From Actinomycetes bacterium (lineage in GTDB: Bacteria > Actinomycetota > CALGFH01), in NCBI GenBank assembly GCA_036000965.1, contig DASYUT010000178.1, positions 1-39,531 of the forward strand: a DNA stretch of 39,531 nucleotides. Reading direction: 5' to 3'. The notes under the pieces are model-generated. The model did no database searches and was not told the origin of the DNA. It saw only the letters and a list, made by a program, of their open reading frames with translations. Every line of letters starts with the position of its first letter. Positions within the stretch are counted from its first letter, which is position 1. The position numbers were made by a program, and so were the translations under genes. This document shows, one piece after another, positions 1 through 39,531 of the stretch.

Positions 1-4
1 GCGA

Positions 5-32
5 TCCTCGGTCGAGGTGGGGGAACTCGCTC
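5..32. repeat. Diverged copy of the window-end repeat
   Basis: A degenerate copy of the repeat at 50-80, offset by 52 bp. It shares the order TCCTC, GTCGA, a G-run and CTCGCTC with that copy, but several bases differ and the hairpin partner is lost. It shows that the repeat can occur in short clusters. Confidence 0.5.
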
Positions 33-49
33 TGGCGTGGTGTGCCCGA

Positions 50-80
50 CCGGCGGTCCTCTGTCGATGTGGGGGGAGCT
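50..80. repeat. 31-bp direct repeat shared by both window ends
   Basis: Positions 50-80 match 39488-39518 exactly over 31 bp. The unit carries GTCGATGT followed by a GGGGGGAGCT block. Here the G-run is followed by its complement, giving a hairpin at 71-90. The repeat lies beyond the 3' end of dapF and has no coding content that I can recognise. Confidence 0.85.
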
Positions 81-90
81 CGCTCCCCCC
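71..90. terminator. GC-only hairpin downstream of dapF
   Basis: GGGGGGAG (71-78), loop CTCG, then CTCCCCCC (83-90) form a perfect 8-bp stem. It lies about 200 bp beyond the dapF stop on the minus strand. There is no T-tract, so it may be an unconventional terminator, or simply part of the dispersed repeat. Confidence 0.4.
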
Positions 91-104
91 ACGGCCCCCC
101 AACG

Positions 105-249
105 GCGCCTGTGCCATGGCCCGGGGGATCCCGAAGGGCGCCGGTGCCATGGTGGAGCCGATCCCGCCGCGGCAGTCCCCAACAGCGCCGGTGCCATGGC
201 CGGGCGGATCCCGCCGCGGCCACGGCCCGCAGGAGCGCCTGTGCCGTGG
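105..249. repeat. Four-copy degenerate tandem repeat
   Basis: The 15-mer GCGCCKGTGCCATGG begins at 105, 138, 185 and 235; the last copy has GTGG in place of ATGG. Each copy is followed by a GGATCCCG- or GGGTCCG-like stretch. Steps are 33, 47 and 50 bp. No credible gene crosses it, so it is read as an intergenic minisatellite between dapF and the window edge. Confidence 0.7.
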
Positions 250-289
250 TCAGGGGCGGGTCCGGGTGGACCGGCAGCCGGCGGCATCC

Positions 290-1147
290 TCAGGCTTGCC
301 CCAGCTTCTCGAGCAGCTCGTCGCCAAGGGTGCCGTGGGCGACCTCGCGGGCCGGCCCGGTCATGCGGACGGTCCGGCCGGGCACCCACTCGAGCTCCAG
401 GCGACCGCCGCGCAGCTCGATCTCGACCCGCTGCCCGGTGAGACCGCGCACCTGGCCCGCCACCGCGACCGCGCACGCACCGGTCCCGCAGGCCAGGGTC
501 TCGCCCACGCCACGCTCCCAGGTCCGCTGGCGGAGCAGGTCCTCGCCGACGACCTGGACGAACTCCACGTTGGTCTTGTTCGGGAAGGCAGGGTGGGTCT
601 CGAGCAACGGCCCGAGGGAGGCCACCGGCGCCGCGTCCACGTCATCGACCAGCACGACCACGTGCGGGTTGCCCATGGACAGGCACGTGCCGACGACGGT
701 CTGGCCCGCCTGGACTTGGAGTGGCTCCTTCAGTGCCTCCCCCTCCCCGAGCATGGGCAGGTCGGCCCGGTCGAAGCTGGGCGCGCCCATGTCGACCGTG
801 ACCCGGTCGACGCAGCCGTCATCGGCCGCGTGCAACTCGAGGTGCTTGACCCCTGCCCGCGTCTCGAGATCGAACGCGCCGGTGACGTGGCCGCGGTCCG
901 CGAGGTATTTGCCGACGACACGGACGCCGTTGCCGCACATCTCGGCGACGGACCCGTCGGCGTTGCGGTAGTCCATGAAGAACGGCGCGCTGGTGCCCGG
1001 GGCGATCCGGATCAAGCCGTCGCCGCCCACGCCGAAGTGGCGGTCGCAGACCGCCCGCACGAACCCGGCTGACAGCTCGTAGTCGTCGCCGAGGTCCTCG
1101 ACCACCACGAAGTCGTTGCCCGTGCCGTGCGCTTTGACGAACTCCAC
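290..1147 (-). CDS. dapF: Diaminopimelate epimerase
   Basis: Cofactor-free racemase that converts LL-diaminopimelate to meso-diaminopimelate, the step that feeds both lysine and the peptidoglycan cross-bridge. The 285-residue protein has the usual length. Both catalytic cysteines are visible: Cys71 in AEMCGNGVR and Cys220 in LACGTGAC. The N-terminus MEFVKAHGTGNDFVV is canonical. The GTG start is preceded by GGAGGGG seven bases upstream and lies four bases after the miaA stop. It is therefore the last gene of a miaB, LigB-like, miaA, dapF operon on the minus strand. Identification is secure. Confidence 0.97.
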   Translation of the reverse strand: MEFVKAHGTGNDFVVVEDLGDDYELSAGFVRAVCDRHFGVGGDGLIRIAPGTSAPFFMDYRNADGSVAEMCGNGVRVVGKYLADRGHVTGAFDLETRAGVKHLELHAADDGCVDRVTVDMGAPSFDRADLPMLGEGEALKEPLQVQAGQTVVGTCLSMGNPHVVVLVDDVDAAPVASLGPLLETHPAFPNKTNVEFVQVVGEDLLRQRTWERGVGETLACGTGACAVAVAGQVRGLTGQRVEIELRGGRLELEWVPGRTVRMTGPAREVAHGTLGDELLEKLGQA

Positions 1148-1151
1148 GCCG

Positions 1152-2261
1152 CTACCCCTCCGTCAGCTCCCGCAGGGCCCACGCGACCAGGCCCGGCCCA
1201 TCCGGAAGGGTACCCCATCGGACCCGGGGGTCCCGACGGAACCACGCAAGCTGGCGCCTGGCGTAGGCCCGGGTGCGGGAGACCACCTCGTCCAGGGCGT
1301 CGGAGGTCGAGCCGCCCCGCTCGATGGCGTCCAGCACCTCCTTGTAGCCGAGCGCCTGGCGGGCCGTGCGCGACAGCGGGCCGGCGGCCAGGCGTCGGAC
1401 CTCGTCGACCAGGCCGGCGGCGGCCATCGCGGCGACCCGGTCGGCGACCCGCTGCCGCACCCGCTCCGAGCCCGGATCAAGGCCGAGGACGGTGAGCCGG
1501 TACCGCGACACGGGCTCGTCCATCGCCTTGCGGAACGAGGAGAACGGCTTGCCGGTGAGCTCGATCACCTCGAGCGCGCGGACCACGCGGCGCAGGTTGC
1601 CGGGCTGGATGCGGGCGGCGGCGACCGGGTCGCGCCCGGCGAGCCGCTCGTACAGGACGGGCAGGCCCACTTCGGCCGCCTCGACCTCGAGCCGGCAGCG
1701 GACCGCGGCGTCGGTGGGCGGGAACTCGAACTCGTCGACCACGGCATGGAAGTACAGGCCGGAGCCACCCACCAGCAACGGGACCCGGCCGCGGGCGAGG
1801 ATGCCGGCGATGGCGGCGCGGGCCATTGGCTGGAAGCGGGCGACCGAGAACTCCTCGCTGGGATCGACCACGTCGACGAGGTGATGCGGCACCTGGGCCC
1901 GCTCGGCCGGGGTCGGCTTCGCCGTGCCGATGTCCATGCCGCGGTAGACGAGCATGGCGTCGGCACTCACCACCTCGGCGCCGAGCCTGGGGGCGAGCTC
2001 AAGCGCGAGCGCCGTCTTGCCCGCGGCGGTCGGCCCCACTAGAGCGAGGACAGACCCCGATAGAGCCAGGACAGGCCCCGATAGAGCCAGGACAGGCCCC
2101 GGGCGACCCCCACTCGCCCCGGACCCCTGGTCCACCTCGACCCTCGGGACCTCCGCCCACCCGGGGCCGTGGCGGCCCCCGCCCTCACCCGGCGCCGGCG
2201 GGACCCCTGCCGAGCCGGGGTCGCGGCGGTTCTCGCCCCCGTCCTGGGCCGGGGCGCTCAT
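1152..2261 (-). CDS. miaA: tRNA dimethylallyltransferase with a repeat-expanded N-terminus
   Basis: Transfers the isopentenyl group from dimethylallyl pyrophosphate to N6 of A37 in tRNAs that read UNN codons; MiaB then thiolates the product. The P-loop GPTAAGKT is at residues 76-83, followed by SADAMLVYRGMDIGTAKP and the GGSGLYF motif. The C-terminal RQLAWFRRD segment is also present. The ATG overlaps the stop of the upstream LigB-like gene as ATGA, implying translational coupling. At 369 residues it is about 60-70 longer than usual. The extra is a low-complexity N-terminus ending in a tandem copy of the strand that leads into the P-loop (GPVLALS twice, then GSVLALV). No ATG, GTG or TTG lies closer to the P-loop, so the extension appears to be translated. 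Confidence 0.95.
   Translation of the reverse strand: MSAPAQDGGENRRDPGSAGVPPAPGEGGGRHGPGWAEVPRVEVDQGSGASGGRPGPVLALSGPVLALSGSVLALVGPTAAGKTALALELAPRLGAEVVSADAMLVYRGMDIGTAKPTPAERAQVPHHLVDVVDPSEEFSVARFQPMARAAIAGILARGRVPLLVGGSGLYFHAVVDEFEFPPTDAAVRCRLEVEAAEVGLPVLYERLAGRDPVAAARIQPGNLRRVVRALEVIELTGKPFSSFRKAMDEPVSRYRLTVLGLDPGSERVRQRVADRVAAMAAAGLVDEVRRLAAGPLSRTARQALGYKEVLDAIERGGSTSDALDEVVSRTRAYARRQLAWFRRDPRVRWGTLPDGPGLVAWALRELTEG
2037..2099. repeat. 21-bp in-frame minisatellite inside miaA
   Basis: Three 21-bp units, two of them identical, encode GPVLALS, GPVLALS and GSVLALV directly before the MiaA P-loop. Each unit duplicates the hydrophobic first strand of the nucleotide-binding fold. Confidence 0.9.
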
Positions 2262-3331
2262 CGCGGCGGGGGCGGCGCGGCCCGGCGCCCGGCGCCGGTC
2301 CTGGCGGTCAGGACCGCGACGACGTAGCCGACGCCGTAGGGCGCGTCGTCGTAGAGCACCCCGCCGTGGAGCTGGCCGGCCCCGTCCATCGTCCCGGCCA
2401 GCGCCTGCAGCACCGCCCGGCCGGCGACCATGAGCGTCCCGGCCAGCCCAGGGTCGAGCGTGGCGAGGGCGTGGAGGTCCCCGGCGGCAACGGCGCGAGC
2501 GACGGCGGCGTCGAAACCCGCGGCCGCCGGATGGAGGGCACCGGGCGCCTTGGCCGACCGGCGGGCCGAGAGGTCGGCCATGGCGACTACCCCGACCGGC
2601 CCGAACCGGCTGGCAGCGCGCGCCAGCTCCCTGCCGATGGTGACGGCGGCACCCGGGCCCAGTGCCGACGGGATGGTCACCCCGGCCAGGGCCAGTGCGG
2701 ACGGGATGGTCACCTCGGCCAGGTGGAGCTCGACGGTCGAGCTCGGGTCGACTGCGGTGAATTCCGCGGGTACCGCCGTGGGTGGGGTCTGGGCGGGCGT
2801 CGCCGCGGCCCCGCCCACCGTGACGCCAGGCCCGCCCACCGTGACGCCAGGCCTGCCCACCGCGGCGCCAGGCCTGCCCACCGCGGCGCCAGGGCCGCCC
2901 ACCGCGGCGCTGGGGGCTTGGTCCGCCGGGGCGTCCGGGGCGCCAAGGCCGTGCACCGCGCCGCCGGGGGCTTGGTCCGCCTGGGCGTCGGGAGAGCCCA
3001 GCAGCCAGGCGGCCACCGCCAGGGACAAGGGCAGCTCGTCCAGGCGGGCGGGCTCGGGCAGGCCGCGAAGGTCGAGTGGCAGAGGGCTGCCCGGGAGCCC
3101 AGCCTTCAGGTCCGCCCCGTACGGGGCGAAGGAGCCGAACGCCCCCGGGCGGGCGAGCCCCCAGACCGGGCCGTCGCCCAGGATGAGGACCGCACGACTC
3201 GCGGCGAGCACCGACCGCAGCGCCTGCCGGCAGGCCGACCGCAGCGGGTCGAGCTCGGCTGCGGCCCCTCCGGCCAGGTCGGGGACGAGCAGGGGCGGGT
3301 GCGGGAGCAGCGCGGCCCTGACCGCGGGCAT
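2258..3331 (-). CDS. LigB-like class III extradiol dioxygenase-family protein of unknown role
   Basis: The N-terminus [21 protein letters not shown] matches the start of class III extradiol dioxygenase B-subunit (LigB/MEMO-like) domains, where the early histidine is a metal ligand. A later AVLILGDGPVWG and the C-terminal LYDDAPYGVGYVVAVL segment fit the same fold. The substrate is unknown. The gene sits between miaB and miaA with one-base or four-base overlaps on both sides (TGATG and ATGA), so it is probably made together with the tRNA A37 modification enzymes. As I recall, this arrangement recurs in actinobacteria. Residues of about 115-185 are a repetitive Gly/Ala/Pro/Val insert coded by 18-21 bp minisatellites at 2812-2990. 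Calling it a dioxygenase in the catalytic sense would be premature. Confidence 0.7.
   Translation of the reverse strand: MPAVRAALLPHPPLLVPDLAGGAAAELDPLRSACRQALRSVLAASRAVLILGDGPVWGLARPGAFGSFAPYGADLKAGLPGSPLPLDLRGLPEPARLDELPLSLAVAAWLLGSPDAQADQAPGGAVHGLGAPDAPADQAPSAAVGGPGAAVGRPGAAVGRPGVTVGGPGVTVGGAAATPAQTPPTAVPAEFTAVDPSSTVELHLAEVTIPSALALAGVTIPSALGPGAAVTIGRELARAASRFGPVGVVAMADLSARRSAKAPGALHPAAAGFDAAVARAVAAGDLHALATLDPGLAGTLMVAGRAVLQALAGTMDGAGQLHGGVLYDDAPYGVGYVVAVLTARTGAGRRAAPPPPR
2812..2990. repeat. Minisatellite block inside the LigB-like gene
   Basis: Units of about 18-21 bp of the form CCCACCG(T/C)G(A/G)CGCCAGG run from about 2812 to 2905. A second duplication built on GGGGGCTTGGTCCGCC occurs near 2911 and 2967. 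All are in frame and encode AVGRPG/VTVGGPG and ADQAP-type repeats. Confidence 0.75.
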
Positions 3332-4749
3332 CAGCCGACCAGGGGCAGGGGCACCGCGCCGGCGGGCAGGGGCCGGGGCGGCGGGGCGGCGCCACAGCCC
3401 GCCGCCGGCACCCGGCGTGGGCGGTGGGCGAGCACCCGCCCGCCGAGCAGGTGATGGGGAGCGGCCTGCTCCACTCGGACGGTGACGAAGTCACCGGGGG
3501 CGACGCCGCCAGCCACCGGGAAGTGGCAGAGCTTGTTAGACCCGGTCCGGCCCGACATGCGGGTCCGGTTGGTCTTGGAGCTGGCCAGCTCGACCAGCAG
3601 CTCCACCTCCGTGCCGACGAGCGCCTGGTTGCGCTCCAGGCTGATGCGTTCCTGCAGGTCGACCAGGCGCGAGAAGCGGTCGCGGACCACCTCGGGCGGG
3701 ATCTGCTCGGGCATGGATGCGGCCTCGGTGCCGGGCCTGGGCGAGTACTGGAACATGAACGCGGAGTCGAAACCGGCCCGCTCGACCACCTCGAGCGTGT
3801 CGGCGAAGTCGGCTTCGGTCTCCCCGGGGAACCCCACGATGACGTCGGTGGAGAACGCCACGCCGGGCATGGCGGCGCGGATCTTGCCGAGGATCTCGAG
3901 GTAGCGGCGGCGGCGGTAACCGCGGCGCATCAGGCGGAGGACGCGGTCCGAGCCCGACTGGAGCGGGAAGTGGACGTGGTCGGCCAAGGGCCGGCAGCTC
4001 GCCATGGCGTCGACCACGTCGTCGCGGAAGTCCTTCGGATTGGGGCTGGTGAAGCGGAGCCGCTCGAGCCCGTCCACGCCGTCGAGGGCTCGCAGCAGCT
4101 CCCCGAAGAGCTGGCGGTGCCCGGGCAGGTCGGTCCCGTACGAGTTGACGTTCTGGCCGAGCAGGGTGACCTCGACAACTCCGGCGCCGGCCAGCGCCTG
4201 TACCTCCGCCAGGACGTCGCCCACACGCCGGCTGCGCTCCTTGCCCCTCAGCATGGGGACGATGCAGAAGGTGCAGGTGTTGTTGCAGCCGACGCTGATC
4301 GCGACCCAGGCAGACCAGTCGCTGTCGCGCCGGGCGGGCAGGGCCGAGGGGAACGCCTGCATCTCGTCGAAGAACTCGGCCTGGGCGACACCCTGCTCGC
4401 TGGCACGGCGCAGCAGGACCGGGAGGCTGCCGATGTTATGCGTGCCGAACACGACGTCCACCCAGGGCGCCTTGGCCAGCACCCTCCCCTGGTCCTTCTG
4501 CGCGAGGCAGCCGCCCACCGCGATCACCAGGCCGCGCTCGGCCTTGGTGGCGGCCAGGTGGCCGAGGGCGCCGTAGAGCTTGTTGTCGGCGTTCTCCCTG
4601 ACCGCGCAGGTGTTCAGCACGACCAGGTCGGCGTCGTCGAGACCTGCGGCCGGCCGCATCCCGTCGGCCTCGAGCAGCCCCGCGATGCGCTCGGAGTCGT
4701 GCTCGTTCATCTGGCACCCGAAGGTGCGGATCAGGTATCGCTCACTCAT
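3331..4749 (-). CDS. miaB: tRNA-2-methylthio-N6-dimethylallyladenosine synthase
   Basis: Radical-SAM methylthiotransferase that turns i6A37 into ms2i6A37. The three N-terminal cluster cysteines are Cys12, Cys48 and Cys81. The radical-SAM motif CNNTCTFC supplies Cys155, Cys159 and Cys162. A TRAM domain follows, and then an unusual Pro/Ala-rich tail of about 30 residues. It is first in the miaB, LigB-like, miaA, dapF operon; its stop overlaps the next start as TGATG. A TAGCAT box at 4759-4764 lies only nine bases before the ATG, which suggests a nearly leaderless transcript. The product of the neighbouring miaA is its substrate. Confidence 0.97.
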
Positions 4750-4758
4750 GGCAGTCTC

Positions 4759-4764
4759 ATGCTA
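4759..4764 (-). promoter_or_regulatory. Candidate -10 box for the miaB operon
   Basis: TAGCAT on the minus strand fits TANNNT and leaves nine bases to the miaB ATG, so the leader would be about two or three bases. No convincing -35 box is seen. It lies in the 135-bp gap after rny, so miaB may also receive read-through from rny. Confidence 0.45.
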
Positions 4765-4884
4765 TCGCAGCAGGTCAGCTCGACCGGACCGCCCGCCCCT
4801 GGCGGGCCCGGCAACAGTCGAGCATGGAACCAGCCAGCTCGTGTCCTCCGCACCGCGCGGCGGCGGCCCGACCGCGTGGACCGC

Positions 4885-6462
4885 CTACTTGGCGTACTCC
4901 ACGCTGCGGATCTCCCGCACCACGGTGATCTTGATCTGCCCCGGGTACTGCAGCTCCTGCTCGACCCGTTTGGCCATGTCGCGCGCGAGCACCTGGGCAG
5001 CCACGTCGTCGATCTGCTCCGGCTTTACCATGATCCGGACCTCGCGGCCCGCTTGCATCGCGAAGACCTTCTCCACGCCCGAGTAGCTGTTGGCGATCTC
5101 CTCGAGCCGTTCGAGGCGCTTGACGTAGGACTCGAGGGTCTCCCGGCGCGCCCCCGGCCGGCCACCAGAGATGGCGTCGGCCGACTGGGTGAGCACCGCC
5201 TCGACGGTGCGGGGCTCGACCTCGCCGTGATGGGCCTCGATGGCGTGGACGACCTCGGGGGCCTCCTTGAGCCGGCGGGCCAGCTCGGCTCCGATGATCG
5301 CGTGCGAGCCCTCGATCTCGTGGGTGAGCGCCTTGCCGATGTCGTGGAGGAAGCCGCACCGCTTGGCCAGCTTCACGTCGAGCCCGAGCTCGGCTGCCAT
5401 GATCCCGGCGAGGTGGGCGGTCTCGATCAGGTGGCGGAGCACGTTCTGGCCGTAGGAGGTGCGATACTTGAGCCGGCCGAGCACGCGGACCAGCTCCGGG
5501 TGCAGGTCGGTGACGCCCACCTCGAGGCAGGCGTCCTCGCCGGCCCGCCGCACCTCGCTCTCGACCTCCACCTTGGCCCGCTCGTAGGTCTCCTCGATGC
5601 GGGCGGGATGGATGCGCCCGTCGGAGACGAGCTTCTCGAGGGTGAGCCGGCCGACCTCGCGGCGCACCGGGTCGAAGCAGGAGAGGAGGACCGCCTCAGG
5701 GGTGTCGTCGATGATCAGGTTGACGCCGGTGACCGCCTCGTAGGCGCGGATGTTGCGGCCCTCGCGCCCGATGATGCGGCCCTTCATGTCGTCGGACGGC
5801 AGGGGCAGCACCGCCACCGTCGACTCCGAGGTCTGCTCCGAAGCGACCCGCTGGATGGCCAGGGTGACGATCTTCCTGGCCCGGCGGTCCGCCTCCTCGC
5901 GCGCCTGCTGCTCGAGGTCGCGGACGAGCCCCATGGCGTCCCGCTTGGCGTCCTCCTCGATCTGCTTCACCAGCATGGCCTTGGCCTCGGTGGCGGTCAT
6001 CGCGGCGACCTGCTCGAGCCGGCGGCGGTGCTCGTCGGCGTTCGACTCGAGCTCGCGCCGGCCCGCCTCGAGAGTCTGCTCACGGTCGTGGATGGTCGCC
6101 TCGCGCCGGTCGAGCAGGGTCGACTTCGCCTCCAACCCCTCCTCCCGGGCGAGCAGTCGATCCTCGCGGCGCTGGACTTCGACCATGCGGCCTCGGACCT
6201 CAACCTCGACTTCTTGTCGAAGCTTGAGGACATCCCCCTCGGCGGCCTGCCGGAGCTTCAGGACCTCGTCCCGAGCCTCGACCGCCGCCTCGCGCCGGGC
6301 GGTGTCAGCCTGGCGGCGGGCGTCCTCGATCATGGCCCGGGCCTGGTCCTCGGCCGAGCCGAGCAGGTTGGCCGATTGCTTGCGCTGGTAGCTGGTGCCG
6401 CTGACGAACCCGACGATGATGCCCACAAGGGCTCCGACAACTGCGATGATGCCGGCCTCCAC
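4885..6462 (-). CDS. rny: Ribonuclease Y
   Basis: Membrane-anchored endoribonuclease that starts mRNA decay. The 525 residues are laid out as in the family. A single membrane helix (about 4-21) is followed by a long charged coiled coil (about 30-205). A KH domain carries [10 protein letters not shown] at 228-237, and an HD domain carries FLHDIGKA with the His-Asp pair at 373-374. The GTG start is preceded by AAAGGAGG five bases upstream, a strong site. It stands between recX (340 bp upstream) and miaB (135 bp downstream). RNase J is also encoded in this window, so the cell has both enzyme types. Confidence 0.97.
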
Positions 6463-6802
6463 AGCGGCCTCCTTTGTCCCCCATCCGGCCGGGGGTACCC
6501 GACCGGTTCAAGCCGCGCGGCGGCCAGAGAGCCAGAAGGCTCCTGAGACGGCAACAGCGCCGAGCGGACGCCCGGCGCTGCAGAGAAGCCTGCGATTCAC
6601 GACCTGGAGGTCGCGTGTACCAAAACGATCGAACACGAGGCAGAGGAAGTTCCTCTGCCTTCCGGGGACGGCAATCCGGCGTACGGTCGATTGAGCAAGG
6701 TTACGTAATCGCAGAGAAGGCTCGGCAGGACCGGGCCTGCTCAGGGTAGGCCGGGCCGGCCCATCCGGTCAAGGAAGGGCAGGTCAGAAGGGTTGTGAAG
6801 GG
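6463..6802. other. rny leader / recX downstream gap, no gene
   Basis: A 340-bp gap with lower GC than its surroundings. It must hold the rny promoter and the end of the recA-recX transcript. The one clear structure is the palindrome at 6638-6660. No open frame in it looks real. A GGTTCAAGCC string at 6505-6514 resembles a tRNA T-loop, but the stems do not pair. Confidence 0.6.
6638..6660. promoter_or_regulatory. Perfect 11-bp inverted repeat with a one-base centre
   Basis: AGGCAGAGGAA, one G, then TTCCTCTGCCT. The perfect symmetry could make a hairpin ending the recA-recX transcript (142 bp past the recX stop) or an operator upstream of rny. In the minus direction a short TTTT lies about 15 bases beyond it, too far for a classical terminator. 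It does not match the LexA consensus. Confidence 0.6.
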
Positions 6803-7432
6803 TCAGACTCGGTCGGAATGGACGCCTTCCTCGAAGTTGATGAGGTCGCTGACGACCGCGTCGATGAGCCCGGCCGGATAGCCCCGTCGGTCTAGATACC
6901 CGGCCAGCCGGCGGAACTGCACTTCCGGCCTGAGCCCTTCCATGCGCACCAGCCTGGCCTCGGCCACCTGCCGGCAGCGCTCGGCCTGCTCGTCCGCTGG
7001 CACGGCGGCGCCGCTCGCCCGAGCCGCGAGGTCCGTGTCGACCCCGCGGGCGCGCAGGTCACGGGCGATCACGGCCACATCGGCGCCGCGGCCGGCCCGA
7101 CTCTCGGCGTACTCCTTGGCGAACGCCTCGTCGTCCACCAGCCCCACCGCCTCCAGCCGGTCGAGCGCGACCGCGACCGCCTCCTCCGGCAGCCCGCGCG
7201 GCCCGAGCCGGCGCTCGAGTTCCGCACGGCTCCGCGCCCTGACCGCCAGCAGCCGCAACGCCGCCTCCCGGGCCACCGTCACCGGGTCGTGAGTCGCAGG
7301 TCTCTCTGCTGCACCGGGCGGCTGCTCGGCCTTCTCAACGGCGACCGCCCGCGACGAGCGGCGCGCCGGGGCGCGGGTGGACCCGGCGTCCTGCTCCGGC
7401 TTGGGCCTACCCTGCTCTGGTCGCTGTGGCAC
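6803..7432 (-). CDS. recX: Regulatory protein RecX
   Basis: Small helical protein that binds the RecA filament and limits its activity. The three-helix RecX repeats are recognisable, including ALRLLAVRARSRAELERRL, the LVDDEAFAKEYAESRA segment and the closing RRLAGYLDRRGYPAGLIDAVV. The first 50 or so residues are a charged, low-complexity extension. The GTG start lies two bases after the recA stop, so recA and recX form an SOS-controlled operon. Its length of 209 residues is normal for actinobacterial RecX with such an extension. Confidence 0.93.
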   Translation of the reverse strand: MPQRPEQGRPKPEQDAGSTRAPARRSSRAVAVEKAEQPPGAAERPATHDPVTVAREAALRLLAVRARSRAELERRLGPRGLPEEAVAVALDRLEAVGLVDDEAFAKEYAESRAGRGADVAVIARDLRARGVDTDLAARASGAAVPADEQAERCRQVAEARLVRMEGLRPEVQFRRLAGYLDRRGYPAGLIDAVVSDLINFEEGVHSDRV

Positions 7433-7434
7433 GG

Positions 7435-9609
<2,175 letters not shown>

Positions 9610-9679
9610 GACATATCCTCTCCTCGTCGACGTGGCGGCAGCAGACCCAAGGGGGAGGGCTTTCCGCTGTGGTGCGAGC

Positions 9680-9708
9680 ACCCTACTACGAACGTGTGTT
9701 CGACACAA
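9680..9708 (-). promoter_or_regulatory. recA SOS promoter with LexA box in the spacer
   Basis: On the minus strand, TTGTGT (9703-9708) and TAGGGT (9680-9685) are separated by exactly 17 bases. The LexA box CGAACGTGTGTTCG (9689-9702) lies within that spacer. It matches the actinobacterial SOS consensus CGAAC-N4-GTTCG perfectly. LexA bound there would block RNA polymerase directly. The predicted leader before the recA ATG is about 60-65 bases. Confidence 0.88.
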
Positions 9709-9857
9709 CGAGGATGGGACTGACTGGGGAAAACTCCGTCTTCGCCCTTGGCCAACCTGAATCCTCGCACGTCTCGGCAGGACTGCGGAGCGCCGGACGG
9801 CCACGATCCGGATAAGCTGCTCGACCGTCAGGGTCCCGTCGTCCCCAGAGCAGCAGT

Positions 9858-10466
9858 ATGCGCGCACCGCCTCGCCGAGCGCTCCCGCTCGCCGCCGTCC
9901 TCACCCTCTTTGTGGTTCTCGCCGCGACCGCGCTGGCCAAGGGCGAGGGCATCTGGCCGGGCGGCGCTACCTCGGCAACCCGTCCCGCCCCGTCGGCCGG
10001 CGGCAGCGCCGGGACGGGTGGTGGAGCCAGTCCCGCCCACTCGGGTCGCAGTTCGGGCGCTGGCTCCTCGAGCGGCCCGGCGGCCACCAGCCCGGCCGCG
10101 AGGAAGGGGACCACCGGCACCACGGACGCGCTGTTCATCTGGACAGGACGTGACGCTCGGGCGCCTGCCGACGCCGTCGGCAGGCAGCTCGGGCCGAGCG
10201 CGCCGGTCCAGGTGCAGCTCGGCCTGCACCTCACCGCCGGGGCCGGGCGCGGGCTGGCCGCGGTCCGCATGCGCAACCTGACCGGCAAGCCCTTGCCCGT
10301 CGCGGGGACCGTGCAGCTCCTGGTCACCGGCCCGGGCATGCCCGTGGTGGTCCGCCAGCCCGTTCGCCTCCTGATCCCAGCCGCCCAGGCGAGCACGGTG
10401 CGGCTTAGCTTCAGGCCGCCGTTCCCCGGGGTCTACCGGGTCCGCGCGATCTTCGTCCCGAGCTGA
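9858..10466 (+). CDS. Exported or membrane-anchored protein of unknown function
   Basis: I do not recognise a family. The protein has 202 residues. A basic start and a hydrophobic run (about 9-27, [19 protein letters not shown]) give a signal peptide or anchor. Then comes a Gly/Ser/Ala/Pro-rich linker (about 33-85) and a C-terminal domain of about 110 residues. That domain has alternating hydrophobic residues ([42 protein letters not shown]) and looks like an immunoglobulin-type beta sandwich. It is divergent from recA and convergent with thpR. The ribosome binding site is weak. The signal peptide and the beta-rich domain make this frame more believable than the overlapping frames on the other strand. 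Confidence 0.65.
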
Positions 10467-10510
10467 CCCAGAGGGCCGGTCATGGAACCGGCGCTACATG
10501 CGGCGCCGAA

Positions 10511-10599
10511 TCAGGCGGGGCATGTGGTCGCCGTTCAGGCGGGGCATATGGTCGGTCGGCCGCTCAGGCGGACATGAGGTCGGCCGCTCAGGCGGGGCC
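10511..10599. repeat. Short tandem repeat between convergent genes
   Basis: Four copies beginning TCAGGCGG start at 10511, 10535, 10564 and 10588. The first three continue with a (GG)CAT.TGGTCG- or GACATGAGGTCGG-like block, so units are 24-29 bp. It lies in the 250-bp gap between the exported-protein gene and thpR. No separate terminator or gene is seen there. Confidence 0.7.
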
Positions 10600-10716
10600 C
10601 ACCGGTCACGCCGGCATCGTCCTCGTGAAGGAACCCTTCGGCACGAGCCATGGCTGGAGTCCCGGCGGCGGAGATGGACGGTTGCCGCCCCACCGGACTC
10701 GCAGCGCGGCGGCGGC

Positions 10717-11337
10717 TCAGGTGAGAAGGGGGCCGCTGCGGGTGAGCGGGAAGGTGCGGACGACCTGGTAGCGGGCGCCCCGGTTGGTGAGGGTGCTGCG
10801 GTAGCAGCACAGCCCCCTCGCCTCCCAGGGCGGGCAGGCCGAGGTGGCCGCCGCCAGGAGGTCGGGCAGCGGCTCGGGCACCGGACCGGGGGCCGGGAAG
10901 CGAGCCAGGGTAAGGTGGGGGCGGAACTCCCGCTCCTCCACGCGCAGCCCGGCCGCGCGGCAGGCGGCGGCCAGGTTGCCGGCGAGCCGGGCGAGCACCT
11001 CGACGTCACCAGCCACCCCGGCCCACAGCACGCGCGCCTTGTGCTGGTTCGGGAAGGCACCGGCGCCCTGGAGCTGGAGCACGGCCGGGCCGACCCCGGC
11101 CACGGCTGCCTCCCCCACCGTGACGACCTCGGACGAGAACTCGGGGCGTACCTGGCCGAGGAACGCCAAGGTCAGGTGCCAGCCGCTCGGCGCGGCCACC
11201 CGCGCCTCGGGCAGGGCCCTGGCCACCTCGGGCAGGGCGGCCTCGAGCGGCGCCCGGCTGGCGCCGGGCACGGGCACGGCGAAGAACAGCCGCCCGGTGA
11301 GCAGGTCCGGGTCGGAGAACACCCGGTCGGCGTCCAT
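10717..11337 (-). CDS. thpR: RNA 2',3'-cyclic phosphodiesterase (2'-5' RNA ligase family)
   Basis: Member of the 2H phosphoesterase superfamily; the family opens RNA 2',3'-cyclic phosphates and can ligate 2'-5' ends in vitro. The two catalytic HxTx motifs are clear: HLTLAFLG at His54 and HLTLARFP at His141, in a 206-residue protein of usual size. The ATG at 11337 has GGGGAG seven bases upstream and overlaps the stop of a 104-residue repeat-bearing ORF as TGATG. The frame stays open further upstream into the repeats, but the chosen start fits the family's N-terminus (RLFFAVPVP). It is downstream of cinA in the same direction. Confidence 0.92.
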   Translation of the reverse strand: MDADRVFSDPDLLTGRLFFAVPVPGASRAPLEAALPEVARALPEARVAAPSGWHLTLAFLGQVRPEFSSEVVTVGEAAVAGVGPAVLQLQGAGAFPNQHKARVLWAGVAGDVEVLARLAGNLAAACRAAGLRVEEREFRPHLTLARFPAPGPVPEPLPDLLAAATSACPPWEARGLCCYRSTLTNRGARYQVVRTFPLTRSGPLLT

Positions 11338-11651
11338 CACCCGGCTCCCCAGGGCGACGCGGGACCAGGACCCGGGATCGCGTGGGCCGGGCAGGCGCGC
11401 ACACCCGCCGGGCAGGCGGCCGCGGAGAACCGGGTTCGGCGAGCCCGGCTCGGAACCATGGCGGCCGCGGAGAACCGGGTTCGGCGAGCCCGGCTCGGAA
11501 CCATGGAGGTCGAGCTCGCGGCAACGTTCGCCGGGCATGCGGCCAGGGACCCAGGGCAGCGCCGTGCCGGTCCCGAGGTCGTTGGAGGTGCGGCAACGGT
11601 CGCCGGTCGCGCGGCCAGGGACCCAGCCCGGTCGGGAGGCCGAGCCGTCAT
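11337..11651 (-). CDS. Small repeat-bearing ORF coupled between cinA and thpR
   Basis: A 104-residue frame that exactly fills the gap. Its ATG overlaps the cinA stop as ATGA, and its stop overlaps the thpR start as TGATG. Such double coupling suggests that ribosomes pass through it. The product is Ala/Pro/Arg-rich, with MVPSRARRTRFSAA present twice, coded by a perfect 45-bp tandem duplication. I recognise no domain and no membrane segment. It may be a translated spacer that lets cinA be coupled to thpR despite repeat expansion, and not a functional protein. Confidence 0.4.
   Translation of the reverse strand: MTARPPDRAGSLAARPATVAAPPTTSGPARRCPGSLAACPANVAASSTSMVPSRARRTRFSAAAMVPSRARRTRFSAAACPAGVRACPAHAIPGPGPASPWGAG
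11416..11505. repeat. Perfect 45-bp tandem duplication
   Basis: 11416-11460 and 11461-11505 are identical, beginning GCGGCCGCGGAGAACC and ending CGGAACCATG. The unit is 15 codons, so all frames stay open. Perfect identity implies a recent duplication or ongoing conversion. Confidence 0.95.
11518..11625. repeat. 36-bp imperfect direct repeat
   Basis: 11518-11553 and 11590-11625 match at 32 of 36 bases (GCGGCAACG...GCGGCCAGGGACCCA), with a 72-bp offset. Together with the 45-bp duplication, this means that much of the cinA-thpR gap is built from repeats. Confidence 0.85.
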
Positions 11652-12892
11652 GCGATGCCCCTTAGGCGGCGGCGGAGCAGGTCCAGGGCGAGCGTGGCCG
11701 CCCAGGCCCGGACCTGGGCGCGGTCACCAGGGGCGCGCATGGTGGTAGCGACGGTGCCGGCCGCGTCGGCCACGGCCAGGCAGAGGGTGCCGACCGGCTG
11801 GCCGCCCTGCTCGGTAGGGCCGGCCACGCCGCTGGTGGCCAGGCCGGTCCCGGCAGAGAAGACGCGCCGGGCGCCCTCGGCCATGGCGGCGGCGGCTGGC
11901 TCGCTGACCGGCCCGTGCTCGTCGAGCAGGTGCTGGTCCACGCCGAGCAGGTCGGCCTTGGCCTCGGTCGCGTAGGCGACCACCCCGCCCAGGTAGTAGT
12001 CGGACGCGCCCGGCACGGTGGTGATGCGACCGCCGAGGAGCCCGCCGGTGAGCGACTCGGCCGTGGCCAGGCTCTGGCCCTGCTCGCACAGCAGTCGGCC
12101 CACCACCTGCTCGAGCGCCTCGTCGTCGTGGCCGTAGACGGCGGCACCGAGCTCGGCGCGCACGGCGTCCTCCACCGGGGCGATCCTGGCCAGCGCCTCG
12201 TCCCGGGTGGCGCCCACCGAGGTCAGGCGGACGCGCACCTCGCCCGAGCTGGCCAGGTAGGCCATGGTCACGCCGTCGGCCGCCTCCCAGAGCGGGGTGA
12301 GCTGCTCGGCCACCCGGGACTCGCCGATCCCGGCCGTCCGAAGGGTGCGCGAGACGATCGCCCGGCCCTCGCCCGCCCGGGCGGCGAGGTCGGGCAGCAC
12401 CACTCCCTCCAGCATGCCCTCCATCTCGCGGGGCACGCCGGGCACCGCGTAGACCGGCTTGCCGCCGATCTCCACGATCAGCCCGGGAGCGGTCCCACGC
12501 GGGTTCTCGATGGTGCGCGCGCCCTCGGGAACGTCGGCCTGGCGCAGGTTCATCGTGGCCATGCGGCGCACCCCGAAGCGGGCGAAGCGCTCCTCGAGCC
12601 AGCGCTCGATTGCTGGGTCGCGGACGAGCCGCACCCCGGCGACGGCGGCGATCGCATCCCGGGTGACGTCGTCCTGGGTCGGGCCGAGGCCGCCGGTGAC
12701 GATCACCGCGTCGGCGCGGGCGAGCGCCTCCCGGATCGTGTCGGCGATGCGCGCCTCGTTGTCCCCTACCGCGGTGTGGCGCAGGCAGTCCCAGCCGACG
12801 TCGGCCAGGCGCTGGCCGATCCAGGCCGCGTTGGTGTTGACGATCTGGCCGAGCAGCAGCTCGGTCCCCACACCGATGATCTCGCAGCGCAT
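11648..12892 (-). CDS. cinA: CinA family protein (competence/damage-inducible; NMN deamidase-like)
   Basis: A two-domain protein of 414 residues, the usual size. The N-terminal molybdopterin-binding-like (MoCF) domain starts MRCEIIGVGTELLLGQIVNT and includes TGGLGPTQDD. The C-terminal CinA domain carries ESLTGGLLGG and SGVAGPTEQGGQPVGT, associated in the family with NMN amidohydrolase (pyridine nucleotide salvage) activity. The ATG at 12892 follows a GGAGGACGAGG stretch. The frame is open further upstream but without family homology. In many actinobacteria pgsA lies between rimO and cinA; here there are only 146 bp. Its stop overlaps the next small ORF. Confidence 0.95.
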   Translation of the reverse strand: MRCEIIGVGTELLLGQIVNTNAAWIGQRLADVGWDCLRHTAVGDNEARIADTIREALARADAVIVTGGLGPTQDDVTRDAIAAVAGVRLVRDPAIERWLEERFARFGVRRMATMNLRQADVPEGARTIENPRGTAPGLIVEIGGKPVYAVPGVPREMEGMLEGVVLPDLAARAGEGRAIVSRTLRTAGIGESRVAEQLTPLWEAADGVTMAYLASSGEVRVRLTSVGATRDEALARIAPVEDAVRAELGAAVYGHDDEALEQVVGRLLCEQGQSLATAESLTGGLLGGRITTVPGASDYYLGGVVAYATEAKADLLGVDQHLLDEHGPVSEPAAAAMAEGARRVFSAGTGLATSGVAGPTEQGGQPVGTLCLAVADAAGTVATTMRAPGDRAQVRAWAATLALDLLRRRLRGIA

Positions 12893-13038
12893 GGTCGTCC
12901 TCGTCCTCCCGTCAGGCTGGTGCCGGGCCATCCCGGGCACGAGGGTAGGCGGTAGGCGCAAGAGGCGCAGGCTGGCGCGCGGCGGCACCGGCACCGGCCG
13001 CGCACCACCGGCCTGCGCGCTTGGACCCGTCGGCTCGC

Positions 13039-14784
13039 TCACCGGGTTGCCGGCACGGCTGGCCCGACCCTCCGGGCGGCGGGGGCTGGTGCCGTGGCTG
13101 CCCCGGCCCCCCAAGCCGGGCGGGCGCGCAGCTCGGGACCTTCGGCGCCGGTCACCTCGACCTCGACGTAGTCCCCGGCCGTGGCGCTGGCCAGGCCCTC
13201 CACCCGCACCAGGCCGTCGTGCTCGGGCGCCTCGCGGAAGCTTCTGGCCTCGGCCGTGCCGTCGGCGTCGACCCGGTCGACCATGACCTCGAGCCGGCGG
13301 CCCACCCAGGCGGCCTGGACCCGGTCGAGCACGCGCGCCTGCAGCTCGCTCAGGCGCTCGACCCGGGCCCGGGCGGTGCGGGTGGGCACCCGGCCGTCCA
13401 GGGCCAGGGCGGCGGTGCCATCCTCGGCGGAGTAGGCGAAGAAGGCGACCCAGTCCAGCCGGGCCTCCTCGAGGAAGTCCTCCAGCTCGCGCACGTCCTG
13501 CCTGCGCTCACCCGGGAACCCGAGGATGAAGTTCGACCGGAAGGCGGCGTCGGGGTCGAGGGCGCGGACGCGCCCGACCAGGTCGAGGAAGTCCGGCCGG
13601 GACCCGCCCCGGCGCATGCGGCGCAGCACAGGGGCGCTCGCGTGCTGCAGCGACAGGTCGAAGTAGGAGCAGACGACCGGGTTGGCGGCCATCTCCTCGA
13701 GCAGGCCGGGAGTGAGCTCGTCGGGCTGCAGGTACTGCAGGCGCACGCGGCGGAGCCCTTCGACGGTGGCCAGCGCGCGCAGCAGGTGGACCAGGGCGGA
13801 GCGTCCGCCGAGGTCCTTGCCGTAGGAGGTCGAGTTCTCGGCGACCAGCACGACCTCGGAGACGCCCTGCCCGGCGAGCCAGACGACCTCGTCGACCACC
13901 TCGGTCGGGCGGCGCGAGCGGAACCGTCCCCGGAACGAGGGGATGGCACAGAACGAGCAGTCCCGGTCGCAGCCCTCGGCGAGCTTGACCAGGGCGACCG
14001 GCTGGCGCGCCCGGGACCGGGCCGGGAAGGGCGCACCGGCCGGGGTGGGGAACACCATCGGCAGGACCCGGCGCCCGGCTGGCGGGACGAGCGCCGGCCG
14101 GACCGCCCCGCCGGGCGCCGGCGGCGCTGGCGCTGGCGCCAGGGCCGGGAGCCGGGAGCCGGGAGCCGGGGCCGGTGTCACGGCGGGCCGATCCGGGGCC
14201 GGGGCCGCCGGCGCCAGCGCCGCCGGGGTCGGGGTCGGGGTCACGGCGGGCCGATCCGGGGCCGGCGCGCCCGGCATCGGTGTCGCGGCTGCCGTGCCCG
14301 GGGCGGGTGCGCCGCCTCCGAGGGTGGACCCCAGCAGCTCGGCCAGGCGGGTGTAGTCGGCGAACGGGACGATGGCGTCGGCCTCGGGCAGCTCGGCCCG
14401 GAGGGTGTCGGCATAGCGCTCGGCCAGGCAGCCCATCACCAGGACGGTCCTGGCGCGACCGTGCTCCTTCAGCCCGGCCGCTTCGAGCACGGGGTCGGTC
14501 GACTCCCGCTTGGCTGCCTCGGCGGAGCTGTCAGGATGGAGTTCACGAGCGGCAGGAGGGGACTTGAGCGCGATGGCGCTGAAGACCGTGTCGATCGATT
14601 CCTTCTTGGCGGCGCTGATAAACGCGCAGGTGTTGACGATGATCGCGTCCGCCTGCTCAGCATCGTCGACCATCTCATACCCGGAAGCGGTGAGCAGCCC
14701 GGCGGCGTTCTCCGAGTCGACCTCGTTGCGCCCGCACCCCAGAGTGACGATGGCCACCTTGGGCGGCCGGGCTGGCTCGGGCAT
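13039..14784 (-). CDS. rimO: Ribosomal protein S12 methylthiotransferase with inserts
   Basis: Radical-SAM enzyme that methylthiolates an aspartate of ribosomal protein S12. The first cluster uses Cys17, Cys53 and Cys119. The radical-SAM motif CDRDCSFC gives Cys272, Cys276 and Cys279, and a TRAM domain ends the protein. At 581 residues it is about 130 longer than usual because of two inserts. One is a diverged internal duplication: AAKKESIDTVFSAIALK (59-75) against EAAKRESTDPVLEAAGLK (90-106). The other is an Ala/Pro-rich linker (about 156-240) between the MTTase and radical-SAM domains. All catalytic residues remain. The ATG has AGGAG eight bases upstream. Confidence 0.95.
   Translation of the reverse strand: MPEPARPPKVAIVTLGCGRNEVDSENAAGLLTASGYEMVDDAEQADAIIVNTCAFISAAKKESIDTVFSAIALKSPPAARELHPDSSAEAAKRESTDPVLEAAGLKEHGRARTVLVMGCLAERYADTLRAELPEADAIVPFADYTRLAELLGSTLGGGAPAPGTAAATPMPGAPAPDRPAVTPTPTPAALAPAAPAPDRPAVTPAPAPGSRLPALAPAPAPPAPGGAVRPALVPPAGRRVLPMVFPTPAGAPFPARSRARQPVALVKLAEGCDRDCSFCAIPSFRGRFRSRRPTEVVDEVVWLAGQGVSEVVLVAENSTSYGKDLGGRSALVHLLRALATVEGLRRVRLQYLQPDELTPGLLEEMAANPVVCSYFDLSLQHASAPVLRRMRRGGSRPDFLDLVGRVRALDPDAAFRSNFILGFPGERRQDVRELEDFLEEARLDWVAFFAYSAEDGTAALALDGRVPTRTARARVERLSELQARVLDRVQAAWVGRRLEVMVDRVDADGTAEARSFREAPEHDGLVRVEGLASATAGDYVEVEVTGAEGPELRARPAWGAGAATAPAPAARRVGPAVPATR
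14177..14265. repeat. 26-bp repeat in the rimO linker
   Basis: 14177-14202 and 14240-14265 are identical over 26 bp (GTCACGGCGGGCCGATCCGG onward), offset by 63 bp. They encode the two APAPDRPAVTP units of the RimO linker. Confidence 0.85.
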
Positions 14785-14796
14785 CGTCGTCGCTCC

Positions 14797-14802
14797 TATG
14801 CT
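14797..14802 (+). promoter_or_regulatory. Candidate -10 box for the small ORF at 14818
   Basis: TATGCT on the plus strand, in the 33-bp gap between the rimO start and the small GTG ORF. It overlaps the rimO ribosome-binding region on the other strand. No -35 box is evident. Confidence 0.35.
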
Positions 14803-14817
14803 TCCTGGAGGGTCACG

Positions 14818-15000
14818 GTGAACCTACCGGCCTCGGGCGGCCCGGTGCTCCGGCCCGGCATGCGAGCGGCAGGACTGTCCCGGCTGAGCCGGGAGACACA
14901 AGAGACTACCTCCTCCGAACGCCAGCGAGCGCTGCACCTCCGGCTGGCCGAGAACTACGAGCTGCGCTACGAACCCCCGCCCGCACACCGACGGCGGTGA
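14818..15000 (+). CDS. Possible small protein divergent from rimO
   Basis: A 60-codon frame with a complete set of signals: TATGCT (14797-14802) as a -10 box, GGAGGG five bases before a GTG start, and a stop at 14998-15000. The product is basic and hydrophilic, with SRETQETTSSERQRALHLRLAENYELRYE as a likely helix. I recognise no family. The 3' end runs antisense to the edge of the Rep relic, which argues for caution: the frame may have arisen by chance at the insertion junction. Confidence 0.35.
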   Translation: MNLPASGGPVLRPGMRAAGLSRLSRETQETTSSERQRALHLRLAENYELRYEPPPAHRRR

Positions 15001-15231
15001 TCTGTTCGAGGACCTCGACTGAGGCGCCTTGGGACCGCATGGGCCGGTCGAGGCCGGCGCCGAAGGTCTCGGTCGCCTTGGTGGCGTACTTGGCGATGTA
15101 GCCCGGTATGTAGCCGCGAGCCGCTCGGGTGACAGCTCGCCGTTGCCGGCGGGGCTGAGCTCGCGCAGGTCGAGCTGGTCGCCCAGCGGATCGGCCCGCG
15201 CTTCACGCCCGGACCGTTCACCGCCGACGCT
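14980..15231 (-). pseudogene. Relic of an actinobacterial plasmid/AICE replication initiator (Rep)
   Basis: Reading the minus strand in two frames gives GERSGREARADPLGDQLDLRELSP and continues with AGNGELSPERLA. Then, after a frameshift near 15115, GYIPGYIAKYATKATETFG and AGLDRPMRSQGASVEVLEQI follow. The GYIAKYATKATE...GLDRP block is characteristic of replication initiators on actinomycete plasmids and integrative elements (RepSA/pSAM2-like). Only about 80 codons remain, with no start, a frameshift and a cut end. This is recognised from memory of the family. It marks the rimO-side edge of the accessory block. Confidence 0.6.
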
Positions 15232-15258
15232 CTCCCACGCGGCCGCGGGCCCGGGTGG

Positions 15259-16431
15259 CTACCAGTCCGCCTGCCAGCAGTCGCGTGAGAACGGCACGCG
15301 CTGCGGGTGGCCGTTGCGCAGCACGTAGACGGTCGCCGGCCGCTGGTCGTCGGGCTTGCCGGCGGCGGCGATGATGACGTGCCGCCCCGAGCGGTCCACG
15401 TCCATGCCGAAGATCTCGGCCCGCAGGCCGAGCGGCTCGCTGGACACCACCCGCCCGGTCCCCAGGTCGTAGTGGACCAGGAGGTCTTGGCGGGGTCCGG
15501 TGTCGCAGCCGCGCCCCCCGAGGGCCAACAGCCGCCCGCTGCCGCCCAGGAACCGCGGCGGCAGCTGCAGGGGGCAGTCCCCGGCCGGCGGCAGGTCGCG
15601 GCCCTGGGTGACCGAGGTGGTGCCGGCGAGCGGGAGCACGTGCAGCGATGGCGGCGGCCCGTTGGATTCCTGCCGCAGAAGGAGGTAGGCGAGCTGCGTC
15701 GCGTCCGGGCTCAACTGCAACCCGTCCACGGACACCCCCGGCGGGATCGTCAACACCCGCTGCCGCCCGTTTGCCAGCTCGCGCACGACCAGCCGCTCCG
15801 TGTGGCAGCTAACCTCGAACCGGCTCCTGTTCAGGGTCCCACCCGGGGCCGTGTGGACATACGCCAGCCAACGGCCATCGGCGCTCAGGCTGAACTGCCC
15901 GACGCCGGCCAGTCCGCCGAAGGCGGGCTGCCGCGCCCCGGTGGCCAGGTCGACCTGGGTCCAGCTGCGGTCGCACCCAGCGGTCGGGCCGGGGCTGGTG
16001 GTCGGGAGGTACATGGTCCGCAGGTCGGGGCTGACCACCACGTCCGCCGCCAGGTCCGACTGGCGGTCCGAGCCGGGCACCTGGCGCACGATCCTGCCGG
16101 TCCTCGCGTCGATGATCACGGTGTGTTTGGCGGGGCCGTCGCCGACCTGGCCCACGAACGTGGTCGGGGCGACGGCGGCCGGCGGGCCGACGGACGGACC
16201 GGCGGGCGGCGCAACCGGAGGAACTGGGCCAATGCTGCGCCGGTGGCCCGCCTCGGAGAGCAGCTGCACGCCTCCGCCTGCCAGCAGCAGGCCCACCAGA
16301 ACCAGCACCACCCCGCCCTGGACCTTCCGGCGGCCGCGGCGGCGGACCGCAGCGATGCTCGCCGGCTTCGCGGCCACCTGGCCGGCGACGGCCAGGGCCT
16401 GCAGGCGCGAGCGCAGCTCCTCGTCATGCAC
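15259..16431 (-). CDS. Membrane-anchored propeller-like protein paired with an ECF sigma factor
   Basis: A 390-residue protein. It has a short cytoplasmic N-terminus (DEELRSRLQALAVAG...RRRGRRK), one membrane helix (about 40-56, GVVLVLVGLLLAGGGVQLL), a Pro-rich stalk, and a large outer domain. That domain has repeated strand patterns typical of WD40/TolB-like propellers, such as VVVSPDLRTMYLP, FSLSADGRWLAYV, LQLSPDATQLAYLL and MDVDRSGRHVIIA. The GTG start overlaps the end of the sigma gene by eight bases, so the two are coupled. Position and topology suggest that it is an anti-sigma factor or sensor for that sigma factor. No zinc-binding anti-sigma motif (HxxxCxxC) is present in the N-terminus, so the role is inferred from context. 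Confidence 0.7.
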   Translation of the reverse strand: MHDEELRSRLQALAVAGQVAAKPASIAAVRRRGRRKVQGGVVLVLVGLLLAGGGVQLLSEAGHRRSIGPVPPVAPPAGPSVGPPAAVAPTTFVGQVGDGPAKHTVIIDARTGRIVRQVPGSDRQSDLAADVVVSPDLRTMYLPTTSPGPTAGCDRSWTQVDLATGARQPAFGGLAGVGQFSLSADGRWLAYVHTAPGGTLNRSRFEVSCHTERLVVRELANGRQRVLTIPPGVSVDGLQLSPDATQLAYLLLRQESNGPPPSLHVLPLAGTTSVTQGRDLPPAGDCPLQLPPRFLGGSGRLLALGGRGCDTGPRQDLLVHYDLGTGRVVSSEPLGLRAEIFGMDVDRSGRHVIIAAAGKPDDQRPATVYVLRNGHPQRVPFSRDCWQADW

Positions 16432-16939
16432 TGGTGGCCTCCTCGTCTGGCTCTCCGACGCCGACTCGCAGGTGGCGTGCGAGTGCCGCACGGCCACGCG
16501 CGAGCCGGCTCTTCACGGTGCCGACGGGCAGGCCCAGCTCGGCGGCGACCCGCTCCACCGCCAGCTCGGCGACGTAATGCAGGACCAGCACCTCCCGCTG
16601 GGCCAGGGGGAGCTTGCGCAGGGCCCACACCAGGTCGACGTGCTCAGCGCCGATCGGCGGCAAGGGTGGCGGCGGTCCAAGCCGCAGCAGGACCCGCAGC
16701 TGCCGCGCGGTGCGGCGGTGATGGTCGATGGCCCGGCGGAAGGCGACCGTCCGCACCCACGCCTCGGGGTCGTGGTAGCCGCGGAGGCTCCGCCAGCGCA
16801 GCAGCGCGCTCGCAAAGGCGTCCTGGACCGCGTCCTCGGCTTGGGCCTGGTCGTGCAGGAACGCGAACAGCAACCCGACCAGCCGGCCGTAGGTGGCCGC
16901 GAAGAACTCCTCGAAGCTCCTGTCGCTGTGCTGGCCCAC
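16424..16939 (-). CDS. ECF-type RNA polymerase sigma factor
   Basis: A 171-residue sigma factor with only regions 2 and 4. Region 2 is FEEFFAATYGRLVGLLFAFLHD through QAEDAVQDAFASALLRW and WVRTVAFRRAIDHHRR. Region 4 is LPLAQREVLVLHYVAELAVERVAAELGLPVGTVKSRLARGRAAL. The GTG at 16939 has GAGGAG seven bases upstream, better than the longer upstream alternatives. It overlaps the propeller-like gene that follows. An A/T-rich patch at about 17008-17040 upstream of it may be an autoregulated promoter. Its signal and regulon are unknown. Confidence 0.9.
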   Translation of the reverse strand: MGQHSDRSFEEFFAATYGRLVGLLFAFLHDQAQAEDAVQDAFASALLRWRSLRGYHDPEAWVRTVAFRRAIDHHRRTARQLRVLLRLGPPPPLPPIGAEHVDLVWALRKLPLAQREVLVLHYVAELAVERVAAELGLPVGTVKSRLARGRAALARHLRVGVGEPDEEATSA

Positions 16940-17177
16940 CGGCTGGCTCCTCGCTCTCGGCGGCACACCACTATCTCGCCGCACGGCAGGCGGAGGTTCC
17001 ACCGATCCAGAATTCTTACAGGGTTTCGGGTATTGGACTGACAGCCGCGGACTGGGTGGACTGCTTGGACGACAGGGCATCCAGGGTCGGAAGAGGTGTC
17101 GTCTCAACCCCGTCACGGAGCCGCGCGGGCTGCGGCAACCGACGGCCGACGGTCCCGGGTGGGCGGCTGACGCGGGG

Positions 17178-17666
17178 TCAGAGGCGGCGGTGCATGATGT
17201 GCAGCCCGACGTAGCCCTTGACCGGGTGGTGGAAGCCCTCCGGCACGGTCGCCAGCACCTCGAAGCCGAGCGAGCGCCACAGCGCGACCGCCCGGGTGTT
17301 GGTCTCCACCACGGCGTTGAACTGCATCGCACGGTAGCCGTCGGCGCGCGCCTGGTCGAGGACGTGCTCGCCCAAGGCCCGCCCGACGCCGCGCCCGGCG
17401 TGGTCGGGATCGACCATGAAGCCGGCGTTGGCGATGTGCGCGGCGGGCCCGCCGTGGTTGGGGTGGGTCTCGGCGGTGCCGAGGACGGTCCCGTCGGGGT
17501 CGACGGCCACGACCGTGCGGCCCGGGGGCTCGGGGAACCACATCGCACGGGCCTGCTCCTCGACGACGTCGCGGTCCCAGGAGAAGGTCTCGCCAGCGGC
17601 GACGATGCGGCGCAGGAAGGGCCAGATCGCGGGCCAGTCGTCGGGGGTCGCGTCCCTGATCAGCAT
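17178..17666 (-). CDS. GNAT family N-acetyltransferase
   Basis: A 162-residue acetyl-CoA-dependent acyltransferase, a full-length GNAT domain. It has MLIRDATPDDWPAIWPFL, then VVAVDPDGTVLGTAET, the acetyl-CoA loop GFMVDPDHAGRGVGRALGEHVL (Q/RxxGxG/A type), and NAVVETNTRAVALWRSLGF. It resembles phosphinothricin- or methionine-sulfoximine-type acetyltransferases in layout, but the substrate cannot be assigned. The ATG at 17666 has GGTGGGG upstream. It is minus strand, 238 bp upstream of the ECF sigma gene and divergent from the dehydrogenase. Confidence 0.9.
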   Translation of the reverse strand: MLIRDATPDDWPAIWPFLRRIVAAGETFSWDRDVVEEQARAMWFPEPPGRTVVAVDPDGTVLGTAETHPNHGGPAAHIANAGFMVDPDHAGRGVGRALGEHVLDQARADGYRAMQFNAVVETNTRAVALWRSLGFEVLATVPEGFHHPVKGYVGLHIMHRRL

Positions 17667-18106
17667 GATGCCCCACCATAGTGGCCCGGGCCGGCGGATC
17701 GCGAACGGATTTCGCGGGGGTCGAGATTGCCCAATATGGGCCAAGTCAGTGAAAGTCGGCGAATTCTGGAAGATCGAACGCAAAGGGGCAACGCCAACCG
17801 TGCCACCCGAGGAGTGGGGGAAGGGCTGAGCGACCGCGGCTCCACGGCTATTCCGCGGGATGCCCCCGGTAGAACCTGGCTGGCGGGTCGCCTCCCGGGC
17901 CGAGACGCGGCCCATGGGCTCCCTGTTCCGCGAGAGCTCCAGCGCCGACCCTGGCGCCGACCCTCGCCGCCGGGGCGGCTGTACGGACCGGGACCCGGCC
18001 CGTAGACTCCGCCCCCGGCGGGAACCCCCCCGGGCCGACACGGAGGCTGAGCACGGAAGGATCGGGTGAGCACGGAAGGATCGCGGACGCCGACGAGGTC
18101 GAACCG
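17667..18106. other. Divergent 440-bp promoter gap, no gene
   Basis: The gap separates the GNAT gene (minus) and the dehydrogenase gene (plus). Bases 17700-17790 are less GC-rich than the rest. TAGACT at 18003-18008 could be a -10 box for the plus-strand gene. A 17-bp direct repeat beginning TGAGCACGGAAGG occurs at 18048-18064 and 18067-18083. No convincing coding frame is seen; frames present here are low-complexity and lack start signals. Confidence 0.5.
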
Positions 18107-19123
18107 GTGACCGGACGTGCCCGGCTGCTGGTGCTCGACGACTACGAGGGACGCATCGCCGGGTCCCCCGCCATGGGCCGGTTGCGGCAGCTGGCCGAGG
18201 TGACCGTGCTGAACCGGCCGCTCACCGAGGCCGATCTCGCGGAGCTGGCCGACGTGGAGGTGCTCATGGCGGTCCGGGAGCGGACGCGGCTGGACGCCGA
18301 CCTGTTCGACCGGCTCCCCAGGGTGGAGCTGGTGCTGCAGACCGGGGGCCATGCCTACCACGTCGACGAGCCGGCGGTCACCGGGCGCGGGATCGTCGTC
18401 GCCCTCGGCCGCCGGGCCCGGATGCCGACGGCCGCGGTGCCCGAGCTCACCTTCGGGCTGATGATCGCCGTGCTGCGCCGGATCCACCCGCTCGCCTCCG
18501 AGCTGTCGGCCGGGGCGTGGCCGGAGGCGATGGGCGGGACGCTGGCCGGTCGCACGCTGGGCATCCTTGGGCTCGGCAGGCACGGCCGGCCGGTCGCACG
18601 GATCGGCGCCGCCTTTGGGATGCGGGTGGTCGCCTGGGACCGGGGGCACGGGCCCAAGGCGGGCGACCCAGAGGTGGAGCGGCTGCCGCTCGACGAGCTG
18701 CTGGCCCGGTCCGATGTGGTCTCGGTCCACCTGCGGCTCTCCCCGGAGTCGCGCGGGCTGCTCGGCCGGGAGCGCCTGGCCCGGATGCGGCCGGGGGCGG
18801 TGCTGGTCAACACCGCCCGCGGCGCCATCGTGGACGAGGGCGCGCTCGTGGAGGCGTTGCGGGCCGGCCGGCTTGCCGGTGCCGGCCTGGACGTGTTCGC
18901 CACCGAGCCGCTCCCGGCCGTGAGCCCACTTCGGGCGCTCCCGAACGTCGTGCTCACACCCCACATCGGCTGGAAGGTCGACGAGGTCTTCCACGAGTGG
19001 GCGGTGATCGCCGCGGACCAGCTCGCGGCCTACCTGGAGGGGCGGCTGGCAGCGGGCGAGGTCTTGGCCCCGGCGGCCGCCCGGGTGCCCAGGCAGCGGC
19101 TGGGTGGCCTGGCGCCCGGGTAG
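18107..19123 (+). CDS. D-isomer-specific 2-hydroxyacid dehydrogenase
   Basis: An NAD(P)-dependent oxidoreductase that reduces 2-oxoacids or oxidises D-2-hydroxyacids. The protein has 338 residues. The Rossmann motif GLGRHG is at 154-159. The catalytic triad is Arg238 (VNTARGAIVDE), Glu267 (FATEPLP) and His286 (LTPHIGW). The overall form resembles phosphoglycerate dehydrogenase without the ACT domain. The GTG start has only a weak GAGG upstream. Placed in the accessory block near a tricarboxylate transporter and a dehydrogenase relic, it may act on an organic acid, but the substrate is unknown. Confidence 0.9.
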   Translation: MTGRARLLVLDDYEGRIAGSPAMGRLRQLAEVTVLNRPLTEADLAELADVEVLMAVRERTRLDADLFDRLPRVELVLQTGGHAYHVDEPAVTGRGIVVALGRRARMPTAAVPELTFGLMIAVLRRIHPLASELSAGAWPEAMGGTLAGRTLGILGLGRHGRPVARIGAAFGMRVVAWDRGHGPKAGDPEVERLPLDELLARSDVVSVHLRLSPESRGLLGRERLARMRPGAVLVNTARGAIVDEGALVEALRAGRLAGAGLDVFATEPLPAVSPLRALPNVVLTPHIGWKVDEVFHEWAVIAADQLAAYLEGRLAAGEVLAPAAARVPRQRLGGLAPG

Positions 19124-19129
19124 CCCGCA

Positions 19130-19300
19130 TCAGGTCCTGGTCGCTCTCCGGTCTTCCTGGGACAGGTGGTCGAAGGTCTCACCCGTGGCGCGGCGGAACA
19201 GACCGGTCGTCATCTTCAGCACGTTGGCCTTGTGGAAGACGGTCACGTGCTTGCGACGGCGGCTGGCCAGCTCGAAGGCGACGCGTCCGGGCCGAAGAGC
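19130..19300 (-). pseudogene. C-terminal relic of an isocitrate/isopropylmalate dehydrogenase-family gene
   Basis: The minus strand right after the usp stop codon reads ALRPGRVAFELASRRRKHV then TVFHKANVLKMTTGLFRRATGE, ending at a TGA at 19130-19132. The VTxxHKANVLKxTxGLF block is a hallmark of the isocitrate, isopropylmalate and tartrate dehydrogenase family. In intact enzymes it lies near the middle, so both the N-terminal part and most of the C-terminal part are gone. There is no start codon. It is in the same frame as usp, separated only by the usp TAG. Such enzymes act on the kind of acids that TctABC systems import. Confidence 0.6.
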
Positions 19301-20161
19301 CTAGGTGTCGCCGCTGCGGGGCACGACGAGCACCGGCACCGACGCCTGCCGGACCAGCGCCGCGGACACAGAGCCCAGCAGGACCCGCCGCACCGGCCCG
19401 TAGCCTCGGGAACCGCAGACGAGCAGGTCGGTCCCGTGCTCGCCGACCATCGACAGCTCGTCGACCACGTCGCCGTAGAGCAGGACGCCGCTGGCCTGCA
19501 CACCGTCGGGCAGCTCGGCCAGGGCGCGGTCCAGCGCGTCCCGGTAGCCCTTGCGCACCTCCTCGGGCACCACGTCCTCCTCGGGGCGGACCACCGGCGG
19601 CGTGAACCAGTTGGTGGTCACCGCGACAACCGAGTACAGCGTGAGGGGCAGGCCGGAGCGCGCCGCCAGGTCGGCGGCGACGCGGACGGCCTCGTGGCCT
19701 TCGGCCGTGTCCACGAAGGCCACGCCGAGCGCCCGCAGCAGACCCGCCCGGGGGCGCCGGTACCCGCGCGGCGCCACGGCGACCGGGCACCCCGTCCCGT
19801 GCAGCAGCCGTTCGGCCGTGCTCCCCGACACCACGCGGCCGATAGCGCCGCGGTTGCTGGACCCGACCACCAGCATGCGGGCGCGCTCCTGCTCGGCGAG
19901 CTCGGCCAGCCCCCGAGCCGACGACGTGGACGGCGCGGCCCGCAGCTCCACGCCGGCGCCGCCGGCCGCCAACCGGGCCACCTCCAGCACCTCGGAGGCG
20001 TGCCGCCGGACGTCGGCGTCGGCCCCTGGCTGCGTCCCGTCCGGGTAGATGCAGGCGACCAGCAGCGGGTCGCCGGTGGCGCGGGCCAGGCTGGCGGCCA
20101 GCGCCACCGCGTCCAGGCCGGCGTCGGTCCCGTCGGCCCCGGCGACGATCGGTGCGGTCAT
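19301..20161 (-). CDS. Tandem universal stress protein
   Basis: A 286-residue protein with two UspA domains. Each carries the ATP-binding signature G-x2-G-x9-G-S/T: GSSNRGAIGRVVSGST in domain one and GSRGYGPVRRVLLGSV in domain two. The ATG at 20161 has GGGAG six bases upstream and gives the canonical start TAPIVAGADGTDAG. An in-frame ATG at 20212 that overlaps the tctA stop (TGATG) would add 17 residues. It is the last gene of the tctC-tctB-tctA-usp operon and so probably acts alongside the transporter or its physiological state. Confidence 0.9.
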   Translation of the reverse strand: MTAPIVAGADGTDAGLDAVALAASLARATGDPLLVACIYPDGTQPGADADVRRHASEVLEVARLAAGGAGVELRAAPSTSSARGLAELAEQERARMLVVGSSNRGAIGRVVSGSTAERLLHGTGCPVAVAPRGYRRPRAGLLRALGVAFVDTAEGHEAVRVAADLAARSGLPLTLYSVVAVTTNWFTPPVVRPEEDVVPEEVRKGYRDALDRALAELPDGVQASGVLLYGDVVDELSMVGEHGTDLLVCGSRGYGPVRRVLLGSVSAALVRQASVPVLVVPRSGDT

Positions 20162-20211
20162 GACGTCTCCCTCACTCACCATCGGTGGCGGGCTGGTCGT
20201 CTGCTCGCCCA

Positions 20212-21912
20212 TCAGTCGCCGTGCTCCTCTGACGCTCCGGGTGGGCGTGCCTGGGCCCGGTCCGTTCCCGGACGCTCCGGCACCCCCTCGGCGGGCTGCT
20301 CCGGCACCGGCCCACCGGGTCGCTCCGGAACCCGTGCGCCCGCCGGCTCCGGCTCGGTGGCGTGGGCGGCCGGCGTGGGACCCTCCCCGGGCGGGGCGCC
20401 GACCGCCGCGGGCACCGGCGCCGGCGGGCGCCGGCCCCGGAGCACCAGCCGGGCCACCAGGGGCCACAGCAGGACGACCGCGATGACGACGTAGATCGTG
20501 ATGGCCAGGGGGCTGTTGAACAGCCCGCTGATCTCGCCGTTGCTGAGCTGGAAGGCCCGGCGCATCTGCTGCTCGGCTCGGGGGCCGAGGATGACCCCGA
20601 TGATCGCGGGCACAACGGGTAGCCCGTAGCGGCGCATCGCGAACCCGAGCAGGCCGATGACGAGGAGCACGAACAGGTCGAAGGGGTTGGCGTTGACCGC
20701 GTAGGCGCCCACGGCGGCGAAGAACAAGATCCCGGCGTACAGGTATGGGCGGGGGATCTGCAGCAGCTTGGCCCAGGCCGGGGCGAGCGGGAGGTTGAGC
20801 ACCAGCAGCAGCGCGTTGCCGATGAACAGGCTGGCGATCAGGCCCCAGACCAGCGCCGACTCCCGCTCGAACAGCAGCGGCCCGGGCTGGATGCCGTACT
20901 GCTGGAACGCGGCCAGCATCACCGCGGCGGTCGCGTTGGTGGGCAGCCCGAGGGTGAGCATCGGCACCAGGGTCCCGGCCGCCGACGCGTTGTTGCTCGC
21001 CTCCGGGCCGGCGACGCCCTCGATCGCGCCCTTGCCGAACTCCTCGGGGTGCTTGGACAGCCGCTTCTCGGTCACGTAGGACAGGAAGGTGGGGATCTCG
21101 GCGCCACCGGCGGGCAGCGCCCCGAACGGGAACCCCAGCGCGGTGCCGCGCAGCCACGGCTTCCAGGAGCGCCCCCAGTCCTGGCGGCTCATCCACGGCC
21201 GCCCCACCGGGATCACCTCGGCCGGCCGGTGCCGCAGGTGCGCGGCGACCCACAGCGCCTCACCGACCGCGAAGATGGCGACCGCCACGACGACGACGTC
21301 GATCCCGTCGGCGAGCTGCGGGATCCCGAAGGTGAGCCGCTGCTGGCCGGTCTGGGGGTCCAGACCGACCAGCCCGATCATCAGCCCGATGGCGAGCGAC
21401 GCGAACCCGCGGATCCGCGAGGCCCCCAGCACGGCCGTGACCGCCACGAACGCCAGCACCATGATCGCGAAGTAGTCCGCCGCGCCGATCCGCACGGCGA
21501 AGTCCACGATCGTGGGGGCCAGCAGCACCAGCAGCACCGTGCCGATCAGGCCGGCCACGAAGGACCCGATCGCGGCGGTGGCCAGGGCCTGGGCGGCCCG
21601 GCCCCGCCGCGCCATGAGGTTCCCCTCGATCGCGGTGATCACCGACGAGCTCTCACCCGGCGTGTTGAGCAGGATCGACGTGGTCGAGCCGCCGTACATG
21701 CCGCCGTAGAAGATGCCGGCGAACATGATGAACGCGGCGGTCGGGTCCAGCCCGTAGGTCAGCGGCAGCAGCAGCGCCACGGTCATGGCCGGCCCGATCC
21801 CGGGCAGCACCCCGACCGCGGTGCCGAGCAGCACGCCGATGAACGCGTAGGCCAGGTTGGTGGGGGTGAGCGCGGTGGCGAAGCCGTTCGCCAGCTCGGA
21901 CAGCGCGTCCAT
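20212..21912 (-). CDS. tctA: Tripartite tricarboxylate transporter large membrane subunit
   Basis: The 12-helix type permease subunit of a TTT system, which takes up citrate or other carboxylates using the extracytoplasmic binding protein TctC. Family motifs are clear: [70 protein letters not shown] and a later [16 protein letters not shown]. It has 566 residues; the final 70 or so are a Pro/Glu/Gly-rich cytoplasmic tail with [15 protein letters not shown] repeats, longer than usual. Its ATG directly abuts the tctB stop. Confidence 0.96.
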
Positions 21913-22416
21913 CTACAGGATCCCCTCCAGCACCCCGGCCGGCAGGCCGATGCCCAGCCCTCGGGCGAACACCAGGTAGGTCACCACCGACACGACGACC
22001 GCGATCAGCGGGTCACGTACCAGATGGCGGCTGCCCAGGGCGTACGCCGCTCCCCAGAACAGCACCGCTCCCGAGATCGGCCAGCCCACCCGTTCGATCA
22101 GCACCGCGTTGGCCAGAAAGGCACCGATCAGCAGCAGCACGGTGCGCCAGTCGCTGCCATGGCTGAGGTCGACGTCCTCACCGGTCTCCGACTCCCCGTG
22201 ACCACCCCGCAGCACATCGAGCGCGAGCAGCACCGCGAGCACCAGCAGCGCCACCCCGATCACCACCGGCACCGCTGCCGGACCCACCGGGCCGCGCTGG
22301 GTGAAGTCGGTCGGGATCCGCGCCGCATCGACCAGCACCACGACGCCCAGCACGAGCAGCAGCGCGGAGACCCCGAGCTCGGAACGGCCCTGCAACCGCT
22401 GGGCCAGGGTGTTCAC
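21913..22416 (-). CDS. tctB: Tripartite tricarboxylate transporter small membrane subunit
   Basis: A 167-residue, four-helix TctB (DUF1468) protein. Hydrophobic segments include VSALLLVLGVVVLVDA, VPVVIGVALLVLAVLLAL, TVLLLIGAFLANAVLI and PLIAVVVSVVTYLVFARGLGI, with ERVGWPISGAVLFWGAAYALG between them. The GTG at 22416 is one base from the tctC stop. It is sandwiched between tctC and tctA, the standard order. Its precise mechanical role is not settled even in model systems. Confidence 0.93.
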   Translation of the reverse strand: MNTLAQRLQGRSELGVSALLLVLGVVVLVDAARIPTDFTQRGPVGPAAVPVVIGVALLVLAVLLALDVLRGGHGESETGEDVDLSHGSDWRTVLLLIGAFLANAVLIERVGWPISGAVLFWGAAYALGSRHLVRDPLIAVVVSVVTYLVFARGLGIGLPAGVLEGIL

Positions 22417-22417
22417 G

Positions 22418-23413
22418 TCACAGTCCCAGCTTGGCCAGCACCTCGCCGACGCGCTGGTCCTCGGCCTTGACGAAGGTGCCGAACTCGTCGCCGGCCAGGT
22501 ACGCGTCGGTCCACTTGTTCTTGGCCAGCGCGTCCTTCCACTGCTGCGACGCGTGCAGCTTGTCGACCAGGCCGAGCAGCGCCTCCTTGTCGCCGCCCTG
22601 CAGCTCGGGAGGGGCCACCCAGCCACGCCAGTTGGTGAACTCCAGGTCGACGTTGGACTCCTTCAGGGTCGGCGTGTCCAGCCCCTGGACGCGCTCGGCG
22701 CTGGTGACCGCCAGCGCCCGCACCTGCCCGGACTCGATCTGGTCGACGGTCTCGCCGACACCGGTGACGCCGAAGCCGACCTTGTTGCCCAGGACCGACG
22801 CGAGCAGCTCCCCGCCACCGTCGAACGGCACGTAGGTGACCTTCTTCGGTTCGATCCCGACGGCCTGGGCCATCAGCATGGGCGCCAGGTGGTCCGGCCC
22901 GCCGGGCGAGGACCCACCGCCCACCGAGACCTTGCCGGGGTCGGCCTTCCAGGCCTGCACGAGCTGGTCCAACGTCTTGTAGCGCGAGTCCTTGCCGACC
23001 ACCACGATCTCCGGCTCCTGGGTGAGCCGGGCCAGCGGGGTGGTGTCGGCCAGCGTGGCCTTGGACTTGTTGGTGTGCACGCTGCCCACCACGCCCAGGC
23101 CCATCTGCTGGATGAGCTCGCCGTTGCCCTTCTCGTTGACCAGCCGCTGCAGGGCCACCGTGCCGCCCGCGCCCGGCAGGTTCTGTACCTCCACGTTGCG
23201 GGCGAGCTTGGCCTCCTCCATGGCCTTGGCCGCGGTCCGCGCGGTCAGGTCGAACCCGCCACCGGGCGCGGTCCCCACCAGGATCCGCAGCCTGCCGACC
23301 GGACGGTCCGCGCCACCGCCTCCGCCGCCGGTGTCGGAGCTGCTGCAAGCCGTCGCTGCGAGCGCAACCGCCGCCACGACGGTCAGCACGCGCGCCCAGG
23401 TGCGCTGGTACAC
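22418..23413 (-). CDS. tctC: TctC-type extracytoplasmic binding lipoprotein
   Basis: The substrate-binding protein of the TTT system (Bug family), 331 residues. It has a signal sequence, TWARVLTVVAAVALAATAC, with a likely lipidated cysteine, then a Gly linker and the binding fold. The fold shows LRILVGTAPGGGFDLTARTAAKAM, NLPGAGGTVALQRL, FTNWRGWVAPPE and a C-terminal LAKLGL. The GTG at 23413 has GAAGGGA about nine bases upstream; an in-frame ATG ten codons earlier is a weaker choice. It is first in tctCBA-usp and divergent from the sensor kinase. The ligand is probably a di- or tricarboxylate. Confidence 0.93.
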   Translation of the reverse strand: MYQRTWARVLTVVAAVALAATACSSSDTGGGGGGADRPVGRLRILVGTAPGGGFDLTARTAAKAMEEAKLARNVEVQNLPGAGGTVALQRLVNEKGNGELIQQMGLGVVGSVHTNKSKATLADTTPLARLTQEPEIVVVGKDSRYKTLDQLVQAWKADPGKVSVGGGSSPGGPDHLAPMLMAQAVGIEPKKVTYVPFDGGGELLASVLGNKVGFGVTGVGETVDQIESGQVRALAVTSAERVQGLDTPTLKESNVDLEFTNWRGWVAPPELQGGDKEALLGLVDKLHASQQWKDALAKNKWTDAYLAGDEFGTFVKAEDQRVGEVLAKLGL

Positions 23414-23732
23414 GATTGCGGTCCCTTCAGTCGTCGGCACCATTTGCCGAATGCTGAAAGAGACCGCACCGCCTGTCACCGTTTTGGCCACAAGGTAGAT
23501 TTTGGTCGTTGTGTTCCCCCTGGCGACTGGGGATCGCGCCGCAGCGAGTCCAGACAAACTGGCCCCAGCGACAACGGCCCAGCGACAACTGGCCCCAGCA
23601 ACAACTGGCCCCAGCGACACAACCGGCCCCAGCGACACAACCGGCCCCAGCGACTCCAGGTAACTGTAGAGATAGACTGCGGCTACCGCAGCCCGCGACA
23701 CGGGCGCAACGGCCAGTAGGCGGTGTGCGTAG
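23414..23732. promoter_or_regulatory. Control region between tctC and the two-component genes
   Basis: A 319-bp divergent intergenic region. It holds six copies of a GGCCCCAGCGACA-type repeat (about 23556-23657), followed by a TAGACT -10-like box (23673-23678) toward the sensor gene. The inverted repeat CTGCGG-CTA-CCGCAG (23677-23691) overlaps the likely transcription start. The tctC side (23414-23510) is relatively A/T-rich and probably carries its promoter. No coding content is seen. Confidence 0.6.
23556..23657. repeat. Six-copy direct repeat array upstream of tctC and the sensor kinase
   Basis: Successive units are ACTGGCCCCAGCGACA, ACGGCCCAGCGACA, ACTGGCCCCAGCAACA, ACTGGCCCCAGCGACACA and CCGGCCCCAGCGACACA, followed by a final CCGGCCCCAGCGACT, with steps of 14-18 bp. 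Several copies contain the small dyad CTGG-CC-CCAG. The position between a CitB-type regulator operon and its presumed target makes a regulator-binding array possible. Plain minisatellite expansion is the alternative. Confidence 0.75.
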
Positions 23733-25331
23733 ATGCACAGGAGGGTCTCCCTCGCCGGCCAGCTTCTCGCGCTGCAGCTGATCATCGTGCTCGTCGTCCT
23801 GGTCGTGGTCGCCGCCGTCTCCCTCGCCCAGGCGCAGGCCAGCTTCCGCCGGGTGGAGGGGCGGCGGGTCCTGTCGGTCGCCGAGACGGCGGCGGCCACC
23901 AACCTCGTCCGGGACGGGCTGACCGATCCAGTCCGGCGCGGGCCGCTGGCGACCGTCGTCGAAGGCTTCCGCGACCTGTCCGAAGCCTCGTACGTCGTCA
24001 TCGCCGGCAACGACGGGAGGATCGTGTCCTCGACCGACCCGGGCCAGGTCGGTCGTGCCCTGCGCCTGCACGGCAGTGACGTCCTCCAGGGTCGCGCCTG
24101 GGAGGGGGTCGTCACGGACCACGGCGTCACCGCGGTCGTCGCGCACGTGCCTGTCATCAGCCACGAGCGCAGGACCCTCGGCAGGACCGTTGGCCTCGTC
24201 GCCGTCGGGGCCAACCTGCCCAGCCTGTGGGACAGCCTGGGGAGCGCCACGCCCAACCTGCTCGCCTATCTGGGGATTGCCAGTGCCCTGGGTGTGGCCG
24301 GCTCGCTCCTGCTGGCCCGGCGGGTGAAGCGGCAGACGCTCGGGCTCGAGCCCAGGGCGATCACCGGCCTGGTCGAGCATCGGGACGCGATGCTGCACGG
24401 GATCAAGGAAGGAGTCGTCGGTCTGGATCCCCGGCACCGCGTCACGCTCGTCAACGACGAGGCCATGCACCTGCTCGACCTGCCGGTGGACAGCGTCGGC
24501 AGGACGCTCGGCGAGCTCGGCGTCGACCGGCGGCTGTACGACGTCCTCACTGGACGAACCCAGGGCCAGGACCAGATCGTGCTGCTGGGCGAGCGTGTCC
24601 TGATCCTCAACCGCATGCCGATCTCATCCCGGGGCAGGCCGATCGGCTCGGTGACGACCCTGCGGGACCGCACCGAGCTGGTCTCCCTGCAGCGCGAGCT
24701 CGACGTGACCCGTACCACCACTGACACGCTGCGCGCCCAGGCGCACGAGTTCAGCAACCAGCTGCACACCATCTCCGGGCTCATCCAGCTGGAGGAGTAC
24801 CCGGAGGTCGTGCGCTACGTGACCCGGCTGAGCCGCTCCCAGGCGCGACTCAACGACAAGGTGACCTCCCGCGTCGACGACCCCTCCCTGGCCGCCCTGC
24901 TCATCGCCAAGGCCAGCCAGGCGGCCGAGCAGGGAGCCCAGCTACGGATCTCCGAATGCACCCGCCTCGGCCGTGTCGACGACCTCCTGTCCGCCGATCT
25001 GACCACGGTCGTCGGCAACCTCGTCGACAACGCCCTGGACGCCATCGGCTACGCGCCTGACGGCTGGGTGGCGGTCGAGATCGTCGAGGGGGACGGCAGC
25101 GTGTGCGTCGTGGTGCGCGACTCGGGACCCGGCGTCACCCCGGAGCTGGCCGAGGAGGTCTTCAGGCACGGCTTCACCACCAAGGCTGCCGGAGCCCCAG
25201 GCCAGCGCGGCATCGGGCTCGCGCTGACCCAGTTGGTCTGCACGCGGCGCGGCGGCCAGGTGAGCGTGCGCAACGACGACGGCGCGGTCTTCACCGCCGA
25301 GCTTCCCGCCTCGGGCAGGGTGGCCTCGTGA
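23733..25331 (+). CDS. CitA/DcuS-type sensor histidine kinase
   Basis: A membrane sensor for di- or tricarboxylates, 532 residues. The order is helix one (about 11-31), an extracytoplasmic Cache/PDC domain (about 35-170), helix two (about 176-196), a PAS domain (about 212-310), and the kinase core. The phosphorylated histidine is His338 in AQAHEFSNQLHTISGLIQL, the signature of the CitA/DcuS group. NLVDNALDAIG is the N box, DSGPGV and GQRGIGLALTQLV complete the ATP lid. Its last codons overlap the regulator start as GTGA. It faces tctC across the repeat array, so it most likely controls the transporter in response to its substrate. Confidence 0.93.
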   Translation: MHRRVSLAGQLLALQLIIVLVVLVVVAAVSLAQAQASFRRVEGRRVLSVAETAAATNLVRDGLTDPVRRGPLATVVEGFRDLSEASYVVIAGNDGRIVSSTDPGQVGRALRLHGSDVLQGRAWEGVVTDHGVTAVVAHVPVISHERRTLGRTVGLVAVGANLPSLWDSLGSATPNLLAYLGIASALGVAGSLLLARRVKRQTLGLEPRAITGLVEHRDAMLHGIKEGVVGLDPRHRVTLVNDEAMHLLDLPVDSVGRTLGELGVDRRLYDVLTGRTQGQDQIVLLGERVLILNRMPISSRGRPIGSVTTLRDRTELVSLQRELDVTRTTTDTLRAQAHEFSNQLHTISGLIQLEEYPEVVRYVTRLSRSQARLNDKVTSRVDDPSLAALLIAKASQAAEQGAQLRISECTRLGRVDDLLSADLTTVVGNLVDNALDAIGYAPDGWVAVEIVEGDGSVCVVVRDSGPGVTPELAEEVFRHGFTTKAAGAPGQRGIGLALTQLVCTRRGGQVSVRNDDGAVFTAELPASGRVAS

Positions 25332-25996
25332 TCGGCGTGCTGGTCGTCGACGACGACTTCATGGTGGCCAAGATCCACGCCGCGTTCGTCGAACGCACGC
25401 CCGGGTTCACGGTCGCCGGCGTGGCCCACAAGGGCGTCGACGCGCTGCGCGCCGTCCACGAGCTGCATCCCGGCCTGGTGCTGCTCGACATCTACCTGCC
25501 CGACATGAGCGGCGTCAGGGTACTGGAGACGCTGCGTGCCGAGGTGCCCGACGTCGACGTGCTGGTCGTCACCGCGGCCCGCGAGGTCGACACCGTCCGC
25601 CGGACGCTCCGCGGCGGCGTCGTCAACTACCTCATCAAACCGTTCGAGTACGACGCACTACGCGAGCGTCTCGAGCACTACGCAGCCGCCCACCACCATC
25701 TCGCCGACGTCTCCACCGCCGCCCAGTCGGACGTGGACCGGGTCTTCGGCACCAGGACGTTGTCCAAGCCCCCGCCAAAAGGGCTCAGTGCGGAAACCGC
25801 CGAGCTCGTCAAGGGCGTGCTCCGCGAGGCCTTGACCGACCTCTCCGCGTCCGAGTGCGCCGCCCTCGCCGGCCTGTCGCGCATCAGCGCCCGGCGCTAC
25901 CTCGAGTACTTCGCCGAGACCGGCACGGTGAAGGTGCGGCTGCGGTACGGGGCCACGGGCCGACCCGAGCGGCGCTACGGCTGGCGCGGCTCCTGA
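25328..25996 (+). CDS. CitB/DcuR-type response regulator
   Basis: A 222-residue partner of the preceding kinase. The receiver domain has acidic residues at VLVVDDD (8-10), the phosphorylated Asp54 (VLLDIYLPDMSG) and the lysine of YLIKPF. The C-terminal part (SAETAELVKGVLREALTDLSASECAALAGLSRISARRYLEYFAETGTVKVRLRYGATGRPERRYGW) is the helix-turn-helix of the CitB/DcuR/DctR group. The GTG start overlaps the kinase stop by four bases. The likely targets are the tct operon and its own promoter. Confidence 0.93.
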   Translation: MIGVLVVDDDFMVAKIHAAFVERTPGFTVAGVAHKGVDALRAVHELHPGLVLLDIYLPDMSGVRVLETLRAEVPDVDVLVVTAAREVDTVRRTLRGGVVNYLIKPFEYDALRERLEHYAAAHHHLADVSTAAQSDVDRVFGTRTLSKPPPKGLSAETAELVKGVLREALTDLSASECAALAGLSRISARRYLEYFAETGTVKVRLRYGATGRPERRYGWRGS

Positions 25997-26017
25997 GGCT
26001 CCCGCCGCCCTGGCTGA

Positions 26018-26134
26018 CGTCAGGCCGGCGAGGGCACCGGTATCCGGATGGTCGTCTGCGACCTCGAGCGGACGCTCACCGCGGCCGATGCCAACGCGCT
26101 GCGCGACCGGGTGCACGAGTGCCTGACGGGCTAG
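26018..26134 (+). pseudogene. Possible relic of an FDX-ACB (PheT C-terminal) domain
   Basis: A short open stretch with no start codon of its own in context reads AGEGTGIRMVVCDLERTLTA then ADANALRDRVHECLTG and stops at 26132-26134. The pattern of ERTLT, acidic residues, NALRDRV and a short tail resembles the last 30 residues of the ferredoxin-fold anticodon-binding domain of phenylalanyl-tRNA synthetase beta chains. Nothing else of such a gene is near. It fits a decayed fragment at the ftsK-side edge of the accessory block, but the match is short and from memory. Confidence 0.35.
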
Positions 26135-26141
26135 GGCGCGC

Positions 26142-26915
26142 TCAGCCTCTGGTGCCCGGGTCGCCGGGCTTGAAGCTGCCCCGCCAGACCGCACCCGGCG
26201 GGCCCGCGGCGCCCAGCCGCTTGCCGTTGACGGTGAGCTCGACCCCGCCGGCGTTGCCGAGGATCACGTCGACCGTCCGGTCGGCGCTGAACGGGCGCTG
26301 CTCCGACGCGGCCGGCGTGCCCTGGAAGGCGACCCTGCCGTCGACCTTCACCAGGGTCCAGGAGGGCGCGGTGTAGTGCAGCAGGACGCTGACGCCCCTG
26401 GTGGCGGGCACCGTCGTCGTGGTGGCCCTGGGGCCGGCGGGCGCCGGCGCGGCCGTTGCCGGCGGGTTCCTGGCCAGGAACCCAGGGGCGGTTCCGGTGG
26501 CCGGGCCGGTCGGCTTGAAGAGCTGGTAGAGGGAGGCGGCCAGGAAGATCGAGGCGGCCACGATGCCGACGGTCACCCAGTTGGGAGCCCGCCGCCGCCC
26601 CTCCAGCTGCCCGATCGGGGCCGGGACGCGCTCGATGACCAGGGCGTCGTCGCGCTCCTGGGCACGGTAGGCCTCGACCAGCGGCGCCGGGTCGAGGCCC
26701 AGGAACCCGGCGTAGGAGCGCAGGAACCCCTTGGCGTAGACGTCGCCGCCGAGGGCGGAGAACCGCTCCTCCTCGAGCGCCTCCAGGTAGCCGGAGCGGA
26801 TGTGGGTGGCGGCCGAGGCGTCCTGGAAGGACACCCCCCGCGCCTCCCGGGCCGAGCGCAGCGTGTCGCCGATGGTGCCCAGCGGAGACCCCCTCTGCGA
26901 ACTCGGAGTTGCCAC
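26142..26915 (-). CDS. RodZ-like membrane protein with helix-turn-helix domain
   Basis: An N-terminal Xre-type helix-turn-helix (GTIGDTLRSAREARGVSFQDASAATHIRSGYLEALEEERF) and the GGDVYAKGFLRSYAGFLGLDP extension belong to the RodZ family. One membrane helix follows (VTVGIVAASIFLAASLYQLF), then a Thr/Pro/Ala-rich stalk, and an outer DUF4115-like beta domain (LLHYTAPSWTLVKVDGRVAFQGT...VELTVNGKRLG). Proteins of this type link the cytoskeleton or cell-wall machinery to the envelope. The start is uncertain: GTG at 26915 is used here. A CTG at 26882 has a far better site (AGAGGGGG six bases upstream), and an ATG at 27002 also exists. It follows ftsK in the same direction. Confidence 0.85.
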   Translation of the reverse strand: MATPSSQRGSPLGTIGDTLRSAREARGVSFQDASAATHIRSGYLEALEEERFSALGGDVYAKGFLRSYAGFLGLDPAPLVEAYRAQERDDALVIERVPAPIGQLEGRRRAPNWVTVGIVAASIFLAASLYQLFKPTGPATGTAPGFLARNPPATAAPAPAGPRATTTTVPATRGVSVLLHYTAPSWTLVKVDGRVAFQGTPAASEQRPFSADRTVDVILGNAGGVELTVNGKRLGAAGPPGAVWRGSFKPGDPGTRG

Positions 26916-27018
26916 CCCGGTCGACAGGATCGGGGAAAGCCGGGAAGCGGTGGAGCAGGCAGCGATTGCGTCGAGCAGGCAGCGATTGTATGGAAGCCCC
27001 ATCCCACCGGCAACGGCG

Positions 27019-29499
27019 TCAGGCCTCCTCGCCGACGATCTCGCCGTAGCCTTCCTCACGGCTCCTGAGCTGCTCGAGCTGCTCGACGGTCATGAGCACG
27101 TCCCTGGGCTTGGAGCCCTCCGACGGCCCCACGACCCCGCGCTCCTCGAGCTGGTCCATGATGCGGCGGGCGCGCGAGAAGCCGACCTTCATCTTCGACT
27201 GCAGCATCGAGGTCGACCCGAGCCCGGAGCGCACGATGATCTCCATCGCCTGGGTGAGCAGCGGGTCCTCGTCGCCGTCGTCGTCGCTGGTCGCCCGGCC
27301 CTCGGCCACCACCCCGGACTGGTAGGCGGCCTGCCGCTGGGCCTTGCAGTAGGCCACCACCGCCTCCACCTCCTTCTCGGTGATGAAGGCGCCCTGGATG
27401 CGGCGCGGCTTGGAGGTTCCGCCGGGCAGGTAGAGCATGTCGCCGTGGCCGACCAGCTTGTCGGCGCCGCCGGCGTCCAGGATGACCCGGGAGTCCTGGC
27501 CGCTGGCGACCATGAACGCGATCCGGCTGGGGATGTTGGCCTTGATGAGCCCGGTGACCACGTCCACCGACGGGCGCTGGGTGGCCACGACCAGGTGGAT
27601 CCCGACGGCCCGCGCCATCTGCGCGATGCGGCAGATGGCGTCCTCGACGTCGCGGGGGGCGACCATCATCAGGTCGGACAGCTCGTCGATCACGACCACG
27701 ATGTAGGGCAGGGTAGGGCGGGCCGTGTCGCCGTCGGGGCGGCCGTCGTCGTCGAGGGTGACCGACGGCAGGCTGGGCAGGGTGCCCTCCACGGCCGCCT
27801 TGTTGTAGGCGGCGACGTTGCGGACCCCGGCGAGCGCCAGCGTCTCGAGGCGCATCTCCATCTCGCGCACCGCCCAGTTGAGCGCCTCGCTGGCCCGTTT
27901 GGGGTGGGTCACCACCGGTGTGACCAGGTGGGGTGCGCCCTCGTAGTTGGTCATCTCGACCCGCTTGGGGTCGATCAGGATGAGGCGGACCTGGTCGGGC
28001 GGGTTGCGCATGAGCAGGCTGGTGACGAGCACGTTGAGGCAGACCGACTTGCCCGACCCGGTGGACCCGGCGATCAGCACGTGCGGCATCTCGGCCAGGT
28101 TGGCCAGGACGGGGTCCCCACCGATGTCCTTGCCCAGCGCCACCAGCAGCGGGTGGCTCTCCTTGAGGCTGGGCACGTCGAGGATGTCACCCAGGGTGAC
28201 CAGCTCGCGGTCGCGGTTGGGCACCTCGATGCCGATCGCCGACTTGCCGGGGATGGGGGCGATGATGCGCACGTCGGGCGAGGCGAGCGCGTAGGCGATG
28301 TCGTGGGAGAGCCCGACGACCCGGGCGACCTTGACGGCCGGCCCCAGCTCGACCTCGTAGCGGGTCACGGTCGGGCCCCTGGTGTAGCGGGCGACCTGCG
28401 CGTCGACCTCGAACTGGTCCAGGGTGCGCTCGAGGACCTGCGCGGTCTCGTCGAGCCGGCGGTCGTCGACCGGACGGTGCCTGCCCTTGCGGAGCAGCTT
28501 GGAGGGCGGGACGGTGTAGGCGCCGCCGGCTTGGGCCTGCAGGCTCATGGCGAGCTGGGTCGCCTCGCCGGCCTCGGGCAGCTCGGCGGGCACGGGCATG
28601 GGTGGCGGGGGTGTCCTGGCCGCCCCGGCAGGCGGCTCGTCGGCGCCCCCGGCCGGCTCGGTCGCGCCGGCGCCCCCGGGCGGCTCGGTCGCGCCTGCGC
28701 CCCCGGGCGGCTCGGTCGCGCCTGCGCCGCCGGCCACCGAGGCCGGCCGGCGGCCCCGGCGGCGCTCGCGGGTGACGACCTGGTCCGGCTCGCCGGGCAG
28801 GTCGTCGAGCGTGACCGGCTTGACCGGCCCACTCGCCGGCTCGTCCGGGACCGCCGGGGCCGGGAGCGAGGGCGGGGTCGCCCACGACCTGAGGACTCGG
28901 CCGGCGTGCGCGATGCCCCGCCCCACCGACGCCACCGAGGTCCTGGTGGCGATGAGCGCGCCGAGGAACAGCAGGCAGACGAAGACCGCCCGGGCGCCCC
29001 AGACCGAGAGCAGGCCGGCCAGGGGCGCCGCGGTGACCGCCCCGGCCAGGCCGCCCGAGGTCTGCAGCACGTCGGGGGGGGCTGAGGCCGGAGGGGCGCC
29101 CTCGGCCAGGTGGAGCAGGCCGAGGCCGCCCAGCAGGAACGCGAACAGCCCGATGGCGACCCTGGCCCCGACCGCCTCGTCGGGCCTGGCCGCGGACCGG
29201 CGGAACAGGGCGACCGCGACCAGGGCGACCAGCAGCGGCACGGCGTAGGCGCCCCAGCCGAACACCCCGCGCAGCAGCAGCTCGAAGAAGCGGCCGGCGC
29301 GGCCGCCGTCGTGGAACCACACCCCCAGGGCGAACATGGCGGCCACCAGGATCAGCACGACCCCCTGGATGTCGCCCTTGTGGGGCGAGAGGGCCTGCCG
29401 CGACCCCTGGCTGATCTTCTGGGTCCGCGAGGGCGTGGCCGTTCGGCGCTTGGCCGGCGGCCGGCGCTTGGCCGGGGGGCGGGTGCGGGCCTTGGCCAT
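27019..29499 (-). CDS. ftsK: FtsK/SpoIIIE DNA translocase
   Basis: A membrane-anchored DNA pump that clears and resolves chromosome ends at the division septum, 826 residues. Four hydrophobic segments lie in the first 185 residues. A Pro/Gly/Ala-rich linker follows (about 205-330), and then the motor. Walker A is GSTGSGKS (478-485), and Walker B lies in LPYIVVVIDELSDLMM. The C-terminal winged-helix gamma domain is QAMEIIVRSGLGSTSMLQSKMKVGFSRARRIMDQLEERGVV. The linker contains three copies of GGAGATEPP/A. It lies between rnj and the RodZ-like gene. Confidence 0.97.
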   Translation of the reverse strand: MAKARTRPPAKRRPPAKRRTATPSRTQKISQGSRQALSPHKGDIQGVVLILVAAMFALGVWFHDGGRAGRFFELLLRGVFGWGAYAVPLLVALVAVALFRRSAARPDEAVGARVAIGLFAFLLGGLGLLHLAEGAPPASAPPDVLQTSGGLAGAVTAAPLAGLLSVWGARAVFVCLLFLGALIATRTSVASVGRGIAHAGRVLRSWATPPSLPAPAVPDEPASGPVKPVTLDDLPGEPDQVVTRERRRGRRPASVAGGAGATEPPGGAGATEPPGGAGATEPAGGADEPPAGAARTPPPPMPVPAELPEAGEATQLAMSLQAQAGGAYTVPPSKLLRKGRHRPVDDRRLDETAQVLERTLDQFEVDAQVARYTRGPTVTRYEVELGPAVKVARVVGLSHDIAYALASPDVRIIAPIPGKSAIGIEVPNRDRELVTLGDILDVPSLKESHPLLVALGKDIGGDPVLANLAEMPHVLIAGSTGSGKSVCLNVLVTSLLMRNPPDQVRLILIDPKRVEMTNYEGAPHLVTPVVTHPKRASEALNWAVREMEMRLETLALAGVRNVAAYNKAAVEGTLPSLPSVTLDDDGRPDGDTARPTLPYIVVVIDELSDLMMVAPRDVEDAICRIAQMARAVGIHLVVATQRPSVDVVTGLIKANIPSRIAFMVASGQDSRVILDAGGADKLVGHGDMLYLPGGTSKPRRIQGAFITEKEVEAVVAYCKAQRQAAYQSGVVAEGRATSDDDGDEDPLLTQAMEIIVRSGLGSTSMLQSKMKVGFSRARRIMDQLEERGVVGPSEGSKPRDVLMTVEQLEQLRSREEGYGEIVGEEA
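28651..28731. repeat. 27-bp in-frame minisatellite in the ftsK linker
   Basis: Three 27-bp units encode GGAGATEPP, GGAGATEPP and GGAGATEPA (residues 257-283). The unit is nine codons and lies in the flexible linker, where length change is tolerable. Confidence 0.9.
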
Positions 29500-29505
29500 G
29501 CTCTG

Positions 29506-31281
29506 CTAGACCTCCATCACCGTAGGGATGATGACCGGCCGGCGCTGGGTGCGCTCCTTGAACAGGGCGGCGGCGGTCTGGCGCATGTACTGCTTGAGGA
29601 TGTTGGGGTCCCCCACGCCCTCGGCGGCCGCCTTGTCGAGCACCTCGAGGACGCGGGTGCGGGCCTCCTCGATCAGGTCGCCCGACTCCGGCTCGTAGAC
29701 GAACCCGCGGGTGACGATGTCCGGGCCCGCCAGCACCTTGCCGGTCTGGACCTCGATCGTGGCCACGATGTGGACGAAGCCCTCGCCGCCGAGCTTGCGC
29801 CGGTCGCGCAGGACGGCGTCGCCCACGTCGCCGACGCCGAGCCCGTCGACGAACACCACGCCGGCGGGGACCTGGTGGCCGCGCCGGACCCGGCCTGCGT
29901 CGAGCTCCACCACGTCGCCGTCCTCGCAGATGAAGACGTGGTCGCGGGGCACGCCGGTCGACTCGGCGAGCTTGGCGTGCTGGGCCAGGTGGCGGTACTC
30001 GCCGTGGACGGGCACGAAGTGCCGCGGGCGCAGGGTGGACAGCAGCAGCGTCAGCTCGCCCTGGGCGGCGTGCCCGGACACGTGGACCTTGGCGTTGCCC
30101 CGGTGGTAGACGACGGCGCCCTGCCGGGAGAGGTCGTTCACGGTCCGGTAGACGGCCGCCTCGTTGCCGGGGATCAGCGACGACGACAGCACCACGGTGT
30201 CGCCCGGCTCGATCCGCACCCACTTGTGGTCCCGGCCCGCCATGAGGGTGAGGGCGGAGAACGGCTCGCCCTGGGAGCCGGTGCACAGCACCACCGTCTC
30301 GGCCGGGTGCCTCGAGGTCAGCTCCTCGACCGGGATCAGCAGCCCGTGCGGGAGCCGCAGGTAGCCGAGCTCGCTGGCCACGCGCACGTTGCGGAGCATG
30401 CTGCGTCCGACCAGGGCCACCTTGCGGCCCAGGCCCGCCGCGGCGTCGAGGATCTGCTGCATGCGGTGCACGTGGCTGGCGAAGCAGGCGACCACGATGC
30501 GCCGCTCGGCCGTCTCGAAGATGTCGGTGAGGACCCGGCCGACCTCGACCTCGGAGGGGATGAACCCGGGCGTGTCGGCATTGGTCGAGTCGGCCAGGAG
30601 CAGGTCGATGCCCTCGGCGGCCAGCCGGGCGAGCCCGCCCAGGTCGGTGGGGCGCCCGTCGATCGGGGTGAGGTCCATCTTGAAGTCGCCGGTGTGCACG
30701 ATCACGCCGTCGGCGGTGCGGACCGCCACCGCGACGCCGTCGGGGATCGAGTGGGACACGGCGAAGAACTCGAGGTCGAACGGGCCCAGGCTGGTGCGGT
30801 CGCCGGCGGCGACCTCGACCAGGGACGGGGCCAGCTCGTGCTCCTCGAGCTTGGCCGCGAGCATCCCGAGCGACAGCCGCGTGCCGTACACGGGCACGTC
30901 GTAGTCGCGCAGGAAGTACGGCAGGGCGCCCATGTGGTCCTCGTGCGCGTGGGTGAGGACCACCCCGGCGACCCGCTCCGGCTCGTCGGCCAGCCACGAG
31001 AAGTCGGGCAGGATGATGTCGACGCCGGGCTGGTCGGCGTCGGGGAACGCCAGGCCGCAGTCGATCAGCAGCCGCGCCCCGGCATGCTCGACCACCGTGC
31101 AGTTGCGGCCGATCTCGCCGACGCCGCCGAGGAAGGCGACGCGCGTCGGCCCGGGCCTGCCCGCCCCGCCAGGCCCGGCCGCCCCGCCAGGCATGCTCAC
31201 CCCGCCAGGCCCGGCCGCCCTTGCGGGCCCGGTCGCCCGGCCGGGCCCGGCCGGCACGGTGCCGGCGGGCCGGTCAGCCAC
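29506..31281 (-). CDS. rnj: Ribonuclease J
   Basis: A metallo-beta-lactamase/beta-CASP RNase with 5'-3' exo- and endonuclease activity, used in rRNA and mRNA maturation. The zinc motif is LTHAHEDHMGALPY, with further ligands in HTGDFKMD and the beta-CASP histidine in VHVSGHAAQGEL. The beta-CASP domain and the C-terminal IPTVMEV tail are complete. The first 35 or so residues are a Gly/Pro/Ala-rich extension coded by a CCCGGC-rich repeat (31155-31260). The GTG at 31281 is preferred because GGGAGG lies five bases before it; another GTG two codons earlier overlaps that site. It overlaps the dapA stop. Confidence 0.96.
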   Translation of the reverse strand: MADRPAGTVPAGPGRATGPARAAGPGGVSMPGGAAGPGGAGRPGPTRVAFLGGVGEIGRNCTVVEHAGARLLIDCGLAFPDADQPGVDIILPDFSWLADEPERVAGVVLTHAHEDHMGALPYFLRDYDVPVYGTRLSLGMLAAKLEEHELAPSLVEVAAGDRTSLGPFDLEFFAVSHSIPDGVAVAVRTADGVIVHTGDFKMDLTPIDGRPTDLGGLARLAAEGIDLLLADSTNADTPGFIPSEVEVGRVLTDIFETAERRIVVACFASHVHRMQQILDAAAGLGRKVALVGRSMLRNVRVASELGYLRLPHGLLIPVEELTSRHPAETVVLCTGSQGEPFSALTLMAGRDHKWVRIEPGDTVVLSSSLIPGNEAAVYRTVNDLSRQGAVVYHRGNAKVHVSGHAAQGELTLLLSTLRPRHFVPVHGEYRHLAQHAKLAESTGVPRDHVFICEDGDVVELDAGRVRRGHQVPAGVVFVDGLGVGDVGDAVLRDRRKLGGEGFVHIVATIEVQTGKVLAGPDIVTRGFVYEPESGDLIEEARTRVLEVLDKAAAEGVGDPNILKQYMRQTAAALFKERTQRRPVIIPTVMEV

Positions 31282-32179
31282 TGGCACCTCCCTGGGGCTC
31301 GAGGCCGAGGTCGGCCAGCAGGCCGCGCATGAACTCGGCCTGCTCGGGCGTTGCGTCGACCAGCGGGGAGCGCAGCGGACCGGCCGGCAGGCCGAGCTGG
31401 TTCAGGGCGGACTTGAGCAGGATCGGGCTCGAGGTGGCGAACGCCCCCTCGAACAGGGCCAGGTGGCGCAGGTGGAGGCCGAGCGCAGTGCGGTTGTCGC
31501 CCCGCTCGAATGCGGCCACCAGCTCCTGGATGGCCGGCCCGACCAGGTGCGACAGCACGCTGACCACGCCCACACCACCGACCGCGAGCAGGGGCAGGAG
31601 GTTCTTGTCGTCGCCCGAGTACATCTCGATCGCGCCGCCGGTCTCCCGGTACAGGCGGCTGGCCGCCGCCATGTCCCCCACCGCGTCCTTGACCGCGACG
31701 ACGTTGTCGAGCTCGGCCAGGCGGACCAGGGTGGGCACCTCGATCAGGCACGCGGTCCGGGACGGGATGTTGTAGAGCATGCAGGGCAGACCGGTCGACC
31801 GGGCGATCGCGGTGAAGTGGGCGACCAGCCCGGCCTGGGGAGGCTTGTTGTAGTAGGGGCTGACGAGCAGGAGCGCGCCCGCCCCGGCCTTCTCGGCGAG
31901 CTGGGTCAGCTCGATCGACTCGGCGGTCGAGTACGTCGAGGTCCCGGCCATGACCCGGCCCGGGTCCCCGGCCGCCTCGACGACCGCCGCCCACAGCCGC
32001 GACTTCTCCTCGGCGGTGAGGGTGGGCGACTCCCCGGTGGTGCCAGCCACCACGAGCGTGTCCGTGCCGTTGTCGAGCAGGTGGCGGGCCAGGCGCTGGG
32101 CACCGTCGAGGTCGAGCGCGCCGTCGCCGGTGAACGGGGTGGCCATGGCCGTGAGCACGCGGCCGAAGCGACCAGGCAT
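31274..32179 (-). CDS. dapA: 4-hydroxy-tetrahydrodipicolinate synthase
   Basis: Condenses pyruvate with aspartate semialdehyde, the first step of the diaminopimelate/lysine branch whose later enzyme DapF is also in this window. The protein has 301 residues in a TIM barrel. GTTGES (46-51) contains the Thr pair, Tyr136 is in CMLYNIPSRT, and the Schiff-base lysine is Lys164 (VVAVKDAVGD). The ATG at 32179 has AAGGAG eight bases upstream. A TAGAAT -10-like box at 32247-32252 predicts a leader of about 60 bases. It overlaps rnj, a pairing common in actinobacteria. Confidence 0.97.
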   Translation of the reverse strand: MPGRFGRVLTAMATPFTGDGALDLDGAQRLARHLLDNGTDTLVVAGTTGESPTLTAEEKSRLWAAVVEAAGDPGRVMAGTSTYSTAESIELTQLAEKAGAGALLLVSPYYNKPPQAGLVAHFTAIARSTGLPCMLYNIPSRTACLIEVPTLVRLAELDNVVAVKDAVGDMAAASRLYRETGGAIEMYSGDDKNLLPLLAVGGVGVVSVLSHLVGPAIQELVAAFERGDNRTALGLHLRHLALFEGAFATSSPILLKSALNQLGLPAGPLRSPLVDATPEQAEFMRGLLADLGLEPQGGASG

Positions 32180-32214
32180 GCGATCGTCTCCTTGTCCATG
32201 CGGGGCGGATCCAT

Positions 32215-32356
32215 GCGGGAGCAGGTCCTGCCGGCAGCCACCGGGAATTCTACTCGGACGTCCACCCGGCACCCGGGACGTTCTCTCCATCCGGCACGCC
32301 TCGTCCCGCGTGCCCGCCCCGGTTGGCGGGGGCCCGCCGCCAGGACCTGCTCCCGC
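32215..32356. repeat. 142-bp segment bounded by a perfect 16-bp inverted repeat
   Basis: GCGGGAGCAGGTCCTG (32215-32230) and its exact complement CAGGACCTGCTCCCGC (32341-32356) enclose 110 bp. Inside are smaller dyads: ACGTCC/GGACGT near 32257-32280 and GCCCGCC/GGCGGG near 32312-32330. The segment fills nearly all of the gap between the FHA gene and dapA and contains the putative dapA -10 box. No target-site duplication is visible at its edges, so a mobile origin is only possible. Confidence 0.75.
32247..32252 (-). promoter_or_regulatory. Candidate -10 box for dapA-rnj
   Basis: TAGAAT on the minus strand sits in the only A/T-rich patch upstream of dapA. No clear -35 element is seen. The predicted transcript would begin near 32240 and include the left arm of the inverted repeat in its leader. 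Confidence 0.45.
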
Positions 32357-32362
32357 GGCGCC

Positions 32363-32881
32363 TCAGCGGGTGGCGAAGTAGGCGACGAGGGCGATGGCCG
32401 TGGCGATCACCGTCCCGAAGGCGAGCAGCGTGGGGGTGAGGCGCCTGGACGCCACCCGGCGCCTGGTGGAGACCGGCGGGGCGAGCGCACCGAACGGCGG
32501 CAGGGTCGGGGCCTGGGCCGCCGACCCGGCCACGGTGGCTGGCGCAGGCGCCGAGAGGACCGTCGGCGGCGACCCGGCCGCCTCCGGCTCCACCTCGAAC
32601 AGCGTCTCCCCGATCTCGACCCGGTCGCCCGGCACCAGCCGGACTGCGCCGTGGATCCGGTCGCCGTTGACCCGCGTGCCGTTGAGCGAGCCGAGGTCTT
32701 CGATCTCCAGACCTACGGCCACCTCCAGGCCGGTGGCCACTGGCCGGACGACGGCGTGCCGCCGGGACACCTCGGGGTCGTCGAGGGTGAGATGCGCCTG
32801 CTCGCGGCCGAGCAGCAGCTCGGAGCCGACCTCGACGCGGCGGCCGGCGAGCGGACCGTTCCTGAACACAAGCGTTGGCAT
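32363..32881 (-). CDS. Tail-anchored FHA domain protein
   Basis: A phosphothreonine-binding FHA domain (about 1-100) shows LLLGREQ, SRRHAVV, LGSLNGTRVNG and PGDRVEIGETLFEV. A Pro/Ala-rich linker follows, with a basic patch and a C-terminal membrane helix (about 153-170) that ends YFATR. The 172-residue protein would be a cytoplasmic FHA domain tethered by its tail. The ATG at 32881 has AGAGGAG eight bases upstream. It follows the Ser/Thr kinase gene by 114 bp, so it is a natural substrate or partner for that kinase. Confidence 0.88.
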   Translation of the reverse strand: MPTLVFRNGPLAGRRVEVGSELLLGREQAHLTLDDPEVSRRHAVVRPVATGLEVAVGLEIEDLGSLNGTRVNGDRIHGAVRLVPGDRVEIGETLFEVEPEAAGSPPTVLSAPAPATVAGSAAQAPTLPPFGALAPPVSTRRRVASRRLTPTLLAFGTVIATAIALVAYFATR

Positions 32882-32928
32882 CGACGCTGCTCCTCTGGCT
32901 GCGCTCCTAACCGGGTGACCAGAGGTTC

Positions 32929-32946
32929 TGTCCGTCATCACGGACA
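32929..32946. promoter_or_regulatory. Hairpin between the kinase and FHA genes
   Basis: TGTCCGT, loop CATC, ACGGACA forms a perfect 7-bp stem in the 114-bp gap. It could attenuate or process the kinase-FHA transcript. It lacks a T-tract in either direction. Confidence 0.45.
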
Positions 32947-32995
32947 ACGGCCCAGGTCGTCGGGTGGCGTTGCGGACAGGACTTCTGAGCTGCTC

Positions 32996-33847
32996 CTAGG
33001 GCTGGTCGGCGGCGACGCGCAGCATGCGCGCGAACGCGGTGGCGGTCGTGGGGCGGCGGCTGGAGTCCTTGGCCAGCGCCTGCCTGACCGCCCAGGACAG
33101 CATGGGCGACAGGTCGGCGCGGCCGGCCGCGGCGTCGGGCGGCTCCTGCTGGAGGTGGGCGACCCCAACCTCCAGGACGCTCTTGCCCGCGAACGGGGGG
33201 ACACCGGCCATGCACTCGAACACCACGCAGCCGAGTGCGTAGATGTCGCTCGGCGGCCCGGCCGGCACCCCCCGGATCAGCTCGGGCGCGAGGTAGTCGA
33301 GCGTGCCGAGCACCTGGCCGGGCCGGGTGAGAACGGTGTACGCCCGGCCCTTGGCCAGGCCAAGGTCGCCGAGCACGGCCGACCCGGCCCGGTCCAGCAG
33401 GACGTTCGACGGCTTGACGTCGCGGTGGACGAGCCCCCGGGCGTGCAGCACGTCCAGGGCCGCGCCTACCTCGGCGGCGAGCCGGAGCAGGTCGAGGAGC
33501 GGCAGCGGCCCCTCGGCTGCGAGCCGGTCGGCCAGCGACCAGCCCTCCACGTAGCCAACCGCGAGGTAGAGGAGCCCTTCAGCCTCGCCGGCCTCGAGCA
33601 CGCGGGCGAGGTGCGGGTGCGCGACCTCGGCGGCGGCCCTCGCCTCGTGCGCGAACCGGCGCCGGTAGACGTCGTCGGCGGCCAGCTCGCGCCGCAGGAC
33701 CTTGAGCGCGACGATCGCGCCATCGGGCTCGTGGACGCCACGGAAGACCACGCCCATCGCGCCCTCGCCGAGCCGAGCGTCGAGCCGGTACGGGCCGAGG
33801 CGGTCACCGGCCTCGGGGTCGCCGCCGTATTGCTTCGCTTGGCACAT
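32996..33847 (-). CDS. Soluble serine/threonine protein kinase
   Basis: A Hanks-type kinase of 283 residues with only the catalytic domain and no membrane segment. The glycine loop is GEGAMG (28-33), the ATP lysine is Lys49, the catalytic loop is HRDVKPSN (Asp143), and APE is at 187-189. The magnesium motif is DLG (161-163) where DFG is usual. The ATG at 33847 has no ribosome binding site but lies eight bases after a TATGCT box, so it is probably translated from a leaderless mRNA. It is divergent from the antiporter gene and followed by the FHA gene. Probable targets are the FHA protein and perhaps the antiporter. Confidence 0.93.
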   Translation of the reverse strand: MCQAKQYGGDPEAGDRLGPYRLDARLGEGAMGVVFRGVHEPDGAIVALKVLRRELAADDVYRRRFAHEARAAAEVAHPHLARVLEAGEAEGLLYLAVGYVEGWSLADRLAAEGPLPLLDLLRLAAEVGAALDVLHARGLVHRDVKPSNVLLDRAGSAVLGDLGLAKGRAYTVLTRPGQVLGTLDYLAPELIRGVPAGPPSDIYALGCVVFECMAGVPPFAGKSVLEVGVAHLQQEPPDAAAGRADLSPMLSWAVRQALAKDSSRRPTTATAFARMLRVAADQP

Positions 33848-33867
33848 TTGTGCGTAGCATACCGTCC
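33848..33867. promoter_or_regulatory. 20-bp divergent promoter with overlapping -10 boxes, both sides leaderless
   Basis: Only 20 bp separate the kinase ATG (minus) from the antiporter ATG (plus). On the plus strand TAGCAT (33855-33860) is followed by seven bases and ATG. On the minus strand TATGCT (33861-33856) is followed by eight bases and ATG. The two -10 boxes overlap by five bases, so polymerase can use only one at a time. Both genes lack a ribosome binding site. Confidence 0.7.
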
Positions 33868-36576
33868 ATGCAGGAGCGCTTGAACGGCGCGGAAGCCAGC
33901 CGCAAGCATGGCCCCCCCTGGCACGGCCTCCGGAGGCACGGCTCCCGCAGGCACGGCCGCCGCAGGGTCGCCCTCGCCTACGTCGTGCTCCTTGCCCTCG
34001 TCGCGGCCGTGGCGGTCGTCGTCTTCCAGGCCGGACGGCATGAGCGCCCGGCGCGGCGCGTTGCCGGCGACTACCGGCTGGACGCCGCCTCGCCCTGCCT
34101 CGGCGACCGCGGCCAGCATTTCGAGCTGCGGCAGTCGGGACAGTTCGTGAGCCTCGACGGGCCTCGCGCGCCTCAGGGGAAGCGGCCGGGGCAGGTCGCC
34201 GGCAAGCTCCGCGTCGAGGGCGACCGCGTCGAGGGCGACCGCGTCGAGGGCGCGGTCACCTGCCGCGACGGCCGGCGCACCGGGCTCACCCTCAGGGCAA
34301 CCGGCCCGGCCGCGCTCGGTGGCTCGGTCGCCGGGACCGCGGTCACCGCGACGCGCGTGGGCGGGGAGGCCGGCCCGGCCCCGCCGGGGCGCGGGCGGCC
34401 GCCGTCCGCGGAGGAGACGTTCGGCCAGCTCATGCTCGCCGTCGCCGCCGTGATCCTCGCCGCCCGCCTGGTCGGGGCGGCGGTGCGCCGGATCGGGCAG
34501 CCGAGCGTGATGGGCGAGGTGCTCGCCGGCATCCTGCTCGGCCCGACGCTGGTCCGCACCGTCGCCCCTGGCCTGTCGAACCTGCTCTTCCCCGACTTCG
34601 TGATCCCCCTGCTGCGGGCCGCCGCCAACATCGGGCTCGCCTTCTACATGTTCCTGGTCGGCCTGGAGCTCGACCCGAGGATCCTGCGCGGCCGGGTCGA
34701 GCAGGCGGCGCTGATCTCGCACGCGAGCATCGCCATCCCGATGAGCCTCGGGATCGCGGTGGCGCTGCCGCTGTACGAGCTGATCGGACCGGACACCTCG
34801 TTCGTCCCCTTCGCGCTGTTCATGGGCGTCGCCATGTCCATCACCGCGTTCCCCGTGCTGGCCCGCATCCTCCTGGAGCGCCGCATGCTGAAGCGCCCGG
34901 TCGGCGCGATCGCGATGGGCGCCGCGGCGGTGGACGACGTGACCGCGTGGGGGCTGCTCGCGCTCTCGACCGCGGTGGCCGGGACCGGCTCGGGCCTCGT
35001 CGTGGTCAGGGTGGTCGCGCTCGCGGCCGTGTTCTGTGCGACGATGGTGCTCATCGGGCGGCCGCTGCTCGCGCGGGTGTCCGACGCCTACGACGAGGCC
35101 GGGCGCGTGCCCGCCGGATGGATCGCGGCCATCTTCGTCGGCGTGCTGCTGTCGTCGTTCGTGACCCAGCGGATCGGCATCGCCGCCATCTTCGGCGCCT
35201 TCGTGATGGGCCTCATCATGCCGCGGCGGGCAGACCTCACCCACGACGTCACCAGGCGGGTCGAGGACTTCGTGGTGACCGTGCTCCTGCCGCTGTTCTT
35301 CGTGGTGACCGGGCTCCGGGTCCAGGTGGGCCTGCTGGACCGCCCCGAGCTGTGGCTGCTTGCGCTGGTCCTGCTGCTGGTGGCCATCGCTGGCAAGTGG
35401 CTCGGGGCCATGGGCGCAGCACGCTTCACCGGCTTCTCGCTCCGCGAGTCGGCCGCGGTCGGGGCGCTCATGAACACCCGCGGGCTCACCGAGCTGATCG
35501 TGCTCAACATCGGGCTCGAGCTCGGCGTGGTGTCGCCGGCGCTGTTCACGATGCTCGTCATCATGGCGCTCGTGACCACGTTCATGACCGGGCCGGCGCT
35601 GCGGCTGATCGACCCGCGCGGGGAGCTCGGCGCCCGCCCCGAGGACGAGCTGCGGGCGGCCGCGGAACCCGAGACCGAGCCACCGCCCGCGCGCGCGATC
35701 CTCGTGGCCCCCCAGGACGAGCGGAACGTCGACTGGCTGCTCGCCCTCGCGACCCCGCTGGCCAGCTCCCGGCCGGCCCGGGAGCTGATCCTCGCCCGCC
35801 TGCTCGTGCCGTCACGGGCCGCCACCGGCGTGGCGGCCGAGGACCGCGAGCTGGCACGGACGGTCGACGACCTCCACCGGCGGCGCGCCGGGCTCGTCGC
35901 CGCGGGCCTGGCCACGCGCGTGGTCGCCTTCACCTCGGTCGACCCGGGCGAGGACCTCGTGCGTCTCACCTCGCAGGAGGACGTCGACCTGCTGCTCGTC
36001 GACGGCCGCCGCCCGCTGGTCGGCGAGGGCGTGCCCCGGGGCTCGGTCGGCGCCGTGCTCCTGCGCGCCCCCTGCGACGTCGCGGTGCTGGTGGACCGCG
36101 AGCACCGGGCGTTCGAGATCGGCTCCGAGCACGCCGTGCTGGTGCCGTTCGGCGGCGCCGAGCACGACTGGGCAGCGCTCGAGCTGGGCGCCTGGATCGC
36201 CAGCGCCCGGGGCGCACCGGTCCGGCTGCTCGGGGCAGCGAGCGACCTCGCCGAGGGGCGGCGTGACGCGAGCCGGCTGCTCGGCAACGCCTCGCTCGTG
36301 CTTCAGCAGCTCGCCGGGATCGCGGCCGAGCCGCTGCTCATCGAGCCCGGGCGTGCAGGGGTCGTGCGCGCCGCCGAGGGCGCCGGGCTGCTCGTCATCG
36401 GCCTGTCCGAGCGGTGGCGCGACGAGGGGCTCGGGCCGGTGCGCTCGGAGATCGCCAGGACGGCGCCAGCGCCGACGCTCTTCGTCCGCCGCGGGGCGCG
36501 GCCGGGCGCGCTCGCCCCCCGCACCGATCTCACCCGGTTCGCCTGGTCGGAGGCGGGGCCGGGCCGCCCGGGCTGA
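33868..36576 (+). CDS. CPA2-family cation:proton antiporter with outer and stress-protein-like domains
   Basis: A 902-residue membrane protein. A basic start and one helix (about 33-52) lead to an outer beta-rich domain (about 60-160, GDYRLDAASPCLG...FELRQSGQFVSLDG...GKLRVEGD). The antiporter core (about 180-580) shows LARLVGAAVRRIGQPSVMGEVLAGILLGPT, YMFLVGLELDP, AAVDDVTAWGLLAL and MNTRGLTELIVLNIGLELGV, as in Na+/H+ or K+/H+ exchangers of the KefB/NapA type. Two UspA-like domains end the protein. A 15-bp repeat (34213-34252) codes VEGDR units in the outer domain. The ATG at 33868 is chosen because of the leaderless promoter; a GTG six codons upstream is possible. The ion specificity is unknown. 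Confidence 0.92.
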   Translation: MQERLNGAEASRKHGPPWHGLRRHGSRRHGRRRVALAYVVLLALVAAVAVVVFQAGRHERPARRVAGDYRLDAASPCLGDRGQHFELRQSGQFVSLDGPRAPQGKRPGQVAGKLRVEGDRVEGDRVEGAVTCRDGRRTGLTLRATGPAALGGSVAGTAVTATRVGGEAGPAPPGRGRPPSAEETFGQLMLAVAAVILAARLVGAAVRRIGQPSVMGEVLAGILLGPTLVRTVAPGLSNLLFPDFVIPLLRAAANIGLAFYMFLVGLELDPRILRGRVEQAALISHASIAIPMSLGIAVALPLYELIGPDTSFVPFALFMGVAMSITAFPVLARILLERRMLKRPVGAIAMGAAAVDDVTAWGLLALSTAVAGTGSGLVVVRVVALAAVFCATMVLIGRPLLARVSDAYDEAGRVPAGWIAAIFVGVLLSSFVTQRIGIAAIFGAFVMGLIMPRRADLTHDVTRRVEDFVVTVLLPLFFVVTGLRVQVGLLDRPELWLLALVLLLVAIAGKWLGAMGAARFTGFSLRESAAVGALMNTRGLTELIVLNIGLELGVVSPALFTMLVIMALVTTFMTGPALRLIDPRGELGARPEDELRAAAEPETEPPPARAILVAPQDERNVDWLLALATPLASSRPARELILARLLVPSRAATGVAAEDRELARTVDDLHRRRAGLVAAGLATRVVAFTSVDPGEDLVRLTSQEDVDLLLVDGRRPLVGEGVPRGSVGAVLLRAPCDVAVLVDREHRAFEIGSEHAVLVPFGGAEHDWAALELGAWIASARGAPVRLLGAASDLAEGRRDASRLLGNASLVLQQLAGIAAEPLLIEPGRAGVVRAAEGAGLLVIGLSERWRDEGLGPVRSEIARTAPAPTLFVRRGARPGALAPRTDLTRFAWSEAGPGRPG
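34213..34252. repeat. 15-bp in-frame repeat in the antiporter gene
   Basis: Two full units and a partial third of GTCGAGGGCGACCGC encode VEGDRVEGDRVEG in the outer domain of the antiporter. Confidence 0.85.
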
Positions 36577-36860
36577 CGAGTTCCGACCACCCCGGTAACG
36601 CCCCAGCAGGCCCACCCCGATCGCGCCTCCGCCCATCTGCCACGACCCCGCGCCCGTCCGGCCCGACCCCGCGCCCGTCCGGCCGGGCCGGCGCCCCTCC
36701 GGCCCGGCCCCGCGCCGTCCGCCGCGGCCCGCACCCGCCCGGCCTGACCCGCGCCCGTCTGACCTGACGCGCGCCCATCCGGCCCGGCCGGCGCCCGTCC
36801 GGCCCGGCCCGGCCCGGCCCGTTCCGGTCCCGGGACCGTGGATGCTACGCTCCCGCCAAG
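36577..36860. repeat. 284-bp intergenic stretch dominated by GC-rich tandem repeats
   Basis: From about 36643 to 36826 the sequence is a degenerate array of 17-20 bp units built on CGCGCCCGTCCGGCCCG, ending in a GGCCC run. It lies between the antiporter and the FAD oxidoreductase. The last 20 bases contain a TACGCT box (36846-36851), nine bases before the next ATG. No gene is seen. Confidence 0.75.
36846..36851 (+). promoter_or_regulatory. Candidate -10 box for the FAD oxidoreductase gene
   Basis: TACGCT fits TANNNT and leaves nine bases before the ATG at 36861, so the transcript would have a leader of about two bases. No ribosome binding site precedes the gene, in keeping with leaderless translation. 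Confidence 0.45.
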
Positions 36861-38210
36861 ATGACGCTCGCACAGCCTCGTGACACGACGATCGCGGTGG
36901 TCGGCGACGGCTTCGGCTCCGCGCTCGTCTACACGACCGCCGTCTACCTCGGGTTCCGTCCCGAGCAGGTCACGGTCTACGGGACCAACGGCAACCCCGT
37001 CTCCACCTACCAGCAGTTCGCCTTCAACCTGGGCCAGACCGTGCTGCGGTCGGAGTCGGAGTCCCACTTCCTGCCTGCCGACTGGCCCACCTTCGCCCAG
37101 CTCGACGCCTGGTCGCGGCGGAGCCTCGCGCCGCTGCTGCGGTCGGTGCGGCGCAAGTACAACCCGGGGGTGCCCGACATCCTCGCGGAGGTGACCGCCG
37201 TGCAGCACCGGCTCGGCTGGAACGCCAGCCGGCTGCCGAGGCGGGTCGGCTGGCTCCAGCGCGAGGAGGGGCCGCCGCCGCACTTCGTCCTCTACGACGA
37301 GGACGCCAACTACGCCGGCCGCGCCAGGCACGTGATGCTCGCGCTCGGGCATGGCCCGCTGTCGTTCCCGCCCGCGCTCGCGGCGGCAAGGGACGACCCG
37401 GCTCTCGCGGACCGGGTCGTGCAGGCCTACGAACCGAAGGCCTACGCCGCCGGCGGCCGGTACGTCGTGCTCGGGGCCGGCATCGCCTCGGTGAACGAGT
37501 GGGCCAACGCGCTCGACGTCGGCGCCAAGGTCGTCTCGCTGCTGCGGAGCCCAGTCCCGGACGAGCAGGACCTGAACACGCCCCGCTGCTTCTTCGAGGC
37601 GCTCGGCATCGACGCCTACCAGGGGCTCCCGTTCGACCAGCGGCTCGAGTTCCTGGCCAAGATCCTGAAAGGCACCTCGCCGAAGCGCCGGAGCTGGGAG
37701 CAGAAGGTCCGCCAGGGACGCGAGGAGGGCCGCTTCGAGCAGCTCATGGGCGAGATCGACCGGGTCGAGGCGGGCCCGGCCGGGCTCCGCATCCACGTGA
37801 CGAGCCGCGACGGGGCAGGGCCGGGCTGGCTCGACGTCACCGGCGTGGTCGCTGCGACCGGGTTCCAGAAGCCGGCCCTCGCGCTGCCGCTGCTCCGACG
37901 CCTCATCCAGCACTACGACCTGCCCGTTCAGGAGGGCCGGCTGCTGCTGCGCGCCAACTGCGGCGTGCCCGTCCTGGACCGGCCCGATTCGCGCCTGTGC
38001 ATGATGGGGATCCACGCTAACCCGGTCGTCCCGAACGGTGACACGATCGCCGGGCTCAAGTACGTCGCCCGCCGCTTCGTGGCCGACTGCGCCCGGGCCG
38101 AGCGGCTCGCCTACCGGCCCTTCCCGGCCCGCCTGCGGCTGCAGCTCTCCCTGGCCTCGTCGGCGGCCGGGGCCATCCGCCGCGTCCGGCGCGAGGAGCA
38201 GCTGGCCTGA
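36861..38210 (+). CDS. FAD/NAD(P)-binding oxidoreductase, substrate unknown
   Basis: A 449-residue protein with two dinucleotide-binding motifs: VVGDGFGSA (13-21) for FAD and VVLGAGIAS (202-210) for NAD(P). A later [10 protein letters not shown] motif follows, and [22 protein letters not shown] lies near the end. The layout recalls flavin monooxygenases and amino-acid N-hydroxylases. The first Gly-x-Gly motif has Asp in the second position (GDGFG), which is unusual. No homologue with a known substrate comes to mind. Its stop overlaps the next gene as TGATG, so it works with that membrane protein. Its placement after a CPA2 antiporter recalls KefC-KefF pairs, though KefF is a different flavoprotein. 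Confidence 0.8.
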
Positions 38211-38866
38211 TGTGCCCCACGGTGCTCGGCCGGGTCCAGACCAGGGTGGCCATCCTGGTCGGCCCGGCCATCCTGGCCGCGATCCTCTCCCTGGTCACCC
38301 GCGACGAGGGCTGGATCGTCACCATCGGGATCTACCTGCTGCTCGGCGTGGCGCTCGACACGACCTTCTACCCCAGGGTCATCAAGTGGCAGCCGCCGTG
38401 GCTCACCTTCGTCCTCGGCGTCGGCGAGTTCGTCCTGCTGTTCGTGCTCCTCAAGGTGCTCAAGCCCGGGCAGCCCGGCTTCGGCGACCCGGACGCGCTC
38501 CTGGGGAGAGGCGACTGGAAGCCGATCCTGCTGTTCTGGGTGGCCTGGCTCATCGCCGTCACCACCCGGATCGTGGTCCTGCCGATCCTGTCGCTGTCCC
38601 GGCTGGAGGACGGCGGCGAGTTCCGGGCGACCGGCTGGACGGTCAACCCGGAGGCCACGCCGCTGCCGGTGGTGGCGGCCGTGAGCCCGGACGCGGCCCA
38701 GGGCGGGCTGGTGCGGGAGTTCTCCGCGGTGCACCAGATCCCGGCGGAGCGGCGCCCGCCGCTGTCCGGGGCACACCAGCGACCGGGGGCGGGCGAGCGA
38801 CCCGGGGCGGGCGAGCGACCCGGGGTGGGGGAGCAGCCGGGGGCGGGCGCCACCCCCGGCGGGTGA
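38210..38866 (+). CDS. Four-helix membrane protein coupled to the FAD oxidoreductase
   Basis: Not recognised as a named family. The 218 residues show four hydrophobic helices (about 12-30, 35-53, 64-84 and 106-127). A cytoplasmic or outer region of about 90 residues follows and ends in [21 protein letters not shown], coded by an 18-bp repeat at about 38780-38850. The ATG overlaps the upstream stop as TGATG, so synthesis is coupled to the FAD oxidoreductase. It could serve as a membrane anchor or electron-transfer partner for that enzyme; this is inference. It converges with the second FHA gene nine bases away. Confidence 0.75.
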
Positions 38867-38875
38867 GCAAGGCGG

Positions 38876-39433
38876 TCACCGCGTCGCCAGGTAGATCAGC
38901 ACCACCAGCACGACGAGCACGAACACGGCCAGCGGGGCCGTCCTCGCCTTGCCCTTGGCCCGCGCGTCGAGCAGCGGATCCAGGGTGCTGGCGGTCGGCT
39001 CGGCGACGGTCGGGCCGAGGTCGTCCAGGAGGTTCCCGAGGTCGTCCAGAAGCTCCCCCGGCACGTAGTCTGGGGGACGGACCGGCGCGGCCAGCGGGGG
39101 CGGGACCGCGTGCACGGCCGATGGGCGCTCCGCGATCTGCCGTGCGGTCCGCAGCTCCAGCAGAGTGACCCCGAGGACCAGCTGGTCGCCCGGGCCGACC
39201 CGCACCAGACCCTGCACCTCGTTGCCGTTGACGAAGGTGCCGTTCCTCGAGCCGAGATCCTCGACGATCGCCGCCGAGCCCGACGGCGTGATCCGCGCAT
39301 GGCGCCGCGAGACCAGGCGGTCGTTCAGCGCGAGGCCCACGTCCCGGGCGCGCCCGATCTCAAGCGGCGCAGGCAGCCCGACCCGGCGTCCGGAGTCCGG
39401 CCCCTCGACGATCTCGAGGCTCAGCGGTCCCAC
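38876..39433 (-). CDS. Second tail-anchored FHA domain protein
   Basis: A 185-residue protein with the same plan as the FHA protein at 32363-32881. The FHA domain (about 1-98) has LEIGRARD, SRRHARIT, LGSRNGTFVNGNEV and PGDQLVLGVTLLEL. An acidic/Pro-rich linker (GELLDDLGNLLDDLG) follows, then a C-terminal membrane helix (about 166-182) ending YLATR. The GTG at 39433 has AAGGAGG about nine bases upstream. It is a likely phosphothreonine reader for the Ser/Thr kinase in this window or for another kinase. A perfect hairpin lies 40 bp upstream. Confidence 0.88.
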   Translation of the reverse strand: MGPLSLEIVEGPDSGRRVGLPAPLEIGRARDVGLALNDRLVSRRHARITPSGSAAIVEDLGSRNGTFVNGNEVQGLVRVGPGDQLVLGVTLLELRTARQIAERPSAVHAVPPPLAAPVRPPDYVPGELLDDLGNLLDDLGPTVAEPTASTLDPLLDARAKGKARTAPLAVFVLVVLVVLIYLATR

Positions 39434-39471
39434 CGTCGATCCCTCCTTCTCAGCCGTCTCTCGTGGGTGTT

Positions 39472-39492
39472 GCCGGGAGGCTGTCTCCCGGC
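39472..39492. promoter_or_regulatory. Perfect 8-bp hairpin upstream of the second FHA gene
   Basis: GCCGGGAG (39472-39479), loop GCTGT, CTCCCGGC (39485-39492). It overlaps the start of the 31-bp window-end repeat. It may end a transcript entering from outside the window, or belong to the repeat. Confidence 0.45.
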
Positions 39493-39518
39493 GGTCCTCT
39501 GTCGATGTGGGGGGAGCT
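39488..39518. repeat. Right-hand copy of the 31-bp repeat
   Basis: Identical to 50-80 over 31 bp. After it the two copies diverge: here AGAAACCCCCCCC follows, so the G-run again faces a C-run. The window stops 13 bases later. Confidence 0.85.
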
Positions 39519-39531
39519 AGAAACCCCCCCC

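Follow-up and report, generated by a model that had tools for sequence, protein, structure and literature searches.

A putative bidirectional leaderless promoter in the 20 bp gap between divergent kinase and antiporter genes of an actinobacterial genome

RESULTS

Organization of the locus

The window analysed is the whole 39,531 nt stretch of contig DASYUT010000178.1 (contig C178) from the high-GC genome assembly GCA_036000965.1, which comprises 6.47 Mb in 358 contigs. Within it a Ser/Thr protein kinase gene and a cation:proton antiporter gene diverge from a 20 bp gap (Table 1). The first-pass annotation of this DNA had described two divergent start codons sharing one such gap, and this is confirmed, with the kinase ATG at 33847–33845 on the minus strand and the antiporter ATG at 33868–33870 on the plus strand. 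The products named there also proved correct, as the kinase matches Pkinase (E 1.8e-45) and the antiporter matches Na_H_Exchanger (E 8.2e-54). The closest relatives of the kinase are mostly actinobacterial. Judging from the 48 bp that separate the kinase gene from the downstream FHA-domain gene, the two are likely to lie on one transcript.

Table 1. Features of the kinase/antiporter locus (positions in the window)
Feature	Position	Strand	Remarks
FHA-domain protein gene	32363..32947	-	downstream of kinase
Ser/Thr protein kinase	32996..33847	-	283 aa; kinase domain begins at residue 20
Gap between divergent ATGs, proposed bidirectional promoter core	33848..33867	.	20 bp
TAGCATA (TANNNTA), pseudo-symmetric heptamer	33855..33861	.	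common -10 region
-10 box TAGCAT, antiporter	33855..33860	+	N7 to ATG 33868; predicted TSS 33867/33868
-10 box TATGCT, kinase	33856..33861	-	CGG before box; N8 to ATG 33847; predicted TSS 33849-33847
CPA2-type cation:proton antiporter	33868..36576	+	902 aa; exchanger domain 197-578; USP-like C-terminal tail
449-aa protein	36861..38210	+	near antiporter-tail orthologues in relatives

The N-terminal region of the antiporter (window 33868–34450) has a hydrophobic segment followed by an extra segment of ~120 aa ahead of the exchanger domain, and a short in-frame repeat (VEGDRVEGDRVEG) is found in the same region. The 449-aa protein gave no match in Pfam or NCBIfam; counterparts of 61–69 % identity adjoin the antiporter module in four other genomes (G055, G531, G506 and G449).

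Geometry of the 20 bp gap

Overlapping −10 boxes had been proposed within the gap, and they are indeed present, the plus-strand TAGCAT and the minus-strand TATGCT having five of six positions in common inside a single TAGCATA heptamer. Counting the last T of each box as −7 places the predicted starts at 33867 (plus) and 33849 (minus), 18 bp apart, or 21 bp apart if both lie on the ATG; the 18 bp geometry puts the plus start on C33867 and not on A33868. Positions 33856 and 33860 act reciprocally as −11A and −7T on the two strands. With respect to −18T, there is a T at 33849 for the plus start at 33867, and the minus strand has a G at 33867 for the minus start at 33849. A scan with the consensus sigma-70 pattern revealed no convincing −35 element on either strand and no promoter-like signal nearby. 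An inverted repeat for a regulator within the gap was considered and rejected, as there is no room for one and none was seen besides the heptamer; no regulator site was identified for the gap.

The absence of a ribosome binding site from both genes, also claimed previously, was borne out, no 4-mer complementary to the anti-Shine–Dalgarno (SD) sequence being found in the 20 nt ahead of either ATG. Alternative starts in the antiporter frame are a GTG at 33850, which would leave a gap of 2 bp, and a TTG at 33880, which AGGAG shortly precedes; other starts are thus possible, and ATG 33868 is the best reading. In the kinase frame there is no alternative start ahead of the kinase domain, and no SD-led one.

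Leaderless-type starts elsewhere in the genome

Across actinobacteria, leaderless genes are marked by a TANNNT some 12 bp ahead of the start and make up a mean of 19 % of genes (PMC3160421), and in Mycobacterium tuberculosis TANNNT without a conserved −35 element lies ahead of most primary starts (PMC3898074). We scanned 973 predicted genes in 1.5 Mb of the source genome for this signature and found a peak of TANNNT at 6–9 nt ahead of candidate start codons (21, 17, 11 and 16 matches, 65 in total) over a level of ~5 matches per position at other distances; among 14,182 internal ATG/GTG codons, used as control, there were 16 matches and no peak. Leaderless starts therefore appear, from these counts, to be routine in this genome, and both boxes of the 20 bp gap (7 nt on the plus and 8 nt on the minus strand) fall inside the 6–9 nt peak.

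The genome is poor in the TA dinucleotide (observed/expected 0.47), and the 1.5 Mb contain only 86 copies of TANNNTA. In random 20-mers with the dinucleotide content of the genome's divergent intergenic regions, TANNNT stands 6–9 nt from both ends in 0.13 %, a rate some tenfold above that expected of independent boxes because a single symmetric heptamer serves both strands. Five of the 145 divergent gene pairs sampled have a gap of 11–40 bp (by longest reading frame), and in two of the 145 a TANNNTA core lies between supported starts, namely the kinase/antiporter pair and a ComA-like/AIR-synthase-related pair (L140, 2040–2064; G000:C265, 40000 + offset). The latter pair diverges across 20–23 bp that contain TACTATA, and may likewise have a bidirectional promoter of leaderless type. 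Another divergent pair, encoding a B12-dependent methionine synthase and a CAAX-protease-like protein (L137, 5069–5129), has a 59 bp gap with separate leaderless-type TACCCT boxes, each 7 nt ahead of its start. The exact spacing pattern is not enriched, with two matches in the 6.47 Mb and three for the reversed control, and the second match (in contig C111) is not between called gene starts; for these reasons the pattern alone is no evidence. The support for the site is its position between two real genes. We conclude that the 20 bp site is very probably real rather than a product of chance, on statistics drawn from a handful of cases, and that a chance origin of the two-box arrangement is unlikely.

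Conservation of the gene pair and of the spacing

The first-pass annotation had pointed to conservation of the 20 bp in relatives as a check, and when this was carried out the spacing proved to be lost. In G449 the FHA–kinase genes diverge from the antiporter gene across 68 bp containing two separate leaderless-type boxes (TATCCT N6 GTG and TAGAGT N10 GTG), and in G602 kinase and antiporter genes diverge across about 111 bp. A conserved 20 bp spacing is therefore rejected, since relatives with the divergent pair have other gaps. In the family relative with the nearest kinase orthologue (G002, ~70 % identity) the divergent neighbour is a different kinase at ~206–230 bp, so that the site is not conserved there; neither of the family relatives G001 and G002 yielded an antiporter orthologue. 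Within the order to which G055 belongs, a search with the C-terminal tail of the antiporter gave orthologues at ~50–68 % identity. Among the orthologous antiporter genes, those of the source genome, G612, G508 and G449 have leaderless-type starts; those of G531, G545, G507 and G506 are SD-led. On comparison of these sequences, the gene pair is better conserved than its promoter, and the 20 bp overlap has the look of a local compaction.

Related arrangements were seen elsewhere. In Geodermatophilus (L039, 7100–8100) a CPA2 antiporter gene diverges from a Ser/Thr kinase gene across ~250 bp, the kinase having a clear SD sequence (AGGAGG), and in G329 an antiporter homologue is divergent from an FHA gene.

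Association of the kinase with tail-bearing proteins

The closest kinase relative found in a collection of 85,000 genomes (L031, 53 %) has a divergent partner at 24 bp, and a GATAATG core stands in the corresponding register. The partner is a Trans_reg_C-BTAD protein, and its tail shares 43 % identity with that of the antiporter. In G576 a gene for a Trans_reg_C-BTAD protein with this tail forms one operon with a kinase gene, the stop codon of the former and the start codon of the latter overlapping in GTGA. The partner kinase is thus found beside the tail in divergent orientation in the source genome, G449, G602 and L031 and in the same operon in G576. The tail is rare in the phylum sample of 397 genomes, 15 of which gave a match at E≤0.001 and only four of these a match at E<1e-19.

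The USP-like tail (window 35791–36576) is thus shared with Trans_reg_C-BTAD activators of other actinobacterial genomes (L031 3459–4952 and L286 5442–6917). Each adjoins a Ser/Thr kinase gene, and the module linked to the kinase seems to have undergone a domain swap.

No account of an antiporter/kinase/FHA module came up in a search of the literature.

DISCUSSION

From the geometry of the gap, the absence of SD sequences, the genome-wide leaderless signature and the recurring divergent gene pair, we infer the two transcription start sites, leaderless translation of both genes and their co-expression. The sequence evidence leads us to propose that 33848–33867 is probably a compact bidirectional leaderless promoter of the pseudo-symmetric −10 type. 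RNA polymerase would bind the single TANNNTA heptamer in either orientation. The 5′ end of the rightward RNA would coincide with the antiporter ATG or adjoin it, and that of the leftward RNA would lie no more than ~2 nt from the kinase ATG, as would result from starts on A33868 and on the minus-strand A at 33847–33849. Both RNAs would be translated as leaderless mRNAs. At ordinary activity the two directions would fire independently, giving a low level of the kinase–FHA unit and of the antiporter, and interference between them would be expected only if one direction were strongly activated.

The first-pass annotation had held that the two genes share a leaderless promoter and that their transcription would therefore be mutually exclusive. 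A shared, overlapping bidirectional promoter of leaderless type is still the best prediction for the gap, but the exclusion does not follow. A switch of this kind would have polymerase bound one way block the other, so that the cell makes kinase or antiporter. Indeed, the −10 boxes overlap by five of six bases, so that polymerase cannot occupy the site in both orientations at once, and at some bidirectional promoters the activators of one direction can repress the other (PMC12825309). The overlap forbids double binding, however, and exclusion would follow from this only at high occupancy. At five natural bidirectional promoters of Escherichia coli, competition was seen only when one direction was strongly activated, basal activity being too low for it in all five tested (PMC12825309). 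Furthermore, G449 and G602 keep the divergent pair without the overlap, the gene with the same tail in G576 shares an operon with a kinase gene, and in M. tuberculosis two leaderless genes, prpD and that of its divergent regulator, are induced together (PMC3898074). The exclusion of kinase and antiporter transcription is thus unsupported and we regard such a switch as very unlikely; joint low-level expression of the signalling module is more likely.

A different possibility is that one direction only is real, the second −10 box being a by-product of symmetry and the other gene being transcribed weakly or from within its neighbour's coding region. Given one TANNNT the opposite box needs just one more base, as the tenfold excess of paired boxes in random 20-mers reflects, and the alternative antiporter starts at GTG 33850 and TTG 33880 would also suit such an arrangement. 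Against it, both boxes lie at distances favoured by the genome's leaderless starts, the kinase has no SD-led alternative start, and the consensus scan detected no other promoter-like signal nearby. We consider this explanation rather improbable overall, while allowing that one strand alone may be active in vivo. There is a still smaller probability that the heptamer is a chance AT-rich sequence, with neither gene leaderless and both translated in some other way from longer transcripts. The mode of initiation is not conserved, since SD-led starts make up half of those that could be read among the antiporter orthologues, and this is in keeping with such an explanation. It is nevertheless hardly credible in view of the rarity of the heptamer, its position exactly between two gene starts, and the very low frequency with which a given 20-mer carries both boxes.

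The pairings of kinase and tail-bearing proteins in L031 and G576, and of an FHA gene with an antiporter homologue in G329, favour a functional link between the kinase and the tail protein and hence joint expression; they have no direct bearing on phosphorylation. We suggest tentatively, as a possibility that we would place below even chances, that a kinase together with the USP-like tail, carried on a CPA2 antiporter or on a Trans_reg_C-BTAD activator, constitutes a conserved and previously undescribed actinobacterial signalling module, of which the 20 bp promoter would be the most compact way to keep both components in step. The recurring pairing of kinases with tail proteins may indicate an uncharacterized kinase partner domain. 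If transcription is confirmed, the gap would be near the smallest possible divergent control region, consisting of one heptamer and two spacers with the start codons at the 5′ ends of the RNAs, and it would be a clean system in which to study the joint effect of polymerase orientation and leaderless translation on the ratio of two proteins.

As a predicted promoter, the site is a compact new case of a known, recently described and widespread type. In prokaryotic bidirectional promoters −11A and −7T are reciprocally paired and the divergent start sites are most commonly 18 bp apart (PMC10268837, PMC12825309); the promoters described by Warman, Grainger and co-workers have start sites 7–25 bp apart, and −18T is common in them but not obligatory (PMC12825309, PMC10268837). 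The gap described here resembles these in its common −10 region, predicted 18 bp start spacing and −11A/−7T pairing, and in being placed to drive two mRNAs. It differs in that both predicted starts coincide with start codons, so that the intergenic region amounts to the −10 region and two spacers. With the actinobacterial TANNNT leaderless promoters (PMC3160421, PMC3898074) it shares the 6–9 nt spacing and the lack of an SD sequence and of an evident −35 element, and CGN stands ahead of its minus-strand box, a frequent feature in M. tuberculosis (PMC3898074); here, however, 20 bp hold two such promoters, overlapping in head-to-head orientation. Among individual loci, prpD (Rv1130) and Rv1129c of M. 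tuberculosis are likewise divergent neighbours, leaderless by mapped start sites. That pair consists of a regulator and its target, both starvation-induced (PMC3898074), and the likeness may not extend to overlap of the −10 boxes. The lysG/lysE pair of M. tuberculosis also has overlapping promoter motifs between divergent genes, and one lysE promoter is leaderless (PMC5648196). There, in contrast, the gap is 108 bp with a central regulator binding site, and the leaderless start belongs to a second promoter and not to the overlapping one (PMC5648196).
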